Of a stretch of 64,000 nucleotides of DNA, positions 1 to 64,000 are shown piece after piece. A model generated the notes under the pieces. The model searched no databases, was not told where the DNA came from, and saw nothing but the letters and a program-made list of their open reading frames with translations. The first letter of the stretch is position 1. The number at the start of each line of letters is the position of its first letter. Source of the stretch: Pedococcus aerophilus (GTDB lineage: Bacteria; Actinomycetota; Actinomycetes; Actinomycetales; Dermatophilaceae); NCBI RefSeq assembly GCF_039532215.1, contig NZ_BAAARN010000002.1, positions 118,526-182,525 of the forward strand, given 5' to 3'. The position numbers and the translations under genes are program-made.

Positions 1-15
1 CCGCGCCGGAGGGAC

Positions 16-714
16 TCAGGCGTCCTCGGAGTCGGCCTTCTCGCCGTCCGTGGACTCGCCCTCGGCACCCTCGGAGTCGCCCTCGGCAGCGGCGGCGTCC
101 TCGTCGGACTCCTCGCGCTCGATACCGGCCTCCTCCTCGGCCTCGGCGAGCTCGGCCTCGAGCTCCTCCTGGGAGATCTGCTGGGTGATGTTCACGACGA
201 GCGTCTCCTCGTCGACGACCAGCGTGGCGCCGCGCGGCAGGGTGACGTCGGACGCCTTGATCTGCGTGCCGGCTTCGAGGCCCTCGACGGAGACGACGAC
301 GTTCTCGGGGATGTGCGTGGCCTCGACCTCGAGCTGCAGGGTCTGCGAGTCCAGCGTGACGACGGTCTCGGGAGCGGCCTCGCCCTCGATGTGCACCGGC
401 ACGTCGACGGTGACCTTCTCGCCCTTGCGGACGACGACGAGGTCGACGTGCTCGATGACCGGCTTGATGGCGTCGCGCTGCACGTCCTTGGCCAGGGCGA
501 GCTGCTCGTCACCGTCGATGACGATGGTGAGCAGGGCGTTGGCGGTCTTGAGCGCCATCATCGTCTCGTGGCCGGGGAGGGTGATGTGCACCGGCTCGGC
601 GCCGTGGCCGTACATGACGGCGGGGATCTTGTGGTCGCGGCGGATCTTGCGCGCCGCGCCCTTGCCGAACTGCGTGCGCTTCTCGGCGTTGAGCGTGAGG
701 TTGGTGTCAGACAC
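16..714 (-). CDS. rplY: 50S ribosomal protein L25 (CTC/TL5 long form)
   Basis: Binds 5S rRNA in the large ribosomal subunit. The 232-residue frame shows the L25 opening (KRTQFGKGAARKIRRD, then the PAVMYGHG segment), a central beta domain typical of CTC/TL5 proteins, and a strongly acidic, low-complexity C-terminal tail of roughly 45 residues rich in Glu, Ala and Asp. The start is GTG at 712-714, preceded by AGGAG six bases upstream; the frame stays open a further 40 codons upstream but that part has no homology-like character. In many actinobacteria rplY directly follows prs; here two genes lie between them. Function is secure from sequence pattern. Confidence 0.95.
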   Translation of the reverse strand: MSDTNLTLNAEKRTQFGKGAARKIRRDHKIPAVMYGHGAEPVHITLPGHETMMALKTANALLTIVIDGDEQLALAKDVQRDAIKPVIEHVDLVVVRKGEKVTVDVPVHIEGEAAPETVVTLDSQTLQLEVEATHIPENVVVSVEGLEAGTQIKASDVTLPRGATLVVDEETLVVNITQQISQEELEAELAEAEEEAGIEREESDEDAAAAEGDSEGAEGESTDGEKADSEDA

Positions 715-844
715 GGGGACTCCTGGGGACTCGAGTATGCGGTGGGCCTCGACGCGGGGCGCAGCACGGAGACCACACCGCGTCGAATTACGGACGTGCC
801 GGCCTGAGCCGTGCAGTGTCCCTCGCCGAGGCAACCCGGAGAGT

Positions 845-1819
845 CTAGGCGACGCCTGCGGGCAGAGGGAAATCCGCGTCGTCGGCTGCGGCGGTGGCCC
901 GCGCCGAGCGTTCGCGGCGCAGCTCGCCCACCCGGACGGCCACCACTCCCCCGACGATGCAGACGCCTCCGAGCAGCTGCACGACGCCGGGCAGCTCCCC
1001 GAGCAGGACCCACGCGAAGAGCACCGCGAAGAGCACCTCGGTCAGCCCCACGAACGACGCGACCGTGGAGCCGAGGATGCGCGCGGCCGTGACCCCGAGG
1101 AGGTATGCCGCCGCGGCGGCCACCAGGGCCAGCTCACCGATGGCGACCCACCAGGGGACCTGCGCACCGCGCAGCACGACGTCCGTGGCGACGAAGTGCA
1201 TGGGCAGGATCCCGACCGCACCGAGCAGGCCGAGGGCCACGGCACCGGCGCCCATGCCGAGCCCGGCGAGCGCAACCGGCGGAAGGTGGCTCTCCTCGGC
1301 CGCGAGGACGAAGAAGGTGGCCAGTCCAGCCGCAGCCAGCAGTCCCCAGCCCACGCCGACGAGGTCCGGCGCGGCCTGGCCACCGAGGTCGAGCACGAGC
1401 ACCAGGCCCCCGATGGCCAGCACCACGCCGAGGCCGGTGAGGGCGCTGGGTGCGCGGCGGGTGCGGGCCCAGACGAAGAGGACGACGAGGACCACCCCGA
1501 GGTACTCGAGGAGCAGAGCGACCCCGACGTCGAGGCGCTGCACCGCGTAGAAGTAGGCGACCTGGCAGCCGGCGACCGCCACGGCGCCGTACGCGAGGAC
1601 GGCGCCGAGGTTCTCGCGCACGAGGTGCCACCGGCCGCGCAGGGCGAGCACCGTCGGCACGGCGAGGACCAGCGTCGCGCCGGCGACCCGCAGGAGCACG
1701 ATGGCCCCGGAGCTCCAACCCTCGACGAGCAGCGACTTGGCGAACGGGCCGCTGCTGCCGAACGTCGCCGCCGATGCGAGCGCGAGCCACAGGCCGACAC
1801 CCTTCGACCGAGCCGCCAT
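845..1819 (-). CDS. EamA-family (DMT superfamily) transporter
   Basis: Polytopic inner-membrane protein of 324 residues with ten predicted hydrophobic segments arranged as two EamA repeats (first repeat opening with GLWLALASAATFGSSGPFAKSL). Members export amino acids or other metabolites, like RhtA; the substrate cannot be read from the sequence. A GGAG-type ribosome site precedes the ATG. It is divergent from the CGNR zinc-finger gene, a pairing suggestive of local regulation. Together with that gene it separates prs from rplY. Confidence 0.85.
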   Translation of the reverse strand: MAARSKGVGLWLALASAATFGSSGPFAKSLLVEGWSSGAIVLLRVAGATLVLAVPTVLALRGRWHLVRENLGAVLAYGAVAVAGCQVAYFYAVQRLDVGVALLLEYLGVVLVVLFVWARTRRAPSALTGLGVVLAIGGLVLVLDLGGQAAPDLVGVGWGLLAAAGLATFFVLAAEESHLPPVALAGLGMGAGAVALGLLGAVGILPMHFVATDVVLRGAQVPWWVAIGELALVAAAAAYLLGVTAARILGSTVASFVGLTEVLFAVLFAWVLLGELPGVVQLLGGVCIVGGVVAVRVGELRRERSARATAAADDADFPLPAGVA

Positions 1820-1898
1820 CTGTCTCCACCCTCATTCGCGTCAGGGGCAATCTGCCTTATGCTCCTGACGCTAGCGATCGCAGATGACAGGAGTCAAG

Positions 1899-2450
1899 AT
1901 GCTGTTCGCCCATGACACCGAGGCGGCCCTGCGGGGGTGCGCCGCGCTGGTCAACACGGCGCAGACGCTGCCCACGGACACCGACGACCTGCAGACCCTC
2001 GACGAGCTCGATGCGTTCGTGCAGGAGTGGCAGTGGACAGGGTCGAGGGCCCACGACGCGGCTGAGCTCGAGGCGGTCAGGGCGCTGCGGCCACGCCTGC
2101 GCGAGCTGTGGGCCGTCGACACCGAGGGCGCGGTCGAGCTGGTCAACGCGCTGCTCGCCGAGGCGGACGCCCTGCCCCAGCTCGTGCGGCACGACGGGTG
2201 GTCCTGGCACCTGCACGCGACCCCGCCCGAGGCACCCCTGGCGACGCGGATGGCGGTCGAGGCGGCGATGGCGATGGTCGACGTGCTGCGCGCCGACGAG
2301 CTCGAGCGGCTGCGCACGTGTGCGGCCGACGACTGCGAGGACGTGGTGGTCGACCTGTCCAAGAACCGGTCGAAGCGCTACTGCGACGGCGGCTGCGGCA
2401 ACCGCGCCAACGTCGCCGCCTACCGCGCGAGGAAGGCCGCGACCGACTGA
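1899..2450 (+). CDS. CGNR zinc-finger protein (ABATE-domain regulator)
   Basis: About 183 residues. The C-terminus carries the family hallmark: Cys at CAADDCED, then a KRYCDGGCGNRANVAAYRAR stretch containing the CGNR motif, a treble-clef-like zinc finger thought to bind DNA. The N-terminal two thirds is the helical stress-associated ABATE domain. I chose ATG 1899 because AGGAG lies five bases upstream; an in-frame ATG at 1884 lacks a ribosome site. It is divergent from the EamA transporter, so it may control that gene; this is inference from context. Confidence 0.85.
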   Translation: MLFAHDTEAALRGCAALVNTAQTLPTDTDDLQTLDELDAFVQEWQWTGSRAHDAAELEAVRALRPRLRELWAVDTEGAVELVNALLAEADALPQLVRHDGWSWHLHATPPEAPLATRMAVEAAMAMVDVLRADELERLRTCAADDCEDVVVDLSKNRSKRYCDGGCGNRANVAAYRARKAATD

Positions 2451-2477
2451 CCCGCGTCGGGCGCGGCGATGCCCGGG

Positions 2478-3458
2478 TCAGGCGTGGCCGTCGAACAGGC
2501 TCGTCACCGAGCCGTCCTCGAAGACCTCCTGGATCGCCCGGCTGATGAGCGGGGCGATCGACAGCGTCGTGAGCTTGTCGAAGTCGTGGGCGTCGTCGAT
2601 CGGCAGCGTGTTGGTCACGATGACCTCCTGCGCGGTGCAGGCCTTGAGCCGCTCGATCGCCGGGCCGGACAAGATGGCGTGCGTCGCCGCGATGACGACC
2701 CCTGCGGCCCCGTCGGCCATCAGCGCGTCGGCCGCCTTGGTGATCGTGCCACCGGTGTCGATCATGTCGTCGACGAGCACGCAGATGCGGCCCTTGACCT
2801 CACCGACGACGCGGTTGGCGACGGTCTCGTTGGGCCGGTTGATGTCGCGCGTCTTGTGGATGAAGGCCAGCGGCGCGTGGCCGAGGCGCTCGGACCACTG
2901 CTCGGCGACCTTGATCCGACCGGCGTCGGGCGAGACGACAGCCAGCTTCTCGTGGCCGTACTTCTCGCGGACGTACTCCGACAGGATCGGCAGCGCCATG
3001 AGGTGGTCCACCGGACCGTCGAAGAAGCCCTGGATCTGTGCGGTGTGCAGGTCGACGGCCATGAGGCGGTTCGCCCCGGCTGTCTTGAACAGGTCGGCCA
3101 TGAGGCGGGCCGAGATCGGCTCGCGGCCGCGGTGCTTCTTGTCCTGGCGGGCGTACCCGTAGAACGGCAGCACCACGGTGATCCGCTTGGCGGAGGCGCG
3201 CTTGAGCGCGTCGATCATGATGAGCTGCTCCATGATCGCCTCGTTGAGCGGGGCGGTGTGGCTCTGGATGACGAACGCGTCCGAGCCACGCACCGACTCC
3301 TCGTACCGCACGTAGATCTCGCCGTTGGCGAAGTCGTACGCGCTGGTCGGCACGAGCTCGGTCCCGAGCATGCTCGCGACCTCCTCGGCCAGACCGGGGT
3401 GCGCCCGGCCGGTGAAGACCATCAGGTTCTTCTCGGTGGTCTTGAGGATGCCGGTCAC
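2478..3458 (-). CDS. prs: Ribose-phosphate pyrophosphokinase (PRPP synthetase)
   Basis: Makes 5-phosphoribosyl-1-pyrophosphate from ribose-5-phosphate and ATP for nucleotide, His and Trp synthesis. The 326-residue protein has the class I motifs: FANGEIYVRYEESVRGSDAF near the N-terminus, the RQDKKHRGREPISARL catalytic loop, and the PRPP-binding signature VLVDDMIDTGGT. Start is GTG; the GTGA sequence overlaps the glmU stop by four bases, so translation is probably coupled to glmU. Confidence 0.97.
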   Translation of the reverse strand: MTGILKTTEKNLMVFTGRAHPGLAEEVASMLGTELVPTSAYDFANGEIYVRYEESVRGSDAFVIQSHTAPLNEAIMEQLIMIDALKRASAKRITVVLPFYGYARQDKKHRGREPISARLMADLFKTAGANRLMAVDLHTAQIQGFFDGPVDHLMALPILSEYVREKYGHEKLAVVSPDAGRIKVAEQWSERLGHAPLAFIHKTRDINRPNETVANRVVGEVKGRICVLVDDMIDTGGTITKAADALMADGAAGVVIAATHAILSGPAIERLKACTAQEVIVTNTLPIDDAHDFDKLTTLSIAPLISRAIQEVFEDGSVTSLFDGHA

Positions 3459-4948
3459 GCCTGGCCCTGCCCTTCCGTGGAGTTGTCGGTATGCCGCGTG
3501 GGCGCCTGCGCGTCCTGGGCCGCCTTCGCGGCGGCGTCGGTCTTCGTGCCTGCGCGGGCGCGGGCGACCCAGCCGTCGATGTTGCGCTGCCGGCCGCGGG
3601 CGACCGAGATCTGCCCGGGCTCGACGTCGCCGGTCACGGCCGACCCGGCGCCGACGTACGCGCCGTCGGCGATGGTCACCGGTGCGACGAGCACCGAGTT
3701 CGAGCCGACGAAGCTGTGCCTGCCGATCGTCGTGTGGTGCTTGGCGACCCCGTCGTAGTTGGCGAAGATCGTGCCGGCACCGATGTTGGCGCCCTCACCG
3801 ATGGTGACGTCGCCGGCATACGTGAGGTGCGGGACCTTCGCGCCGTCGGCGATCTTGGCGTTCTTCGTCTCGACGAAGCCGCCGATCTTGCCCTTGGCTC
3901 CGAGCTCGGTGCCGGGGCGCAGGTAGCTGAACGGACCCACGGTGGCACCAGCGCCGATGACGGCCAGCACGGCCTCGGTGCGCTTGACCTCGGCGTCCTC
4001 ACCCACCTCGGTGTCGGTGAGCGTGGAGTCCGGGCCGATGACCGCGCGGGCGCCGATGGTGGTCGCGCCGAGCAGCTGGGTCCCGGGCAGGACGGTCGCG
4101 TCGCGGCCGATGGTCACGTCGGTGTCGATCCACGTGGTGTCGGGGTCGATGATCGTGACGCCCTCGCGCATCCAGCGCTCGGTCGTGCGGCGGTTGAGCT
4201 CCTTGCCGAGCCGGGCGAGCTGGACGCGGTCGTTCACGCCCTCGGTCTGCCACAGGTCCTCGATGAGGTGGGCGCTGACCCGACCGCCGGCGCCGCGCGC
4301 GATGGCAAGGACGTCGGTGAGGTACTTCTCGCCCTGCGCGTTGTCGGTCCCGACCTTCGCGAGGGCCTCGCGCAGCACCGCAGCGTCGAACGCGTAGATC
4401 CCCGAGTTGATCTCGGTGATCGCCCGCTGCTCGTCGGTGGCGTCCTTCTGCTCGACGATCCCCTCGACGCCGCCGTCGGCGTCACGCAGGATGCGGCCGT
4501 ACCCGGTCGGGTCGGACAGGTGCGCGGTGATCACGGTCGCAGCGCTGCCGGAGCCCACGTGCTCGGCCAGCAGCGACACCAAGGTGTCGCCCGCGAGCAG
4601 GGGCACGTCGCCATACGTCACGAGGACCGTGCCGTCGAGGTCGGCGGGGAGCACGTCGAGAGCGCACTCGGTCGCGCGGCCGGTGCCCTTGACCTCGTCC
4701 TGGTCGGCGATGACCGCGGAGGCGTCGACCTCGGTGACGTGCGCCGCGACGAGGTCGCGCTCGTGCCGGACGACGACCGCGAGGTGCTCCGGCTGCGCCG
4801 CGCGGGCCGCGGCGATCGCGTGCCCGACGAGGGTCCGACCCCCGATCCGGTGCAGGACCTTGGGGGTCGAGGACTTCATCCGGGTGCCCTCACCTGCGGC
4901 GAGGACGATGACTGCAGCGAGCCTGGGGGTGCCGTGGGGGACGTTCAC
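3455..4948 (-). CDS. glmU: Bifunctional UDP-GlcNAc pyrophosphorylase / glucosamine-1-phosphate acetyltransferase
   Basis: Cytoplasmic enzyme that acetylates GlcN-1-P and couples it to UTP, giving UDP-GlcNAc for peptidoglycan. 497 residues: an N-terminal nucleotidyltransferase fold with LAAGEGTRMKSSTPKVLH, then a left-handed beta-helix of hexapeptide repeats (for example the IGPDSTLTDTEVGEDAEV region), and an Ala/Lys-rich tail. GTG 4946-4948 is chosen since a GGAG lies nine bases upstream and the N-terminus then matches the family; the frame is open further upstream but without similarity. First gene of the glmU-prs operon. Confidence 0.96.
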   Translation of the reverse strand: MNVPHGTPRLAAVIVLAAGEGTRMKSSTPKVLHRIGGRTLVGHAIAAARAAQPEHLAVVVRHERDLVAAHVTEVDASAVIADQDEVKGTGRATECALDVLPADLDGTVLVTYGDVPLLAGDTLVSLLAEHVGSGSAATVITAHLSDPTGYGRILRDADGGVEGIVEQKDATDEQRAITEINSGIYAFDAAVLREALAKVGTDNAQGEKYLTDVLAIARGAGGRVSAHLIEDLWQTEGVNDRVQLARLGKELNRRTTERWMREGVTIIDPDTTWIDTDVTIGRDATVLPGTQLLGATTIGARAVIGPDSTLTDTEVGEDAEVKRTEAVLAVIGAGATVGPFSYLRPGTELGAKGKIGGFVETKNAKIADGAKVPHLTYAGDVTIGEGANIGAGTIFANYDGVAKHHTTIGRHSFVGSNSVLVAPVTIADGAYVGAGSAVTGDVEPGQISVARGRQRNIDGWVARARAGTKTDAAAKAAQDAQAPTRHTDNSTEGQGQA

Positions 4949-5042
4949 GCGCGAGAGCTCCAGAGATCTGGTCGGGTGCGACGGGACGGGCGTCATGCTA
5001 CCCGCCGGTCGGGCCCTGTCCTCTCCACGGCCGCCGGGGTCC

Positions 5043-5063
5043 GCACCCCTCACGGAGGGGTGC
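5043..5063. terminator. Hairpin in the glmU / secreted-protein divergent region
   Basis: GCACCCCTC and GAGGGGTGC form a perfect 9-bp stem around a 3-nt loop about 95 nt upstream of glmU. It could be a leader hairpin on the glmU transcript or a weak terminator; no T-run follows. The surrounding 4949-5210 holds no other gene that I can support. Confidence 0.35.
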
Positions 5064-5210
5064 TCGTGACTCATCCTCGAGGCGCAGAAACCCTCACCAT
5101 TCCGGACGAGGCCCCCTCTGCACCTGCTCGGGACACTGAGGCGTCCGGGAGCAGTCCCGTGGCGACGGCCCACCCGGCCGCCCACACCAACGTCGCAGAG
5201 CGGGGAACCC

Positions 5211-5738
5211 ATGAAGACCGTGACCATCAACCGCTGGGTCATCCCAGCCCTCTTCGTCGCCCTGGCCGCCCTCTTCGCCACGGCACTCACCATGACGTCG
5301 GCGCAGGCCGCCGGCTCGATGACCGTCAGCGTGAAGCAGGCGAGCCTGGCCGACCATGCGGGCGACTGCCCCGGCAGCGTCACCGGCGCGCACTTCATCA
5401 TCAACCAGATCGGTGCTGCTGCTCCCGACACGATCGAGGTCCTCCTCACGGACGGCACCTCGCAGACGGTGAGCAAGAGCAAGCAGTCCGGTCCGACGGC
5501 CCACTACGACGCCTTCTTCACCGGCACCTTGGTGAAGGATGCGACCGCGGTGGTCCCGGACACCTGGCGCGGCCAGTTCGTCCTCTCCAACTACTACTGC
5601 GGCGCGACCACCACCACGTCGACGACCTCCACCACGTCGAGCAGCTCGTCGACCACGTCCTCGTCGTCCACGACGTCGTCGTCGAGCACCACCTCGTCCT
5701 CGAGCACCACCACCGGGACTCCCACCCGGACGAGCTGA
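5211..5738 (+). CDS. Secreted protein with Ser/Thr-rich C-terminal tail
   Basis: 175 residues of unknown function. Residues 1-34 form a signal peptide (Lys/Arg, a long hydrophobic core, AQA cleavage site). The mature part is a compact domain of about 100 residues with two cysteines (DCPGS and YYCG) that could form a disulfide. The last ~45 residues are nearly pure Thr/Ser, ending GTPTRTS. No LPXTG sorting signal or transmembrane anchor follows. The tail is the kind of sequence that the window's Pmt O-mannosyltransferase could modify (inference). Confidence 0.8.
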   Translation: MKTVTINRWVIPALFVALAALFATALTMTSAQAAGSMTVSVKQASLADHAGDCPGSVTGAHFIINQIGAAAPDTIEVLLTDGTSQTVSKSKQSGPTAHYDAFFTGTLVKDATAVVPDTWRGQFVLSNYYCGATTTTSTTSTTSSSSSTTSSSSTTSSSSTTSSSSTTTGTPTRTS

Positions 5739-5755
5739 CGCGACCCCTCGGTCCA

Positions 5756-5799
5756 GCGACGGCCGGTGCCACGCCCACGCGGCGGGTGCCGGCCGTCGC
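5756..5799 (+). terminator. Probable terminator after the secreted-protein gene
   Basis: GCGACGGCCGG at 5756-5766 pairs perfectly with CCGGCCGTCGC at 5789-5799, with a GC-rich loop. It lies 18 bases after the stop codon. No T-run, as is common in high-G+C actinobacteria. Confidence 0.55.
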
Positions 5800-5906
5800 G
5801 CGTGCCAGACCCTCACGGGGCCGACCTGCCCGTGACCCAACTGCTGCTCGCTCGACCTGTTCGGCGTGCTCACCCGCACCCACTGACTGGTCCCTTCGGA
5901 CGAGTT

Positions 5907-5923
5907 ACGGCCCTTCGGGCCGT
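5907..5923. other. Small TTC-loop hairpin upstream of the sigma-like gene
   Basis: ACGGCCC-TTC-GGGCCGT is a perfect 7-bp stem. A second tiny hairpin (GTCCCTTCGGAC) lies just before it. The function is unknown. If the sigma-like gene is leaderless, the hairpin is upstream DNA and not part of the mRNA. Confidence 0.3.
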
Positions 5924-5975
5924 CCGGACTGTCCCCGTGGTGCGGATTGTCCGGGGTGCAGGCACAGTGAAAGAC

Positions 5976-6302
5976 ATGACGGATGTGGCGCAGGGGTCAC
6001 AGTTCCGCCGCGACGAGCAGAGCGTCCCCGCGGCCGAGCTGGAGGGTTTGTTGCGCCGGAGCGCGCTCGGCGACACCACCGCCTTCGGGACGCTGTACGA
6101 CCACACGGCCCCGAGGTTCTACCAGCTGTCGCTCGCCGTGACCGGCGACGCTCGCCGGGCGGAGGAGGCGACCCGCGCCGCGTACGCGCAGATCTGGGCC
6201 CGCTCCCGCGAGTTCGACGCCGCCACGCACCGCGCCCTCAGCTGGATGACGACGATCGTCTACGAGCTCGCCCGCAGCCTGCGCCTGGCTCAGACCGCCT
6301 GA
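5976..6302 (+). CDS. Truncated ECF sigma-factor-like protein (region 2 only)
   Basis: 108 residues. LEGLLRRSALGDTTAFGTLYDH followed by helices ending ARSREFDAATHRALSWMTTIVYELARS matches the sigma-70 region 2 core- and -10-binding fold of ECF (SigK-like) sigma factors. The stop comes directly after region 2, so region 4, which recognises the -35 element, is missing. ATG 5976 is preceded by CACAGT with a 7-nt gap, a leaderless-type arrangement; the open frame upstream of it is Pro/Arg-rich and not family-like. The 3' end overlaps arsC by 13 bases on the opposite strand. It may be a remnant, or a minimal factor needing a partner. Confidence 0.7.
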   Translation: MTDVAQGSQFRRDEQSVPAAELEGLLRRSALGDTTAFGTLYDHTAPRFYQLSLAVTGDARRAEEATRAAYAQIWARSREFDAATHRALSWMTTIVYELARSLRLAQTA

Positions 6303-6784
6303 TCGACGCCGAGCTCGCCCAGCAGGGTCAGGACGCGTGACCTGATCTCGTCCCGGATGGGGCGGACCGCCTCGATCCCCTGACCGGCCGGGTCGTCGAG
6401 CACCCAGTCCTCGTACCGCTTCCCCGGGAAGTAGGGACAGGTGTCGCCGCACCCCATCGTGATGACGACATCGGACACCTGCACCGCCTGGGTCGTCAGG
6501 ATCTTCGGCTGCTCGGCCGAGATGTCGATGCCCTCCTCGGCCATCGCGGCGACGGCCGAGGGGTTGACGTGGGCGCCCGGGGCAGAGCCAGCCGACCGCA
6601 CCTCGACCGCTCCCCCGGACAGGTGCGTCAGGTAGGCGGCAGCCATCTGGGACCGCCCCGCGTTGTGGACGCAGACGAACAAGACGCTGGGCCGCGACCC
6701 CTCGCTCGGAGCCGCCGCGGCAGACCGCTCGCTCCACTCGACGCGGTCGTTCGACTCGACGCGGTCGTTCGGCTCGACGCTCAT
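6290..6784 (-). CDS. arsC: Arsenate reductase (low-molecular-weight phosphatase type)
   Basis: Reduces arsenate to arsenite for export by the adjacent Acr3. 164 residues: a variable N-terminal extension with near-repeats of NDRVE, then the LMW-PTPase P-loop VCVHNAGRSQMA (catalytic Cys and Arg) and a MGCGDTCPYFPGKRYEDW segment carrying the additional Cys pair expected of thioredoxin/mycothiol-linked enzymes. ATG overlaps the acr3 stop as ATGA, so the two genes are translated together. The DNA for the N-terminal extension is a 17-18-bp tandem repeat (about 6737-6775). Confidence 0.92.
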   Translation of the reverse strand: MSVEPNDRVESNDRVEWSERSAAAAPSEGSRPSVLFVCVHNAGRSQMAAAYLTHLSGGAVEVRSAGSAPGAHVNPSAVAAMAEEGIDISAEQPKILTTQAVQVSDVVITMGCGDTCPYFPGKRYEDWVLDDPAGQGIEAVRPIRDEIRSRVLTLLGELGVDQAV

Positions 6785-7875
6785 GGGTGGACCTTTCGGC
6801 TCGGGGTGGCGGTGAAGCGGCGGCGCAGGGCAAGGCTGACGTAGACGAGTGCGACGAGCGCCGGCACCTCGATGAGGGGGCCGACAACTCCCGCGAGGGC
6901 CTGACCGGACGTCGCGCCGAACGTGGCGATGGCGACGGCGATCGCCAGCTCGAAGTTGTTGCCGGCAGCGGTGAACGCCAGCGTCGTGGTGCGGGCGTAC
7001 CCGAGACCGAGGCCCGCCCCGAGGGCGAACCCGCCGAGCCACATCACCGCGAAGTAGACCAGCAGCGGCAGGGCGATCCGGGCGACGTCGAGGGGGTTGG
7101 AGGTGATCGCCTCCCCCTGGAGCGCGAACAGGACGACGATGGTGAAGAGCAGGCCGTACAGCGCCCAGGGACCGACGCGCGGAAGGAAGCTCGCTTCATA
7201 CCAGTCCCGCCCGCGGCGCTTCTCCCCCAGGCGGCGGGAGAGGAAACCGAGCACCAGCGGCACCCCCAGGAAGATCAGTACCGAGCGCGCGATGTCCCAC
7301 GTGGAGGCGTCGATCCCGGTCTGCGACAGGCCCAACCAGCCGGGCAGCACCGACAGGTAGAACCAGCCGAGGAGGGCGAATGCGAAGACCTGGAAGATCG
7401 AGTTCAGCGCCACCAGCACGGCCGCGGCCTCACGGTCGCCGCAGGCGAGGTCGTTCCAGATGACGACCATCGCGATGCATCGGGCGAGGCCCACGATGAT
7501 CAGACCCGTGCGGTACGCCGGCAGGTCCGGCAGGAAGATCCAGGCCAGCGCGAACATCAGCGCCGGTCCGAGCACCCAGTTGAGCACCAGCGAACCGAGG
7601 AGCAGCCGCCGGTCGCCCGTGACCGAGTCGAGCCGGTCGTAGCGGACCTTCGCCAGGACCGGGTACATCATCACGAGCAGTCCCACCGCGATCGGCAGGG
7701 ACACCCCGTCGACCTCGACGGCGGACAGGGCCTCACCCAGGCCCGGCACGAGGCGGCCCAGCAGGAGGCCGGCCACCATGGCCAGTCCGATCCACACGGG
7801 CAGCAGGCGGTCCAGCGTCGACAGGCGACCGGTCGTCTCGTCGTGGTGGGCGGAGGTGGGCGTGGTGGTGCTCAC
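6781..7875 (-). CDS. acr3: Arsenite efflux transporter, ACR3 family
   Basis: Membrane carrier extruding arsenite. 364 residues with ten predicted hydrophobic helices; the conserved block GLARCIAMVVIWNDLACGD contains the Cys essential in ACR3 proteins, and a later TFGATSGQALAGVVGPLIE block is also typical. Start GTG at 7873-7875; a longer in-frame N-terminus exists but is Arg/Pro-rich. First gene of acr3-arsC, divergent from arsR. Confidence 0.93.
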   Translation of the reverse strand: MSTTTPTSAHHDETTGRLSTLDRLLPVWIGLAMVAGLLLGRLVPGLGEALSAVEVDGVSLPIAVGLLVMMYPVLAKVRYDRLDSVTGDRRLLLGSLVLNWVLGPALMFALAWIFLPDLPAYRTGLIIVGLARCIAMVVIWNDLACGDREAAAVLVALNSIFQVFAFALLGWFYLSVLPGWLGLSQTGIDASTWDIARSVLIFLGVPLVLGFLSRRLGEKRRGRDWYEASFLPRVGPWALYGLLFTIVVLFALQGEAITSNPLDVARIALPLLVYFAVMWLGGFALGAGLGLGYARTTTLAFTAAGNNFELAIAVAIATFGATSGQALAGVVGPLIEVPALVALVYVSLALRRRFTATPSRKVHP

Positions 7876-7958
7876 TGAACGGTGCCTTCCGGGCGAGGGC
7901 CCGATGGAATGCCCGCCGGGGGCGCGGGCGTTCCATCGAGGTCTGTCGATATGGCGCG

Positions 7959-7996
7959 AGCGTGGCATCTGCATCGTCGTGTGTCAATATGGACAC
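7959..7996 (-). promoter_or_regulatory. acr3 promoter with ArsR-type operator
   Basis: GTGTC-aatatg-GACAC (7981-7996) is an inverted repeat in the acr3/arsR intergenic region. On the minus strand it contains a perfect TTGACA -35 (7982-7987), followed 17 nt later by CACGCT as a possible -10. A repressor bound here would block the -35. A related half-site (TGTCGATATGG) lies about 40 bp away. Confidence 0.6.
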
Positions 7997-8025
7997 CCAT
8001 CGATCCACCAGACGGGCGGCCCCGC

Positions 8026-8373
8026 GTGACGACCACCACCGCAGCACCGGCGAGCACCATCGACTCCGACGCCTGCTGCGGCACGCCGCCTGCCACCCTG
8101 CCGCGTGAGGACGCGCTCGCGATGGCGACGCTCCTCAAGGCGGTCGCCGATCCGGTCCGCCTCCAGCTCCTCGAGATCATCCGCAGCTCGCCGCGGCACG
8201 AGGCCTGCGTCTGCGACATGACGGAGGCGGTCGGCGTCTCGCAGCCGACGGTCAGCCACCACCTCAAGGTCCTCACCGAGGCGGGGCTGCTGACCCGCGA
8301 ACGCCGCGGCACCTGGGCGTGGTTCACCCTCGTGCCCGAGCGACTCGGCGACATCCGCAGCATCTTCGACTGA
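8026..8373 (+). CDS. arsR: ArsR/SmtB-family arsenic-responsive repressor
   Basis: 115-residue winged-helix regulator. The sensing site in helix 3 reads EACVCDMTEAVG, the ELCVCDL-type Cys-x-Cys for As(III)/Sb(III); the recognition helix is VSQPTVSHHLKVL. Another Cys pair lies near the N-terminus (DACCGT). GTG 8026 is preferred; an earlier GTG at 7981 falls inside the operator. Expected to repress the divergent acr3-arsC operon until metalloid binds. Confidence 0.92.
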   Translation: MTTTTAAPASTIDSDACCGTPPATLPREDALAMATLLKAVADPVRLQLLEIIRSSPRHEACVCDMTEAVGVSQPTVSHHLKVLTEAGLLTRERRGTWAWFTLVPERLGDIRSIFD

Positions 8374-8374
8374 C

Positions 8375-8479
8375 CTGCCCGCGCGGCGCCGCGACCTGCA
8401 TGCCGTGCTGCTGACGATCGCCGTCCCCAGCCTGGCGATCATGCTCGTCGAGGTGCTGTCACCTGCTCTCCTTGGATGA
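8375..8479 (+). other. Short hydrophobic reading frame between arsR and the HNH gene
   Basis: A 34-codon frame starts just after arsR and ends with TGA at 8477-8479. It translates as an Arg-rich stretch, then HAVLLTIAVPSLAIMLVEV, one convincing transmembrane helix. It may be the broken start of a transporter or a tiny membrane protein; no ATG or ribosome site is evident. I see nothing else in 8480-8623. Confidence 0.25.
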
Positions 8480-8623
8480 GCGCACCGCCGAACCCGCGCG
8501 ACGCGGACGTCCTCCACCTGCTGCACGAAGGAAACCAAGCTCCAAGGACCGCGGCCTCGTCCGCCACGTCGGCCACGAGAATCCCGTAGGTCGATTCGTC
8601 GGCGGGCAGGGCTCAGTGCCCGC

Positions 8624-10072
8624 TCACCCTGTGGCGGGCAGGGAGCCGGGCAGACTTCGCCGCTGTTCTGGTCGACTACTCCGGGTGCTGTCGTGAGCGC
8701 CGTCGTGTTCTCGGTTGCGGGACTCGTGCAGCGCCTGGTCGTAGGAGCCGATGGTCATGTCCCACTCGACCCAAGGCTTGCTGCCCGGTTCGTGACGGAC
8801 CTTCCCCGCGTACCGGTAGGTGTGCACGACCGTGTGGTGCGCCCGACACAACAACGCCGCATTGCCCAGGTCGGTCGGGCCACCATCGGCCCAGTGGACC
8901 AGGTGATGAGCATCAGACCAGGCCGCCGGCCTCGAGCACCCCGGGAACGTGCACCCACCATCACGCAGCCACAGATGGCGGATCTGGGCCCGGTCGAACA
9001 ACCTGCGCGCCATGCCTTGGTCCAGCACCTCCCCCGCCGTGCCGAGCACCACCGGCACGACCTGCGCATCACACGCAAGGCGCCGGACGACGCCCACGCT
9101 CAGGTCCTGACCCTGCAGCGTCATCCCCGCACCACGACACCGCTGCGCCAACACCTCCAACGGCACCGTCACCACCAGCGACGTCTTCGCCTGCCTCGGC
9201 ACCCCCTCCGGGGCGCCCACCGCCCGCACGACCAGGTCCAACAACGCATCCGCACGCCGCGCAGCCGGGGTCCGCACGTCCAGCTCCCCGGTGCCGGTGT
9301 CCCGGGCCGGCCTCGCCAACGCGTCGACCGCAGCATCCACGACCGCAGCACCCTCCTCGTCCAACATGAGCGTGTACCGCCACATCCCGACCGGACCCGG
9401 CCCCTTCACCAGCGACCGGTGCTCCCGCCGCACCTGCGCGTCCCGCTCCACCGACCCCTCGGACCGAGCCAGGTCGGCCGTGCGCCGCAACCCGGTCGCC
9501 AACGTCTTCTCATCCCACCCGCGATCACCCCGAGCCCCTCCCAGGAGCCCTGCCGTCGACTGCGCCAACCACCCCGGCTCGGCCAGACCACGGATCCCCC
9601 GGTGGAACCTGCACAGCTGCGCCGCCTTGGTCACCGACAAAGCGCCAGCACGGACCTCCGGCACAGGAGAAGACGCGTCCGAGACCGCATCGACGACGGC
9701 CTCGAGTCGAAGGTCCGGAGCCGTCGGGGCCTGCGTGGCCGCAAGCACCTGGGCGACCACCTCCGAGTCGAGCACGTCGCGGGTCGTCAGCGACGGCGCC
9801 ACGGCCCGGACCCAGTCGACCTGGCCCCAGCCCTGACCCGTGCCGAGCCCGCGCTCCTTGGCCTCGGCCAGCACGGCGACGAACTGCGCACGAGCTGCCG
9901 CCACGACCTCGCCGAGCACTCCGAGGGCCTCGGCCACATCCTCGTCCTCCAGCGTCCAGAGCCGGTCGACAGCAGCATGGGCCAGCACCTGTCGCGCCAC
10001 CGACGCACTCGTCACCACCGGACGGCCGAAGCCGTTGGCGGTGAGAGTCGCAACCCTCGGTGTGGACGTCAT
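8624..10072 (-). CDS. DUF222 / HNH endonuclease domain protein (13E12 family)
   Basis: 482 residues. The N-terminal ~300 residues are the helical DUF222 (13E12 repeat) domain common in multicopy actinobacterial proteins. The C-terminal HNH nuclease has DGGCTFPGCSRPAAWSDAHH, then HWADGG and NAALLCRAHHTVVH, giving the metal-binding Cys and His residues. The biological role is unknown; copies often behave as mobile or variable elements. The ATG sits 7 nt after a TAGCGT -10 box, so the mRNA is probably leaderless. Confidence 0.85.
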   Translation of the reverse strand: MTSTPRVATLTANGFGRPVVTSASVARQVLAHAAVDRLWTLEDEDVAEALGVLGEVVAAARAQFVAVLAEAKERGLGTGQGWGQVDWVRAVAPSLTTRDVLDSEVVAQVLAATQAPTAPDLRLEAVVDAVSDASSPVPEVRAGALSVTKAAQLCRFHRGIRGLAEPGWLAQSTAGLLGGARGDRGWDEKTLATGLRRTADLARSEGSVERDAQVRREHRSLVKGPGPVGMWRYTLMLDEEGAAVVDAAVDALARPARDTGTGELDVRTPAARRADALLDLVVRAVGAPEGVPRQAKTSLVVTVPLEVLAQRCRGAGMTLQGQDLSVGVVRRLACDAQVVPVVLGTAGEVLDQGMARRLFDRAQIRHLWLRDGGCTFPGCSRPAAWSDAHHLVHWADGGPTDLGNAALLCRAHHTVVHTYRYAGKVRHEPGSKPWVEWDMTIGSYDQALHESRNREHDGAHDSTRSSRPEQRRSLPGSLPATG

Positions 10073-10079
10073 ACGCAGA

Positions 10080-10085
10080 ACGCTA
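10080..10085 (-). promoter_or_regulatory. -10 box of the HNH gene (leaderless)
   Basis: TAGCGT on the minus strand ends 7 nt before the ATG, placing transcription start at or beside the start codon. Confidence 0.5.
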
Positions 10086-10233
10086 TCGGCGACCACCGAC
10101 AACGCCTCCGCACCAATCCACAGACCCAATCACGTTGCCCAGCAACGCAACTCAGCGAGAGGTACCCAGACAGGACGGACGTTGTCCGCCCTCCGCATCG
10201 CTGACGCCGGACCAGCACGAGCGCGCAATCTCG

Positions 10234-10263
10234 TTGCGCGCCATACCCCTCTCCACCTAGCGT
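10234..10263 (+). promoter_or_regulatory. Promoter of the two-domain VOC gene
   Basis: TTGCGC at 10234-10239 and TAGCGT at 10258-10263 are 18 bp apart, giving a leader of about 55-60 nt to the ATG at 10327. Confidence 0.45.
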
Positions 10264-10326
10264 CGAGGGACAGGTCGCGAGCTCTCGGCCCGACCACCGG
10301 CCAGACGATCGAGGGGTGCCGTTGCC

Positions 10327-11061
10327 ATGACGAGCAGGTTGACCGAGCTCTGCGTGGACGCCCACGACCCACTCCAGCTCGCCCGCTTCTGGGCCGGCGT
10401 CCTCGGGCGCCAGCTGTCCGACGCGCCGGGTGACGGCGTGGCGCTGCAGGCTGACGACGAGCCGGGCTTCCCCATCCGGTTCCTGCCCTCGGACCAGCCG
10501 AAGACGGGGCCGAACCAAGTGCACTTCGACCTGACCAGCACCTCGCTCGCGGACCAGCAGGCGATCGTGGCCCGGGCGCTGGAGCTCGGGGGGCGGCACC
10601 TCGACATCGGCCAGCTCCCCGAGGAGGGCCACGTGGTGCTGGCCGACCCGGAGGGGAACGAGTTCTGCGTCATCGAGCCGGGCAACAGCTTCCTCGCAGG
10701 CACCGCCACCATCGGGGCCCTGTCGTCGGACGGCTCGCAGGCCGTGGGGTACTTCTGGAGCAGGGCGATGGACTGGCCACTCGTGTGGGATCAGGACGAG
10801 GAGACGGCCATCCAGTCACCGCGAGGTGGTTCCAAGATCTCCTGGGGCGGACCGCCGGTGGCCGAGAAGCACGGGAAGAACCGCGTGCACTTCAACCTCC
10901 GCGCCACGGACGGTGACTCCGCGTCCGAGCTGGCGCGACTCGGCTCGCTCGGTGCGAGCACCGCCGGGACCGGCCAGTGCGGCGAGGGCTGGACCGCCAT
11001 GACCGATCCGGACGGCAACGAGTTCTGCCTGCGCGCCGAAACCTCTCGGCTCCCCGGGTAG
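10327..11061 (+). CDS. Two-domain VOC (glyoxalase-like) protein
   Basis: 244 residues with two consecutive vicinal-oxygen-chelate modules: residues ~5-120, ending with LADPEGNEFCVIEPG, and ~130-238, ending with MTDPDGNEFCLRAE. The paired DPxGNEFC motifs carry the usual metal-ligand Glu. Likely a small-molecule-binding or dioxygenase/resistance-type protein; the substrate is unknown. The stop codon lies inside the opposite-strand tRNA-Gln gene (12-base overlap). Confidence 0.85.
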   Translation: MTSRLTELCVDAHDPLQLARFWAGVLGRQLSDAPGDGVALQADDEPGFPIRFLPSDQPKTGPNQVHFDLTSTSLADQQAIVARALELGGRHLDIGQLPEEGHVVLADPEGNEFCVIEPGNSFLAGTATIGALSSDGSQAVGYFWSRAMDWPLVWDQDEETAIQSPRGGSKISWGGPPVAEKHGKNRVHFNLRATDGDSASELARLGSLGASTAGTGQCGEGWTAMTDPDGNEFCLRAETSRLPG

Positions 11062-11128
11062 GAATCGAACCTACGTCGCTTGTCCTGATTCAAAGTCAGG
11101 CGGGCCCTACCAGCAGACCAACCGGGGA
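11050..11128 (-). tRNA. tRNA-Gln (anticodon TTG)
   Basis: Folds as a cloverleaf: acceptor TCCCCGG/CCGGGGA with discriminator G, D-stem GGTC/GGCC, anticodon stem CCTGA/TCAGG around loop CTTTGAA, T-arm GTAGG-TTCGATT-CCTAC. The anticodon is UUG. The 3' CCA is not encoded. At 79 nt it is longer than a standard 72-74-nt tRNA because nine bases separate the anticodon and T stems. A TACCCT -10-like box lies at 11152-11157 upstream. Confidence 0.85.
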
Positions 11129-11291
11129 ACGCCCCGCGGAGGGACCTGCAAAGGGTAGCCAATCGCCGCCATTCCCCCGACCGCCCATCCGCCCGGGACG
11201 AGTCCGTGGCGAACCCGGGCTGCGCCCGCGACGATCCCGGGGAGCCGGCCGCACGCCATACGGGTCGGGCGGCACGCTCCCAGGAGGCATG

Positions 11292-11954
11292 ATGGAGCGT
11301 GTGAGCAACAGCCATGCCAAGCCCGCCTCCACGGCCGCGAAGTCGCGCATGACCGGCAAGCAGCGCCGTGAGCAGCTCATCGTCGTGGGCCGGAAGCTGT
11401 TCGCGGACAAGGGTTTCGAGGGGACGACGGTCGAGGAGATCGCAGCCAAGGCGAATGTCTCCAAGCCGGTGGTCTACGAGCACTTCGGGGGCAAGGAAGG
11501 CCTGTATGCCGTCGTCGTCGACCGTGAGATCGCTGCCCTCCTGGGCGGCATCACGGGCGCCCTGACCGCCGACCTCAACAGCCGCGAGACGCTGGAGCGC
11601 GCGGCGAGCGCCCTGCTCGACTACATCGAGAGCTCCACCGACGGGTTCCGGATCCTCGTGCGCGACAGCCCTCCCGGCCAGTCGACCGGGTCCTTCGCGA
11701 GCCTGATGTCCGACGTCGCCAGCCAGGTCGAGCACATCCTCGCTGCCGAGTTCAAGCGCCGGAAGCTCGACCCGAAGACCGCGCCCCTCTACGCCCAGAT
11801 GCTCGTCGGCATGGTCGCGCTCACCGGTCAGTGGTGGCTCGACTCGCGCAAGATGAAGAAGGCCGACGTGGCCGCCCACCTGGTCAACCTCGCCTGGAAC
11901 GGCCTGGCCAACCTCGAGGACAAGCCTGGGCTCGCCATCGCGCGCTCGACGTAG
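11292..11954 (+). CDS. TetR-family transcriptional regulator
   Basis: About 220 residues. The N-terminal HTH reads REQLIVVGRKLFADKGFEGT, then TVEEIAAKANVSKPVVYEHF, a classic TetR DNA-binding domain; the C-terminal ligand domain is all-helical and ends with a WWLDSRKMKKADVAAH segment typical of an actinobacterial TetR subgroup. AGGAGG at 11282-11287 supports ATG 11292 (ATG 11289 or GTG 11301 are alternatives). The ligand and targets are unknown. Confidence 0.85.
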   Translation: MERVSNSHAKPASTAAKSRMTGKQRREQLIVVGRKLFADKGFEGTTVEEIAAKANVSKPVVYEHFGGKEGLYAVVVDREIAALLGGITGALTADLNSRETLERAASALLDYIESSTDGFRILVRDSPPGQSTGSFASLMSDVASQVEHILAAEFKRRKLDPKTAPLYAQMLVGMVALTGQWWLDSRKMKKADVAAHLVNLAWNGLANLEDKPGLAIARST

Positions 11955-11963
11955 ACCAGACCC

Positions 11964-13157
11964 CTACACCTGCTGGAACTCCACCCGGTTGCCCACGGGG
12001 TCAGCCGTGTGGAACCGCCTGGTCCCGGGGATCGCCTCGTCCCAGGTGATGTCTCCGCCCCGGGCGGCAAGGGTGGCGGCAAGCGCGTCGACGTCGCGGA
12101 CCGCGATCGCCGGGTGTGCCTTCCGGGCCGGGGCGAATCCCTCCTCCACCCCGCAGTGCAGCTCGTGCGGCCCGACCCGGAACCACACCCCACCGCGGGC
12201 TGTGAGCGCAGGCGGCTTCGGGATCTCCGGCAGCCCGACCAGGTCGCCGTAGAACGCCCGCAGCGCGTCCTCACTACCGGCCGGGCACGCGACCTGGACG
12301 TGGTGCAGGCCCACGACGTGCGCACCTGCGTCCGGGGACGCCGCGGTGTCGCTGCGTCGGGCCACCGCGAACACCCGCCGGAACGCGAGGATCACGCCCA
12401 CCGGGGTGCGAGGGTATGCAGCGCGCAGCCTCGCGTCGTAGTCCGCCAGGAACGCTGCACGCTCGGCCTCGTCCGTGAGGGCTTCGAGGACGGGGCGCAG
12501 CCCCGTGCCCCGCACCCACTCGAGCACGGGGTTGTCCTGCTCCCCCGCCGGGTCGAGCACGTGCTGGTACGTGGTCTCCCACCCGTCGACCTCGCACCCG
12601 AAGGCGCCGAGCTCGACCACGTACCGCGCGGGGTCGTGGACCGCGAGACGGTTCAAGGCGGGCGAAAGCCGTTCTTTGGCAGGGTGGTTCGCGGCGGACT
12701 CGCGCATCAGGGCGTGCGAGGGCGCGTCGTTGTTGCCGGGCACCTGCATCGCGAACCACCCTCCCGGGGCCAGCGCCGAGACCCACCGCGCGACGAGGTC
12801 CAGGTGCCCCGGCACCCACTGGAGAGTCGCGTTGGTGACGATGACGTCGGGCGCTGCGCCCAGGGTCGCCACGTCCCAGGTGGCGACGTCCGCCTCGACC
12901 CACTCGACGCGGCCGTCGACGTCGAGCTCCCGCGCCGCCTTCAACATCTCCGGAGAGTGGTCCACCCCGACGATGCGCGCGTCCGGCCAGCGCTGCGCCA
13001 GCCCGAGGGTCAGGGGGCCGTTGCCGCAACCGAGGTCGACGACCAGCGCCGGCGAGGTCGCCCTGACCCGGGCGAGGAGGTCGTCGAACGGTCGCGACCG
13101 GTGGTCGGAGAACTTGGCGTACTGCGTCGGATCCCAGACGGTGCTCATGCCGACCAT
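11964..13157 (-). CDS. Trans-aconitate methyltransferase-like protein fused to a VOC domain
   Basis: 397 residues. Residues 1-260 form a SAM-dependent methyltransferase with VVDLGCGNGPLTLGLAQRWP (motif I) and the NATLQWVPGH segment characteristic of Tam, which methylates trans-aconitate. Residues ~275-397 form a VOC module ending DPVGNRVEFQQV. In known Tam proteins the methyltransferase stands alone, so this is a fusion. AGGAGG lies four bases before ATG 13157. It is divergent from a TamR-like MarR regulator across a perfect 18-bp palindrome. Confidence 0.8.
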   Translation of the reverse strand: MVGMSTVWDPTQYAKFSDHRSRPFDDLLARVRATSPALVVDLGCGNGPLTLGLAQRWPDARIVGVDHSPEMLKAARELDVDGRVEWVEADVATWDVATLGAAPDVIVTNATLQWVPGHLDLVARWVSALAPGGWFAMQVPGNNDAPSHALMRESAANHPAKERLSPALNRLAVHDPARYVVELGAFGCEVDGWETTYQHVLDPAGEQDNPVLEWVRGTGLRPVLEALTDEAERAAFLADYDARLRAAYPRTPVGVILAFRRVFAVARRSDTAASPDAGAHVVGLHHVQVACPAGSEDALRAFYGDLVGLPEIPKPPALTARGGVWFRVGPHELHCGVEEGFAPARKAHPAIAVRDVDALAATLAARGGDITWDEAIPGTRRFHTADPVGNRVEFQQV

Positions 13158-13170
13158 TCTGCCTCCTATT

Positions 13171-13188
13171 TATCTTGATATCAAGATA
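13171..13188. promoter_or_regulatory. TamR/MarR operator palindrome
   Basis: TATCTTGATATCAAGATA is a perfect 18-bp palindrome between the divergent methyltransferase-VOC and MarR-type genes. It covers the expected -35 position of the regulator promoter, whose -10 is TACAGT at 13201-13206, 7 nt before its ATG. The site should control both genes. Confidence 0.8.
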
Positions 13189-13213
13189 CTTGATGCGGGG
13201 TACAGTTCGGGGC

Positions 13214-13735
13214 ATGAGCCCCCGAGGTGCAGGACCCGTCGTGCCGCCGGCCGACGACGTGGACCGCATCGTCGAGGCGTGGCGCCGCGAGCGCCCCGAC
13301 CTCGACGTGGCCCCGCTCCAGGTGTTCTCCCGTGTCTCCCGGCTCGCCCGTCGCCTCGACCTCGACCGGGCCCAGGCCTTCGCCCAGCACCAGCTCGAGG
13401 GCTGGGAGTTCGACGTCCTGTCCGCCCTGCGACGGGCCGGCGACCCCTACGAGCTCTCGCCCGGCCAGCTCATCCGGCAGACCCTCGTCACCAGCGGCAC
13501 CATGACCAACCGCGTCGACCGGCTCGAGCGCCGCGGCCTCGTCGGTCGCAGCCCCGACCCCACCGACCGCCGCGGGGTCATCGTGCGGCTGACCCCCGAG
13601 GGGCAGCAGGCCGTCGATGCAGCGATGTCCGACCTGCTGGACCGCGAGCGCACCCTGCTCGCCGAGCTGTCGGGCCAAAACCACGAGGAGCTGGCGGCGA
13701 TGCTTCGCCGACTGCTCTCTCCCTTCGAGGTCTGA
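13214..13735 (+). CDS. TamR/PecS-like MarR-family regulator
   Basis: 173 residues. The extended N-terminal helix (VDRIVEAWRRERPDLDVAPL) precedes the winged helix (LIRQTLVTSGTMTNRVDRLE, wing RSPDPTDRRGVIVRLT), the architecture of PecS/HucR/TamR regulators. In Streptomyces, TamR regulates a divergent trans-aconitate methyltransferase gene; the divergent Tam-like gene and palindrome here match that arrangement. The -10 to ATG gap of 7 nt suggests a leaderless transcript. Ligand assignment (citrate/aconitate-type) is inference. Confidence 0.8.
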   Translation: MSPRGAGPVVPPADDVDRIVEAWRRERPDLDVAPLQVFSRVSRLARRLDLDRAQAFAQHQLEGWEFDVLSALRRAGDPYELSPGQLIRQTLVTSGTMTNRVDRLERRGLVGRSPDPTDRRGVIVRLTPEGQQAVDAAMSDLLDRERTLLAELSGQNHEELAAMLRRLLSPFEV

Positions 13736-13793
13736 GCCGGCCGGTCACCGAGGTCCGAGCTGCCGGCCACCGACATCTGTGCCGGCCGGTCAC
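13736..13793. repeat. Direct repeats between convergent genes
   Basis: GCCGGCCGGTCAC occurs at 13736-13748 and again at 13781-13793, with a third partial copy (GCCGGCCAC) between. The copies sit between convergent stop codons and can pair imperfectly, so they may act in termination. Confidence 0.4.
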
Positions 13794-14614
13794 GCCCCCG
13801 TGTAGTCGCCCTTGGTCCACGCCAGCACGGTGTCGGCCAACGGCGTCCAGTCAGGGTCGGCGTCGGTGCCGTCGTTGAGCATCCCCCACCCGTGGTCACG
13901 GGGTGTCGACACGAACTTCTTGACCTTCGCCGGTGCACTCTCGAAGGCCGCCTTCAGCTCAGCCGGCTGCACATCGGTGTCGCCCGGGGCGACTGCGAGC
14001 AGGAGCGGCAGCGTCGTCCGCGGAGCAGCGACAGCCGCGGTGTCGAGGCCCGGATAGCTGAACGGCCCCGACAGGTCGACCAGCGCGTCGGCACCCGACT
14101 GCTGCCCGACGGCCAGGGCGGTCACCCCGCCGAGCGAGGCACCCACGAGCGTCACCCTCGTCGCCCCCCGCGAGCGCGCCCAGTCGACGACGAGCCGCAC
14201 CTGCGCGGCCGGATCGATGGCGAGGCCGCCCGTGCAGCGCGAACGCCCCCACCCGCAGAGGTCGACGAGCACCGCGCGCACCCCGCGCTCGGCGGCCCAC
14301 GCCGCATACGCCGTCCACCCGCAGAACCCCACGGGGGTCGTCTGGTGCAGGTAGACGGCGACGACCGGCCCCTCCCCCAGGGTCGCGCCGGTCATCACGC
14401 TGCCGCCGGGATCGGCGATCTCCACCAGCTCGCCGCCGTCGACGGGCACCTTGCAGCGGTCGCTGACCGAGGTCGGCCCGGGGGTGGGCGTCGGGGTGGA
14501 CGGGCGTGCCGTGGCACCTTCGGACGGACCAGACCCACCGCACCCCGCGAGCAGGACCACCGCCAGCACACCTGCCGGCACACCTGCCCGCCTCGCCGCC
14601 CAGCGCTGTTTCAT
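13790..14614 (-). CDS. Alpha/beta-hydrolase lipoprotein
   Basis: 274 residues. Lipoprotein signal with Arg-rich start and lipobox LLAGC, then a Pro/Thr linker, then an alpha/beta-hydrolase fold: nucleophile elbow GASLGG, a plausible acid in APGDTDV and His in RDHGWG. Two further Cys pairs may make disulfides outside the membrane. The substrate is unknown (esterase/dienelactone-hydrolase-like). Its ATG abuts the PadR operator; the divergent PadR gene begins on the other side of that operator. Confidence 0.8.
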   Translation of the reverse strand: MKQRWAARRAGVPAGVLAVVLLAGCGGSGPSEGATARPSTPTPTPGPTSVSDRCKVPVDGGELVEIADPGGSVMTGATLGEGPVVAVYLHQTTPVGFCGWTAYAAWAAERGVRAVLVDLCGWGRSRCTGGLAIDPAAQVRLVVDWARSRGATRVTLVGASLGGVTALAVGQQSGADALVDLSGPFSYPGLDTAAVAAPRTTLPLLLAVAPGDTDVQPAELKAAFESAPAKVKKFVSTPRDHGWGMLNDGTDADPDWTPLADTVLAWTKGDYTGA

Positions 14615-14630
14615 ATGTCAACATTGACAT
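14615..14630. promoter_or_regulatory. PadR operator filling the whole intergenic gap
   Basis: ATGTCAACATTGACAT is a 7-2-7 inverted repeat that fits the PadR ATGT-N8-ACAT consensus exactly. It is the entire space between the divergent start codons at 14614 and 14631. Each strand contains a CAAnnT hexamer six bases from its start codon, so both genes could be leaderless with their -10 boxes inside the operator. Confidence 0.75.
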
Positions 14631-15197
14631 GTGCCCAGATCGCCGTCCACCCCCTCCGACCTCGGGTGCGCGATCCTCGGCCTCCTCGCGCGCGGGCCCC
14701 TCACGGGCTACGACCTCGCCCGCCGGATGCAGAAGCCGGTCGGCTATTTCTGGACCGCCACCCACAGCCAGATCTACCCCGAGCTCGCCCGCCTCGAACA
14801 CGCCGGGCTCCTCGAGCACGAGGTCATCGAGGGGCGCGGCCCCCGCCCCACCAAGCGGTATGCCGTGACACCCGCCGGTCTCGACACCCTCCGGGAGTGG
14901 GTGGCGGGTGAGCTGGAACCGCAGCCGGTGCGGGACCTCGAGACCCTGCGGCTGTGGTCGATCTGGCTGGTGGACCCCGACGCGGCCCGCGACCTGGTGC
15001 GACAGGCCCGCACCCGGCACTACGACACCCTCGCCGCCTACGAGACCGAGCTGGCGGAGCTCGTCGACCACCCGCGCGCGCAGGACCGGACCGACCCGTG
15101 GTTCGCGAGCCGGCTGACGCTCCAGGGCGGCGTCCTCACCCGCCGCGCCGCCGTCCAGTGGTGCGACTGGATGCTCGCCGAGCTCGACCGCGCCTGA
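14631..15197 (+). CDS. PadR-family transcriptional regulator
   Basis: 188 residues: N-terminal winged helix (LGCAILGLLARGPLTGYDLAR, then SQIYPELARLEHAGLLEHE and the GPRPTKRYAVTPAGLD wing) and a C-terminal helical dimerisation domain with the WxxWM ending (VQWCDWMLAELDRA). Start is GTG immediately after the operator; no ribosome site is possible in the gap. Likely represses the divergent lipoprotein hydrolase and itself. Confidence 0.88.
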   Translation: MPRSPSTPSDLGCAILGLLARGPLTGYDLARRMQKPVGYFWTATHSQIYPELARLEHAGLLEHEVIEGRGPRPTKRYAVTPAGLDTLREWVAGELEPQPVRDLETLRLWSIWLVDPDAARDLVRQARTRHYDTLAAYETELAELVDHPRAQDRTDPWFASRLTLQGGVLTRRAAVQWCDWMLAELDRA

Positions 15198-15206
15198 GGC
15201 GTCGGG

Positions 15207-17039
15207 TCAGCCGACGATCTCGGCGGCAGCCAGCCACTCCAGCTCGAGCGTCTCCCGCTCGTCGACGATCTCGCGCAGCTGGCTGTTGAGCTCGAGCACC
15301 TTGGCGTGGTCGGCGGCGGCCTCGGCCATCGCGAGGTGGATCTTGTCCTCGCGCTGCGCGAGCCGGGTCAGCTGCTTCTCGACCCGCGCCATGTCCTTGC
15401 GCGCCTCGCGCAGCTCCGCCGGGCTCGCACCCGCAGTGCCGGCCGCACCAGCGGTCGACGGCGTCGCATCGGCTCGCGCTGAGGCCGAAACTGCTTCTCT
15501 CGCAGCAGATTCGATCGCTGCGTGCCGCAGCTCGAGGTACTGGTCGACACCACCGGGCAGCTGGCGCAGCTTGCCGTCGCCGAGCAGCGCGACCTGGTGG
15601 TCGCAGGCGCGCTCGAGCAGGTACCGGTCGTGCGAGACGACGAGCAGGGTGCCGGCCCAGCCGTCGAGGACGTCCTCCAGCGAGGTCAGCGTCTCGATGT
15701 CGAGGTCGTTGGTCGGCTCGTCGAGGAGCAGCACGTTGGGCTCGTCCATGAGCAGGCGGGTCAGCTGGAGCCGACGCCGCTCCCCACCGGAGAGGTCGGA
15801 GACCCGGGTCTGCTGGCGACCGCCGGTGAACCCGAGCCGCGTGGCGAGCTGCGACGCCGAGATCTCCTTCGGCCCGAGCCGCACGTACTTGCGGACGTCC
15901 TCGATCGCCTCGATGACACGCCAGTCGGCATACCGCTCCAGCTCCCTGACCTCCTGCGAGAGGTAGGCCAGGCGCACCGTGATCCCCTGCTTGCGCTTGC
16001 CCGAGGCCAGCGGGAGCTGGCCGGCGATGGCACGCAGGAGCGTCGACTTGCCCGCGCCGTTGACGCCGACGATGCCGATCCGCTCGCCCGGAGCGAGGTG
16101 CCACGTCAGGCGGTCGAGCAGCACGCGGTCGCCGAGGGCGACGGTGGCGTCGATCAGGTCGACGACGTCCTTGCCGAGGCGGGTCGTCGCGAACCTCAGC
16201 AGCTCGACGTCGTCGCGCGGAGGCGGCTCGTCGGCGATGAGGGTGTTGGCCGCATCGATGCGGAACTTGGGCTTGGACGTCCGGGCCGGCGGGCCGCGGC
16301 GCAGCCAGGCGAGCTCCTTGCGGAGCAGGTTGTCGCGCCGCTCGGCGGTCACCTGCGCCATCCGCTCGCGCTCGGCCTTGGCGAGGACGTATGCCGCGTA
16401 GCCGCCCTCGAACGCGTTGACCGTCCCGTCGACGACCTCCCAGGTGTTGGTGGCGATCGCGTCGAGGAACCATCGGTCGTGGGTGATGGCGACGACGGCG
16501 TTGTCCGGCCGCGCCCGGTGCCGCACGAGGTGCTCGGCCAGCCACGCGACCCCCTCGACGTCGAGGTGGTTGGTCGGTTCGTCGAGGAACAGGACGGTCG
16601 GGTCCTGCACGAGCAGCCGCGCCAGCGCCAGGCGCCGACGCTCGCCACCGGACATCGGCCCGATCAGCGCGTCGAAGCCGCCGACCGACTGGGCGTCGAT
16701 GCCACCGAGCAGCCCGGTGAGGACGTCGCGGATGCGGGCGTCGCCGGCCCACACGTGCTCGGCGAGGTCGCCGAGGACGACCTCGCGGACCGTCGAGGAG
16801 GGGTCGAGGACGTCCTCCTGGGCGAGCACGCCGACGCTCGAGACGCCTGCGCGGGTCACCCGGCCCGAGTCGACCTCGCGGTGACCGGCCAGCACTCGCA
16901 GGAGGGTCGTCTTGCCACCGCCGTTGCGGCCGACGATGCCGATGCGGTCGCCGCCGAGCACGCCGAGGGAGACCTCGTCGAGCACCTGGGCGGTGCCGAG
17001 GGCCAGGGAGGCGCGCTCGACACTGATGAGGTTCGCCAT
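15207..17039 (-). CDS. ABC-F family ATPase (Uup/EttA-like)
   Basis: 610 residues with two soluble ABC domains and no transmembrane part. Walker A motifs GRNGGGKTT and GVNGAGKST, signatures SGGERRRLALARLL and SGGERRRLQLTRLL, Walker B ending LDEPTNHLD and LDEPTNDLD. A charged C-terminal coiled coil (LREARKDMARVEKQLTRLAQ onward) matches Uup-type proteins. ABC-F members act on the ribosome during translation; the exact subtype is not certain. ATG overlaps the ispE stop as TGATG, so it is coupled to ispE. Confidence 0.9.
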   Translation of the reverse strand: MANLISVERASLALGTAQVLDEVSLGVLGGDRIGIVGRNGGGKTTLLRVLAGHREVDSGRVTRAGVSSVGVLAQEDVLDPSSTVREVVLGDLAEHVWAGDARIRDVLTGLLGGIDAQSVGGFDALIGPMSGGERRRLALARLLVQDPTVLFLDEPTNHLDVEGVAWLAEHLVRHRARPDNAVVAITHDRWFLDAIATNTWEVVDGTVNAFEGGYAAYVLAKAERERMAQVTAERRDNLLRKELAWLRRGPPARTSKPKFRIDAANTLIADEPPPRDDVELLRFATTRLGKDVVDLIDATVALGDRVLLDRLTWHLAPGERIGIVGVNGAGKSTLLRAIAGQLPLASGKRKQGITVRLAYLSQEVRELERYADWRVIEAIEDVRKYVRLGPKEISASQLATRLGFTGGRQQTRVSDLSGGERRRLQLTRLLMDEPNVLLLDEPTNDLDIETLTSLEDVLDGWAGTLLVVSHDRYLLERACDHQVALLGDGKLRQLPGGVDQYLELRHAAIESAAREAVSASARADATPSTAGAAGTAGASPAELREARKDMARVEKQLTRLAQREDKIHLAMAEAAADHAKVLELNSQLREIVDERETLELEWLAAAEIVG

Positions 17040-17974
17040 CAGCCGGGCCGCGGTCCGCTGATCTCGTGGGCGCCGTGGGCAGGGCCCGTGGCACGCCGGA
17101 CGTCCTGCACCGCGCCGGAAGCGGTCAGCGACACCGCGAGGTCGAGGGCCGCCTCGTTGTTCTCGACGACGAACGCGACCGTCGGGCCGGAGCCGGACAC
17201 GACCCCGCCGAGGGCGCCGAACTCCAGCCCCGCATCGAGCACGTCCCCGAGCGCCGGCATCAGGGAGATCGCGGCGGCCTGGAGGTCGTTCTGGAGCGCC
17301 TCACCGAGGGCGCGGGGGTCGCCGGAGCGCAGCGCCTGCATCATCTGCGGGCTCGACGACGGGTGCTTGACCGGCGTCTCGCCGCGCAGGCGGTCGCACT
17401 CGGCGTACACGGCCGGGGTCGACAGTCCGGTCTCGCTCAGGGCGAAGACCCAGTGGAAGCTGCCACGGGCCAGCACCGGGGCCAGGACCTCCCCGCGACC
17501 AGAACCCATCGAGGTCCCGCCGGACAGCAGGAACGGCACGTCGCTGCCGAGCTCGGCGGCGATCTCCTCGAGCTCGGTCCGCGGCAGGGCCAGTCCCCAC
17601 AACCGGTCGCACGCGACGAGGGCAGCAGCGGCATCGGCCGAGCCACCCGCCATACCGCCCATCACGGGGATGTCCTTGCGGATGCTCACGTGCACGGGCT
17701 CCCGCACCTCGCCGACCTCGGCGAGCATGCGCGCGGCGCGCAACGCGAGGTTGCTCTCGTCGACGGGCACCCCGAGGGACTGCGGGCCCGAGACACCCAC
17801 ACCCCAGTCGTCGGCACCGACGACGGTGACCTCGTCGTAGAGGCTGACCGCGTGGTAGACGGTCGCCAACGGGTGGTAGCCGTCCTCGCGGGGAGCGCCC
17901 ACCAGCAGCTCGAGGTTGACCTTGGCCGGGACCCGCACCGTCACGGACGACGGCATCACGGCGGCGGAGGACAT
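17039..17974 (-). CDS. ispE: 4-diphosphocytidyl-2-C-methyl-D-erythritol kinase
   Basis: GHMP kinase of the MEP isoprenoid pathway. 311 residues with VRVPAKVNLELLVGAPREDGYHPLATVYHAV at the N-terminus, the ATP loop PVMGGMAGGSADAAAALVA and the C-terminal VSGSGPTVAFV motif. The ATG at 17974 follows a TAGGGT -10 box by 7 nt, which suggests a leaderless mRNA; an internal ATG at 17956 is less likely. Confidence 0.94.
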   Translation of the reverse strand: MSSAAVMPSSVTVRVPAKVNLELLVGAPREDGYHPLATVYHAVSLYDEVTVVGADDWGVGVSGPQSLGVPVDESNLALRAARMLAEVGEVREPVHVSIRKDIPVMGGMAGGSADAAAALVACDRLWGLALPRTELEEIAAELGSDVPFLLSGGTSMGSGRGEVLAPVLARGSFHWVFALSETGLSTPAVYAECDRLRGETPVKHPSSSPQMMQALRSGDPRALGEALQNDLQAAAISLMPALGDVLDAGLEFGALGGVVSGSGPTVAFVVENNEAALDLAVSLTASGAVQDVRRATGPAHGAHEISGPRPG

Positions 17975-17981
17975 GCCCGCA

Positions 17982-17987
17982 ACCCTA
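17982..17987 (-). promoter_or_regulatory. -10 box of ispE (leaderless)
   Basis: TAGGGT on the minus strand lies 7 nt upstream of the ispE ATG. No Shine-Dalgarno sequence is visible. Confidence 0.5.
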
Positions 17988-18112
17988 ACGGGGTCGGGCG
18001 CACCGCGCGGATCTGCGCATCCGCAGGGCATCCGCACGGGCGCGCAGGCGCGCGCCCACACATCTGCACAGAACCTTCACACGATCTCCGCCGCCCCTCC
18101 TCGTGCCCCTCC

Positions 18113-18118
18113 TACGCT
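18113..18118 (+). promoter_or_regulatory. -10 box of the response-regulator gene
   Basis: TACGCT lies 6 nt upstream of GTG 18125, consistent with a leaderless transcript for the two-component operon. Confidence 0.45.
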
Positions 18119-18124
18119 CGAACC

Positions 18125-18811
18125 GTGAGCCACCCACCCAAGGTCCTGGTCGTCGAGGACGAGCCGACGATCGCCGACGCGATCACCGCGCGGTTGCTCG
18201 CCGAGGGCTTCGACGCCCAGCAGGTGCACGACGGACTGGTCGCCCTCGACCGCGCGGCGCAGTGGGACCCCGACCTCGTCGTCCTCGACATCATGCTGCC
18301 CGGGCTCGACGGCCTCGAGGTCTGCCGGCGCCTCCAGGCCACGCGGGCGGTGCCCGTCCTCATGCTCACCGCCCGCGACGACGAGACGGACCTGCTCGTC
18401 GGGCTCGGGATCGGCGCCGACGACTACATGACCAAGCCGTTCTCGATGCGCGAGCTCGTCGCCCGGCTGCGTGTCCTCCTGCGCCGGGTCGAGCGGGCCG
18501 CCGAGGCCCACGCCCCCGCCCCGACCGTCGTGGTGGACTGCCTGCGCATCGACGGAGCCCAGCGGCGGGTCTGGGCGGCCGGGACCGAGGTGCACCTCAC
18601 GCCCACGGAGTTCGACCTGCTGGTCTGCCTCGCCGCCCGCCCGGGGACGGTGCTGTCCCGTGAGGCCCTCCTCGCCGAGGTGTGGGGCTGGGCCGACGCG
18701 TCCGGCACACGCACCGTCGACAGCCACGTGAAGTCGTTGCGCCGCAAGCTCGGCGCCGACCGCGTCCGCACCGTCCACGGCGTCGGGTACGCCCTCGAGG
18801 TCCGGTCGTGA
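18125..18811 (+). CDS. OmpR/PhoB-family response regulator
   Basis: 228 residues. Receiver domain with acidic pair VVEDEP, phospho-acceptor Asp in LVVLDIMLPGLDG, conserved Thr and Lys (MLTARDDE, MTKPFS); C-terminal winged helix with LTPTEFDLLVCLAARPG and TVDSHVKSLRRKLG. Ends GTGA, overlapping the kinase start by four bases. The cognate kinase is the next gene; the signal is unknown. Confidence 0.93.
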   Translation: MSHPPKVLVVEDEPTIADAITARLLAEGFDAQQVHDGLVALDRAAQWDPDLVVLDIMLPGLDGLEVCRRLQATRAVPVLMLTARDDETDLLVGLGIGADDYMTKPFSMRELVARLRVLLRRVERAAEAHAPAPTVVVDCLRIDGAQRRVWAAGTEVHLTPTEFDLLVCLAARPGTVLSREALLAEVWGWADASGTRTVDSHVKSLRRKLGADRVRTVHGVGYALEVRS

Positions 18812-21339
18812 ACTACGACCTGCGGCCCCTCGACCGCGCCCGCTCCATCAAGACCAAGCTCGGCCTGCTCGTCGCGGTGACGATCGCGGTCGCCTCGGTC
18901 CTCGCCGTGGTCGGCACCCGCCTCGGCCTGTCGCCGTGGGCGACCGTGCCCGTGGCCGTGGCCGCAGCCCTGGTCGTCACCCAGCTGCTCGCCCGCGGGA
19001 TGACCTCCCCGCTGCGGGAGATGACCGTGGCAGCGCAGCGTATGGCGCAGGGCGACTACTCCCAGCGCGTCCGCGCCACCTCGGGCGACGAGGTCGGCGA
19101 GCTGGCCCGCGCGTTCAACCGCATGTCCGCCACGCTGGAGCTCGTCGACCGGCACCGCCGCGACCTCGTCGCGAACGTCTCGCACGAGCTGCGCACCCCG
19201 ATCTCGGCGCTGCAGGCCGTGCTCGAGAACCTTGCCGACGGCGTCTCCCAACCGGGCCCCGACGAGCTGCGGTCCGCCCTGGCCCAGACCGAACGCCTCG
19301 GACGCCTCGTGGGCGACCTGCTCGACCTGTCGCGGGTCGAGGAGGGCGTCACGCCCCTGGCCGTCACGACGGTCGACCTCGCCGACCTGCTCGACGACGC
19401 CGTCGCCCAGGCCCGCGTGGACGCGCTGCGCTACTCCGTCGTCGTCTCGCCGCCCGGCCTGGCCATCACCGCAGACCCCGACCGGCTGCACCAGCTCCTC
19501 GCGAACCTCCTCGACAACGCCGCCCGACACAGCCCTGCCGACGGCGAGATCCGCGTCGCCGCGACCCGGGACGGCGAGCTGGTGCGCCTCGACGTCGCCG
19601 ACGACGGCCCGGGGATCGCTCCCGCCGAGCGCGGGCTGGTGTTCGAGCGGTTCACGACGAGCTCCACCCAGAGCAGCGGCACCGGGCTGGGACTGGCGAT
19701 CTCGCGCTGGGTCGTCCAGCTCCACGGCGGCACCATCGCCGTCGCCGACAGCGACCACGGCTGCCGCATCCAGGTCCTCCTGCCCACCGACCCGACCCGA
19801 CCGTCCCTGACCAAGGAGCCCGTCATGAGCACCCTGACCCCGCCGGCCCCTCCGGCTGCCCCGCCGCCGTCGGCTCCCGCCCGCGACACCCTCGAGTCGT
19901 ACTGGCCGGACGACCACCACCGGCGTCCCGGGCTGGTCGGAGCCGCGGCGCTCGTCGGTGTCGTGGCGGCCCTGGTGCTGCCCGACCGCCGGGCTGGGCT
20001 GGGCACCGCCCTCGTCTTTGCCGCCATCTGCGGCGTCGTCCTCGCCACCCGCCTGCGACGCCGCGAGGGACGCCGGTGGGCCTGGCCCGACCTGGCCGAC
20101 GTCGCGCTCGTCGTTCTCCTGCTGCTCACCCTCGTGCTGCGCGACGCCGCGTGGATCACCGTCCTGTGCCTCCTGGCCGCCCTGGCCCTCGTCGCCGTCG
20201 GCTCCACGCGCGCCACGTCGGTCCTCGGCACGATCGGCTCCGCCGCAGCCGTGCCGCTCGCGGCCCTGCGCGGCCTGCCCTGGCTGGGCCGCACCCTGCG
20301 ACCCCGACACGGCACCCAGAGCTGGCTGCCGGCCGTGCGGACCGCACTGCTCTCCGCCGTCCTGCTGCTCGTCTTCGGGGCGCTGTTCGCCTCCGCCGAC
20401 GCCCTGTTCGCCTCGTGGGTCGACGCGATCACCCCGGACATCACCTGGAACGACCTGCCCGCCCGCGCCGTGCTCGCCCTGTTCATCGCGTCCGGGACCC
20501 TCGCGGCCGCCTACGTCGGGCTGACCCGACCCGCCGTGGACCGCCTGCAACCGCGGCTGCGCCCGAGCCGGCGCGACTTCGAGTGGCTGGCGCCCATCGG
20601 CGTGGTCAACGCCGTCTTCGCCGCCTTCCTCGTGGCCCAGGCAACAGCGCTGTTCGGCGGCCACGACTACCTCCAGCGGACGACCGGGCTCACCTACGCC
20701 GACTACGTCCACGAGGGTTTCGGCCAGCTCACCGCTGCCACCGTGCTCACCCTCACGGTCGTCGCGTGGGCGAGCCACAAGGCCCCACCCTCGCGACGAC
20801 GGGATGTCGCCCTCGGTGCGCTCTGCCTGATGACCATCGTCGTGGTCGTCTCCGCGCTGCACCGGATGAGCCTGTACGAGGAGGCCTACGGCTTCACCCG
20901 GCTGCGCCTGCTCGTCACCGTCTTCGAGGGCTGGCTCGGCGTGGTCGTCGTGCTCGTCCTCGTCGCCGGGGTCATCGGCGGCCGCCGCTGGCTCGTCCCG
21001 GTCGCGGTCCGCGCGGGCGCCCTCGGACTGCTCGGTCTCGCCCTGGTCAACCCCGACCTCTACATCGCCGAGCACAACCTGTCGCGCACCCAGGCCACCA
21101 CGCCGGTGGACTACGCCTACCTCGGGAGCCTGTCCGCGGACGCCCTCCCGGCGATCGTGGCCTTGCCGGACGCCGAGTTCTCCTGCGCCATCGACGGCCT
21201 GGAGGCGCCGGGCGGCGGGGACTGGCTCGAATGGAACCTCTCCCGCCACAGGGCGGCGGACCAGCTCGCCGAGCGCACCTCGTCAGGCGTCACCTCGGGG
21301 ACCGCGCCCTCAACAGGCACCTGCTCCACGACACCCTGA
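18808..21339 (+). CDS. Sensor histidine kinase fused in frame to a DUF4173 (DUF4153-like) membrane protein
   Basis: 843 residues. Part one (~1-330): two membrane helices, HAMP, HisKA with NVSHELRTPISALQ, HATPase with NLLDNAARHSP, DDGPGIAPAERG and GTGLGLAISRWV. Part two (~340-843): a multi-helix membrane domain of the DUF4173/4153 type with DFEWLAPIGVVNAVFAAFLV. No stop separates them. However, AAGGAG at 19813-19818 lies six bases before an in-frame ATG at 19825, so part two (504 residues) may also be made separately. Operonic with the upstream response regulator. Confidence 0.85.
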   Translation: MNYDLRPLDRARSIKTKLGLLVAVTIAVASVLAVVGTRLGLSPWATVPVAVAAALVVTQLLARGMTSPLREMTVAAQRMAQGDYSQRVRATSGDEVGELARAFNRMSATLELVDRHRRDLVANVSHELRTPISALQAVLENLADGVSQPGPDELRSALAQTERLGRLVGDLLDLSRVEEGVTPLAVTTVDLADLLDDAVAQARVDALRYSVVVSPPGLAITADPDRLHQLLANLLDNAARHSPADGEIRVAATRDGELVRLDVADDGPGIAPAERGLVFERFTTSSTQSSGTGLGLAISRWVVQLHGGTIAVADSDHGCRIQVLLPTDPTRPSLTKEPVMSTLTPPAPPAAPPPSAPARDTLESYWPDDHHRRPGLVGAAALVGVVAALVLPDRRAGLGTALVFAAICGVVLATRLRRREGRRWAWPDLADVALVVLLLLTLVLRDAAWITVLCLLAALALVAVGSTRATSVLGTIGSAAAVPLAALRGLPWLGRTLRPRHGTQSWLPAVRTALLSAVLLLVFGALFASADALFASWVDAITPDITWNDLPARAVLALFIASGTLAAAYVGLTRPAVDRLQPRLRPSRRDFEWLAPIGVVNAVFAAFLVAQATALFGGHDYLQRTTGLTYADYVHEGFGQLTAATVLTLTVVAWASHKAPPSRRRDVALGALCLMTIVVVVSALHRMSLYEEAYGFTRLRLLVTVFEGWLGVVVVLVLVAGVIGGRRWLVPVAVRAGALGLLGLALVNPDLYIAEHNLSRTQATTPVDYAYLGSLSADALPAIVALPDAEFSCAIDGLEAPGGGDWLEWNLSRHRAADQLAERTSSGVTSGTAPSTGTCSTTP

Positions 21340-21377
21340 GCCCGCGGCAGTCCATCGCTGCCCCGCGGAACGGTCCG

Positions 21378-22259
21378 TCAGTCGCCCGGCGTCGTCGGTC
21401 CGAGGGCGGCACGGGCGGCGGCGATCGCGGCGAACTCGTCGATGCCGAGCTGCTCCCCCCGGGTCCGCGGGTCGACGCCTGCCGCCCGCAGGCACTCCTC
21501 GGCGCGAGGGGCCGAGCCCGCCCACCCGCTCAGCGCCGCCCGCAGCGTCTTGCGGCGTTGGGCGAAGGCTGCGTCGATGCACGTGAAGGTGTCGCGCCGG
21601 GAGGCGTCGGTGGAGGGGGCCGGCCGCCGTTCCAGCAGCACCAGCCCGGACTCGACGTTCGGGACCGGCCAGAAGACGCTGCGGGGCACCGTCCCCGCGA
21701 GCCGCACCGCGGCATACCAGGCCGCCTTGACGCTCGGCACGCCGTAGGCCTTGGACCCCGGGGCCGCGGCGAGCCGCTCCGCGACCTCGAGCTGCACCAT
21801 GACGAGCACCCGCTCGATCGAGGGGAAGAGCTCGAGGAAGTTCAGCACCACCGGCACCGACACGTTGTAGGGGAGGTTCGCGACCAGGGCCGTGGGCTGG
21901 GGGTCGGGCAGCTCCCGCACCTGCATCGCGTCCGCCTGCACCAGGGTCAGCCGGTCCGCGTATGCCGGCGCGAGCCGGCCCACCGTGCCGGGCAGCGCCT
22001 GCGCGAGGGTCGGGTCCACCTCGACGGCCGTCACGTGCCCCACCTCGGGGAGCAGGGCCAGGGTCAGCGAACCCAGGCCGGGGCCGACCTCGACCACGAC
22101 GTCGTCCTGCCCCACCCCGGCGAGCCGCACGATGCGCTTGACCGTGTTGGCGTCGACGACGAAGTTCTGGCCCCACTGCTTGGTCGGCCGCATGCCGAGC
22201 CCGGCGGCGATCTCACGGATCTGGGCGGCCCCGAGGTACCCGCTGCTCTGCTCCGCCAT
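21378..22259 (-). CDS. rsmA: 16S rRNA A1518/A1519 dimethyltransferase
   Basis: KsgA-type methylase acting late in 30S assembly. 293 residues: [17 protein letters not shown] opening, SAM motif [17 protein letters not shown], catalytic [10 protein letters not shown]. Start ATG 22259 follows a TAGAGT -10 by exactly 7 nt and lacks a ribosome site, which suggests a leaderless mRNA. In many actinobacteria the order tatD-rpf-ksgA-ispE is conserved; that order holds here except for the two-component insert at 18.1-21.3 kb between rsmA and ispE. Confidence 0.95.
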
Positions 22260-22266
22260 GGCGAGA

Positions 22267-22272
22267 ACTCTA
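22267..22272 (-). promoter_or_regulatory. -10 box of rsmA (leaderless)
   Basis: TAGAGT on the minus strand ends 7 nt before the rsmA ATG. Confidence 0.5.
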
Positions 22273-22337
22273 GGGGAGGTCGCCCCCTGCCCCGATCCGC
22301 GGCGTGCTGCCGACCAGCCCACGACGGGACGGCACAC

Positions 22338-22373
22338 GACAGCGCCCCCGACCAGGAGGTCGGGGGCGCTGTC
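22338..22373 (-). terminator. Terminator after rpfB
   Basis: A perfect 16-bp stem (GACAGCGCCCCCGACC with its complement) closes a four-base AGGA loop just downstream of the rpfB stop. No U-tract, typical for high-G+C terminators. Confidence 0.8.
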
Positions 22374-22403
22374 GACGACGCGGTCGACGCGTCGGAGCTG
22401 CGG

Positions 22404-23540
22404 TCAGGCTGCGTGGGCGCAGCCCCAGGGGCCGAGGCCCGCCTTGGCGTAGTAGCGGTTGGCCACGGTGATCTGCTCCGCCCGCGAGGCCAGGTCGGGA
22501 CGCGACGCGAAGTCGTCGCCACCGTTGGCCATCCAGGAGGAGATGTCGAACTGCAGGCCGCCGTAGTAGCCGTTGCCGGTGTTGATCGACCAGTTGCCGG
22601 TCGACTCGCACTGCGCGATGCGGTCCCACATCGCGGCGTTCGACAGGTTGATGCCGGCACCGGAGGTGTTGCCCGAGCTGCGGGTGGGGGCGGGGGCGGG
22701 GGCGGGACGCGACTTGGTGCCGACGGCGACGACCTTGGCGACCGCCTTGTCGGTGACGACGGTGGAGAGCTTCTTCTTGCTCTCGACCTTGCCGTCGACC
22801 TTGGTGACGCGCCAGGTGGTGACCTTGGCTCCGGCCGAACCAGCCTTGAGCACCTTGGTCTGACCCTTGTAGAGGCTCGAGTCGTTCTTCTGCGTCACCG
22901 GGGCGGCGATGGCCTCGGTCGACTTCATCGACGACGTCGAGACGCGCAGGACGGCGATCTTCAGGCCCTTGGTGATGGCCTTCGTGGAGGTCGGGGAGAC
23001 CCGGTCGTCGGAGTCCACCTTCACGCCGAGCTCCTTGAGCGCGGCACCGACCGTGGTGGCCGTGGTGGTCTCGGCGAGGTTCTTGCCGTCCACGCGGACG
23101 ACGACGTCCTTCGGGGTCGTCACGGAGAGCGCCAGGCCCTCACGGCCCAGGCTCATCGAACGTGACGCGGAGAGCTTGGCGGAGTCGGCGCGGATGCCGA
23201 GCTCCTGCAGGGCCGCGTCGACCGTGGTCGCCGTGGTCCAGTAGTCACGCGTGGCGCCGTCGACGGTCACGGTGAGCTTGCGTCCGTAGCGGACGACGAT
23301 CTTCTGCCCGTCGGACACCTTGGCGTCCGGGGCCGGCACGACGACGTCGTGCTCCTTGATGGTGATGTCCTGCTTCTCCAGGACGTCACCCACCGTGCCG
23401 CCGAAGGCGCGGACGGTGGAGGTCTTGCCGTCGACCGAGACGGTGACGGACTTGTCGAGGTGCGAGACGCCAACGGCTCCGGCGACGAGGGACGTCACCA
23501 CCGCGGCTTGGGCGATACGCCGAACGGGACGGGTGATCAC
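22404..23540 (-). CDS. rpfB: Resuscitation-promoting factor, RpfB type
   Basis: Secreted muralytic enzyme promoting regrowth of dormant cells. 378 residues: signal/anchor helix ([18 protein letters not shown]), three DUF348 repeats (each with a VxVDGK/A start), a G5 domain around residues 215-285, a Pro/Ala linker, and the Rpf transglycosylase domain with [20 protein letters not shown] (catalytic Glu in CES) ending [12 protein letters not shown] 23540 is chosen because GGAG lies four bases upstream; an upstream ATG at 23570 has no ribosome site. Confidence 0.92.
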
Positions 23541-23735
23541 AATGCTCCAGTGGTCGATCTCCCCGGGCATCGGTGAGGGTGTCGCGCCCTGCCGGCAGGG
23601 GGTCCTCCGGCAAAGAAAGAGGGGCGCTCCGGGCCGCCGGTTCTCGACGGAATGAGCACCCCCGCTCGCGTCACCCGGGGGTCCGACCCCGGCCAACAGT
23701 CATCAACCATGACCGGCGACGCGCCAAAGGTCAAC
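23541..23735 (-). promoter_or_regulatory. Structured rpfB leader; candidate c-di-AMP (ydaO-type) riboswitch
   Basis: The 5' leader contains a strong stem, ACCCCCG with CGGGGGT enclosing GGTGACGCGAG, and other GC-rich pairings. Its GGGUGA loop resembles a piece of the ydaO class, which is known upstream of rpf genes in actinobacteria. I could not match the full consensus, so the class is only a proposal. A possible promoter is TTGACC (23729-23734) with CATGGT (23706-23711). Confidence 0.35.
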
Positions 23736-23825
23736 TTTTGATAACGGAACCTTCATCCTTTGGCCAAGGACATGCGGGACAGCTGTCACAGGAGTACCAC
23801 GCCCGCAAGACACCCCGGTTGCGCC

Positions 23826-24689
23826 TCACCAGGGGCCGTAGACCGCCTCAGAGGTGTCGCTCAGCGACTGGCACAGGGTCGGCACCGCGACCCCCAGCAC
23901 CCCCGCCATCGCGCGGACCGTGAGGGGCACGAGGTACGGCGCGTTCGTCGCCCCGCGCCACGGGGCGGGGGTGAGGTACGGGGCGTCGGTCTCGACCAGC
24001 AACCGGTCCAGCGGGGTCACCGCCAGGGCGTCGCGCAGGCCCTTGGCGTTCTTGAACGTCACGGTCCCGGCGAAGGACAGGTAGTAGCCGCGCTCGGCAC
24101 ACTCACGCGCCATCGCCATGTCCCCGGAGAAGCAGTGCAGCACCGTCGTCTCCGGGGCACCCTCCTCGGCGAGGATGCGCAGCACGTCGTCGTGCGCGTC
24201 GCGGTCGTGGATCTGCAGGGCACGACCCGTGCGCTTCGCGAGGTCGATGTGCCAGCGGAACGAATCCTGTTGCACCCCAACGCCCTCGGGACCGGTGCGG
24301 TAGTAGTCCAGACCCGTCTCCCCGATCACGCGGACACGGGGGTGCGCGGCCAGCTCCTCGATCTCCGCGTATGCCGCCGCGAGCTCACCGCGCTCGGCCA
24401 GGCGAGGGACCTCGTTGGGGTGCAGGGCCACCCCGCCGAGCATCGCCGGGTGCTGGTCGATGACGTCCACCGTGAAGCGCGCGCCCGGCAGGTCGCAGCC
24501 GATCTGCACCATCCGGTCCACCCCCACGGCAGCCGCCGCGGCGACCGCGGCGGCGACGTCCGGGGCGTCCTCGCCGTCCCGCGCGATGTCGAGGTGGGTG
24601 TGGTTGTCGACCACCGGGATGGGCAGCGGGTCGGGCGCGGTCGGCACCCGACCGTGACCACTGCGGGAGGACGTCTCCGGCGGCGTCAT
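23826..24689 (-). CDS. tatD: TatD-family metal-dependent deoxyribonuclease
   Basis: 287 residues, TIM-barrel hydrolase with VVDNHTHLDI (metal-binding HxH), GETGLDYYR (Glu), IHDRDAHDD, VLHCFSGD, and ETDAPYLTP (Asp). The usual IHxR reads IHDRDA. Starts ATG 24689, 14 bases after the metG stop, so metG and tatD form one operon ahead of rpfB. Acts in DNA/RNA processing or quality control. Confidence 0.93.
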   Translation of the reverse strand: MTPPETSSRSGHGRVPTAPDPLPIPVVDNHTHLDIARDGEDAPDVAAAVAAAAAVGVDRMVQIGCDLPGARFTVDVIDQHPAMLGGVALHPNEVPRLAERGELAAAYAEIEELAAHPRVRVIGETGLDYYRTGPEGVGVQQDSFRWHIDLAKRTGRALQIHDRDAHDDVLRILAEEGAPETTVLHCFSGDMAMARECAERGYYLSFAGTVTFKNAKGLRDALAVTPLDRLLVETDAPYLTPAPWRGATNAPYLVPLTVRAMAGVLGVAVPTLCQSLSDTSEAVYGPW

Positions 24690-24703
24690 GTGGTCCCGCC
24701 CGG

Positions 24704-26506
24704 TCAGCTCTGCTCGAGCCGGGCGAGCTCGTCCTCGACCACCGACTCGTCGAGCTTGGTGAAGACCGGTGTGGGCTTGGTCACACCCGCCCCGACACGC
24801 ACCGGACGGGACTCCCAGCGCGGCGTCGAGGTGTACTCGCCGGTGACGATCGGGTAGCTGCGCCCCTCGTCGCCGGCGTCGAGACCGGCCACGTCCTGCA
24901 CCGCCGGCATGGGCATGAACGCACCCTCGCCACCGATGGCCAGGTGCACGGCGTTCGAGGAGTGCGGCAGGAACGGGCTCATCACCGTGTTGAGGTCGCT
25001 GACGCACTGCACCAGCGTGTGCAGCACCGTCGCGAGGCGGACCCGCTGGTCCTCACCCTTGAGCTTGAAGGGCTCGGTGTCGGTGACGTACTTGTTGACC
25101 TCACCGACCGTGCGCATCGCCTCGGCGACCGCCTGCTTGATCCGCTGGCGGGCCAGCAGGTCGCCGACGGTGCCGAAGGACGCGAGCACCTTGGCACGCA
25201 CCGCCTCGTCGACCGGCTCGAGCGGACCCGGTTCCGGGACCTCGCCGAAGTTCTTGGCGACCATCGCCGCGGTGCGGTTGACGAGGTTGCCCCAGCCCGC
25301 GACCAGCTCGGAGTTGTTGCGCTGCACGAACTCGGCCCAGGTGAAGTTGGAGTCCTGGTTCTCCGGGCCGGCCGCACAGATGAAGTAGCGGATCGCGTCG
25401 GGGCCGTAGCGCTCGAGCACGTCGCGGATGCGGATGACGTAGCCGCGCGAGGTGGAGAACTGCTTGCCCTCCATCGTGAGGTACTCGCTCGACACGACCT
25501 CGGTGGGCAGGTTGAGCTCGCCGAACGCGCCGGGCTCCCCACCCTTGCTGCCGCGACCGGCATACCCGAGGAGCTCGGCCGGCCAGATCTGGGAGTGGAA
25601 GGTGATGTTGTCCTTGCCCATGAAGTAGTAGGACACGGCCTCGGGGTCGTTCCACCACTCGCGCCAGCGCTCGGGCTCGCCGAGGCGACGGGCCCACTCC
25701 ACCGAGGCGGAGAGGTAGCCGATGACGGCGTCGAACCACACGTAGAGCCGCTTCGTCGGCTGGTCGCTCCAGCCCTCGAGCGGCACCGGGATGCCCCAGT
25801 CGATGTCGCGGGTCATCGCCCGCGGACGGATGTCGTCAAGGATGTTGAGGCTGAACTTGATGACGTTGGGGCGCCACGTGCCACTCGCCTCGCGCCCCTC
25901 GAGCCAATCGCGCAGCGCGTCGGCGAGGGCGGGGAGGTCGAGGAAGAAGTGCTGGGTCTCGATGAACTCCGGCGTCTCGCCGTTGACCTTCGACCGCGGG
26001 TCGATGAGCTCGGTCGGGTCGAGCTGGTTGCCGCAGTTGTCGCACTGGTCCCCGCGCGCCTCGGGGTAGGAGCAGATCGGGCAGGTGCCCTCGATGTAGC
26101 GGTCGGGCAGCGTACGGCCCGTGGACGGGGAGATGGCGCCACGGGTCGTCTGCTCGACCATGTAGCCGTTCTTCCAGACCTGGGTGAACAGCTCCTGCGC
26201 GACCGAGTAGTGGTTGGCGGTCGTGGTGCGCGTGTAGAGGTCGTAGGAGCAGCCGAGGTCGGCGAGCTCGTGGGCGATGATCGCGTGGTTGCGGTCGACG
26301 AGATCGCGCGCACTCACACCCTCCTGGTCGGCGAGGACGAGGATCGGCGTGCCGTGCTCGTCGGAGCCACTGACCATGAGCACGTCGTGACCGGCCATCC
26401 GCATGTAGCGGCTGAACACGTCGGAGGGCACGGCGAACCCGGCCACGTGGCCGAGGTGCCGCGGGCCGTTGGCGTACGGCCAGGCGACGGCGGACAGGAC
26501 CTTCAT
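24704..26506 (-). CDS. metG: Methionyl-tRNA synthetase
   Basis: 600-residue class I synthetase charging tRNA-Met. HIGH-like motif in [14 protein letters not shown], zinc knuckle CPIC...CDNC, and a KMSKS-like loop reading KQFSTSR, typical of the actinobacterial enzymes. A C-terminal extension carries no EMAP domain. ATG 26506 is fixed by the family N-terminus ([14 protein letters not shown]). It overlaps a 28-codon upstream ORF by ATGA. Confidence 0.96.
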
Positions 26507-26589
26507 GCGGCGACGACCTCGGTGCCCGGGCGGCGCAGGAGCGCGGCCGGGAGGGCGCGGGAGCATGAGACGACGGTTGCGGTGCTCAC
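26503..26589 (-). CDS. 28-residue leaderless upstream ORF of metG
   Basis: GTG at 26587-26589 opens a 28-codon frame that includes [17 protein letters not shown] and ends with TGA overlapping the metG ATG (ATGA). A TAGGAT -10 box ends six bases before the GTG, so the transcript should begin at this codon. The peptide contains one Cys and no internal Met. It could couple ribosomes to metG, which lacks its own clear ribosome site. No homology is claimed. Confidence 0.55.
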
Positions 26590-26595
26590 ACCCGA

Positions 26596-26601
26596 ATCCT
26601 A
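26596..26601 (-). promoter_or_regulatory. -10 box of the metG operon
   Basis: TAGGAT on the minus strand, six bases before the upstream-ORF GTG. Confidence 0.5.
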
Positions 26602-26723
26602 GGGGGCGGGGCCGGGCACACTCCCTGCTCCCCTGTGCGGCGCCATACCAGCCGTTGCCTCGTGTTCTTCCCGGTGGTCACAAATATTGCCGGTTATGCC
26701 TTACTTCGACGGGACGCAGGACT

Positions 26724-26729
26724 TACTGT
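26724..26729 (+). promoter_or_regulatory. -10 box of the cell-wall-binding protein gene
   Basis: TACTGT, with TTACTT 17 bp upstream as a weak -35. The leader would be about 40 nt and carries a GAGAAGAG ribosome site. Confidence 0.4.
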
Positions 26730-26774
26730 GAGCGCGTGCGGCGGGGAGATGCCGCCTTTCCAGAGAGAAGAGAC

Positions 26775-27935
26775 ATGGCCAACCGTCTGCCCAAGGCTGC
26801 CGCGATCGTCGCAGCACTCATCGCCGTCCCGCTCGGAGCAGGTGCCGCGACCGCGGCCCCCGTCACCAAGCCAACCCCCTCGACCATCGAGTCTGCTTCC
26901 GAGGCCAAGGCCTTCGCGAAGCGCCTGCACGAGCGCTCGACCCCCCGCGTCTCCGCCAAGCGTGCCCCGCAGGCGCTCGCTGCCGCTGAGATGGCACGCC
27001 TCGCCGGCGCCGACCGCTACGCCACCTCTGTCGCGGTGTCCCGCGCGAGCTACGACGACAAGCAGCTCCTCGGCGGCACCGTCGTCGTCGCGTCCGGCAC
27101 GGACTTCCCCGACGCCCTCGCCGGTGGCCCTGCCGCCGCCGGCATCGGTGGCCCGCTCCTGCTCGTCCCGGCGTCGGGCAAGGTCCCGGCCTCGGTGATG
27201 AACGAGATCGTCCGCCTCGGTGTCGAGTCCATCGTCGTCATGGGTGGCACGGGCGCGGTCAGCGAGGGCATCGAGGACCAGCTCGCCGCCATCGACGGCG
27301 TCGAGTTCGTCGACCGCCTGTTCGGTGAGGACCGCTTCGAGACGGCCGCGTTCGCGTCCTACTTCACGTGGCAGTTCGACGAGTCCGACCCCGACGCGGA
27401 GCCCACCCCGCCGTCGGTCGTCTACGTCTCCAGCGGCAAGACCTTCGCGGACGCCCTCGCCGGTGGCGCGGCCGGCGCGATCGCCGGGGCCCCGCTCCTG
27501 CTCACCAACCCCGCCGGCCTCCCGGACGTCACGTCGTTCGCCCTCGAGGACACCAACCCGACCGAGGTCCGCATCCTCGGTGGCACCGGCGCCGTCTCCG
27601 GCAAGGTGGCGACGCAGATCCGCGCGGCCCTGCCGAACACGAAGATCACCCGCCTCGGTGGCGCCGACCGCTTCGGCACCGCGGCGCTGACGTCGCAGAA
27701 CCTGGGCCTGCCGACGCGTGGGGCCGTCATGATCGCCAACGGGACCACCTTCCCGGACGCCCTGTCCGCGTCGACCTCGTCGGCCGTCATCGGCGCACCC
27801 CTGCTGCTCGTCAAGCAGAACTGCCAGCCGGCGGCGACCCGCGCCGAGATCATGCGCCTCGACGCCTCCCTGGTCCGGGCCATCGGCGGCGCTGCCGTCG
27901 TGTCCGACGCCACGCTCGCCGGGAAGGCCTGCTGA
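26775..27935 (+). CDS. Secreted cell-wall-binding repeat 2 (CWB2) protein
   Basis: 386 residues: signal peptide (AAAIVAALIAVPLGAGAATAAP), a Lys/Ala-rich linker, then three CWB2 repeats. Each repeat has the RLAGADRYATS / RLFGEDRFETA / RLGGADRFGTA start, a FPDALAG- or FADALAG-type core and a VVMGGTGAVS / ILGGTGAVS / IGGAAVVS end. CWB2 trimers bind anionic wall polymers in Gram-positives. No catalytic domain is attached, so it is probably a wall-associated structural protein. Followed by a very strong terminator. Confidence 0.9.
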   Translation: MANRLPKAAAIVAALIAVPLGAGAATAAPVTKPTPSTIESASEAKAFAKRLHERSTPRVSAKRAPQALAAAEMARLAGADRYATSVAVSRASYDDKQLLGGTVVVASGTDFPDALAGGPAAAGIGGPLLLVPASGKVPASVMNEIVRLGVESIVVMGGTGAVSEGIEDQLAAIDGVEFVDRLFGEDRFETAAFASYFTWQFDESDPDAEPTPPSVVYVSSGKTFADALAGGAAGAIAGAPLLLTNPAGLPDVTSFALEDTNPTEVRILGGTGAVSGKVATQIRAALPNTKITRLGGADRFGTAALTSQNLGLPTRGAVMIANGTTFPDALSASTSSAVIGAPLLLVKQNCQPAATRAEIMRLDASLVRAIGGAAVVSDATLAGKAC

Positions 27936-27964
27936 CCCGGCAGACACCACCTCGCACCACCAAG

Positions 27965-27999
27965 AAGGGCCCGGCAGCCGTCACGGCTGCCGGGCCCTT
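27965..27999 (+). terminator. Strong terminator after the CWB2 gene
   Basis: AAGGGCCCGGCAGCCG pairs over 16 bp with CGGCTGCCGGGCCCTT around a TCA loop. It ends 15 bases before the next start codon, insulating the DUF4126 gene. Confidence 0.9.
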
Positions 28000-28014
28000 C
28001 GGCCAAGGAGACCG

Positions 28015-28614
28015 ATGATCGCCGCACTGACCGGCGCAGGGCTGTCCGCCGCGGCAGGCCTCAACGCCTACATCCCGTTCCTGCTCGTGGCCCTGGTCGC
28101 GCGGTTCAGCGACGTCATCACGTTGCCGCAGTCGTACGCCTGGATCGAGTCGTGGTGGGCCATCGGCGTCGGCGCCGTGCTGCTGCTCACCGAGGTCGTC
28201 CTCGACAAGATCCCGGCTGTCGACACGGTCAACGACGCGGTGCAGACGTTCATCCGCCCGAGCATGGGCGGCCTGGTCTTCGCCGCCACCTCGGCCGCCG
28301 AGGAGGTCGACCGATCCACGTGGGTGACCGAGCACCCCTGGGTCGGCATCGTCCTCGGCGTCGTCGTGTCGGGACTGGTGCACACCGGGAAGACGGCCGC
28401 GCGCCCGGCGATCAACGCGGGGACGCTGGGTTTCGGCGCCCCCGTCGCGTCGACGGTCGAGGACGGCGCCTCGATCGGGATGAGCCTGGTCGCCGTGTTC
28501 CTGCCGGTCCTGGTCATCGTCCTGCTGGTCGCGCTGGCCGTCCTGCTGCTCTGGCTCTGGCGGGTGTCCCGCCGCCGACGGCGCCGCCGCGACCAGCGCC
28601 GTGCCCTCGCATGA
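28015..28614 (+). CDS. DUF4126 integral membrane protein
   Basis: 199 residues of unknown function with about five hydrophobic helices (GAGLSAAAGLNAYIPFLLVAL first) and an Arg-rich cytoplasmic tail. The N-terminal GLNAYIPFL and the DKIPAVDTVNDAVQTFIRP segment are typical of DUF4126. A GGAG ribosome site precedes the ATG closely. Confidence 0.85.
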   Translation: MIAALTGAGLSAAAGLNAYIPFLLVALVARFSDVITLPQSYAWIESWWAIGVGAVLLLTEVVLDKIPAVDTVNDAVQTFIRPSMGGLVFAATSAAEEVDRSTWVTEHPWVGIVLGVVVSGLVHTGKTAARPAINAGTLGFGAPVASTVEDGASIGMSLVAVFLPVLVIVLLVALAVLLLWLWRVSRRRRRRRDQRRALA

Positions 28615-28645
28615 GTCGTTCAGGGTTCGCGGACAGACTGGTCCC

Positions 28646-29416
28646 ATGACGCTCGCCCCCACCCCGTTGTCGCGCCGTTCGCTGGTCACCGAGACGGTGC
28701 TCGTCCTCGGCGTGAGCCTGGGCGCGTCGGCCGTCTGGTCACTGCTGTCCATCGTCAACAAGCTCACCCAGCAGCGGGCGCTCAACCAGCAGACCACCGC
28801 GATGAACTCCTCGGTCACCCCCGACCGACCGTGGCTCGACCTCGCCTACCAGCTCGTGGGCATCGTCATCGCCCTCGTCCCGGTCGCCCTTGCCCTGCAC
28901 CTGCTGCGCCGCGACCGCGCGGATGCCACCCGCGCCATCGGTGCCGACCTGCGCCAGCCCGGGCGCGACCTCGGACGCGGACTGCTCCTCGCCGCAGCCG
29001 TGGGGCTTCCCGGCCTGGCCCTGTATGCCGCCGCCAAGGCCTTCGGCCTCAACACCACCATCGCGGCCGCGAACCTTTCCGACCACTGGTGGACGGTCCC
29101 GGTCCTCGTCCTCGCAGCCGTGCAGAACGCGGTGCTCGAGGAGGTCATCATGGTCGGCTACCTCTTCACCCGGTGGCGCCAGGCCGGGTGGTCGGTGCCG
29201 GCCGTGATCGTCACGTCAGCCGTGATCCGGGGCTCGTACCACCTCTACCAGGGCTTCGGCGGCTTCGTCGGCAACATCGCGATGGGCCTGCTGTTCGGCT
29301 GGATCTACACCCGCACCAAGCGCGTCGGGCCGCTCGTCGTCGCGCACACCGTGCTCGACGTCGTCGCGTTCGTGGGCTACGCGCTGCTCAAGAACCACCT
29401 GTCCTGGCTGACCTGA
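28646..29416 (+). CDS. CPBP-family intramembrane metalloprotease
   Basis: 256 residues with multiple membrane helices. The three CPBP/Abi motifs are present: AVLEEVIMVGYLFTRW (Glu-Glu), RGSYHLYQGFGG (His) and VAHTVLDVVAF (His, Asp). Members process prenylated or membrane substrates (Rce1-like); the bacterial target is unknown. ATG 28646 is chosen over an upstream in-frame ATG since the frame before it overlaps the previous gene and lacks family character. Confidence 0.88.
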   Translation: MTLAPTPLSRRSLVTETVLVLGVSLGASAVWSLLSIVNKLTQQRALNQQTTAMNSSVTPDRPWLDLAYQLVGIVIALVPVALALHLLRRDRADATRAIGADLRQPGRDLGRGLLLAAAVGLPGLALYAAAKAFGLNTTIAAANLSDHWWTVPVLVLAAVQNAVLEEVIMVGYLFTRWRQAGWSVPAVIVTSAVIRGSYHLYQGFGGFVGNIAMGLLFGWIYTRTKRVGPLVVAHTVLDVVAFVGYALLKNHLSWLT

Positions 29417-29434
29417 CCCGTCCGGGGGAGCCGC

Positions 29435-30211
29435 CTACTTGGGCAGCTCGATGATCTTCGACTTCGCCGGCGCCTCGAGGGCCGGGACCTTGTCCCACTC
29501 GCTGAAGTCGAGCTTGCCCGGGCTCTCCTTGGTGCCCTCGATCCGCAGCAGCGTCGCCTTCTCGTCCGCGGACACGATCAGCGCCGCGCCGTCGCCACCG
29601 ACCTTCTCGGTGATCTTCCAGGCGTCCGCGCCGTCGACCGTCGTCTTCTCGACCGTCGCGTTGGCGCTCTGGAGCACCGACAGCCCCTTGTCCTCGAACA
29701 TCTCGGTGAGCAGGCTCTTCAACGTCAGGTCGCCGAACTCCTTGGCCTGGGCGTCCGGCAGCACGACGAACCTGCCCTGCAGGTTCTTGGCCAGGTCGGC
29801 CCCCACCTGGTCGGCCCAGAACTCCTCCGTCGCCGAGAGGTAGTTCTGGCCGCCCACGGTGACGATGGTGACCTTGGAGTCGCCACCCTCGCTGAGCTCG
29901 AGGCTCTGGTTCTTCCCGTCGACGGTGCCGGCGAGGTCGATGACGAGCTTCTTGCCCTCGTTGGTCATCTCGCCGACGATGTGCGCGCTCTTGGAGGCCA
30001 GCGCCGTGGCCCTGGCCTTGGTGTAGAGCTCCGAGGCCGACGGCGCCTTGGCCTCGGTCGTGGCGCTGCTCGAGGACGAGCTCGACGTCGACGAGCTCGC
30101 AGCGGCAGCCGGCTCCTCCTCGGAACCGCAGCCGGCGAGCGCCAGCGCGACCGTCAACGGCAGGACACCGGCCACCAGAGCACGACCGGCACGGCAAGGA
30201 CGATGGGACAT
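29435..30211 (-). CDS. LppX/LprG-like lipoprotein
   Basis: 258 residues. Lipobox LALAGC after a short Arg-containing signal, then an Ala/Ser-rich linker (a run of Ser), then one LppX_LprAFG-type domain. This half-barrel binds lipids in LprG/LppX and moves lipoglycans to the outer envelope in mycobacteria. Here the ligand is unknown. GGAGG seven bases before the ATG supports the start. Confidence 0.8.
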   Translation of the reverse strand: MSHRPCRAGRALVAGVLPLTVALALAGCGSEEEPAAAASSSTSSSSSSSATTEAKAPSASELYTKARATALASKSAHIVGEMTNEGKKLVIDLAGTVDGKNQSLELSEGGDSKVTIVTVGGQNYLSATEEFWADQVGADLAKNLQGRFVVLPDAQAKEFGDLTLKSLLTEMFEDKGLSVLQSANATVEKTTVDGADAWKITEKVGGDGAALIVSADEKATLLRIEGTKESPGKLDFSEWDKVPALEAPAKSKIIELPK

Positions 30212-30278
30212 GGCGAACCTCCGCACGATGGGAGGCGCCCCTTCCGCGTCCCCGGTGGGCGGCACCATACTCCCGAAA

Positions 30279-31130
30279 TCAGGTCAGGCGCAGATATCCG
30301 TCATAGAGGGACTTCTTGGACAGACCGGTGGTCGCCGCGACGTCGGCGCAGACGTCCTTGAGCCGCTCCCCTGCGGCGACGCGCTCCCGTATGGCGGGCA
30401 GGGCCTCCTCGAGGGTGCTCACCTTCGCCGGCGCCCCGGCGACGACCACCGTGATCTCGCCGCGCACACCGTCGGCGGCCCAGTCAGCGAGCTCACCGAG
30501 GCCACCGCGGCGGACCTCCTCGTAGGTCTTGGTCAGCTCACGGCACACCGCCGCCCGCCGGTCCGGCCCCCAGGCGTCGGCCATCGCGCGCAGGCTCACC
30601 TCGATGCGGTGCGGCGCCTCGAAGAAGACCATCGTCCGGCGCTCGTCGACGAGGGCGGCGAGGGTGCGGGCACGCTCACCACCCTTGCGTGGGAGGAACC
30701 CCTCGAAGCAGAACCGGTCGACCGGCAGTCCCGAGACCGCGAGCGCCATGAGCACCGCGCTGGGGCCGGGCACGCAGGTGACCTTGATGCCGGCGGCGAC
30801 GGCGGCGTCGACCAGTCGGTACCCCGGGTCCGACACGGACGGCATACCGGCATCGGTCACGACGACCACGCGCTCGCCGGCGCGCAGGCGCTCGACGAGG
30901 TCCGGGGTCCGGGACGCCTCGTTGTGCTCGTGGTAGCTGAGGACCGACCCGCCGGGGGTCACGCCGAGGTCGGCGCACAGACGGCGCAGGCGACGGGTGT
31001 CCTCGGCCGCCACGACGTCGGCGCCGGTGATCTCCTGCGACAAACGCGGTGCGGCGTCACGGGGGTCGCCGATGGGTGTCGCCGCGAGGACGAGGACTCC
31101 TGCCTTCGGCTGTGGTTCCACGGGTGTCAT
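30279..31130 (-). CDS. rsmI: 16S rRNA (cytidine1402-2'-O)-methyltransferase
   Basis: 283 residues; tetrapyrrole-methylase fold with [43 protein letters not shown] and EAPHRIE, all RsmI hallmarks. Methylates C1402 in the decoding centre together with RsmH. ATG 31130 fits the family N-terminus; an in-frame ATG at 31151 would overlap the -10 of the divergent pmt gene. Confidence 0.94.
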
Positions 31131-31150
31131 CCTGTCAGGCCCGGTGTGCA

Positions 31151-31156
31151 TACGAT
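31151..31156 (+). promoter_or_regulatory. -10 box of pmt (leaderless)
   Basis: TACGAT, 7 nt before ATG 31164, in the 33-bp gap between divergent rsmI and pmt. Confidence 0.5.
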
Positions 31157-31163
31157 GGCGCGC

Positions 31164-32720
31164 ATGACCCGGACCGACGAGCTGCGATCACGGCTGCTCG
31201 GGTTCCGGCCCACCGACACGTTGTGGGGCTGGCTCGGGCCGCTGTTCTTCGCCGTCGTCGGCGGCATCATGCGCTTCTGGTCGCTCGACCGGCCGCACCA
31301 GCTCGTCTTCGACGAGACGTACTACGTCAAGCAGGGCGTCTCGATGCTGGAGTACGGCGTCGAGATGCGCGTGCCCGACACCATCAAGAAGCCGGACGAG
31401 CTGTTCACCGCCGGCACCCCGGACGTGTTCGGCACCGAGGGCGACCTCGTCGTCCACCCCCCGGTCGGCAAGTGGGTCATCGCCGCCGGCGAGCAGCTGT
31501 TCGGGCAGACGTCGTCGTGGGGCTGGCGCTTCTCGGTGTGCGTCCTCGGCACGCTGTCGATCCTCATGATCGGTCGCGCCGCGCGGCGCCTGTTCGGGTC
31601 CTCGCTGCTCGGCACCATCGCCGCCTTCCTCGTGGCCTTCGAGGGCCACCACTTCGTCCAGTCCCGGACCGGCCTGCTCGACCTCATCGTCATGTTCTGG
31701 GCGCTCGCGGCCTTCTGCGCGCTGCTCATCGACCGCGACCGCTCGCGCGAGATCCTCGCCGAGAAGGTCGCCGCGCTCACGCCGCGCCAGCTCGCCACCG
31801 GCCTCGGCCCGTGGCTCGGGTGGCGGCCGTGGCGCTGGGTCGCGGCGGTCTGCCTCGGCCTCTGCGCCGGCACCAAGTGGTCGGGCCTGTTCTTCCTCGT
31901 GGCCTTCGGACTGATGACGGTGTGGTGGGACCTCGGGGCCCGCCGGGCCGCCGGGGTGCGGCACTGGTTCTCGTCGATGATCGTCAAGGACGGCCTGTGG
32001 GCCGCCCTGCTCATGGTCGGCACGGCCACCCTGACCTACCTCGTCTCCTGGGTCGGCTGGTTCCGGTCGAACCTCGGGTACGACCGCCTCTGGGGCGCGG
32101 CCCACCCGTCCCGGGACACCCCGTGGATCCCCGACTCGGTCCGCTCCCTGTGGCACTACCACCAGGAGATCTACACCTTCCACGTCAACCTCCACGACAA
32201 CCACCCCTACCGGACCAACCCATGGTCATGGGTGATCCAGGGGCGCCCCACCTCGTTCTTCTACGAGGGGCCCAAGCAGGGCGAGGACGGCTGCACGGTC
32301 GCCCAGTGCTCCAAGGCGATCACCTCGATCGGCACCGTCTCGATCTGGTGGCTCGGGGCCGCGGCGATCCTCGTGCTGCTCTGGTACTGGCTGTTCAAGC
32401 GCGACTGGCGGGCAGGCGGCATACTCGCGGGTCTGGCCGGCGGCTACCTGCCGTGGTTCAGCCTCGAGGAGCGCACCATCTACTCCTTCTACACGGTCGC
32501 CTTCGAGCCGTGGATCATCTTCGCCGTGGTGTTCGTGCTCGGCCTCGCGCTCGGCAAGCGCACCGACTCCAAGCGACGGCGCGAGATCGGCCTCTACGTC
32601 GTGGGCGCCTACTGCCTGCTGACGCTGGTGCTCTTCGCGTTCTTCTGGCCGATCTACACGGCCCAGGTCATCCCGCAGAGCCAGTGGTCGCTGCGGATGT
32701 GGTTCCCCAGCTGGGTCTGA
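31164..32720 (+). CDS. pmt: Protein O-mannosyltransferase (GT39)
   Basis: Polytopic membrane enzyme of 518 residues transferring mannose from polyprenyl-phosphate-mannose to Ser/Thr of exported proteins. The extracytoplasmic loop 1 has FDETYYVKQ (catalytic Asp-Glu); QSRTGLLD and PYRTNPWSW are further family motifs. Divergent rsmI-pmt is the usual actinobacterial arrangement. ATG 31164 (not 31155) is favoured by the 7-nt spacing from TACGAT. Confidence 0.93.
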
Positions 32721-32737
32721 CACGGCAGGCTGGGCCC

Positions 32738-32998
32738 GTGACGCGGTTCGAGTTCGCCCCGGGAACCGTGGGCATGATGGTCGAGGACGAGGACGTCGCC
32801 CGCCTCGACGCGGCGAACGCCGTCCTGCGGGCCACCGTCCGCGAGGTCCGCGACGCCATGGGCGGGGTCTCGCCCGACGAGGTCCACGCCGAGCTCGTCC
32901 GCCTCCTCGCTGACCGCGTCGGCACCGGGTTCGTCGTCCGCGACGCGGACCTCCGGGCCGATGCCGAGGCGATCAGCGAGGGCACCCTCTTCGGGTGA
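32738..32998 (+). CDS. Hypothetical protein, 86 residues
   Basis: I do not recognise this family. GTG start 18 bases after the pmt stop, no strong ribosome site. The sequence is acidic and mainly helical (LDAANAVLRATVREVRDAMG, then SPDEVHAELVRLLADRV), soluble, no Cys. Codon use matches its neighbours. Likely co-transcribed with pmt. Confidence 0.65.
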   Translation: MTRFEFAPGTVGMMVEDEDVARLDAANAVLRATVREVRDAMGGVSPDEVHAELVRLLADRVGTGFVVRDADLRADAEAISEGTLFG

Positions 32999-33000
32999 GT

Positions 33001-35235
33001 TCAGCGCGCGAGCAGCACCTCGGTCAGCGCACCGAGCAGGGCCGGTGACACCTCGAGCGCCTGGAGCGTCCCGATCGCCGCCGCCGGCGACGGCGCGGTC
33101 CGGATCGCCTCGTACGCGGCGCCCTTGAGCTCGAAGCCCATCTGTGCCCGGTCGAGGATGGCGAACGCCGCGGCCACCGGGTCGCCGTCGCCGGCCCCGA
33201 CCAAGACGGTGTCGTACGCGCGGTCCTGCGGCAGGGTGTCGTCGTGCCCCTCCACGTCGTGCACCGTCACGGCACCCGACGCGTCGTCGTACGAGATCCG
33301 CGTGCGGGCCCACCGCTGGTCGTCGCGGTCCTCGACGAGGGTGAACTCGCCGTCCGCGCCGGGCACCACGCGCAGCTCGATCCGGCTCGCCGGGTCGGTG
33401 CCGCCGCCGAGGGCGTCCGCCGGCACGACGGGCAGGATCGTCCCCGCCCGTGCCAGGACCGGTATGGAGCCGAGGTCGCGGTGCAGGTGCAGGACCCGTC
33501 CGCCGCGGTAGCGCATGCCGGTGAACAGGTCGACCCACTCCCCCTCCGGCAACCAGGCCTTGACCCGGCCGAGCCCGGTCTCGGCGTCCGCCGGCGAGGT
33601 GATGGGGGCGACGAGCAGGTCGGTCCCGAACATGAACTGGTTGGGCACCGTCCACGCGTCCGGTTGGTCGGGGTGCTCGTAGTACATCGGCTCGACGATC
33701 GGACGGCCCTCGTGGGCGCGGACGTTCATCGTCGCGAGGTAGGGCAGCAGCTGGTGCCGCAGCCGCAGGAACTCGGTCATCACCTGCTGGGCCCGGGTGC
33801 CGAAGCGCCACGGCTCCTTGGTGTTGAACGGGTTGAAGCCGGAGTGCAGCCGGTTGATCGGCGAGAAGACCCCGAGCTGGACCCAGCGGGTCGCGAGCTC
33901 GTCGTCCTTGTACCCCTTGAAGTGACCGCCGATGTCGTGGCTCCACCAGCCGTACCCGGCGTTCGAGGCGGTCGCGGTGAAGTACGGCTGGAAGTCCAGC
34001 GACTCCCACGTGATCATCGTGTCGCCGGAGAAGCCGATCGGGTAGCGGTGGCTGCCGATCCCCGCGTACCTCGAGAAGGTCAGCGGCCGCTTGCCCGCGC
34101 GACCCGAGTCGAGGAAGTGGAAGTGGTTGAGCAGCCACAGCGGGTCGAGCCCGGGGACACGCGTGACGCCGCCCTGCTGCCAGTCCAGCCACCAGAAGTC
34201 GACGCCCTCGTCCTCGAGCGGGTGGTGCAGCTCCTCGAAGTACGCCTCGAGGAAGTCGGGGTCGGTCGGGTCGAACGGCACCGGTGTCTCCGACGCCGGG
34301 TCGATCCCGACCCGCTTCGCCAGGGCCGCGTACGCAGCCTCGTGGGCGTGCACCCCCTCGGCCGGGTGGACGTTCAGCGAGGTCGCGAGCCCGCGCTCGT
34401 GCAGCGCGGTGAGGAAGGCCTCGGGGTCAGGGAAGAGCTCGCGGTTCCACGTGTAGCCGGTCCAGCCGCTGCCGTACCTCGGGTCGATGTCGACGAGGTG
34501 CCAGTCCATGTCGATGACCCCGACGGAGAACGGGATCCCCTCCGCGGCGAACTTGTCCATGAGCCCGAGGTACTCGTCGGCGGAGTAGGGGTGGTAGCGG
34601 CTCCACCAGTTGCCGAGCGCGTACCGCGGCAGCAGCGGCGTCGGGCCGGTCAGCGTGTAGAGGACCTCGAGCGCACGGCGGTAGTCGCGGCCGTAGGCGA
34701 AGACGTAGAGGTCGAGGTTTCCCTTGCGGCGCGGAGTGATCCAGCCGTCCTCGGTCAGCAGGACGGACGCTGAGTCGTCGACCATCGCGATGCCGTCGTG
34801 CGCCATGATCCCGTCCTCGAGCGGGATCGCGCCGTCGACGTCGTCCAGGGTCCGGGCCGTGCCGCCGAGGTTGGGTGACGCGACGCCATACCTCCACACG
34901 CTGTCCTGCGAGTGGAAGCCGCCCTTGGCCCACACGGACAGGCCCTGGGTCGTGAACTCGCCCCCGTCGTAGGTCAGGTGGAAGCGCTCGGTGCTGATCT
35001 CGATGAGCCCGCCCTCCCCCTCGGCACCCGGCTCGCTCTCGGTCACCGTGAAGTCGCACGGCGGGAACGCCCGGTTGAGCACCGTCTGCGAAGCGCGGTC
35101 CTCGAACTCGCCCGTCGGGCTGTACTCGAGTCGCACGAGCCCGGCGTCCAGGACGGTGATCCGGTGGTGCTCGCCCTGCACGATGTTCGCGGGGTCGGCG
35201 ATCGGGTGGGTGTCGAGCCGGAAGTGCTCTTTCAC
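33001..35235 (-). CDS. Glycoside hydrolase family 31 (alpha-glucosidase/alpha-xylosidase type)
   Basis: 744 residues, cytoplasmic (no signal). GH31 features in order: N-terminal beta-sandwich, LPRYALGNWWSRYHPYS, GVIDMDWHLVD, the nucleophile region DFWWLDWQQGG, the acid/base region GFSGDTMITWESLDFQ, WWSHDIGGHFKG, and a C-terminal beta domain with LFGTDLLVAP-type sequence (MFGTDLLVAPITSP). The substrate is not clear. GTG 35235 is set by AGGAG four bases upstream; the reading frame continues far upstream over the kinase gene, but that part is a shadow. Confidence 0.9.
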   Translation of the reverse strand: MKEHFRLDTHPIADPANIVQGEHHRITVLDAGLVRLEYSPTGEFEDRASQTVLNRAFPPCDFTVTESEPGAEGEGGLIEISTERFHLTYDGGEFTTQGLSVWAKGGFHSQDSVWRYGVASPNLGGTARTLDDVDGAIPLEDGIMAHDGIAMVDDSASVLLTEDGWITPRRKGNLDLYVFAYGRDYRRALEVLYTLTGPTPLLPRYALGNWWSRYHPYSADEYLGLMDKFAAEGIPFSVGVIDMDWHLVDIDPRYGSGWTGYTWNRELFPDPEAFLTALHERGLATSLNVHPAEGVHAHEAAYAALAKRVGIDPASETPVPFDPTDPDFLEAYFEELHHPLEDEGVDFWWLDWQQGGVTRVPGLDPLWLLNHFHFLDSGRAGKRPLTFSRYAGIGSHRYPIGFSGDTMITWESLDFQPYFTATASNAGYGWWSHDIGGHFKGYKDDELATRWVQLGVFSPINRLHSGFNPFNTKEPWRFGTRAQQVMTEFLRLRHQLLPYLATMNVRAHEGRPIVEPMYYEHPDQPDAWTVPNQFMFGTDLLVAPITSPADAETGLGRVKAWLPEGEWVDLFTGMRYRGGRVLHLHRDLGSIPVLARAGTILPVVPADALGGGTDPASRIELRVVPGADGEFTLVEDRDDQRWARTRISYDDASGAVTVHDVEGHDDTLPQDRAYDTVLVGAGDGDPVAAAFAILDRAQMGFELKGAAYEAIRTAPSPAAAIGTLQALEVSPALLGALTEVLLAR

Positions 35236-35249
35236 GGGGCTCCTGTTCG

Positions 35250-35277
35250 GAGTGGGCGACAACGGAGTGGCCCACTC
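35250..35277 (-). terminator. Hairpin between the MASE1 kinase and GH31 genes
   Basis: GAGTGGGC and GCCCACTC form an 8-bp stem with a 12-nt loop in the short gap. It may end the response-regulator/kinase transcript. Confidence 0.4.
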
Positions 35278-35324
35278 TTCCGAGCGATGTGACGACAGAC
35301 AAGCCCACCGGGCTCGAGGTGGAC

Positions 35325-37391
35325 TCAGACCGAGCCGGCGTCCACCGAGGCCGGGTCGTTCAGCGGCAGGTTGAGGGTGAATGTCGACCCGAAACCCTCG
35401 ACCGAGGCGGCCGACACGGCACCACCGTGCTGGCTCGCGATGCCGCGGACGATCGACAGCCCGATGCCGGTGCCCTGGATCGCCTGTCGCTGCGCGCTGC
35501 TGGAACGGAAGAAGCGGCTGAAGAGCTGGTCCTGCTCGTCCTCGGGGATGCCCATGCCGGTGTCCGACACCGACAGCATCGCGTTGGCCCCGCTGTGCGA
35601 GACCCGCACGGTGACGCTGCCGCCGTCGGGGGTGAACTTGATGGCGTTGCTCAGCAGGTTCATGACGAGGCGCTCGAGCTGTTCGGGGTCGGCGAGCACC
35701 GGAGTCGCCTGGCTGCCGACCTCCAGGTTCATCCGCAGGCGACGGTTGCGCAGCAACGGCGCCACCCCCTCGAGCGCCCCCTTGGCGGTGTCGCGCAGGT
35801 CGTGGGGGCGCAGGGTCGGGGCCGAGGCGCCGGACTCCAGCCGTGAGGCCGTCAGGAGGTCCTCTATGAGCACCATGAGTCGCTGGCCGTTGCGCCGGAT
35901 TCGGCCGAGCATGTCGCGCTGGTCCGCGTTCACGTCGCCGCCGACACCGTCGAGGAGCATCTCGGTGTAGCCGACCACGCTCGTGACGGGGGTGCGCAGC
36001 TCGTGGCTGACCGAGGAGACGAACGTGGACTTGGCGTCGTTGAGGCGCTGCAGCTCGCGTACGGCGTCGCGTTCCTTGACCAGGGCGGCCTCCAGCAGCG
36101 CACGGGCTCCGTGCTGCTCGGTGGTGTCGACGAGCTGCGCGGTGAACATGAAGTGCTCGCCGTCGCGGTTGAGGGGTGACAGCACCAGCTCGACCCACCG
36201 GGACGGGTCGTCGGCGAGCTGGACCTCGCCACGCCACCCGTTGGTGGTCTCGGCCATGATCGCCAGCATGCCCTCGCGGACGTCCTGACGGCCGGGCTCG
36301 AGGAAGTGTTCCAACCAGTCGGCGTCGGACACGAGGTCCGAGCGCTCCTGGCGCAGCAGGCGGGCCGCGACGTCGTTGGCCTCGATGGCGACGGGGTAGG
36401 CGTCCTCGCACTTGAGGATGAACATGCCCAGCATGGCGTCGGCGAAGCCGTGCCGGAAGACCTGCTCGCTCTCGCTCACGCGCGCCAGCAGCGCGCGCCG
36501 CTGCATCACGGTGAGCGACAGCGGCAGCACGGTGAAGGCGCACACCACCAGGAATCCCTGGGTCAGCGAGGCGACCGTCTCCGGCCGGACCAGCTTGCCG
36601 CTGGGCTCGAGGGCGAAGGGACCCATCGCCTGTGCCGTGATCGTGATCGCGAGGAAGCCGACGACGAGCAGCTGGATGCAGGTGGTTCGCAGGGAGTTGC
36701 GCAGTGCGCTCCAGACGAGCACGGGGATCGCGGTGTACGCGACCGGCTGGCCGTTGCCCAGGCCGAACACGACCGAGGTGCTCACGACCACTCCGACCCA
36801 CTGGATCACCCGCTCCCACCGTGGTCGGGGCACGAACCCACCGGTGTCGAGGAAGAGGGGCACCACGACGAGCAGCGCCGCCAGGTGCTGGGCCCCGACC
36901 GTGCGTGCGGTGGGGAAGAACGGCGACGGCGTGAAGGCGGTGGCGCTGAGTCCACCGATGATTCCCGCGATGCCCGCGCCCACGCTTGCTGCGAGCAACA
37001 GGCGCCAGAAGTCGTTCATCGTGCGCAGACGGCGACCCGGACCGCCGAACCCCAGCATGAGCAGTGCGACGACGGCTGCCTCGGCCATGTTGGCCACCGC
37101 GAACCCCCCGGCGCTCAGCGGCGGGCGTCCGCCGATGATGTTGACGACGAAGCAGGCCAGACCGACACCCGCCACCACCGCGACTCGCCGGCGACCCCTG
37201 GCCAGGAGCACTGCGCCGACGCTCACCCCCGCCGCGGGCCACCATGCCGCGACGGTGGAGCCGGGCGGCGAGAAGTGGACGGACGTCAGCATGAGCACGA
37301 AGACCAGGGCAAGCAGGGTCACGCCGACGACGACCTCGCGCGTCTGGTCCGGGATTCGGGACCAGCGACCCCGGAGGCCGTCGATGGTCAT
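35325..37391 (-). CDS. MASE1-type membrane sensor histidine kinase with PAS domain
   Basis: 688 residues. Eight or so N-terminal helices form a MASE1-like sensor (residues ~20-300, with TVAAWWPAAGVSVGAVLLARG). A PAS domain follows (~310-430, ending LVDTTEQHGARALLE), then a short coiled coil, HisKA with FVSSVSHELRTPVTSVVGY and HATPase with NLLSNAIKFTPDGG, DTGMGIPEDE and GTGIGLSIVRG. The start lies one base after the stop of the CheY-like gene, so both are one operon. Confidence 0.9.
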   Translation of the reverse strand: MTIDGLRGRWSRIPDQTREVVVGVTLLALVFVLMLTSVHFSPPGSTVAAWWPAAGVSVGAVLLARGRRRVAVVAGVGLACFVVNIIGGRPPLSAGGFAVANMAEAAVVALLMLGFGGPGRRLRTMNDFWRLLLAASVGAGIAGIIGGLSATAFTPSPFFPTARTVGAQHLAALLVVVPLFLDTGGFVPRPRWERVIQWVGVVVSTSVVFGLGNGQPVAYTAIPVLVWSALRNSLRTTCIQLLVVGFLAITITAQAMGPFALEPSGKLVRPETVASLTQGFLVVCAFTVLPLSLTVMQRRALLARVSESEQVFRHGFADAMLGMFILKCEDAYPVAIEANDVAARLLRQERSDLVSDADWLEHFLEPGRQDVREGMLAIMAETTNGWRGEVQLADDPSRWVELVLSPLNRDGEHFMFTAQLVDTTEQHGARALLEAALVKERDAVRELQRLNDAKSTFVSSVSHELRTPVTSVVGYTEMLLDGVGGDVNADQRDMLGRIRRNGQRLMVLIEDLLTASRLESGASAPTLRPHDLRDTAKGALEGVAPLLRNRRLRMNLEVGSQATPVLADPEQLERLVMNLLSNAIKFTPDGGSVTVRVSHSGANAMLSVSDTGMGIPEDEQDQLFSRFFRSSSAQRQAIQGTGIGLSIVRGIASQHGGAVSAASVEGFGSTFTLNLPLNDPASVDAGSV

Positions 37392-37392
37392 G

Positions 37393-37821
37393 TCAGCGCT
37401 CCCGCTGCAGCGGCAGGTCGGGGATGACGACCGGGGCCGGCGGCGGCAGCGTCGGCCGCTCGGTGAGCAGCTGCGCGACCACGGCCATGATGTGGGCAGG
37501 GCTGAACGGCTTGGTCACGTAGTGGTTGGCTCCGGCCAGGAGTCCCGCGTCGATCTCGAACGGTGACGTGCGCGAGCTGACGAGGATCACGGGCACGTGG
37601 ACCAGGCGACGCTGGCGCCGGATCCACCAGCACACCTCGATGCCGCTCAGGCCGGGCATCTGCACGTCGAGCAGGATGACGTCGGGGGTCAGGGTCTCGA
37701 GCATCCGCACCGCCTCACGGCCGTCCTCGGCGAGAGCGGTCTGGGCGCCGGTCCGGCCGACGGCCAACGACAACAGGTCGCGGATGTCCGCGTCGTCGTC
37801 GGCGATCAGTGCGAGGGGCAT
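37393..37821 (-). CDS. Single-domain (CheY-like) response regulator A
   Basis: 142 residues: receiver only, with IADDDADIRD, phospho-Asp in DVILLDVQMPGLSGIEV, Ser/Thr in ILVSSRTSP and Lys in VTKPFSP, plus a Pro-rich C-terminal tail. A near copy lies at 41856-42308: the stretch from LLDVQMPG to the Lys motif is almost identical. GGAG close to ATG 37821 supports this start; an upstream ATG at 37839 is possible. It may relay phosphate from the following MASE1 kinase. Confidence 0.88.
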   Translation of the reverse strand: MPLALIADDDADIRDLLSLAVGRTGAQTALAEDGREAVRMLETLTPDVILLDVQMPGLSGIEVCWWIRRQRRLVHVPVILVSSRTSPFEIDAGLLAGANHYVTKPFSPAHIMAVVAQLLTERPTLPPPAPVVIPDLPLQRER

Positions 37822-37849
37822 GGCTCCGGATTCTCTCATCGGGGGTGCG

Positions 37850-38087
37850 GGGACGGGCTCGAGATGGCGGGGGGATTTCCATCACGAGCCCGTCCCGGGC
37901 AGGGGCGGCATCGAGGCGTGCAGGGGTATCGCCTCGTCGCCGCTCCGGGGATTCCCTCGAGCCGACCGGGGGACGTCGTCTCGAGCTCGACCGCGGAGTG
38001 GACCGGCTCGGAGAGTGCAGGGGGGTCTCTCCGAGCCGGTCCGGTCCTCAGGGTCCCGCAGGGGGGAAATCCGAGACCCTCTTGACC
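37850..38087 (-). ncRNA. Array of five hairpins with C-rich loops (6C-RNA-like)
   Basis: Five consecutive inverted repeats: 37850-37896 (12 bp plus 5 bp, loop CGGGGGGATTT), 37912-37936 (7 bp, loop TGCAGGGGTAT), 37956-37985 (6+4 bp, loop CGGGGGAC), 38000-38042 (16 bp perfect, loop TGCAGGGGGGT) and 38043-38087 (4+6 bp, loop with six G). Read on the minus strand every loop is C-rich, with three runs of six C. That resembles the actinobacterial 6C RNA, which has two such hairpins. The array is upstream of regulator A, so it is either its leader or a separate small RNA. Transcription is not shown by sequence. Confidence 0.55.
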
Positions 38088-38127
38088 GGCACCATCCGGC
38101 GCCGAGGCCAATTCTGCGTCGGCGGGT

Positions 38128-38177
38128 GTGAAGGACGCGATGAGCAACCCGTGAAGTGCCGTGAAGATGGCGTGAAG
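38128..38177. promoter_or_regulatory. GTGAAG direct repeats, candidate OmpR/PhoP-type boxes
   Basis: GTGAAG occurs at 38128, 38151, 38161 and 38172; the last three are spaced 10 and 11 bp apart, the spacing of OmpR/PhoB-family tandem sites. On the minus strand the units read CTTCAC, near the Streptomyces PhoP unit GTTCACC. They lie about 140-190 bp upstream of the OmpR-type regulator gene. A further direct repeat CACTGGTCA follows at 38190-38208. The rest of 38209-38305 holds nothing I can name. Confidence 0.45.
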
Positions 38178-38305
38178 ATCGACGAAAGCACTGGTCATCA
38201 CTGGTCACGGACCGCCACCGCCACCGACCACCGGCCTACCGAGGCAAAACGTGGGACACAGGGGCGACCTGCGACGAAGTTGGTACGCGATGTCCGTTCT
38301 GTCTC

Positions 38306-38311
38306 TAGACT
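38306..38311 (+). promoter_or_regulatory. -10 box of the response regulator at 38319
   Basis: TAGACT, 7 nt before the ATG, consistent with leaderless transcription. Confidence 0.5.
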
Positions 38312-38318
38312 TCCCGAC

Positions 38319-39044
38319 ATGGCTCGGCTCATGGTGGTCGATGACGAGGCGCAGATCGTGATGGCGCTGACCCGCGGTCTCGAGCGGGAAGGGTACGACG
38401 TCGACGTGTCCCGCAACGGCCTCGACGCCGTCTCCCTGGCCGCATCCGGTGCACCGGACCTGATCGTGCTCGACCTCAACCTCCCGGACATCGACGGCAT
38501 CGAGGTCCTGCGACGAATCCGCTCCTGGAGCGCGGTACCCGTCCTCATCCTGTCCGGGGACGGGGAGGAGGAGCGCAAGATCGCCGCCCTGGACGAGGGC
38601 GCGGACGACTACCTCGAGAAGCCCTTCAGCCTCGGGGAGCTCCGGGCCCGGGTGCGCGCCCTGCTGCGGCGCGCCGGCGCCGCCCCGGACTCCGCCGTCA
38701 TCAGCACCGACGGGCTCGACGTGGACCTGGCCATGAAGACCGTGGAGCTCGACGGCGCAGCGATGCGCCTCACCCCGACCGAGTGGCGGCTGCTGGAGCT
38801 CTTCGTGTCGCAGCCGGGCAAGCTGCTCACCCATCAGTGGCTGATCGCCCGCATCTGGGGTGCCGGGCACGGCGACGAGACCGTCCAGACCCTGCGTGCC
38901 CACCTGCGCTCCCTGCGCGCCAAGCTGGGGGACGACTCCAAGGAGCCCCGCTTCATCCGCACCGAGACGCGCATCGGCTACCGCTGGGTGCCTCCGGTCG
39001 CCACCAACGCCCCTGCGGGAGGTGCGAGCAACCATGGCGGCTGA
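38319..39044 (+). CDS. OmpR/KdpE-family response regulator
   Basis: 241 residues. Receiver with VVDDEAQIV, Asp in DLIVLDLNLPDIDG, LSGDGEEE and LEKPFS; winged helix with LTPTEWRLLELFVSQPGKL and VQTLRAHLRSLRAKLGD, KdpE-like. The usual Thr of the receiver is replaced by Ser-Gly (ILSGDG). It begins the plus-strand arm of the signalling cluster and overlaps the next small gene by 11 bases. Confidence 0.9.
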   Translation: MARLMVVDDEAQIVMALTRGLEREGYDVDVSRNGLDAVSLAASGAPDLIVLDLNLPDIDGIEVLRRIRSWSAVPVLILSGDGEEERKIAALDEGADDYLEKPFSLGELRARVRALLRRAGAAPDSAVISTDGLDVDLAMKTVELDGAAMRLTPTEWRLLELFVSQPGKLLTHQWLIARIWGAGHGDETVQTLRAHLRSLRAKLGDDSKEPRFIRTETRIGYRWVPPVATNAPAGGASNHGG

Positions 39045-39276
39045 GCCCGTGGACCACCGGGTCCGCAACACCCTCGCCGCCCTGCGCGGCTACCTCGAGC
39101 TGGCGAGGGAGGCGGCGGCAGGCAACGCCGGCCGGCCCGAGGACGTGGGCCGTGACCTCGAGGACGCCTTGGTCTCGTTGACCAGGCTCGAGCTCCATCT
39201 CGGGGTCCACGCCGACGACGGCACCGCCGGCCATGGAGAACCGGCCAGCGACGGAGCGACTCCCGGCGACCGCTGA
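39034..39276 (+). CDS. HisKA-like mini-protein (no ATPase domain)
   Basis: 80 residues. DHRVRNTLAALRGYLELAREAA resembles the phospho-acceptor helix of histidine kinases (H-E-L-R-N-x-L-x-x-I-x-G-Y-x-E-L), followed by a second helix LEDALVSLTRLELHLGV and an acidic Gly/Asp tail. There is no HATPase domain. It overlaps the regulator gene by 11 bases, so it is translated with it. It could be a phosphotransfer or dimerisation partner; homology is by eye only. Confidence 0.6.
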   Translation: MAAEPVDHRVRNTLAALRGYLELAREAAAGNAGRPEDVGRDLEDALVSLTRLELHLGVHADDGTAGHGEPASDGATPGDR

Positions 39277-39285
39277 GCCCCGGGC

Positions 39286-39708
39286 TCAGAGCTGGGTGGC
39301 CGTCGCGAACCGCTCGGGCAGGGGCAGGTCCGGCGCCTCGGAGCGGATGGCCCGTGCCACCACGGTCAGCAGGGCCCGCGTCTGGAACGGTTTGCGGACC
39401 ACCGCGAAGGCGCCCGCCTCGAGCGCATCGACCTCGATCTCGCTCTCCACGGACGCCGTGAGCATGACCGCGGGCACCGTGGACCCGGCGCTGCGCATGG
39501 AGCCGAGCACCTCCATGCCGTCGACGTCGGGCATCCGCAGGTCGAGGATGAGGCAGTGGGGGTCGACGGTCGCGAGCGCCGCGAGCGCGTCGGCGCCGTT
39601 CCCTACCGTGGTGACCTGGGCGCCGACGTAGGAGAAGGTGCGCTCGATGAGGACGCGGATGTCCTCGTCGTCCTCCGCGATGAGGACGCGAACGTCCTGG
39701 CTCCCCAC
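39286..39708 (-). CDS. Single-domain response regulator
   Basis: 140 residues, receiver only: IAEDDEDIRV, Asp in HCLILDLRMPDVDGMEV, Thr in VMLTASVES and Lys in VVRKPFQT, with a short C-terminal tail. Convergent with the HisKA-like gene (nine bases between stops). Less similar to regulators A and B than they are to each other. Confidence 0.88.
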   Translation of the reverse strand: MGSQDVRVLIAEDDEDIRVLIERTFSYVGAQVTTVGNGADALAALATVDPHCLILDLRMPDVDGMEVLGSMRSAGSTVPAVMLTASVESEIEVDALEAGAFAVVRKPFQTRALLTVVARAIRSEAPDLPLPERFATATQL

Positions 39709-39821
39709 AGTCCGCGCTCCCCTTTGTCCTCGATCACGGCTTTTCTGCGCCCCGGAGAATTGTCACACAGCACGCAGCGACCCACAGAAGTTCGCTAACG
39801 GCGTCCGGCCTCTGGACTCCC

Positions 39822-40775
39822 TCACCCGGTCCCCGGCGCCACCACCGCCCGGAGCAGGCCGTCCAGCACGGCCCGGGTGTGCGGCTCGTCGAAGACCTCC
39901 GCGACCCAGGCGTGCGCGTCCTGCCTGCTCGGCGACCGGGGGTTGGGGCGGAGCCAGTCCGACGACGCCGTGGCCGTGATGTGGCCGAGCTGGGCGATGA
40001 GCATCGTGAAGTGGCCGCGACGACGGACAGCCCCTGGGCCGCCCGCGGCTCGGTAGGACTCGACCAGGGCTCGGGCCCGAGCCGGGTCGGACCGCCCGAA
40101 CTCGAACACGACCGCCGCGAGCTCCATGCTCGGGTCGGCCGGACCGCTCTCCTCCCAGTCGATGACGCAGAGGCCACCGTCCGGAGTCGGCAGCAGGTTG
40201 TCGGCCCACAGGTCGCGGTGGCAGGTCCGCAGCACCTCGGGCGCCTCGATCCAGCCCTCGAGGGCGACGAGCTCGTCGCGCAGCCGCGCGAGGTCGCCGG
40301 CAAAGGGCGCCCCAGCGGCGGCGAGCTCCTCGACCAGGTCGTCCCAGCGGGCCGCACCCACGGGCTCGTGCGACCACGGGTCGGCGGGGCCGTCGGCCGG
40401 GACGTCCAGCCGGTGGATCGCGGCGACGACCTCGCCGACGGCTGCGGGGTCGAGCAGGGGATCCGGCGGACCGAGGTCCACCCAGGAGTGCACCCGGACC
40501 AGCTCGGTCGCGCCGACCCGGCCGAGGACGGCGCCCTCACGCGTGCGACGCAGCTCCGGCGTCGGCACGCCGGCAGCGTGGGCCGCCTCCTGGAAGGCCG
40601 CGGACGCGGCAATGCCCGGCTCGCTCACCGCACCGAAGGCGACCTTGACGGCCCAGGCACCCTCGGTGGTGTCGAGGCGCCATACCTCCCCCTGCTTGCC
40701 GCGGGCCACGGGACCGGTCGACGACGACCGCACCCGACCCAGGTCGAAGCAGCGCGCGACCTCGGCGGAGTCCAC
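39822..40775 (-). CDS. Aminoglycoside-phosphotransferase-fold kinase (APH family)
   Basis: About 317 residues. Nucleotide-binding N-lobe (GKQGEVWRLDTTEGAWAVKV) and the catalytic loop RTCHRDLWADNLLPT with the metal Asp in CVIDWEESGPAD. This fold includes antibiotic kinases, but many members act on metabolites such as homoserine or choline; the substrate is unknown. GTG 40775 or GTG 40793 may be the start; neither has a clear ribosome site. Confidence 0.8.
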   Translation of the reverse strand: MDSAEVARCFDLGRVRSSSTGPVARGKQGEVWRLDTTEGAWAVKVAFGAVSEPGIAASAAFQEAAHAAGVPTPELRRTREGAVLGRVGATELVRVHSWVDLGPPDPLLDPAAVGEVVAAIHRLDVPADGPADPWSHEPVGAARWDDLVEELAAAGAPFAGDLARLRDELVALEGWIEAPEVLRTCHRDLWADNLLPTPDGGLCVIDWEESGPADPSMELAAVVFEFGRSDPARARALVESYRAAGGPGAVRRRGHFTMLIAQLGHITATASSDWLRPNPRSPSRQDAHAWVAEVFDEPHTRAVLDGLLRAVVAPGTG

Positions 40776-40838
40776 GCACCCACTGGAGCACACGGACCAC
40801 CCCGTGCACCAGCGCCGCCCACGGGCGGGCGGAGGGTG

Positions 40839-41159
40839 CTAGAGCTCTTGGGCGTCCTTGCGCTCCCGGTCGGAGCCGATGGTCACGGTCCAACCGGTGC
40901 CGCACGCGAAGCACTTGAACCCGGGGTTGTCCCGCCGGATCGAGCTGCCCTGCCCACGGTTCGCGACCTGGACGACCGTCGTCTTCTCGCTGCCGCACGA
41001 AGGGCAGTGCACGAGCTCGTCATCGGCTCGGGCCATGGACTCGGCGCGGGACTCGCTCTCGCTCTCGGACTGCCTCGCCCCCCACGACATGGAGGCCCGG
41101 GGGTCGGAGGCCCTGTTCTGGCCCTTGTCCTCCGGGACGCTTGAACGGTGCGGCGTCAT
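40839..41159 (-). CDS. Small zinc-ribbon protein
   Basis: 106 residues. The N-terminal half is Ser/Glu-rich and disordered; the C-terminal half has a four-Cys ribbon, HCPSCGSEK...GFKCFACGTGW. ATG 41159 overlaps the OhrR stop as ATGA, supporting the long start even though an internal ATG at 41036 would give just the ribbon. Function unknown; co-transcribed with the peroxide-sensing regulator. Confidence 0.75.
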   Translation of the reverse strand: MTPHRSSVPEDKGQNRASDPRASMSWGARQSESESESRAESMARADDELVHCPSCGSEKTTVVQVANRGQGSSIRRDNPGFKCFACGTGWTVTIGSDRERKDAQEL

Positions 41160-41599
41160 GACGACTCCACAGACATGCGCAGGACGAGCGAGTGCAGGGT
41201 GTCGCGCAGGTCGCCGAGGTCCTCACCGCACAGTCCGGTCTGGTCGACGACGTCGTACTGCGCGCGGGAGGCGTCGAACTCGAGCGCGCGACCCTTCTCC
41301 GTGAGGGCGACGTTGACGACGCGGCCGTCGCCGCCGTCGACACGGCGGTGCACCAGCCCGGCCTTCTTAAGGCGCGCGACCATGGGGCTCAGCGCGTGCG
41401 GGGTGAGCTGGAGCCGTCCGGCGATGTCGCCGATCGGGCGCCCGTCGGACTCCCAGAGCACGAGCATGACGAGGTACTGCGGGTACGTCAGGCCGATGCT
41501 CTCGAGCAGGGGCCGGTAGGCGCGGGTGATCTGGTTGGTCGCCGCATACAGGGCGAAGCACAACTGGTCGTCGAGGCGAAGATTGGTGGGTGTGGTCAC
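41156..41599 (-). CDS. ohrR: OhrR-type MarR-family organic-peroxide sensor
   Basis: 147 residues. The N-terminal LRLDDQLCFALYAATNQITRAYRPLL carries the reactive Cys of OhrR; LGLTYPQYLVMLVLWE-like sequence (IGLTYPQYLVMLVLWE) and the HTH LQLTPHALSPMVARLKKAG with the RRVDGGDGR wing complete the family. GTG 41599 has GGAG five bases upstream. No ohr peroxidase gene is adjacent, so its target is elsewhere or is the coupled zinc-ribbon gene. Confidence 0.85.
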   Translation of the reverse strand: MTTPTNLRLDDQLCFALYAATNQITRAYRPLLESIGLTYPQYLVMLVLWESDGRPIGDIAGRLQLTPHALSPMVARLKKAGLVHRRVDGGDGRVVNVALTEKGRALEFDASRAQYDVVDQTGLCGEDLGDLRDTLHSLVLRMSVESS

Positions 41600-41623
41600 T
41601 GACGCTCCTAGGGACAGCACCGA

Positions 41624-41629
41624 AATATA
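41624..41629 (-). promoter_or_regulatory. -10 box of ohrR
   Basis: TATATT on the minus strand in an AT-rich pocket of otherwise GC-rich DNA, about 25 nt upstream of the GTG. Confidence 0.45.
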
Positions 41630-41765
41630 GATCACGCGCGATGCTTTTCCCACATCGGCGCAGGCTGCGCTGCTGCGACCTCGGGTCGGCGAGGGTCACA
41701 AGTGGGTCAACTTCTGTCCCGACATGCGTCGGGACGCTTCCCCTCTCGACCCCTCGGGCTCCACA

Positions 41766-41859
41766 CTGAGCCTGCCGCCGACGCGGGATCAGCATCCGGG
41801 GGGATGGCTGATCCCGCGGCGGCACCATCATGTCCGGGCCGCGCGACCGGCAGGCTCAG
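41766..41859 (-). terminator. Nested hairpin with C6 loop after response regulator B
   Basis: Outer arms CTGAGCCTGCCG (41766-41777) and its complement (41848-41859) enclose an inner 11-bp stem GCGGGATCAGC / GCTGATCCCGC (41783-41817) whose loop is ATCCGGGGGGATG, i.e. CCCCCC on the minus strand. It overlaps the regulator's stop codon and should act as its terminator, yet the loop matches those of the 37850-38087 array. Nothing else is evident in 41630-41765. Confidence 0.7.
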
Positions 41860-42308
41860 CGAGCTGGGCCGAACTCCGGGATGACGACAGCCGTGGGTGC
41901 GCGCAGCGCGGTCGGGGCGGTGGAGCGGCTGTACCGGTACTGGGCGATCACGCCGGAGATGTGGGCCGGCGTGAAGGGCTTGGTGACGTAGTGGTTCGCG
42001 CCGGCGAGCAGTCCGGCATCGATCTCGAACGGCGACGTGCGCGCGCTCACGAGCACCACGGGGACGTGCGCGAGGTGGCGCTGGCGGCGGATCCACCAGC
42101 ACACCTCGATCCCGCTCAGCCCGGGCATCTGCACGTCGAGCAGGATGATGTCGGGGTGCAGGGACTCCAGGAGGTGCACGGCCTGTCGACCGTCCTCGGC
42201 CAGGACCGGATCCAAGCCCGATCCCTGCGCCGCCATCGCCAGCACGTCGCGGATGTCCGAGTCGTCATCGGCGATCAGTGCCTGCGGACGTGCGCCCTGG
42301 GCCTTCAC
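41856..42308 (-). CDS. Single-domain response regulator B (paralogue of A)
   Basis: 150 residues, receiver only. IADDDSDIRD, Asp in DIILLDVQMPGLSGIEV, LVSARTSP and VTKPFTP; the central 65 residues are nearly identical to regulator A at 37393-37821, including CWWIRRQR and FEIDAGLLAGANHYVTKPF. No kinase is adjacent. Start GTG 42308. The stop codon lies inside the arm of a C-loop hairpin. Confidence 0.88.
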   Translation of the reverse strand: MKAQGARPQALIADDDSDIRDVLAMAAQGSGLDPVLAEDGRQAVHLLESLHPDIILLDVQMPGLSGIEVCWWIRRQRHLAHVPVVLVSARTSPFEIDAGLLAGANHYVTKPFTPAHISGVIAQYRYSRSTAPTALRAPTAVVIPEFGPAR

Positions 42309-42528
42309 CCGTCGGTCGCGCGACGCGCGCAGGAGAGATCCGCGGCCCTCGAAGGAACCAGTGATGACATCGCGACCACGCCTCCCTCGACGCTGCTGAC
42401 AGGAGACACCCGAATCTACCGTCGCGCCCCGCGTCGTGAGGCGGTAATGGCGAATCCGCCACCGCCGACACCGAAACGAGATGCGCAGGTGCCACCGACC
42501 GCACTCTCGTTGCCCTGCTCCGGCTCCC

Positions 42529-42534
42529 TATAGT
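42529..42534 (+). promoter_or_regulatory. -10 box of the CDF operon
   Basis: TATAGT, six bases before ATG 42541. This is one of the best -10 matches in the window. The rest of 42309-42528 shows only a shared 12-mer at 42357-42368 (see findings). Confidence 0.6.
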
Positions 42535-42540
42535 CGCCAC

Positions 42541-42633
42541 ATGGACGTTCTGGCCGCCGCCGAGAAGCTCCTCGCCGCGACCGGTGACACGACCGCCCTC
42601 TGCCCCCGCTCCTGCGATCAGGTGACGTCGTGA
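42541..42633 (+). CDS. 30-residue leaderless ORF overlapping the CDF gene
   Basis: ATG 42541 opens a 30-codon frame: a helix MDVLAAAEKLLAATGD, then TTALCPRSCDQVTS with a Cys-Pro-Arg-Ser-Cys motif. Its TGA overlaps the exporter GTG as GTGA. The -10 spacing puts transcription start at the ATG. It may be a leader peptide, a mini metal sensor, or the stub of a lost ArsR-type gene. Confidence 0.5.
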   Translation: MDVLAAAEKLLAATGDTTALCPRSCDQVTS

Positions 42634-43538
42634 GCGGCCACAGCCACACGGGCCCTGCAGGCCATGCCGGTGGCGCCCACCGGTGGCGGCTCCAGCTCGC
42701 GTTCGTCCTCGTCGCAGGGTTCTTCCTCGTCGAGCTCCTCACCGCTCTGACCTCGGGGTCCCTGGCCCTGCTGTCCGACGCCGGGCACATGGCTGCCGAC
42801 GTCGTCGCCCTCGGCGCCGCCCTCGTGGCGACGCGCATCGCGACCCGCAGGGACACCACCGGCAGGCGCACCTTCGGGTCCTACCGCGCTGAGGTGTTCG
42901 CCTCCGGCCTGGCCGTCCTGCTCATGCTCGGGGTGTCGGTGTACATCGCCGTCGAAGCACTGCGACGCCTCGGCGACAGCGCCGAGGTGGCCTCCACCCC
43001 GATGCTGGTCGTCGGCGGCCTCGGCCTGGTCGTCAACGTCATCGCCCTGCTGCTCCTGCGCGGCGGCGCCGGGGAGTCGCTGAACGTCAAGGGCGCCTAC
43101 CTCGAGGTCGTCGCCGACACCGTCGGGTCCGTCGGCGTCATCGCCGCGGGCGTCCTTGTCGGCGCCACCGGCAACGCGTGGTGGGACACCGCGATCGCGT
43201 TGGCGATCGCCGCCTTCGTCGCCGTCCGCGCCGTCCTGCTCGGACGGGAGGTGCTGGCCGTCCTGGGCCAGCACGCCCCGAACGGGCTCGCCCCCGACGA
43301 CGTCACCGACGCACTGGCCGCGGTCCCCGGCGTCACCGACGTCCACGACCTGCACGTGTGGACCCTCACGTCCGGCATGAACGTGGCCACGGCCCACCTC
43401 ATGACCGGCGCCGGGGCCGACGCCCACACCGTCCTGGACGACGCCCGGTCGGTGATGCGCACCCGGTTCGGCGTCGAGCACGCCACCCTGCAGGTCGAAC
43501 CCGACACCCACACCGGGTGCAAGGAGGTCACGTGGTGA
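42630..43538 (+). CDS. Cation diffusion facilitator (CzcD/ZitB-type metal exporter)
   Basis: 302 residues. His-rich N-terminus (SGHSHTGPAGHAGGAHRW), six membrane helices with the TM2 metal site LSDAGHMAADV and TM5 LEVVADTVGS, and a cytoplasmic C-terminal domain with VHDLHVWTLTSG. Likely exports Zn(II) or related divalent metals in exchange for protons. GTG start coupled to the 30-residue ORF. A terminator-like hairpin follows. Confidence 0.92.
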   Translation: MSGHSHTGPAGHAGGAHRWRLQLAFVLVAGFFLVELLTALTSGSLALLSDAGHMAADVVALGAALVATRIATRRDTTGRRTFGSYRAEVFASGLAVLLMLGVSVYIAVEALRRLGDSAEVASTPMLVVGGLGLVVNVIALLLLRGGAGESLNVKGAYLEVVADTVGSVGVIAAGVLVGATGNAWWDTAIALAIAAFVAVRAVLLGREVLAVLGQHAPNGLAPDDVTDALAAVPGVTDVHDLHVWTLTSGMNVATAHLMTGAGADAHTVLDDARSVMRTRFGVEHATLQVEPDTHTGCKEVTW

Positions 43539-43541
43539 CCA

Positions 43542-43574
43542 CCCGGGCCGCGTGACCGGCTGACGCGGCCGGGG
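43542..43574 (+). terminator. Terminator after the CDF gene
   Basis: CCCGGGCCGCGT and ACGCGGCCGGGG pair at 11 of 12 positions around a 9-nt loop, four bases after the stop codon. Confidence 0.55.
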
Positions 43575-43632
43575 AACCAGGGAACCCCGCCTGTCCGGCG
43601 TCGAGACGCGGTCAGACGGGGTTCCGATGGGG

Positions 43633-43705
43633 TGGAGCTGAGGGGATTCGAACCCCTGGCCTTCTCATTGCGAACGAGACGCGCTACCAACTGCGCCACA
43701 GCCCC
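43633..43705 (-). tRNA. tRNA-Ala (anticodon CGC)
   Basis: 73 nt, standard cloverleaf. Acceptor GGGGCTG/CAGCTCC contains the G3-U70 pair that identifies tRNA-Ala; discriminator A. Anticodon loop TTCGCAA reads CGC, decoding GCG. T-arm AGGGG-TTCGAAT-CCCCT. CCA is not encoded. Confidence 0.95.
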
Positions 43706-43719
43706 TTGATGCGGACGAA

Positions 43720-43749
43720 ACGATAACACCAGCACCGCCGTTGACGGAA
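43720..43749 (-). promoter_or_regulatory. tRNA-Ala promoter
   Basis: On the minus strand TTCCGT (43744-43749) and TATCGT (43720-43725) are 18 bp apart, 15 nt before the tRNA 5' end. The remaining 43750-43885 shows no gene. Confidence 0.4.
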
Positions 43750-43885
43750 AACGGCACCCGGTATGGCGCGGCTGCACCTGCGAGGGTCCGTCCCGACCGT
43801 GGGTGGACAAGGCGTCGGACCGGGTGCGTCGGCAGCAGACGGCCGGAGCGGACGGCTGGAGCGGACCAGGTGGGGACGGGCAGGC

Positions 43886-44968
43886 TCAGCCGCCGGCGAC
43901 GCGGCGGACCGGCTCCTGCTCGTACCGGGCGTACTCGGTGTCGGCGTCGCCCACGAGGTCGGCAGAGGTCGGCGCCGGGCGGGTCGCCCGCGACTTCATC
44001 GTGTACGTGGGGCGTGGGACGGGCACCGGGTCCCAGGTGAGCGGGATGTCGTCCTCATCGACCAGCGGTCGGGGCGCGACGACGGCTGCTGCGGCCGGGA
44101 CGGCCTCGGCCGGAGCCACCGGGGCGGGCGCGGGTGCGGGTGCAGCGAGGCCGCGCTCGACCTCCTGCACGTCGTACAGCTCGCCACGGACCCGCTCCGC
44201 GACCGGCTCACCCTCGTCCAAGGACGGCGCAGAGGCACCGACGGACGGACTCGAGGAGTGGGCGGGCGTCGTGGCCTCACGGCGCGCGCCACTCTGCGAG
44301 GCGGGACGAGCACCGGCGTTGGGCGCGTGGCGGGGGGCCGAGCGCTCCTCGCGCCCGCGGGCAGGGCCGTTGTCGGCGCGACGCGCCTCGCGGCGGGCGG
44401 ACTGCTCGGCGGCGACGGCCTGGCGGAGCCAGACGACCGCCCCGGCGGCCACGGCCAGCGGCACCAGGACGCCGAACCACGGGACGACGCCGAAGGCCGC
44501 CAGCGGCAGGGCGACGACGAAGGCGGCCAGTGCCGCGAGCAGCGTCAGGCCGCGGACCGCGCGAGCCGGGCGGACGACCGCTTCCGACTCGACGTCCCAG
44601 CTGTGGCCGTCGTCGTGCGCGCCGTCGGTGGCGGGGTCCCAGCCGCCGGAGAGCTCGGCGGGAGCCGCGCCCGGCGTGACGGCACCGGCCGGGGTCATCG
44701 TGAAGGTCGTGGTCTCGGCGCGCTTGACGAGGACCTGGGCGCGGACCGAGCGGGCCGGGCTCACGGCATACGAGGGACGCGCGGGAGTGGAGAGGTCCGT
44801 GACGGGCAGCGGGGAGCGGCGCTCGAGGACCCGCATGGTCTCGGAGAACTGGTCGACGGACTGGGCGGTGGCGAGGTGCTCGCGGCGACGGACCCAGTAC
44901 TGCACGAAGTAGGCAGCCCAGACGGCGATGATGACGAGGAAGATGAGACTGCTGGGCTGCACGGACAC
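43886..44968 (-). CDS. SepX/GlpR-like divisome membrane protein
   Basis: 360 residues. One N-terminal helix (SSLIFLVIIAVWAAYFVQYW), a linker, two central helices (LTLLAALAAFVVALPLAAF and WFGVLVPLAVAAGAVVWL), and a long Ala/Pro-rich disordered C-terminus ending RPTYTMKSRATRPAP. This layout and its place at the end of galU-glp-moaC-moaB-rimJ match SepX of Streptomyces and GlpR of Corynebacterium, which anchor and stabilise the division machinery. Assignment rests on topology and synteny. GTG 44968 places it four bases after the rimJ stop. Confidence 0.75.
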   Translation of the reverse strand: MSVQPSSLIFLVIIAVWAAYFVQYWVRRREHLATAQSVDQFSETMRVLERRSPLPVTDLSTPARPSYAVSPARSVRAQVLVKRAETTTFTMTPAGAVTPGAAPAELSGGWDPATDGAHDDGHSWDVESEAVVRPARAVRGLTLLAALAAFVVALPLAAFGVVPWFGVLVPLAVAAGAVVWLRQAVAAEQSARREARRADNGPARGREERSAPRHAPNAGARPASQSGARREATTPAHSSSPSVGASAPSLDEGEPVAERVRGELYDVQEVERGLAAPAPAPAPVAPAEAVPAAAAVVAPRPLVDEDDIPLTWDPVPVPRPTYTMKSRATRPAPTSADLVGDADTEYARYEQEPVRRVAGG

Positions 44969-44972
44969 GACG

Positions 44973-45635
44973 TTATGTCCCGTGTGCGGGACCCTCGGGG
45001 ACGTGGGGCGGTGTGTCGCCAATGTGACTGGTGTGATTGGTGTGCAATCGCTCCACGAGCGTCTGGCCGGCGAGGTCCTCGACCGTCAGCGCGAACGTCC
45101 GGTGGTCGCGCCACTGCCCGTCGATGTGCAGGTATGCAGCCCGCTGACCTTCGTCGCGGAAGGCCAGCTTGCGCACGACCGCAAGGCTGTTCGCGTTCTC
45201 CGGGCGGATGTTGACCTCGAGCCGGTGCAGCCCCATCGGGCCGAGCGCATGGTCGCCCGCCAGCGCCAGGGCGAGCGGCACGATGCCGCGGCCGGCGACC
45301 GAGCGGTCGATCCAGTAGCCCGCCGAAGCCGACAGCAGCGATCCCCAGGAGATGCCGAACAGCACCACCTGGCCGACGATCCGGCCCTCGGTGCGGATGG
45401 TGAACGGCATCATCCGGCCGGCCCGGCCCTCGCGGTTGTAGTGGCGGACGAGGCCGCCGAAGGACACCGGGCGGGGGTCGCTCTCCGGGGCCGTGGCCTC
45501 CCACGGCCCGAGCCACTCCCGGTTGAGCGAGCGGACCCGCATCCAGTCGCGACGGTCGCGGCGTCGCAACGGGTCGAGCAGCACGTCCTGGCCCGCCCCG
45601 GTCCGGCCATGCAGCTCGACGGGCCAGGCAGCCAT
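44973..45635 (-). CDS. GNAT acetyltransferase (RimJ/RimL type)
   Basis: 220 residues. GNAT fold with GRIVGQVVLFGI (beta4), GYWIDRSVAGRGIVPLAL (acetyl-CoA loop) and HRLEVNIRPENANSLAVVRKL, the RimJ/RimL N-terminal-acetyltransferase pattern. Located in the galU-glp operon, where a rimJ-like gene is typical. Substrate unknown. Confidence 0.87.
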   Translation of the reverse strand: MAAWPVELHGRTGAGQDVLLDPLRRRDRRDWMRVRSLNREWLGPWEATAPESDPRPVSFGGLVRHYNREGRAGRMMPFTIRTEGRIVGQVVLFGISWGSLLSASAGYWIDRSVAGRGIVPLALALAGDHALGPMGLHRLEVNIRPENANSLAVVRKLAFRDEGQRAAYLHIDGQWRDHRTFALTVEDLAGQTLVERLHTNHTSHIGDTPPHVPEGPAHGT

Positions 45636-45654
45636 CAGGCGGTCCGCACCGACA

Positions 45655-46167
45655 TCAGTGGTCGCCGCCGCGGATCTGCGAGAGGGCGTGCCGCAGAACG
45701 GGTTCCAGCACGGCGAGCCCGTCCTTCACCCCGCCGGTGGAGCCGGGCAGGTTGACCACGAGCGTGGACCCGGAGATCCCGGCCAGGCCGCGCGAGAGCA
45801 TGGCCGTCGGGACACCCGCGCCCACGCCGGCGGCCCGGATCGCCTCGGCGATGCCGGCGACCTCGCGGTCGAGCAGCGGCCTGGTCGCCTCGGGCGTGCC
45901 GTCGGTGGGCGACAGCCCGGTCCCCCCGGTCGTCAGCACGAGGTCAGGGCTCCCGGCCAGCGCGGCCTCGAGGGCCTCGGCGACGCTCGGGCCGTCGGGG
46001 ACGACCGTCGGCTCACCGACGTCGAACCCCCACTCGCGCAGGGCCGTCACGATGAGCGGGCCACCGCGGTCGGGGTAGACACCGTTCGCCGCACGGGTCG
46101 AGCAGGTGATGACGACGGCACTCGGGGCGTCGGGCACTCCCCCGGTGGCCTGCGTCGGGTCGCTCAT
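45655..46167 (-). CDS. moaB: MoaB/Mog-type molybdopterin adenylyltransferase
   Basis: 170 residues. MoCF-binding fold: VVITCSTRAANGVYPDRGGPL, LTTGGTGLSPTDGTPEATRPLL and GISGSTLVVNLPGSTGGVKDGL. Adenylates molybdopterin before metal insertion. Overlaps moaC by ATGA. Confidence 0.92.
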   Translation of the reverse strand: MSDPTQATGGVPDAPSAVVITCSTRAANGVYPDRGGPLIVTALREWGFDVGEPTVVPDGPSVAEALEAALAGSPDLVLTTGGTGLSPTDGTPEATRPLLDREVAGIAEAIRAAGVGAGVPTAMLSRGLAGISGSTLVVNLPGSTGGVKDGLAVLEPVLRHALSQIRGGDH

Positions 46168-46640
46168 CGCTGCTCCACCCAGTCGCCGGAGCGGCCGCCG
46201 GACTTGGCGGTGACCCTGACATCGGTGATGCGCGCGTGCTTGTCGACCGCCTTGACCATGTCGATGAGGGCGAGGGCTGCGACGGCGACCGCCGTCAGGG
46301 CCTCCATCTCGATGCCGGTCCGGTCGGCGGTACGGACGGTCGCCACGATGTCGACGCCGTCGTCGGCCACGTCGAGGTCGACCGTGATGCCGTGGACCGC
46401 GATCGGGTGGGCGAGCGGGATCAGCTCCGGGGTGCGCTTGACCGCCTGGATGCCGGCGATCCGGGCCACCGCGAGCGCATCGCCCTTGGGGACGTCGCCG
46501 TCACGCAGGGCATCGACAGCCTTGCGGGACAACAGGACCCGGCCGGCTGCACTGGCCTCGCGGGCCGTGACCTCCTTGGCCGACACGTCGACCATGTGGG
46601 CCGACCCGTCGTCGCGGACGTGGGTCAGGCGGCTGCTCAC
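46164..46640 (-). CDS. moaC: Cyclic pyranopterin monophosphate synthase
   Basis: 158 residues, second step of molybdenum cofactor synthesis. LTHVRDDGSAHMVDVSAKEVTAREA, PLAHPIAVHGI and GIEMEALTAVAVAALALIDMVKAVDK are the MoaC signatures. GTG 46640 overlaps the glp stop by GTGA. Confidence 0.95.
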   Translation of the reverse strand: MSSRLTHVRDDGSAHMVDVSAKEVTAREASAAGRVLLSRKAVDALRDGDVPKGDALAVARIAGIQAVKRTPELIPLAHPIAVHGITVDLDVADDGVDIVATVRTADRTGIEMEALTAVAVAALALIDMVKAVDKHARITDVRVTAKSGGRSGDWVEQR

Positions 46641-47857
46641 TGGCCGTCCCTGCCGAGCAGGGGGAGGCACTCGAGCGAGTCACCCTCGTCGACCTCGACG
46701 ACGTCGGGCGGGATGACCGCGAGCGCGTCGGCAGCGGCGAGGGCGCCGAGCATGTGCGACCCCTGGCCACCGGCCAACCGGGCACGGTCGTCGTCGAGGA
46801 TCACGCGCACGAACTCCATCTTCCCCGGCACGGACCTGAAGGACTCGGCTGCGACTGCCGGCACGTAGCCCGGGGGGAACGACGGCTCGGGCCGCCCCGC
46901 CATCGCCCGCAGCGCCGGTGCGACGAAGACGTGGAAGGACACGAGGGCGCTGACAGGATTGCCGGGCAGGGTGAAGACCGGCACCTCGTCGTCGCCGAGC
47001 ACCCCGAACCCCTGCGGCATGCCGGGCCGCATCGCCACCTTGTCGAACTGCACCGTCCCGACCCGGGACAGCACCTCCTTGACGGTGTCGAAGGCCCCCA
47101 TCGAGACGCCGCCGGTCGTGATGATCGCGTCGGCTCGCACGAGCTGTCCCTCGAGGGTGTCCATCAGGGTGCGGGCGTCGTCAGCCACTCCCCCGACTCG
47201 GTACGGCGTGGCCCCCACCGAGGTCACGGCGGCCGTGAGCATCACCGAGTTGGAGTCGACGATCTGGCCGAACCCGGGCTTCTGCCCGACCTCGACGAGC
47301 TCGTCACCGGTGGAGATCACGACCACCCGGGGGCGGGGGACGACGCGGACCCGCGAGACCCCGGAGGCGGCGAGCAGGGCGATCTGGCCGGGGCCGAGCA
47401 GCGTGCCGCGCCGGAGCACGACGACCCCCTCCTCGACGTCCTCGCCGACCTCGCGCACGTGCTGGCCCACGACGGAGGCCGCCCTGATGGCGACCTTGAC
47501 CACGCCACCGTCGGTGTTCTCGACCACGACGACGGCGTCGGCGCCCCGCGGCATCGGGGCACCGGTCATGATCCGCATCGTCTGGCCCTGGGCCAGGGAC
47601 AGGGCGTTGGTGTTGCCGGCCGCGATGTCGTTGACGACGGGCAGGACGACGGGGTGCTCGGCACTGGCGCCCACGACGTCCGCCGCGTGCACGGCATACC
47701 CGTCCATCGCTGAGTTGGTGAAGCCGGGGAGCGACCCGCGCGCGGTCACGTCCTCGGCGAGGACGCACCCCTGGGCGTCGAGCACACCCTGCTCGAACGG
47801 CCTGATGACCTTGACGGTCTCGAGGATCCGGGTGAGGTGCTGCTCGACGGAGATCAC
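46637..47857 (-). CDS. glp: MoeA/gephyrin-like molybdotransferase (Glp)
   Basis: 406 residues with the MoeA domains: SLPGFTNSAMDGYAV, MTGAPMPRGADAVV, VVVISTGDELVE, TTGGVSMGAFDTVKEVL and FTLPGNPVSALVSF. In actinobacteria this operon copy (Glp) binds FtsZ and, with its membrane receptor, links division to the wall; it may also insert Mo. Position between galU and moaC supports Glp. GTGA overlap with galU. Confidence 0.88.
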   Translation of the reverse strand: MISVEQHLTRILETVKVIRPFEQGVLDAQGCVLAEDVTARGSLPGFTNSAMDGYAVHAADVVGASAEHPVVLPVVNDIAAGNTNALSLAQGQTMRIMTGAPMPRGADAVVVVENTDGGVVKVAIRAASVVGQHVREVGEDVEEGVVVLRRGTLLGPGQIALLAASGVSRVRVVPRPRVVVISTGDELVEVGQKPGFGQIVDSNSVMLTAAVTSVGATPYRVGGVADDARTLMDTLEGQLVRADAIITTGGVSMGAFDTVKEVLSRVGTVQFDKVAMRPGMPQGFGVLGDDEVPVFTLPGNPVSALVSFHVFVAPALRAMAGRPEPSFPPGYVPAVAAESFRSVPGKMEFVRVILDDDRARLAGGQGSHMLGALAAADALAVIPPDVVEVDEGDSLECLPLLGRDGQ

Positions 47858-48774
47858 TTCGAGGAGGCCTTCGCGTCGCGGCGGTCAGCCGCGAACTCGT
47901 CGAGCCAGCCACCGAAGTCGGCACCGAGCTCGGCGTGGTCGAGGCCGAGGCGGACGACCGCCTTGAGGTAGTCGAGCCGGTCCCCGGTGTCGTAGCGGCG
48001 GCCGCGGAAGACGACGCCGTGCACGCCCCCACCGGGCTCGGAGGACGCGGCCAGCGTCTGGAGGGCATCGGTCAGCTGGATCTCGCCACCCCGACCGGGA
48101 GGCGTCTGCTCGAGCACACCGAAGACGGACGGGTCGAGGATGTAGCGACCGATGACCGCGAGGTTGCTCGGGGCCTCGGAGGGGTCGGGCTTCTCGACGA
48201 GCCCGGTGATGCGCACGACGTCCCCGTCGACCTCGTCGACCGCGGCGCAGCCGTACAGGTGGACCGACTCCGGCGGCACCTCCAGGAGGGCGACGACGCT
48301 GCCGCCCTTCTCCTCACGGACGCGGAGCATCTCCTCGAGGAGGTGGTCACGCGCGTCGATGAGGTCGTCGCCGAGCAGGACGGCGAACGGGTTGTCGCCG
48401 ACGTGCTCCTTGGCGACGTGGACGGCGTGGCCCAGACCCTTGGGCTGGCCCTGGCGCACGAAGTGCACCTTCATGGCAGCCGACTCACGGACCCGCTCGA
48501 GGCGGAAGGTGTCGCCCTTGGCCTCGAGGGCCTGCTCGAGCTCCCACTGGTGGTCGAAGTGGTCCTCCAGCGCCGCCTTGTTGCGCCCGGTGATGATCAG
48601 GACGTCGTCGAGCCCGGCTCGGACCGACTCCTCCACGACGTACTGGATCGCGGGCTTGTCCACGACCGGGAGCATCTCCTTGGGCGTGGCCTTGGTGGCC
48701 GGGAGGAAGCGGGTCCCGAGTCCAGCTGCGGGAATCACGGCCTTGGTGACAGGTCGGGCGGGCTGGCTGCTCAT
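47854..48774 (-). CDS. galU: UTP-glucose-1-phosphate uridylyltransferase
   Basis: 306 residues, makes UDP-glucose. AVIPAAGLGTRFLPATKATPKEMLPVVDKP, EDHFD, VRQGQPKGLGHAV, FAVLLGDDLID and GRGGEIQLTDAL are diagnostic. ATG 48774 follows TAGGGT by 7 nt: probably leaderless. First gene of the six-gene operon. Confidence 0.96.
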   Translation of the reverse strand: MSSQPARPVTKAVIPAAGLGTRFLPATKATPKEMLPVVDKPAIQYVVEESVRAGLDDVLIITGRNKAALEDHFDHQWELEQALEAKGDTFRLERVRESAAMKVHFVRQGQPKGLGHAVHVAKEHVGDNPFAVLLGDDLIDARDHLLEEMLRVREEKGGSVVALLEVPPESVHLYGCAAVDEVDGDVVRITGLVEKPDPSEAPSNLAVIGRYILDPSVFGVLEQTPPGRGGEIQLTDALQTLAASSEPGGGVHGVVFRGRRYDTGDRLDYLKAVVRLGLDHAELGADFGGWLDEFAADRRDAKASSK

Positions 48775-48781
48775 GCGTCCC

Positions 48782-48787
48782 ACCCTA
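48782..48787 (-). promoter_or_regulatory. -10 box of the galU operon (leaderless)
   Basis: TAGGGT on the minus strand, 7 nt before the galU ATG. Confidence 0.5.
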
Positions 48788-48829
48788 TTCGGCCCGGGCC
48801 CTCGCGGCTCGACCACCGGTGCGGGCACG

Positions 48830-49378
48830 ATGGTTCCCGTGGACAAGGTCACCGTGCGGTCGAGCCTGCGTGCGCTGCGTCGCGACCGGGTGCCGGGGCG
48901 GGACCGTGCCGCGGACGCCGAGGCCCTCGCGCTCGGCGCCCTCCAGGCCGCCCGCGAAGCCGGCGTCGGCCGCGGTGACTGGGTCGCGGCATACGAGGCC
49001 ATGCCGACCGAACCCCCCACGCAGGGGTTGGTCGAGGCGTTCCTGGCCCGCGGGGTCCGGGTCATGGTCCCGGTGACCCTCGAGGACTGGGACCTGGACT
49101 GGCGCGAGGTGGGCAGCGAGGTGCCGCTGGGGGTCGAGGCGGTCGGGCGGGCGGTGGTCGTCTTCGTCCCGGCCCACGCCGTCGACACCCGCGGCACCCG
49201 CATCGGGCAGGGCAAGGGCTGCTACGACCGGGCCCTGCCCCGCACCGCCGCCACCCTCGTGGCCGTGGTGCACCCGTGGGAGCTCCTCGACGAGGACCTC
49301 CCGCACGAGGCCCACGACCGGGCCGTCGACGCGGTCATCGCCGCCGGCACCGGCCTGCGCCGGTTGGACGGACGCTAG
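48830..49378 (+). CDS. 5-formyltetrahydrofolate cyclo-ligase
   Basis: 182 residues. ATP-dependent conversion of 5-formyl-THF to 5,10-methenyl-THF. Basic N-terminus with RSSLRALRRDRV, and the signature GTRIGQGKGCYDRAL near the C-terminus, then DLPHEAHDRAVDAVI. Divergent from galU, a common actinobacterial arrangement. Its TAG stop and that of the convergent acylase share the same CTAG. Confidence 0.92.
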   Translation: MVPVDKVTVRSSLRALRRDRVPGRDRAADAEALALGALQAAREAGVGRGDWVAAYEAMPTEPPTQGLVEAFLARGVRVMVPVTLEDWDLDWREVGSEVPLGVEAVGRAVVVFVPAHAVDTRGTRIGQGKGCYDRALPRTAATLVAVVHPWELLDEDLPHEAHDRAVDAVIAAGTGLRRLDGR

Positions 49379-52041
49379 TTCGTGCTGCCCGGGACGAGGA
49401 CGAGCTCGTCCCCGCCGGCCTCGTCGACCGCCTTGCTGGAGAAGGGCCAGTCGTAGAGCTCGTTCTTCGCCCACGCCTTCGACTGGTCGTTGTAGTGGTC
49501 GGAGAACGCGTGACCGCTGTTGCCCGTCTGGTTGACCCAGCGCGAGCGGTCGAGGTTCGAGAAGTCGACGACCATCCGCATCGACGGCGCCCAGTTGACC
49601 TTGAACGCCTTGGAGCGGTTGGCGTCGTCGAGGCCCTGGCTGGCGTCCCAACCGTTGGCGTTGACGATCGCGGAGCCACCGGGGAGCTCGATGGGGCCAC
49701 GGTTGAACAGCGTGCGGACCAGGCCGGGCACGTCGTCGCCGCCGAGCACCTGGTGCTCGAGGGTCAGCGTGTGCAGTTGCCCCCACTGCCAGTCCGAGGG
49801 GTCCTTGCCGAGCTCGCGGGTCAGGTCGAGGCGGGCGTCGACCAGGGCCTTGCGCAGGATCTCGGACTGGCCCTCGGCCACGCCGGCGGTCCGCTTGTCG
49901 TCCCACCACGCCGACCGCGGCTTGGTGAGCAGCTGGGTCATGGCCTGCATCCACTGGCCGCCGCCGTTGGCGCGCAGGTCCTTGGGCAGCTCGTCGTTGA
50001 ACGTCAGGTCGAGCAGGCTGGACCACACCGCGTTGTAGTAGGCCGCGGCCGCTCCGGCGTCGCTGCCACCGACGGGCATCGTGTAGTCCCAGTCGCGCAG
50101 GAGGTCCTGGGCCTGCTTGGTGAAGTCGTCGCCGCCGAGGTCCACCTTGAGCAGCGCCTTGACCAGCGTCGGGGCGAACTGGCTGCGGGCGTCACCCTGG
50201 ATCTGCGACATCGCCGCAGGGGTGACCCTGGTGTTCTTCTCCAGCAGCGTGCGGATGCGCTGGCTGCGGAAGCCGTAGTCCCATTCGGTCGTGAGGAACG
50301 GCGAGCCGCTCTCGGTGACCGCCTGGTTGGCCGCGACGATGAACCCCTCGCTGGGGTTGAGCGTCCACGGCATCTCCTCGAACGGCACCGTGCCCTTCCA
50401 GTCCCACGAGGAGACCCAGCCCGGACGGATCCAGAAGCCGGGCGCGCTCTCCATGTACCGGCTGCGGATCGGTATGGAGCCGGGGGCCTGGTAGCCGATG
50501 TTGCCGGCGGTGTCGGCGTAGAGGAGGTTCTGCGACGGGACGGCGAAGTCACGAGCCGCCTCGCGGAACTGCTCGAAGTTCTGGGCGGTGTTGAGACCGA
50601 AGATCGCGTCCGCGGTCTGGTTGACCTCGATGCCGGTCCACTGGAGGGCGACCTCGTAGTCACCGGGACTCGTGCGGCCGTTGACCGGCGGGCTGTCGCC
50701 GGCCTCGGCCACCTTGTCGAGGGCATCGGACAGCAGCGGGCCGTGGGTGGTGCTGCGCACGGTGATCGTCTGCTCGCCCCCACCGCCGATCTTGATCGTC
50801 TCGGTGCGCATGGTCAGCGGCTCCTGCTTGCCGTCGCGCAGGTAGGTGCTGCCACGCACCTGCTCGAGGAAGAAGTCGCTGACGTCGGGACCGAGGTTGG
50901 TGAAGCCCCAGCCGATCGACTGGTTGTGGCCGATGACGACACCCGGCAGGCCCGCGAACGAGTAGCCGGCCACGTCGAACGGGCAGCTGCTGTTGACCGA
51001 CCGGCAGTGCAGGCCGACCTGGTACCAGATGCCGGGGATGCTGACGCCGAGGTGAGGGTCGTTGGCGAGCAGGGGCTTGCCGGTGCTGGTCCGCGAACCG
51101 GCCACCACCCAGGAGTTGGAGCCGATGCCGTCGCCGCGTCCCATCGTGACCGGGACCGAGTCCAGGGCCTTGGCCACCGCGGCATACGCCTGCTGCGCAG
51201 CCGGGCTGGTCTGGGCGGCGAGGTCGGGGTCGGACTTCACCGGGGACTTCACCGGGGACTTCACCGGGGTCTTCGCGAACGGGAGCGCGCTGTTGGCCGA
51301 GCCGTTGGTGGCGTTCGAGGTCGTCGAGGACCAGTCGCGGCCGGAGAGGATCGGCTTGTTCGTGGCGTAGGGGTAGGGCGGGTAGAGCTCGTTGATCTGG
51401 CTGAGCGACATCGTGCCGGCGAGGCGGGCGCGCATCAGCTCGTCGCTGTAGTCGCCACGCAGGTCCCAGGCCATCGCCTTGAGCCACGCGAGGGAGTCGG
51501 CCGGCGTCCAGTCCTCCACGCGGTAGTCGGGCACCTGCTGGCCGAGCACGACGTACTCCAGCGCCATCTTCGAAGGGCTGCCCTGCTGGTGGATGTAGGC
51601 GTTGACGCCGTCGGCGTAGGCCTGCAGGTAGCGGCGGGTCTCGGGCTTGAGAGTCGGCAGCTCGGCCTCGGCGACGCGGCGCCAGCCGAGCGTCCGGATG
51701 ACGCGGTCGGTCTCGAGGCCGCCCTCGCCGACGAGCTCGGACAGGCGCCCGGAGGTGATGTGGCGCCGCAGGTCCATCTCGAAGAAGCGGTCCTGGGCGT
51801 GGACGAAGCCCTGCGCGCGGAACAGGTCGTCGGCAGTGTCGGCGTAGATCTGGGGGATGCCCTGGTCGTTGCGGACGACGTCGACCTTGCCCTGCAGGCC
51901 GGGGACCCTGACCTCCCCCTCGGTGACGGGGAACGGACGCCTCACCCACGTCACCGCGAGAACCGCGACTATTCCGAGGACGACGACCAGGAGGGCCGCC
52001 ACGGCGATGGCTATGCGGCGGGCAAGAATGACGCGGGACAC
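49375..52041 (-). CDS. Penicillin-acylase-family N-terminal nucleophile hydrolase
   Basis: 888 residues, membrane-anchored by an N-terminal helix (IAIAVAALLVVVLGIVAVLAV). Precursor with alpha region (residues ~40-240), spacer, and beta subunit beginning at Ser308 in GDGIGSNSWVVAG, the self-cleavage site and nucleophile. Members hydrolyse amides such as beta-lactam side chains or acyl-homoserine lactones; the substrate here is unknown. The spacer holds the repeat KSPVKSPVKS. Confidence 0.9.
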   Translation of the reverse strand: MSRVILARRIAIAVAALLVVVLGIVAVLAVTWVRRPFPVTEGEVRVPGLQGKVDVVRNDQGIPQIYADTADDLFRAQGFVHAQDRFFEMDLRRHITSGRLSELVGEGGLETDRVIRTLGWRRVAEAELPTLKPETRRYLQAYADGVNAYIHQQGSPSKMALEYVVLGQQVPDYRVEDWTPADSLAWLKAMAWDLRGDYSDELMRARLAGTMSLSQINELYPPYPYATNKPILSGRDWSSTTSNATNGSANSALPFAKTPVKSPVKSPVKSDPDLAAQTSPAAQQAYAAVAKALDSVPVTMGRGDGIGSNSWVVAGSRTSTGKPLLANDPHLGVSIPGIWYQVGLHCRSVNSSCPFDVAGYSFAGLPGVVIGHNQSIGWGFTNLGPDVSDFFLEQVRGSTYLRDGKQEPLTMRTETIKIGGGGEQTITVRSTTHGPLLSDALDKVAEAGDSPPVNGRTSPGDYEVALQWTGIEVNQTADAIFGLNTAQNFEQFREAARDFAVPSQNLLYADTAGNIGYQAPGSIPIRSRYMESAPGFWIRPGWVSSWDWKGTVPFEEMPWTLNPSEGFIVAANQAVTESGSPFLTTEWDYGFRSQRIRTLLEKNTRVTPAAMSQIQGDARSQFAPTLVKALLKVDLGGDDFTKQAQDLLRDWDYTMPVGGSDAGAAAAYYNAVWSSLLDLTFNDELPKDLRANGGGQWMQAMTQLLTKPRSAWWDDKRTAGVAEGQSEILRKALVDARLDLTRELGKDPSDWQWGQLHTLTLEHQVLGGDDVPGLVRTLFNRGPIELPGGSAIVNANGWDASQGLDDANRSKAFKVNWAPSMRMVVDFSNLDRSRWVNQTGNSGHAFSDHYNDQSKAWAKNELYDWPFSSKAVDEAGGDELVLVPGSTN
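51232..51267. repeat. 12-bp tandem repeat in the acylase spacer
   Basis: Three exact copies of GGACTTCACCGG plus a diverged fourth. They encode Lys-Ser-Pro-Val repeats in the propeptide between the alpha and beta subunits. Confidence 0.85.
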
Positions 52042-52088
52042 CCTGCGAGACTATCCGCACCACTGACAGGGAAAGGACGTGACGGGCC

Positions 52089-53804
52089 GTGCACGCAGGA
52101 CTCCCCGGACTCGCGCCCGGAGGCCTGTCCGGTGCGGTGCCGAGCGGGTGGCCCGGGCTCGTGGCCGACACGGGGAGCACCGGTTTCACGCTCCACGACC
52201 TCACCCCGGCACTGCTCATCGGGTCGCTGGTCCTGCTCGTCTCCGTCGCCGCCGTCCGCCTCTCGGTGAAGTCGGGGCTGCCGTCGCTGCTCATCTACCT
52301 CGGCATCGGCCTCGCCATCGGTGAGGCGGGCTTCGGGATCGAGTTCGACTCCAACGAGCTCACCCAGGTGCTCGGCTACGCCGCCCTCATCCTCATCCTG
52401 TCCGAAGGTGGGTTGAGCACCCGGTGGGAGGGCATCCGGCGGTCGGTCGGCCCCGCGGCGATCCTGTCCACCGTCGGCGTGGTCGTCTCGGTCCTCGTCG
52501 TCGCCCTCGCCGCGCGGTTCGTCCTGCACCTCGACTGGAACACCGCCCTGCTCGTCGGCGCCATCCTGTCCTCCACCGACGCGGCCGCCGTGTTCTCCGT
52601 GCTGCGCCGGGTGCCGCTCCCCCGCCGGATCACCGGGATGCTCGAGGCAGAGTCGGGCTTCAACGACGCCCCCGTGGTCATCCTCGTCACCGCCCTGGCC
52701 GCGCGCAGCGCCGACCCCGCGGACGCCGAGGGCTGGTTCACCCTGTTCTTCAAGGCCGTGGTCGAGCTCGGGGTCGGGTCCGCGATCGGGCTCGCGGTCG
52801 GGTGGCTGGGTGGCCAGTTCATGCGCCGGTCCGCGTCGGGTTCGTCGGGTCTGTTCAGCATCGGGGTGGTCGCCCTCACGGTCCTCGCGTATGCCGCGGC
52901 GGCCAGCGTGCACGCCAGCGGGTTCATCGCCTGCTACCTCGCTGCGCTCGTGCTGGGCAACCTGCGCCTGCCGCACGGACCCGCGGTGCTCGGGCTGTCC
53001 ACGGCCCTGGGCTGGCTGGCACAGATCGGGTTGTTCGTCCTGCTGGGCCTGCTCGCGTCCCCGAGCGAGATGGGCGACCAGGTCCTGCCTGCCATCGTCA
53101 TCGGGCTGGTGCTGCTGCTCATCGCCCGGCCGTTGTCGGTGGTCGCCTCGGTCTCGCCCTTCCGGATCGGGTGGCGCGACCAGGTCTTCCTGTCGTGGGC
53201 AGGCCTGCGCGGAGCGGTCCCGGTCGTGCTCGCCACCGTCCCGCTCACCGTCGGGGCGAGGAATGTCGACTGGATCTTCGAGCTCGTCTTCGTGCTCGTC
53301 ATCATCTTCACGATCGTCCAGGCGCCGACCCTGCCGTGGTTCGCGCAGAAGCTCGGCATCGTCGAGGACTACGCCACGCTCGACCTCGCGGTGGAGGCCA
53401 CGCCGCTGGAGGAGCTCGGCGCCGAGATGCTCCAGGTCACCGTCGGCCCGGCCTCCAAGCTGCACGGCGTCGAGATCTTCGAGCTGCGCCTGCCCCCGGG
53501 GGCCAACGTCACGCTGGTCGTCCGGGGCGACAAGGGTTTCGTGCCCGAGGTCAACACCGTCGTGCGCCGCGGCGACCAGCTGCTCATCGTCACCACGGCC
53601 GAGTCCCGGACCAAGGCCGAGAAGCGGGTCCGCGAGGTGAGCCAGAACGGTCGCCTCGCCGGCTGGGCCACCGGCGGCGGACGCCAGGTCCGCGGTCGGG
53701 TCGGTGGCCCGGCGCCGGTCACCCAGGCCCCGGCTCCCTCGGTCACCGACACCGGTCGGGCCCTGGCCCGACGGCTGGGCCAGCGGATCAACGGGAAGAA
53801 GTAG
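52089..53804 (+). CDS. CPA1-type cation/proton antiporter with TrkA-C domain
   Basis: 571 residues. About 12-13 membrane helices with GAILSSTDAAAVFSVLR (ST-Asp motif) and the FNDAPVVILV segment of NhaP2-like K+(Na+)/H+ antiporters; residues ~410-495 are a cytoplasmic TrkA-C (RCK-C) regulatory domain (LRLPPGANVTLVVRGDKGFVP). A basic tail ends the protein. GTG 52089 is the likely start; no strong ribosome site. Confidence 0.88.
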   Translation: MHAGLPGLAPGGLSGAVPSGWPGLVADTGSTGFTLHDLTPALLIGSLVLLVSVAAVRLSVKSGLPSLLIYLGIGLAIGEAGFGIEFDSNELTQVLGYAALILILSEGGLSTRWEGIRRSVGPAAILSTVGVVVSVLVVALAARFVLHLDWNTALLVGAILSSTDAAAVFSVLRRVPLPRRITGMLEAESGFNDAPVVILVTALAARSADPADAEGWFTLFFKAVVELGVGSAIGLAVGWLGGQFMRRSASGSSGLFSIGVVALTVLAYAAAASVHASGFIACYLAALVLGNLRLPHGPAVLGLSTALGWLAQIGLFVLLGLLASPSEMGDQVLPAIVIGLVLLLIARPLSVVASVSPFRIGWRDQVFLSWAGLRGAVPVVLATVPLTVGARNVDWIFELVFVLVIIFTIVQAPTLPWFAQKLGIVEDYATLDLAVEATPLEELGAEMLQVTVGPASKLHGVEIFELRLPPGANVTLVVRGDKGFVPEVNTVVRRGDQLLIVTTAESRTKAEKRVREVSQNGRLAGWATGGGRQVRGRVGGPAPVTQAPAPSVTDTGRALARRLGQRINGKK

Positions 53805-53895
53805 GGTCCGCGCGGCCTTATAGTTGGCAGTCGACCCACCACAGTGCCAGCCGATCCCTGCCGGATCCGTGGCCCGCAACACCTTGGAGGAACCC

Positions 53896-54270
53896 GTGCC
53901 GACGTACTCCTACGCCTGCACCGAGTGCGACCACCGCTTCGACGCGGTGCAGTCGTTCAGCGACGACTCGCTCACGGTCTGCCCCGAGTGCCAGGGCCGC
54001 CTGCGCAAGGTGTTCAGCGCCGTCGGTGTCGTCTTCAAGGGCGGCGGCTTCTACCGGACCGACTCCCGCAGCGGCTCCTCCGCGTCGATGCCCGCCGGCA
54101 AGAGCGAGTCCGGCTCGTCCTCGTCCAGCTCGTCCGACTCCGGGTCGTCGAGCTCCTCGGACTCCGGATCCTCCTCGACGGGTTCGAGCGCGGCCAAGGC
54201 CGGCTCCTCGTCGTCCGGGTCGTCGTCGTCCGGGTCTTCGTCCAAGGCGGCGGACGGCTCGGCTGCCTGA
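53896..54270 (+). CDS. FmdB-family zinc-ribbon protein with Ser/Gly tail
   Basis: 124 residues. N-terminal FmdB ribbon PTYSYACTECDHRFDAVQSF...CPECQGRLRKVFSAVGVVFKGGGFYRTD, then ~70 residues almost entirely Ser, Gly, Asp and Ala. GTG start has GGAGG five bases upstream. FmdB proteins are small regulators of unknown partner. The tail is intracellular, so it is not a glycosylation target. Confidence 0.9.
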   Translation: MPTYSYACTECDHRFDAVQSFSDDSLTVCPECQGRLRKVFSAVGVVFKGGGFYRTDSRSGSSASMPAGKSESGSSSSSSSDSGSSSSSDSGSSSTGSSAAKAGSSSSGSSSSGSSSKAADGSAA

Positions 54271-54377
54271 CCCACCCCGCACCTGTGCGCTGCCCGCCCC
54301 TGTCCACAGGGGCGGGCATCGTCGTCCAGGTGTCCACAGCGTCGGTCCGCCCGCGTGTGGGTGGCGACCCCGCTGCG

Positions 54378-54383
54378 TACGCT
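54378..54383 (+). promoter_or_regulatory. -10 box of mtnP (leaderless)
   Basis: TACGCT, 7 nt before ATG 54391. Confidence 0.45.
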
Positions 54384-54390
54384 GAACGAC

Positions 54391-55227
54391 ATGACATCGG
54401 AGCAGCCCCGCGCAGACCTCGGCCTCATCGGCGGCTCCGGGTTCTACGAGTTCTTCGACCAGGCCGAGCGGGTCAGCGTGACCACTCCGTTCGGCGACCC
54501 CAGCGACGACCTCGTCATCGGTGACGTCGACGGTCGCCGGGTCGCCTTCATCGCCCGGCACGGCCAGGGGCACCGCTTCCCGCCGCACCGCGTCAACTAC
54601 CGGGCCAACCTCTGGGCGCTGCGCTCGGTCGGCGTCCGCCAGGTGCTGGCCCCGTGCGCCGTCGGGTCGCTGCGGCCCGAGCTCGGTCCCGGCACCGTCG
54701 TCGTGCCCGACCAGGTGGTCGACCGCACGTGGGGCCGGGACCACACCGTGTATGACGCGGAGGGGCCTGTCGTGCACGTCGGGTTCGCCGACCCCTACTG
54801 CCCGCACGGGCGGGAGGTGGCGATCAGGGCTGCCCGCGGCGCGGGCCTCGAGGTGGCCGACTCGGGGACCCTGGTGGTCATCAACGGTCCGCGGTTCTCC
54901 TCCAAGGCCGAGTCCGCGTGGCACCAGCAGGCCGGGTGGACGGTCGTCGGCATGACGGGGATGCCCGAGGCCTCGATCGCCCGCGAGCTCGCGATGTGCT
55001 TCACCACCATCGCCCTCGTCACCGACCACGACGCCGGTGTCGACGGTGGTGAGGCGGTCACCCACGAGGAGGTCCTGGCCGTCTTCGGTCGGAACGTCGA
55101 CAAGCTCAAGGCGGTGCTGCGCTCCGCCCTGGCGGCGCTGCCGGAGTCCGAGCCCGACGACACCGCCGGCTGCTCGTGCCGGCGGGCCCTCGACGGCATC
55201 ACCCTGCCCTTCGCGCTGCCGGGCTGA
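54391..55227 (+). CDS. mtnP: S-methyl-5'-thioadenosine phosphorylase family
   Basis: 278 residues. Phosphate loop LGLIGGSGFYEF, RHGQGHRFPPHRVNYRANLWAL, INGPRFSSKAES, MTGMPEASIARELAMCFTTIALVTDHDAG; the TDxD pair and order match MTAP rather than bacterial MTA nucleosidase. Recycles methylthioadenosine from polyamine synthesis (or acts on purine nucleosides). A C-terminal CSCRRALDG extension contains two Cys. Confidence 0.9.
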   Translation: MTSEQPRADLGLIGGSGFYEFFDQAERVSVTTPFGDPSDDLVIGDVDGRRVAFIARHGQGHRFPPHRVNYRANLWALRSVGVRQVLAPCAVGSLRPELGPGTVVVPDQVVDRTWGRDHTVYDAEGPVVHVGFADPYCPHGREVAIRAARGAGLEVADSGTLVVINGPRFSSKAESAWHQQAGWTVVGMTGMPEASIARELAMCFTTIALVTDHDAGVDGGEAVTHEEVLAVFGRNVDKLKAVLRSALAALPESEPDDTAGCSCRRALDGITLPFALPG

Positions 55228-55241
55228 GGTCGGGAGTCAGG

Positions 55242-55931
55242 GTGGCGACGACAGCAGGACAGCTGCTCGACCGGCTGCGGGGTCCCGGGCGTCGCCGCGA
55301 GTGGCGCCGTCGGGTGCTGCGCCGTGCAGTGGCCGCTGCCTGTGCCGTCGCCGCGGTGCTCGGGGTCATCGCCCTGGCCCGCGCTCCGAAAGGTGGCCCC
55401 CTCACGCCGGTGGTGGTCGCTGCCAGACCTCTCGCGGTCGGCGAGGTCGCCACCCCGGACGCCCTCCAGGTGCGGCTGTTCCCTGCGGAGCTGGTCCCCG
55501 ACGATGCCGCGAACACCGTGGCCCAGGTCGTCGGCCGCCCCCTCACGGCGACCCTCAGCCGCGGGGAGCCCGTGACCACCGAGCGCACCCGCCCGGCGAG
55601 CGTGCTCACCGGTCAGCCGGTGGACCTGCTCGCCTTTCACGTGATGATCGCCGACGCCCAGTCGGTGGCCATGGTCCGGCCCGGCGACCGCGTCGACCTC
55701 GTCGGCCCCGGGGGCGTCGTCGCGCGCAGCGCCCCGGTGCTCGCGGTCGATCCCGTCTTCACCACCGACTTCGGCGCGGTGCTCAACGGACCCGGGTCGT
55801 CCAGCGGCAACAACACCGCGGGTTCGGGACTCACCGTGGCCGTCAACCAGCCGACGATCCTCGACCTGTCCGCCGCCCAGCAGGACGTCCTCGGTCGGCC
55901 CCAGCTCACCCTGGTGCTGCGCTCGCGCTGA
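55242..55931 (+). CDS. SAF-domain protein (CpaB/RcpC-like)
   Basis: 229 residues. One N-terminal membrane helix (AVAAACAVAAVLGVIALA), an SAF domain (VVVAARPLAVGEVATPDALQVRLFP) and a CpaB-like beta region (LLAFHVMIADAQSVAMVRPGDRVDLV). CpaB helps assemble Flp pili, but no other pilus genes are nearby, so the role is open. GGGAG precedes the GTG. Confidence 0.8.
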   Translation: MATTAGQLLDRLRGPGRRREWRRRVLRRAVAAACAVAAVLGVIALARAPKGGPLTPVVVAARPLAVGEVATPDALQVRLFPAELVPDDAANTVAQVVGRPLTATLSRGEPVTTERTRPASVLTGQPVDLLAFHVMIADAQSVAMVRPGDRVDLVGPGGVVARSAPVLAVDPVFTTDFGAVLNGPGSSSGNNTAGSGLTVAVNQPTILDLSAAQQDVLGRPQLTLVLRSR

Positions 55932-56071
55932 GTGGTGGTCCTGTCGACCGCCGGCGATGACCCGACATGCCGGGCGTCCACCCGCAGACGTGGGCTGTGC
56001 TGGTCGCTAGCGTGGAGGCACTGCTCCACTCATCAAGGGTCGGAAACAACCAACAGAAGGGTCGGGATCCC

Positions 56072-56434
56072 ATGAAGGGTTTCAAGGACTTCGTCATGCG
56101 GGGCAACCTCGTCGAGCTCGCCGTCGCGTTCGTCATCGGCGCAGCCTTCGCCACCGTGGTCAAGGCGTTCACCGATGTCTTTGTCGCGCTCATCGGCAAG
56201 CTCGGGGACCAGCCGAACTTCGACACCTACCGGCCCGGCGGTGTGCCCGTCGGCGCATTCCTCACGGCCCTGATCGCATTCCTCATCATGGCCTTCGTCG
56301 TCTACTTCTTCGTCGTGAAGCCGTACGAGCTGGCCAAGGCCCGCTTCGCCGCGGCCCCCGAGGTCGACGCGGCGCCGGATGAGAGCGTCATCCTGCTGCG
56401 CGAGATCCGCGACTCCCTCAACCGCCCCATCTGA
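56072..56434 (+). CDS. mscL: Large-conductance mechanosensitive channel
   Basis: 120 residues. MscL fold: KGFKDFVMRGNLVELAVAFVIGAAF (TM1), periplasmic loop, FLTALIAFLIMAFVVYFFVV (TM2) and a charged C-terminal helix (LLREIRDSL). Releases solutes during osmotic downshock. Confidence 0.95.
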   Translation: MKGFKDFVMRGNLVELAVAFVIGAAFATVVKAFTDVFVALIGKLGDQPNFDTYRPGGVPVGAFLTALIAFLIMAFVVYFFVVKPYELAKARFAAAPEVDAAPDESVILLREIRDSLNRPI

Positions 56435-56464
56435 GCCGACGCGGGCCCGTCCCGCCGCACTGGG

Positions 56465-59400
56465 TCAGTCCTTGCCCCAGTGCGGCGGGCGCTGCTCGAG
56501 CAGCCAGCGGTCGTACGCCGAGAGGTTTCGCTGCTCACCCCAGCCGGCGTCGGTGTCGTCCTTGGTCTGCTCGGGGGCCTTCGGCTGGGCCGTCGCCTCT
56601 GCTGACTCCGTCGCCGGCGCCTGCGCCTGCGGCATCGCGTCCTGGTCGGCGACGGCCGGCCCGGGGAGCTGGAGCCCGGGCTGGGTGTTGGTGGGCTTGG
56701 ACGTGGCCCGCCGTCCCCTGACCCGCCGCTTGCGAGCCGCCTGGTCCGGCGCGGGGGCGAAGTCGTCGGCGACCAACCCGTCGAAGGCGAGCTGCGCCTC
56801 GGCCGCGGGCTGGCTGGCCTCTGGGTCGCCTGCTCCGACCTCGGGGGCCGGGAGCTCGGCGGCCTGCGGCCCGGGCTCGGCGGACTCGGGCTCGGCGGAC
56901 TCGGGCTCGGCGGACTCGGGCTGGCCGGCCTCCGGCTCGATGGCGACAGCATCGACCGGCGGCGCCACCCCGTCCGGCCGCGCGAGGTCGTCCTGCGCGG
57001 TCGGGGTGATGATCGCGGGGACGACAGCTCCGGAGACGAGCTCCTGCGCTCGCCGACGTGACGCAGCCCGCTGCACCGCGGCGTGCACGCGGGAGACGTC
57101 GCGCGCCGGGTCGCGGAACAGGTCTGTCGTCCAGACCCGCAGGTGCTCCCAGCCGAGGCGGCTGAGCTGCTCGCCGCGCAGCCGGTCCCGGTCGCGGGTG
57201 CTCTGCATCGCGGCATACGCGGGACCGTCGGTCTCCACCGCCACGAGCACCACGCCGGGACGGTCGGGGTCCTCGACGGCGAGGTCGACCGGGTGGCCCG
57301 CACCTCCGAAGGCCTCGTGCACGACGAGCCCGGACTCGCGCAGTCGACGCGCGAACTCGGCGCGGACCAGCCCGCCGAGCGGCGGGGCAGGCGTCGCCGG
57401 CAAGGGGTCGGCAGGTGCGTCGACCGTCGCGCTCGTCGGCTCGGCACCCGCCTCTGGCGACGAGTCCTCGCCAGTCACGTCGGCCACGGGCTCGGACGTC
57501 GACGGCTGGGTGACGGGCCCCGGGAGGGTGCCGTCGGCGGCATACAGGAGGAAGTCGCGCAGCATGACCGCACCGCGGGCCTTGAGCCTGGTGGGATCCA
57601 GGTCGGAGGCGAGCAGCGAGGAGACCACCGTCATCCGGCGGCGGGCGCGGGTGATGGCGACGTTGAGGCGGCGCTCGCCACCCTCGAGGTTCAGCGGGCC
57701 GAACCGGTGCAGCACCCGACCGTGCGGCGTCTTGCCGTAGCCGACGGACAGGATGATGGCGTCGCGCTCGTCGCCCTGGACACGTTCGAGGTTCTTGACG
57801 AAGAAGCGCTCGCGGCGGTCCTCGTCGAAGAAGTCGCCGACCCCCTCGGCCCCGAGCAGCGCCTTGCGCAGCGCGTCGTCGAGACGGGTGGCGTGCTTGA
57901 TGCCGAGCGCGATGACGCCGAGCGACTCCTGCGGCCGGGTGCGGGCGTGCTCGAGGACGAGGGCGACCACGCGGTCCACCTCGGCCTCGGTCGACTCGAT
58001 GGCCTCCTCGCCGGGGGCGACGACCCCCGAGCCCTCGACGGACTCGAGCCGCACGACGGCGTCGGTGCCCGTGCCGGGGAAGGTCACGAGCGAGCCGTCG
58101 TACATCTCACGGTTGGCGAACGCGACCAGGCGCTCGTCGAGCGAGCGGTAGTGCCACGAGAGGCGACGGGTCGGCAGGGCAGCGGTGAGGACGTCGAGCA
58201 CCGACTCGAACCCCTCGGTCAGCGTGTCGGAGTCGGGGGCGAGGTCCTCGTCGACCGCTGAGGTGAAGAAATTCGTCGGCGGGAGCTGGCGCTCGTCGCC
58301 GGCGACCACGACCTGGTGGGCGCGCGAGATCGCCGACACGGCCTGCGCGGGCGGGATCTGCGAGGCCTCGTCGAAGATGACGACGTCGAACCAGCGGCCG
58401 GGTGGCAGCACCGACGCGACGACGAGCGGGCTCATCGCCCACGCAGGCTTGGCCGCGGTCAGGGTCTCCCCCGCCTTGGGCAGCAGCTCGCGCAGCGGCC
58501 GGTGGCGGCGGGACTTGCCCGCCTCGGCGCGCACGAGCGCCTCCTGCTCGGGGTGGTCGGCCAGCACCTCGCGCAGGCGGCGGGCCGCTCCGGCGCGGAC
58601 GCGGTCGGCGCTGGCGGCGAGGTGGGCGTGGTCGGCGGCGACGTACTCGGCGGCGACCCGCTGGAGCTGCGCACCGTCGTGGGCTCCGTACCGGGAGTCG
58701 CGGACCACGAGGTCCTCGGAAAGCGAGGTCCACCAGACGAAGTCGAGCTCGGCCGAGACGTGGTCCGCCTCGACACCGCGGCGGGCCAGGTCGTCGACGA
58801 GCGGGCCCATCCCGGCAGCCCGCAGCGCGTCGAGCGCACCGAGGACGCGGGGCACGACGGTGAGCCGCTCGGGGCGAGCGGCGAGGTCGGCCATCCGCTG
58901 CTGGAGCTCGGGCAGCGGGGTGCCCATGAGGTCACCGCCGGCGGCGGTCGGGGCCAGTCGCTCACCGAGCCAGCGCAGGTCCTCCGCGAGGGACTCGTAT
59001 GCAGCCCGCGCCCGGTCGAGGTCGAGCGGGATCTCGGGGCGGCCACCGGCACCGGCCATCGCCTGCCACGACGTGCGCTGCTGCTGGGCACCGACGAGCG
59101 CGCCGTGCAGGTCGGCGGGCGGCGGACCGGGGCGCAGCAGCGAGCGGGCCTGACGGCGCAGTCGCCACCGGGAGTACAGGCCCAGGTCGACGTCGTGCTC
59201 GGACCGGTAGGACTTCGAGCCGGTCGCGGCGACGAGGTCGCCGAGCGGGATGTCGAAGACCTCGGGCCGGAACACCTCGAGGGTGTCGCGGACCCGGGAG
59301 ACCGAGTCGAGGACCACGCCCCAGTCGCCGACCCGCTCCGCCTTGGGGAGGTTCACCTCGGCGAAGACCTCGGTCATGGTCTGCTCGACGTCCTGGAGCT

Positions 59401-60901
59401 GTCCCTCGGCCAGGCGGCTGCTGACCTCGCGGGCGCGAACCGCCTCCTCGGACGTCGGGATGCGTGCGCCGAACCACGGGTCGGTGCCGGCGTCGGTCGA
59501 CCAGGCACCGAGCGAGGCGGCCTCCGTCAGCTGTCGACCGAGCTCCTGCACCCGGCGGCGGTCGAGGTCGGCGAGCTGCTGGCCCCGCACCCGCACGCGC
59601 GAGGTCGGGGAGTGCCGCGCCGCGCCGAGCGTGGCGATGGCCTCCTGTGCCTGGTGGGCGGAAACGCCCCACGGCTGGCGGACCTCGTGCAGCGCCTTGG
59701 AGTGCTCGACGAGCGTGGCACGGCGGTCGACGAGGTCGCGCTCGAGGTCGGCGGTGTCGGGCTCGGTCGTCGTCGTGCCGCGTTCGAGGGCCTTGCCGAA
59801 CTCCTGGGCCAGGCGTCGCTTGTTGCTGGCGCCGTCGTAGGCGTCGAGCACGAGGTCGGACAGCCCCACGCTGTGCAGGCGCCCGAGGACGGCGTCGATG
59901 GCCGCGCGCTTCTCGGCGACGAAGAGGACACGCTTGCCCTCCCCCGCCAGGCTGGCGATGAGGTTGGCGATGGTCTGGGACTTGCCGGTGCCGGGCGGGC
60001 CCTTGATGACGAGGTGCGCGCCGGAGCGGACGGCGTCGATGGCTGCCTGCTGGGTGGAGTCGGCGTCGAGGATGAGGAGCTCGTGCGACGGGTCGGCGTC
60101 AGCGGGGAACTCCGGCACCTGGGTACGCACCGCACGCAGGGCACCGGGGTCACCGGCGAGCGCTGCGACGACGTCGTGGTCGGCGAGCGAACTCCCTTGT
60201 GCTGCAAGGTCGGCCACCATCGGCAACTTGGCGTAGGAGAAGGTGCCGACCACCAGCCGCGGGGTGATGGCGAAGTCCGGGACGCCCTTGCAGAGCTGCT
60301 TCAGGCGCTCGTACACGGGGTAGGGGTCGAAGGTGCTGCCCGAGGAGGCGAGGTCCTCGAGCGCGTCGGTGTCGAAGTCGATGCCCTGCTCGGAGCGCAG
60401 GTAGTGCTCGAGCACGGGGTTGAACTCGACGTCGTTGCCGAGGTCGAGGTCGAAGTCCTCGCGCGCGGCCCCGGTGGGCCGCAGCACGCACGGGCGCAGG
60501 AGGACCGGCGCGGCCGGGGGGCGGTTCGCGCCGCGGACGGTCCACGTCGCCATACCGATCGCGATGAACCCGGCCGCGATGCCGCGCTCCTCGGAGAGCT
60601 CGACCGTCTTGGACCGTATGGTGCGGGCGCGCCGCCGGGCCTCGTCCAGCGCCGCGGGCTCGCGGACGAGGTCGGACAGGCGGGTGGGCCGGCCAGCGAG
60701 CAGCATGGCGAGGCCGCCGGGGTGGGCGGTGGACAGGTCGAGGGTGCCGGTGGGGAGGTCGCGGTACCAGAGCAGCGTGTTGCGGCCGCCGAGGTCGACC
60801 AGGTGGCGCTGCCAGGTCTGCACGGCTGCGGCGACGCGCTCACCACGGGGATCGGGGTCGGCAGCCGGGGCGGTGGGGGTCTCGTCGGTCGGCTGGTTCA
60901 C
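56465..60901 (-). CDS. DUF4011-type SF1 helicase with C-terminal nuclease-like domain
   Basis: 1,478 residues. N-terminal DUF4011-like domain (QTWQRHLVDLGGRNTLLWYRD), SF1 helicase core with Walker A GPPGTGKSQTIANLIASLAG (~residue 300), a ~500-residue helical insertion, Walker B DEASQIPPAQAVSAI, GDERQLPPT and RGEQ/VQGDERDAIILSVGYG motifs. Near residues 1200-1290 is a restriction-like fold (HPVDLAVEDP...VLVAVETDG) of the DUF559/MTES type. The tail is disordered with ESAEP repeats. Related helicases occur in phage-defence systems (COG1112). GTG follows TAGCCT by six bases. Confidence 0.85.
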   Translation of the reverse strand: MNQPTDETPTAPAADPDPRGERVAAAVQTWQRHLVDLGGRNTLLWYRDLPTGTLDLSTAHPGGLAMLLAGRPTRLSDLVREPAALDEARRRARTIRSKTVELSEERGIAAGFIAIGMATWTVRGANRPPAAPVLLRPCVLRPTGAAREDFDLDLGNDVEFNPVLEHYLRSEQGIDFDTDALEDLASSGSTFDPYPVYERLKQLCKGVPDFAITPRLVVGTFSYAKLPMVADLAAQGSSLADHDVVAALAGDPGALRAVRTQVPEFPADADPSHELLILDADSTQQAAIDAVRSGAHLVIKGPPGTGKSQTIANLIASLAGEGKRVLFVAEKRAAIDAVLGRLHSVGLSDLVLDAYDGASNKRRLAQEFGKALERGTTTTEPDTADLERDLVDRRATLVEHSKALHEVRQPWGVSAHQAQEAIATLGAARHSPTSRVRVRGQQLADLDRRRVQELGRQLTEAASLGAWSTDAGTDPWFGARIPTSEEAVRAREVSSRLAEGQLQDVEQTMTEVFAEVNLPKAERVGDWGVVLDSVSRVRDTLEVFRPEVFDIPLGDLVAATGSKSYRSEHDVDLGLYSRWRLRRQARSLLRPGPPPADLHGALVGAQQQRTSWQAMAGAGGRPEIPLDLDRARAAYESLAEDLRWLGERLAPTAAGGDLMGTPLPELQQRMADLAARPERLTVVPRVLGALDALRAAGMGPLVDDLARRGVEADHVSAELDFVWWTSLSEDLVVRDSRYGAHDGAQLQRVAAEYVAADHAHLAASADRVRAGAARRLREVLADHPEQEALVRAEAGKSRRHRPLRELLPKAGETLTAAKPAWAMSPLVVASVLPPGRWFDVVIFDEASQIPPAQAVSAISRAHQVVVAGDERQLPPTNFFTSAVDEDLAPDSDTLTEGFESVLDVLTAALPTRRLSWHYRSLDERLVAFANREMYDGSLVTFPGTGTDAVVRLESVEGSGVVAPGEEAIESTEAEVDRVVALVLEHARTRPQESLGVIALGIKHATRLDDALRKALLGAEGVGDFFDEDRRERFFVKNLERVQGDERDAIILSVGYGKTPHGRVLHRFGPLNLEGGERRLNVAITRARRRMTVVSSLLASDLDPTRLKARGAVMLRDFLLYAADGTLPGPVTQPSTSEPVADVTGEDSSPEAGAEPTSATVDAPADPLPATPAPPLGGLVRAEFARRLRESGLVVHEAFGGAGHPVDLAVEDPDRPGVVLVAVETDGPAYAAMQSTRDRDRLRGEQLSRLGWEHLRVWTTDLFRDPARDVSRVHAAVQRAASRRRAQELVSGAVVPAIITPTAQDDLARPDGVAPPVDAVAIEPEAGQPESAEPESAEPESAEPGPQAAELPAPEVGAGDPEASQPAAEAQLAFDGLVADDFAPAPDQAARKRRVRGRRATSKPTNTQPGLQLPGPAVADQDAMPQAQAPATESAEATAQPKAPEQTKDDTDAGWGEQRNLSAYDRWLLEQRPPHWGKD
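56875..56919. repeat. 15-bp tandem repeat in the helicase-nuclease tail
   Basis: Three exact copies of GCTCGGCGGACTCGG, encoding ESAEP repeats in the disordered C-terminus. Copy number may vary between strains. Confidence 0.85.
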
Positions 60902-60907
60902 CTGTGC

Positions 60908-60913
60908 AGGCTA
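60908..60913 (-). promoter_or_regulatory. -10 box of the helicase-nuclease gene (leaderless)
   Basis: TAGCCT on the minus strand, six bases before GTG 60901. Confidence 0.45.
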
Positions 60914-61030
60914 ACGAACTGGGCTGTCGGCCGGGTCCACCGCCATGCGAGCGCCCTTGACGCGTGCGGGCGACCCCACCATGCTCCGAGGTGACACGAT
61001 TCACCACCCCTCAACGGAGAGGCCCTCCCC

Positions 61031-62995
61031 ATGTCCCAGCAGGTCCCGCACGCCCTGCGCGCGCCGACGACCAGACCTCGCTCGCCGCGTCCGGTGCGCT
61101 GGCTCGCCGCCGCCGCAGCCCTGGCCACGCTCGGTGCAGCTGCCGCCACGACCACCGCCTCCGCGGCACCGGTGGCCGCAGCGCCCGCCCCCGCGTCGGC
61201 CCCGACCGTCAGCGCCGCACCGGCGGCCCCGTCCACCCCGGCACTTGGCCCGTCGGTCACCGTCTTCGACCCGAGCATGCCGGTCGCCCAGATCCAGGCG
61301 TCCCTCGACAAGGCGTGGACCGCGCAGGTCGACAACGAGATGGGTAGCGAGCGGTACGCCTTCTTGTTCAAGCCCGGCACGTACGGCACCGCGGCCCAGC
61401 CGCTCCAGGTCAAGGTCGGCTACTACACCGAGGTCGCCGGGCTCGGCGCCTCACCGACCGATGTCGTCATCAACGGCAAGGTCGAGGCCTACAACCGCTG
61501 CCTCGGCGACGGTGGGACGAGCAACTGCATCGCCCTCAACAACTTCTGGCGCACCCTGTCCAACCTCTCGATCAAGGTCGACGCGACGGGTCAGGACGGC
61601 TGCCGCGCCTCCGCCAACTTCTGGGCCGTCTCCCAAGCGGTCTCGATGCGCCGCCTGGACGTGAGCGGGGCCAACCTGTCGCTGATGGACTACTGCACCG
61701 CCGGACCGCAGTACGCCAGCGGCGGGTTCATCGCCGACTCACGGATGCCGTTCGTCATCAACGGATCCCAGCAGCAGTGGCTCACGCGCAACAGCGAGCT
61801 CACCGGCTGGAGCAACGCCGTGTGGAACGCGACGTTCTCCGGCGTCGTGGGCGCACCCTCCGAGGAGGGCTTCCCCAACCCGGCCTACACGACCCTCGAC
61901 AAGACCCCCGTGAGCCGCGAGAAGCCGTTCGTGTTCGTGGACGCCCAGGGCCGTTATGCCGTGCGCGTCCCCTCCGCACAGCGCGACAGCCGCGGCATCT
62001 CGTGGGCCAACGGCCTCACCGCCGGACGGACGATCCCGCTCAGCGACTTCTACGTCGCCCGGCCCGGCGCCTCCGAGCAGGAGATCAACACCCAGCTCGC
62101 TCGCGGCAGGCACCTGCTCCTCACCCCCGGGGTGTACGACGTCGACCGCACCATCGAGGTCAAGCGCGCCGACACCGTGGTGCTCGGCCTCGGCCACGCC
62201 ACCCTCACCTCCGCGCGGGGTGCCGTGCCCGTCGAGGTCAAGGACGTGCCGGGCGTCGTCGTCGCGGGAGTGACGATCGATGCGGGCACCGTCGAGTCCC
62301 CCGCCCTCCTGCGAATCGGTTCGAAGAACGGCAACAACGGCACCGCCAAGGACGCCTCGTCGAACCCGACCACGCTGTCCGACGTGTACTTCCGCGTCGG
62401 CGGTCCGCACATCGGCCGGACCAAGGTGGCCCTGGAGGTCAACAGCGACGACGTCCTCATCGACCACACGTGGGTCTGGCGCGCCGACCACGGCACCGAG
62501 GGTTTCACCCGCGGCGTCAACGGTGACACCGACCGCTGGCGCACCAACACCGCCGCCAACGGCGTGGTCGTCAACGGCGACGACGTGACGGCGACCGGCT
62601 TCTTCGTCGAGCACTTCCAGGAGCACAACGTCATCTGGAACGGCGAACGCGGCACCACGGTGTTCTTCCAGAACGAGCTGCCCTACGACCCGCCGACGCA
62701 GGCGGACTGGATGGACGGCACGAAGCTGGGCTGGTCGGCCTACAAGGTCGGCGACCGGGTGAAGCAGCACCGCCTCTTCGCCGGTGGTGCCTACGTCTTC
62801 AACCAGAACAACCCGTCGATCCACACCGAGAACGGGTTCGAGGTGCCCAGGACGCCCGGCGTCACGCTGCACCACGTCCTCACCGTCAACCTCGGTGCCG
62901 GGACGCTCGACCACGTGGTGAACGGCGTCGGTGGCGCCGTCGACACGACCCGCGTCGGTGTGCCCGAGTACGTCGTGGACTACCCGGCGAAGTAG
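61031..62995 (+). CDS. Secreted right-handed beta-helix protein (GH55/pectate-lyase-like)
   Basis: 654 residues. Signal peptide with Arg-rich start and a long Ala core ending ASA, an Ala/Pro linker, then two stretches of beta-helix: ~95-260 (RYAFLFKPGTYGT, NNFWRTLSNLSIKV) and ~350-600 (GRHLLLTPGVYDVD, DTVVLGLGHATLTS). Similar actinobacterial proteins are named adenylyl cyclase or GH55-like without proof. Probably acts on an extracellular glycan; catalytic residues not assigned. Followed by a LacI regulator, fitting sugar use. Confidence 0.8.
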   Translation: MSQQVPHALRAPTTRPRSPRPVRWLAAAAALATLGAAAATTTASAAPVAAAPAPASAPTVSAAPAAPSTPALGPSVTVFDPSMPVAQIQASLDKAWTAQVDNEMGSERYAFLFKPGTYGTAAQPLQVKVGYYTEVAGLGASPTDVVINGKVEAYNRCLGDGGTSNCIALNNFWRTLSNLSIKVDATGQDGCRASANFWAVSQAVSMRRLDVSGANLSLMDYCTAGPQYASGGFIADSRMPFVINGSQQQWLTRNSELTGWSNAVWNATFSGVVGAPSEEGFPNPAYTTLDKTPVSREKPFVFVDAQGRYAVRVPSAQRDSRGISWANGLTAGRTIPLSDFYVARPGASEQEINTQLARGRHLLLTPGVYDVDRTIEVKRADTVVLGLGHATLTSARGAVPVEVKDVPGVVVAGVTIDAGTVESPALLRIGSKNGNNGTAKDASSNPTTLSDVYFRVGGPHIGRTKVALEVNSDDVLIDHTWVWRADHGTEGFTRGVNGDTDRWRTNTAANGVVVNGDDVTATGFFVEHFQEHNVIWNGERGTTVFFQNELPYDPPTQADWMDGTKLGWSAYKVGDRVKQHRLFAGGAYVFNQNNPSIHTENGFEVPRTPGVTLHHVLTVNLGAGTLDHVVNGVGGAVDTTRVGVPEYVVDYPAK

Positions 62996-63015
62996 CCACT
63001 GCCCCAACAGATTGC

Positions 63016-63047
63016 GTGGGCCGGACCGCAGCAGCGGTCCGGCCCAC
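63016..63047. terminator. Bidirectional terminator between convergent genes
   Basis: GTGGGCCGGACCGC pairs perfectly over 14 bp with GCGGTCCGGCCCAC around an AGCA loop, between the beta-helix gene and the LacI gene. Confidence 0.85.
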
Positions 63048-63068
63048 CCTTGTGTCGCCGTCAGTCCG

Positions 63069-64000
63069 TCAGGCGGAGTCGCGGACGACGACCTCGAGCA
63101 GGTCGACCCAGGCCGGGAGGTCCTCTGCCTCCCCGCCCTGCAGCCCCTTGACCACGACTCCGGCGAGGTGTCGGGCCTGGGCGTCCAGCGCCTGGGAGAC
63201 CGTCGTCAGGGGCGGGACCGTGAACGGCGCGGCGGGACCGTCGTCGACACCGATGACCGCGAGGTCGTCCGGCGCGGTGAGCCCCTGCGCCCGCAAGCCG
63301 GCGAGGACGGCGATGGCGACGTCGTCGTTGTAGGCCGCGACGGCTGTGGGTGGTGCGGCCGCCTTCCTCCAGCCGCGCACCGCCTGGACCGCGGAGTCCA
63401 GCGACTGCTCGACCGGAATCACCTGCGGCGCGGGCAGACCCGCGTCGGCACACGCCGCTCGGACACCCTCGAGGCGCAGCTCGACGAACTGGCTGACGCG
63501 CGGGTCCGTCGCGGCGGCATACCCGAGGGTGCGGTGGCCGGCCTCGCACAGGTGCCGGACCTGGAGGCGTCCGATGCCGCGCTGGGACGTGGTGAACATG
63601 CCGGCCGCGCCCGGGTCGTCGAGCAGGGTGCCGAGGACCTGAACCCCGGCCCGGCGCATCGCCTCGCGGTCGGCCGGGGGGAACGCCGTGAACCCCACGA
63701 CGGCGCGCGGCGTGACGACGCGCAGCAGGTCGGTGAGCGGGCGCCCGCCGCGCTGGTGGTGGACCAGGAGCGACAGGCCGCGCTCGGCGAGCTCCCCCGC
63801 GAGGTGGTCGAGCAGCGAGTCCACGGCCGGCCCCAGCGGCCAGTCGGGGAGGACGTAGAGGACGAGGTCGCTGCGCCCGGTTCGCAGCGTGCGGGCCGCG
63901 GCCGACGGGGTGTAGCCGAGCCGTTCGGCACTGGCACGGACCCGGGCCCGGGTCTGGTCGGAGATCGTGACGCCGGGGGTGTCGTTGAGGACGTAGCTCA
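63069..64000 (-). CDS. LacI-family transcriptional regulator (5' end outside the window)
   Basis: At least 310 residues. The frame enters at the window end inside the HTH/hinge (SYVLNDTPGVTISDQTRARV, then RVRASAERLGYTPSAAARTL), so about 20 residues of the HTH are missing. The periplasmic-binding-like sensor follows, with QVRHLCEAGHRTLGYA, AAYNDDVAIAVLAGL, and VIGVDDGPAAPF. A typical sugar-responsive repressor; the convergent beta-helix gene may be a target. Confidence 0.92.
   Translation of the reverse strand, partial: SYVLNDTPGVTISDQTRARVRASAERLGYTPSAAARTLRTGRSDLVLYVLPDWPLGPAVDSLLDHLAGELAERGLSLLVHHQRGGRPLTDLLRVVTPRAVVGFTAFPPADREAMRRAGVQVLGTLLDDPGAAGMFTTSQRGIGRLQVRHLCEAGHRTLGYAAATDPRVSQFVELRLEGVRAACADAGLPAPQVIPVEQSLDSAVQAVRGWRKAAAPPTAVAAYNDDVAIAVLAGLRAQGLTAPDDLAVIGVDDGPAAPFTVPPLTTVSQALDAQARHLAGVVVKGLQGGEAEDLPAWVDLLEVVVRDSA

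Follow-up and report, generated by a model that had tools for sequence, protein, structure and literature searches.

Background

Little is understood of how small RNAs act as regulators in actinobacteria; among the few mechanisms tested there is the action of C-run loops on G-tracts. In alphaproteobacteria, the CcsR1-4/cuckoo RNAs carry the CCUCCUCCC loop motif. B11 of M. abscessus, a 6C RNA, is reported to repress G-tract mRNAs, including a reporter with a six-G tract; according to the same report one loop is enough, repression is lost when both loops are mutated, and paired changes restore it (PMC10470900). A C-rich loop of M. marinum B11 is described as required for regulation (PMC12395582). 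For sX13 of Xanthomonas, three stable stems are described whose C-rich loops target G-rich motifs close to start codons (PMC3771888); CcsR1-4 of Rhodobacter are described as four related small RNAs that share a transcript with a protein gene, from which RNase E cuts them out (PMC10253847). Several C- or CU-rich small RNA copies under one two-component system are reported for Listeria (LhrC1-5; PMC4132741), and the CiaR-controlled csRNAs of streptococci are likewise described as multiple C- or CU-rich small RNAs under a single such system.

The locus described here is an array of five C-loop hairpins in a 64,000-nucleotide stretch of contig NZ_BAAARN010000002.1 of Pedococcus aerophilus (hereafter the window; all plain coordinates refer to it), whose genome is 4.02 Mb. 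It resembles 6C/B11 in being a tandem of actinobacterial GC-rich hairpins with C-run loops, but has five C-loop hairpins against two in the Rfam model, stands in a predicted operon leader, and has loops that often end in CUGCA. It shares C-rich loops on stable stems with sX13, which is described as a separate small RNA gene with three loops from another phylum. As in CcsR1-4, related units would stand in a row on the transcript of a gene; in the published description of CcsR1-4, however, the gene comes first and a terminator after, the partner is a DUF1127 gene, the promoter is of the sigma-factor type, and the phylum is different. Several C-rich units under a two-component system, as proposed below for the array, are also the pattern of LhrC1-5 and the csRNAs, which are described as separate transcripts and not as hairpins within one leader. 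The open-licence literature searched yielded no report of a C-loop leader with five hairpins, nor of actinobacterial tandem 6C-like arrays.

Structure and rarity of the hairpin array

Five inverted repeats with C-rich loops on the minus strand had been predicted at 37850-38087, one of them with a perfect 16 bp stem. The repeats were found at those positions, and folding and shuffling agree with the prediction: on the minus strand, 37825-38110 forms five hairpins whose loops carry C-runs (z -6.89; none of 200 shuffles was equally stable), each of the five loops contains 4-6 C, and the perfect stem is that of hairpin B. The loops of the minimum free energy (MFE) fold are listed 5′ to 3′ in Table 1. 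Hairpin A is the gene-distal one of the five, and its stem is closed by an outer GGUC/GACC clamp. The five-hairpin array is real.

Table 1 Features of the array and its surroundings, in window coordinates
Feature	Position	Strand	Remarks
Histidine kinase	35325..37391	minus	MASE1 + HisKA + HATPase_c, 688 aa; 1 nt past the regulator's stop
Response regulator	37393..37821	minus	receiver domain only, 142 aa; Pfam Response_reg 94.4 bits
-10-like box CAGAAT	38111..38116	minus	6 nt before the CGG opening hairpin 0
Hairpin 0	38088..38103	minus	short, at predicted 5′ end; GGCGCC/GGTGCC; window loop without C-run
Hairpin A	38043..38087	minus	with outer clamp; loop GATTTCCCCCCTG at 38059-38071
Hairpin B	38000..38042	minus	perfect 16 bp; loop ACCCCCCTGCA at 38016-38026
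Hairpin C	37956..37985	minus	loop GTCCCCCG at 37967-37974
Hairpin D	37906..37943	minus	loop ATACCCCTGCA at 37919-37929
Hairpin E	37850..37896	minus	loop AAATCCCCCCG at 37868-37878
Four CTTCAC repeats, candidate operator	38128..38177	minus	38172-38177, 38161-38166, 38151-38156, 38128-38133
-10-like TAGACT	38306..38311	plus	7 nt before the divergent gene's ATG; read from sequence
Divergent OmpR-type response regulator	38319..39044	plus	Response_reg + Trans_reg_C

A C4-loop hairpin was defined as a hairpin with CCCC inside a 7-14 nt loop. None of 1000 dinucleotide shuffles contained five of them, whether stems of at least 8 or at least 10 pairs were required; at stems of at least 8 the shuffles had a mean of 0.4 and a maximum of 4. 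Under a looser CCC rule five hairpins were reached by 3 of 1000 shuffles. A survey of 464 kb of the genome (the window and twenty 20-kb samples) yielded 477 C4-loop hairpins, and the array was the sole group of at least four; groups of three within 260 nt occurred at 9 other places. In 192 further loci, which add up to 1.01 Mb with overlaps counted, the only groups of at least four were at the arrays of the window and of its relative Root101 and at two other Root101 loci (L135 and L147, described below).

Genetic organization and promoter signs

The array lies on the minus strand between 38104 and the start codon of the response regulator gene (37821), directly upstream of the response-regulator/kinase operon as had been claimed. 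No output domain was found in the regulator and no Pfam family other than Response_reg. By this operon, the nearest named relatives are Phycicoccus sp. Root101 (G005) and Phycicoccus sp. Soil748 (G006). Two further genes for receiver-only response regulators lie nearby on the minus strand (39286-39708 and 41856-42308); the latter is a paralogue of the array-led one (71-72% identical), and no C-loop hairpins are found upstream of it.

The -10-like box in front of hairpin 0 keeps its position in the three genomes (CAGAAT in the window and Root101, CACGAT in Soil748). From this conservation and the spacing, we infer a minus-strand transcript start near 38104. A scan of 37600-38500 with the sigma-70 consensus found no promoter. 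No terminator-like site was detected in the same region, nor a U-run after a hairpin, and an array of intrinsic terminators was therefore rejected. Since neither a terminator-like site nor a sigma-70 consensus promoter is present, nothing here points to a free small RNA.

The divergent OmpR-type gene has KdpE as its top NCBIfam score, under the KdpE cut-off. Its TAGACT box lies 6-7 nt before the ATG in all three genomes, which suggests that the gene is leaderless; its plus-strand transcript would therefore begin beyond the array and leave it out. The two distal CTTCAC repeats and the proximal CTTCA(C/T) are kept in Root101 and Soil748, and the genome has a single copy of CTTCACGNNATCTTCAC and none of the reversed control sequence. 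The repeats and the unique CTTCACGNNATCTTCAC suggest that the neighbouring OmpR-type regulator, which may bind here, is in control.

Covariation, conservation and coding test

The loci of the three genomes were aligned, with hairpins C-E compared in two. In this alignment 96.7% of 182 cells were paired, a figure favoured by the structure having been taken from the window sequence. Ten base pairs were changed on both sides and still paired, compared with a mean of 4.4 in shuffled alignments, of which 0 of 500 reached 10; slid controls gave 0-2 such changes. Of the two-sided changes, three are in hairpin A, four in B, one in C and two in D, those of C and D coming from Root101 only. None was found in hairpins E and 0: the stem of E is nearly invariant between the window and Root101, and hairpin 0 has one-sided variation in 2 of 6 pairs, with all cells paired.

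The window and Root101 differ at 6 of 51 loop, 21 of 147 stem and 23 of 57 linker positions; for Soil748 the corresponding differences are 4 of 23, 16 of 70 and 9 of 13 (gapped columns left out in both comparisons). Linker divergence is thus about three times loop divergence. In the window and in Root101, the longest reading frame that crosses the array contains no stop codon. Substitutions nevertheless fall 16/18/16 on the three codon positions of this frame, against 7/5/29 in the regulator gene, and a protein-coding leader was rejected for lack of a third-position bias.

The ten double-sided compensatory pairs, together with the loops conserved in relatives, support the claim of selection at the RNA level. 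The same data bear on whether the inverted repeats might be a DNA-level feature, or chance, with no RNA function: at a G+C content of about 71% hairpins are common, but the array was not reached by shuffles, its stems covary and its hairpin density is unique, and we consider such an origin hardly credible. We conclude that the array is a real, conserved, noncoding, structured leader. It is probably a working regulatory RNA, for which we infer transcription, regulation and targets.

The probable transcribed strand

Folded as a whole, the minus strand has the array as its MFE structure (z -6.89), whereas on the plus strand the five-hairpin fold is lost in the MFE structure (z -3.84). The conserved stems contain 8 G.U cells on the minus strand versus 2 A.C cells, which would be G.U on the plus strand (one-sided binomial 0.055). 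When the hairpins were folded singly, 0, A, C and E were stabler on the minus strand and B and D on the plus strand. The whole-strand fold, the lean of G.U usage and the -10-like box favour the C-loop strand originally proposed, and the minus strand is likely the better candidate for the RNA, by these indirect signs.

A plus-strand RNA with G-rich loops could act as a CsrA sponge. The genome has a CsrA gene (G000:C1:1955622-1955774, 84.1 bits), and GGA can be read in 3 of the 5 plus-strand loops of the window. It is missing, however, from window loops D and B and from hairpin B of Soil748, so that not every loop carries it; moreover, the complete plus strand misfolds, G.U usage leans to the minus strand, and the apparently leaderless divergent gene leaves no evident plus-strand promoter. 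A CsrA sponge is therefore highly improbable.

Distribution among relatives

The response regulator was found at E ≤ 1e-35 in 3 of 396 order-level genomes, those of the window (G000), Root101 and Soil748, and the array in the same three. The five hairpins of Root101 follow one another as in the window, and Soil748 has two (A and B). The N-terminal part of the kinase had matches at E ≤ 1e-30 in 18 of 186 family genomes, with an identity of 71% in Root101, 60% in Soil748 and 33-48% in the remaining matches. As controls, the 300-nt upstream regions of the paralogous regulators of G000 and Root101 (71-74% identical) and of a homologue with 66% identity from an Intrasporangiaceae MAG (L036) were scanned, and none held a hairpin. 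The rule used in this control (stem of at least 7) finds 5, 5 and 2 hairpins before the three orthologues; one of Root101's five under it is a different overlapping structure, and hairpin B of Root101, with an interrupted C-run in its loop (CCTCCC), needs the CCC rule to be seen. Since the L036 homologue is roughly as similar to one paralogue as to the orthologues, the absence of the array there does not show that it was lost.

A covariance model of hairpins A-B (R1) scored 111.9, 107.6 and 93.1 bits at the three orthologous loci, from which it was built and which it must therefore find; its best score elsewhere in the genus, outside the arrays, was at most 29.5 bits. Beyond the three loci, the array model matched only G145 (34.6 bits; E ≤ 0.1, 186 family genomes) and, weakly, G234 (31.4 bits; 396 order genomes). 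The G145 match was rejected as an array of the wider family, being a single hairpin located at the end of a long reading frame, and the 29-bit Root101 matches and a match in G008 were rejected because folding showed no array. The large array-model searches score just 10-22 candidates per genome, so diverged arrays were possibly missed.

That the array was found solely before this operon, 3 times of 3, is what would be expected if it acted only in cis, the hairpins setting the translation or stability of the operon's own mRNA (through a protein, a small RNA, Rho or as a 5′ stabiliser) with no targets in trans; and since no terminator-like site precedes the gene, the array would be joined to that mRNA. 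A purely structural role needs no C-runs in every loop, however, and the loops differ little while the linkers change freely. In addition, the predicted fold leaves the ribosome-site region partly open, and pairing to it is predicted for none of the loops. A leader of this kind seems to us unlikely.

Relationship to 6C and other Rfam families

At gathering scores, the Rfam search of the window gave no match besides two tRNAs. For the best hairpin pair of the array (37997-38080, minus strand), the 6C model (RF01066) gave 24.8 bits, short of its gathering score of 47. In the Root101 and Soil748 loci, cmscan found nothing matching 6C at E ≤ 10, and a genome search with the 6C model gave 19.7 bits on one stretch of Root101's array. 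A separate 6C-like match of 39.8-51.3 bits is present in 11 of 11 genus genomes, exceeding the gathering score in 4; in the genome of the window it lies at G000:C1:1801313-1801387, and the array is on contig C2. Conversely, the array model scored at best 20.7 bits on the 11 6C loci. On these three counts, the sub-threshold match, the separate 6C and the unconvincing scores of the array model at 6C loci, the array is not a simple copy or expansion of 6C, and this part of the original prediction was rejected. Hairpins A and B, as well as the two-hairpin version of Soil748, nevertheless follow the 6C plan of two adjacent hairpins with C6-type loops.

Scr3202 (RF02833), also an actinobacterial two-hairpin RNA with C-run loops, gave the best sub-threshold score, 31.2 bits, and a second match of 19.3 bits, both below its gathering score of 52; the match covers just parts of array hairpins D and E.

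Three other loci were noted in these searches. The canonical 6C locus of Root101 (L135) has four C4-loop hairpins at about 1480-1667, versus two in the Rfam model. A possible second group of C-rich-loop hairpins lies on the minus strand of G005:C12, also in Root101 (L147, about 1440-1560; 6C model 32.0 bits, under threshold), between a short reading frame and a membrane-protein-like frame, which we take to resemble a TauE/SafE-type protein. A lone, perfect-looking hairpin of about 20 bp with a seven-C loop is found on the plus strand at G000:C3:164552-164607 (L146; 6C model 32.4 bits).

Proposed mode of action

We lean slightly towards a minus-strand leader RNA with trans-acting C-loops under OmpR-type control. 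From a promoter near 38104, the minus strand would be transcribed as a 5′ leader of about 283 nt of the response-regulator/kinase mRNA, folding into the short 5′ hairpin and five hairpins that show their C-runs as single-stranded loops. These would pair with G-rich sites near the start codons of other mRNAs, of the type UGCAGGGG, the complement of the commonest loop, and block translation, the five loops giving several pairing chances per molecule. The leader might act while still part of its mRNA, or as a small RNA released by processing or by an early end of transcription. The divergent OmpR-type regulator probably controls transcription through the CTTCAC repeats, and the two-component signal would thereby set the dose of C-loops. 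In a fold of the leader and gene start the array loops are predicted to be 81-100% unpaired, and the pairing chemistry of B11 and sX13 would therefore be available five times. Within the window, TGCAGGGGG occurs in the array itself only, and no local target was found. By analogy, a 6C-like working, with C-loops on G-rich mRNA sites and the neighbouring regulator in control, appears most likely.

Csr-type RNAs achieve multivalent protein capture by repeated loops. Repeated loops on differing stems would also fit such capture here, with five copies on the minus strand titrating a protein that prefers C-rich loops. We know of no such protein in these bacteria, however, and the receiver-only regulator has no RNA-binding domain; a protein decoy is thus improbable.

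Returning to the pairing of C-loops with mRNAs, a more tentative possibility is that the array represents an undescribed class, a leader controlled by a two-component system whose multivalent C-loop antisense would join or compete with the genome's own 6C on G-tract mRNAs, a single transcript providing both the five C-loops and the signalling proteins, with hairpin number (two or five) as if tuned for dose.

Conclusions

The array is most plausibly a new variant among C-loop regulatory RNAs. Because its 6C match is sub-threshold and separate 6C-like matches exist in all 11 genus genomes, it is not filed under 6C, though its smallest version, with two C-loop hairpins, shares the 6C plan. If the proposal is true, 6C-like activity would be placed under a specific signal and its strength altered through hairpin number, and the three genomes with two or five hairpins would form a natural series.
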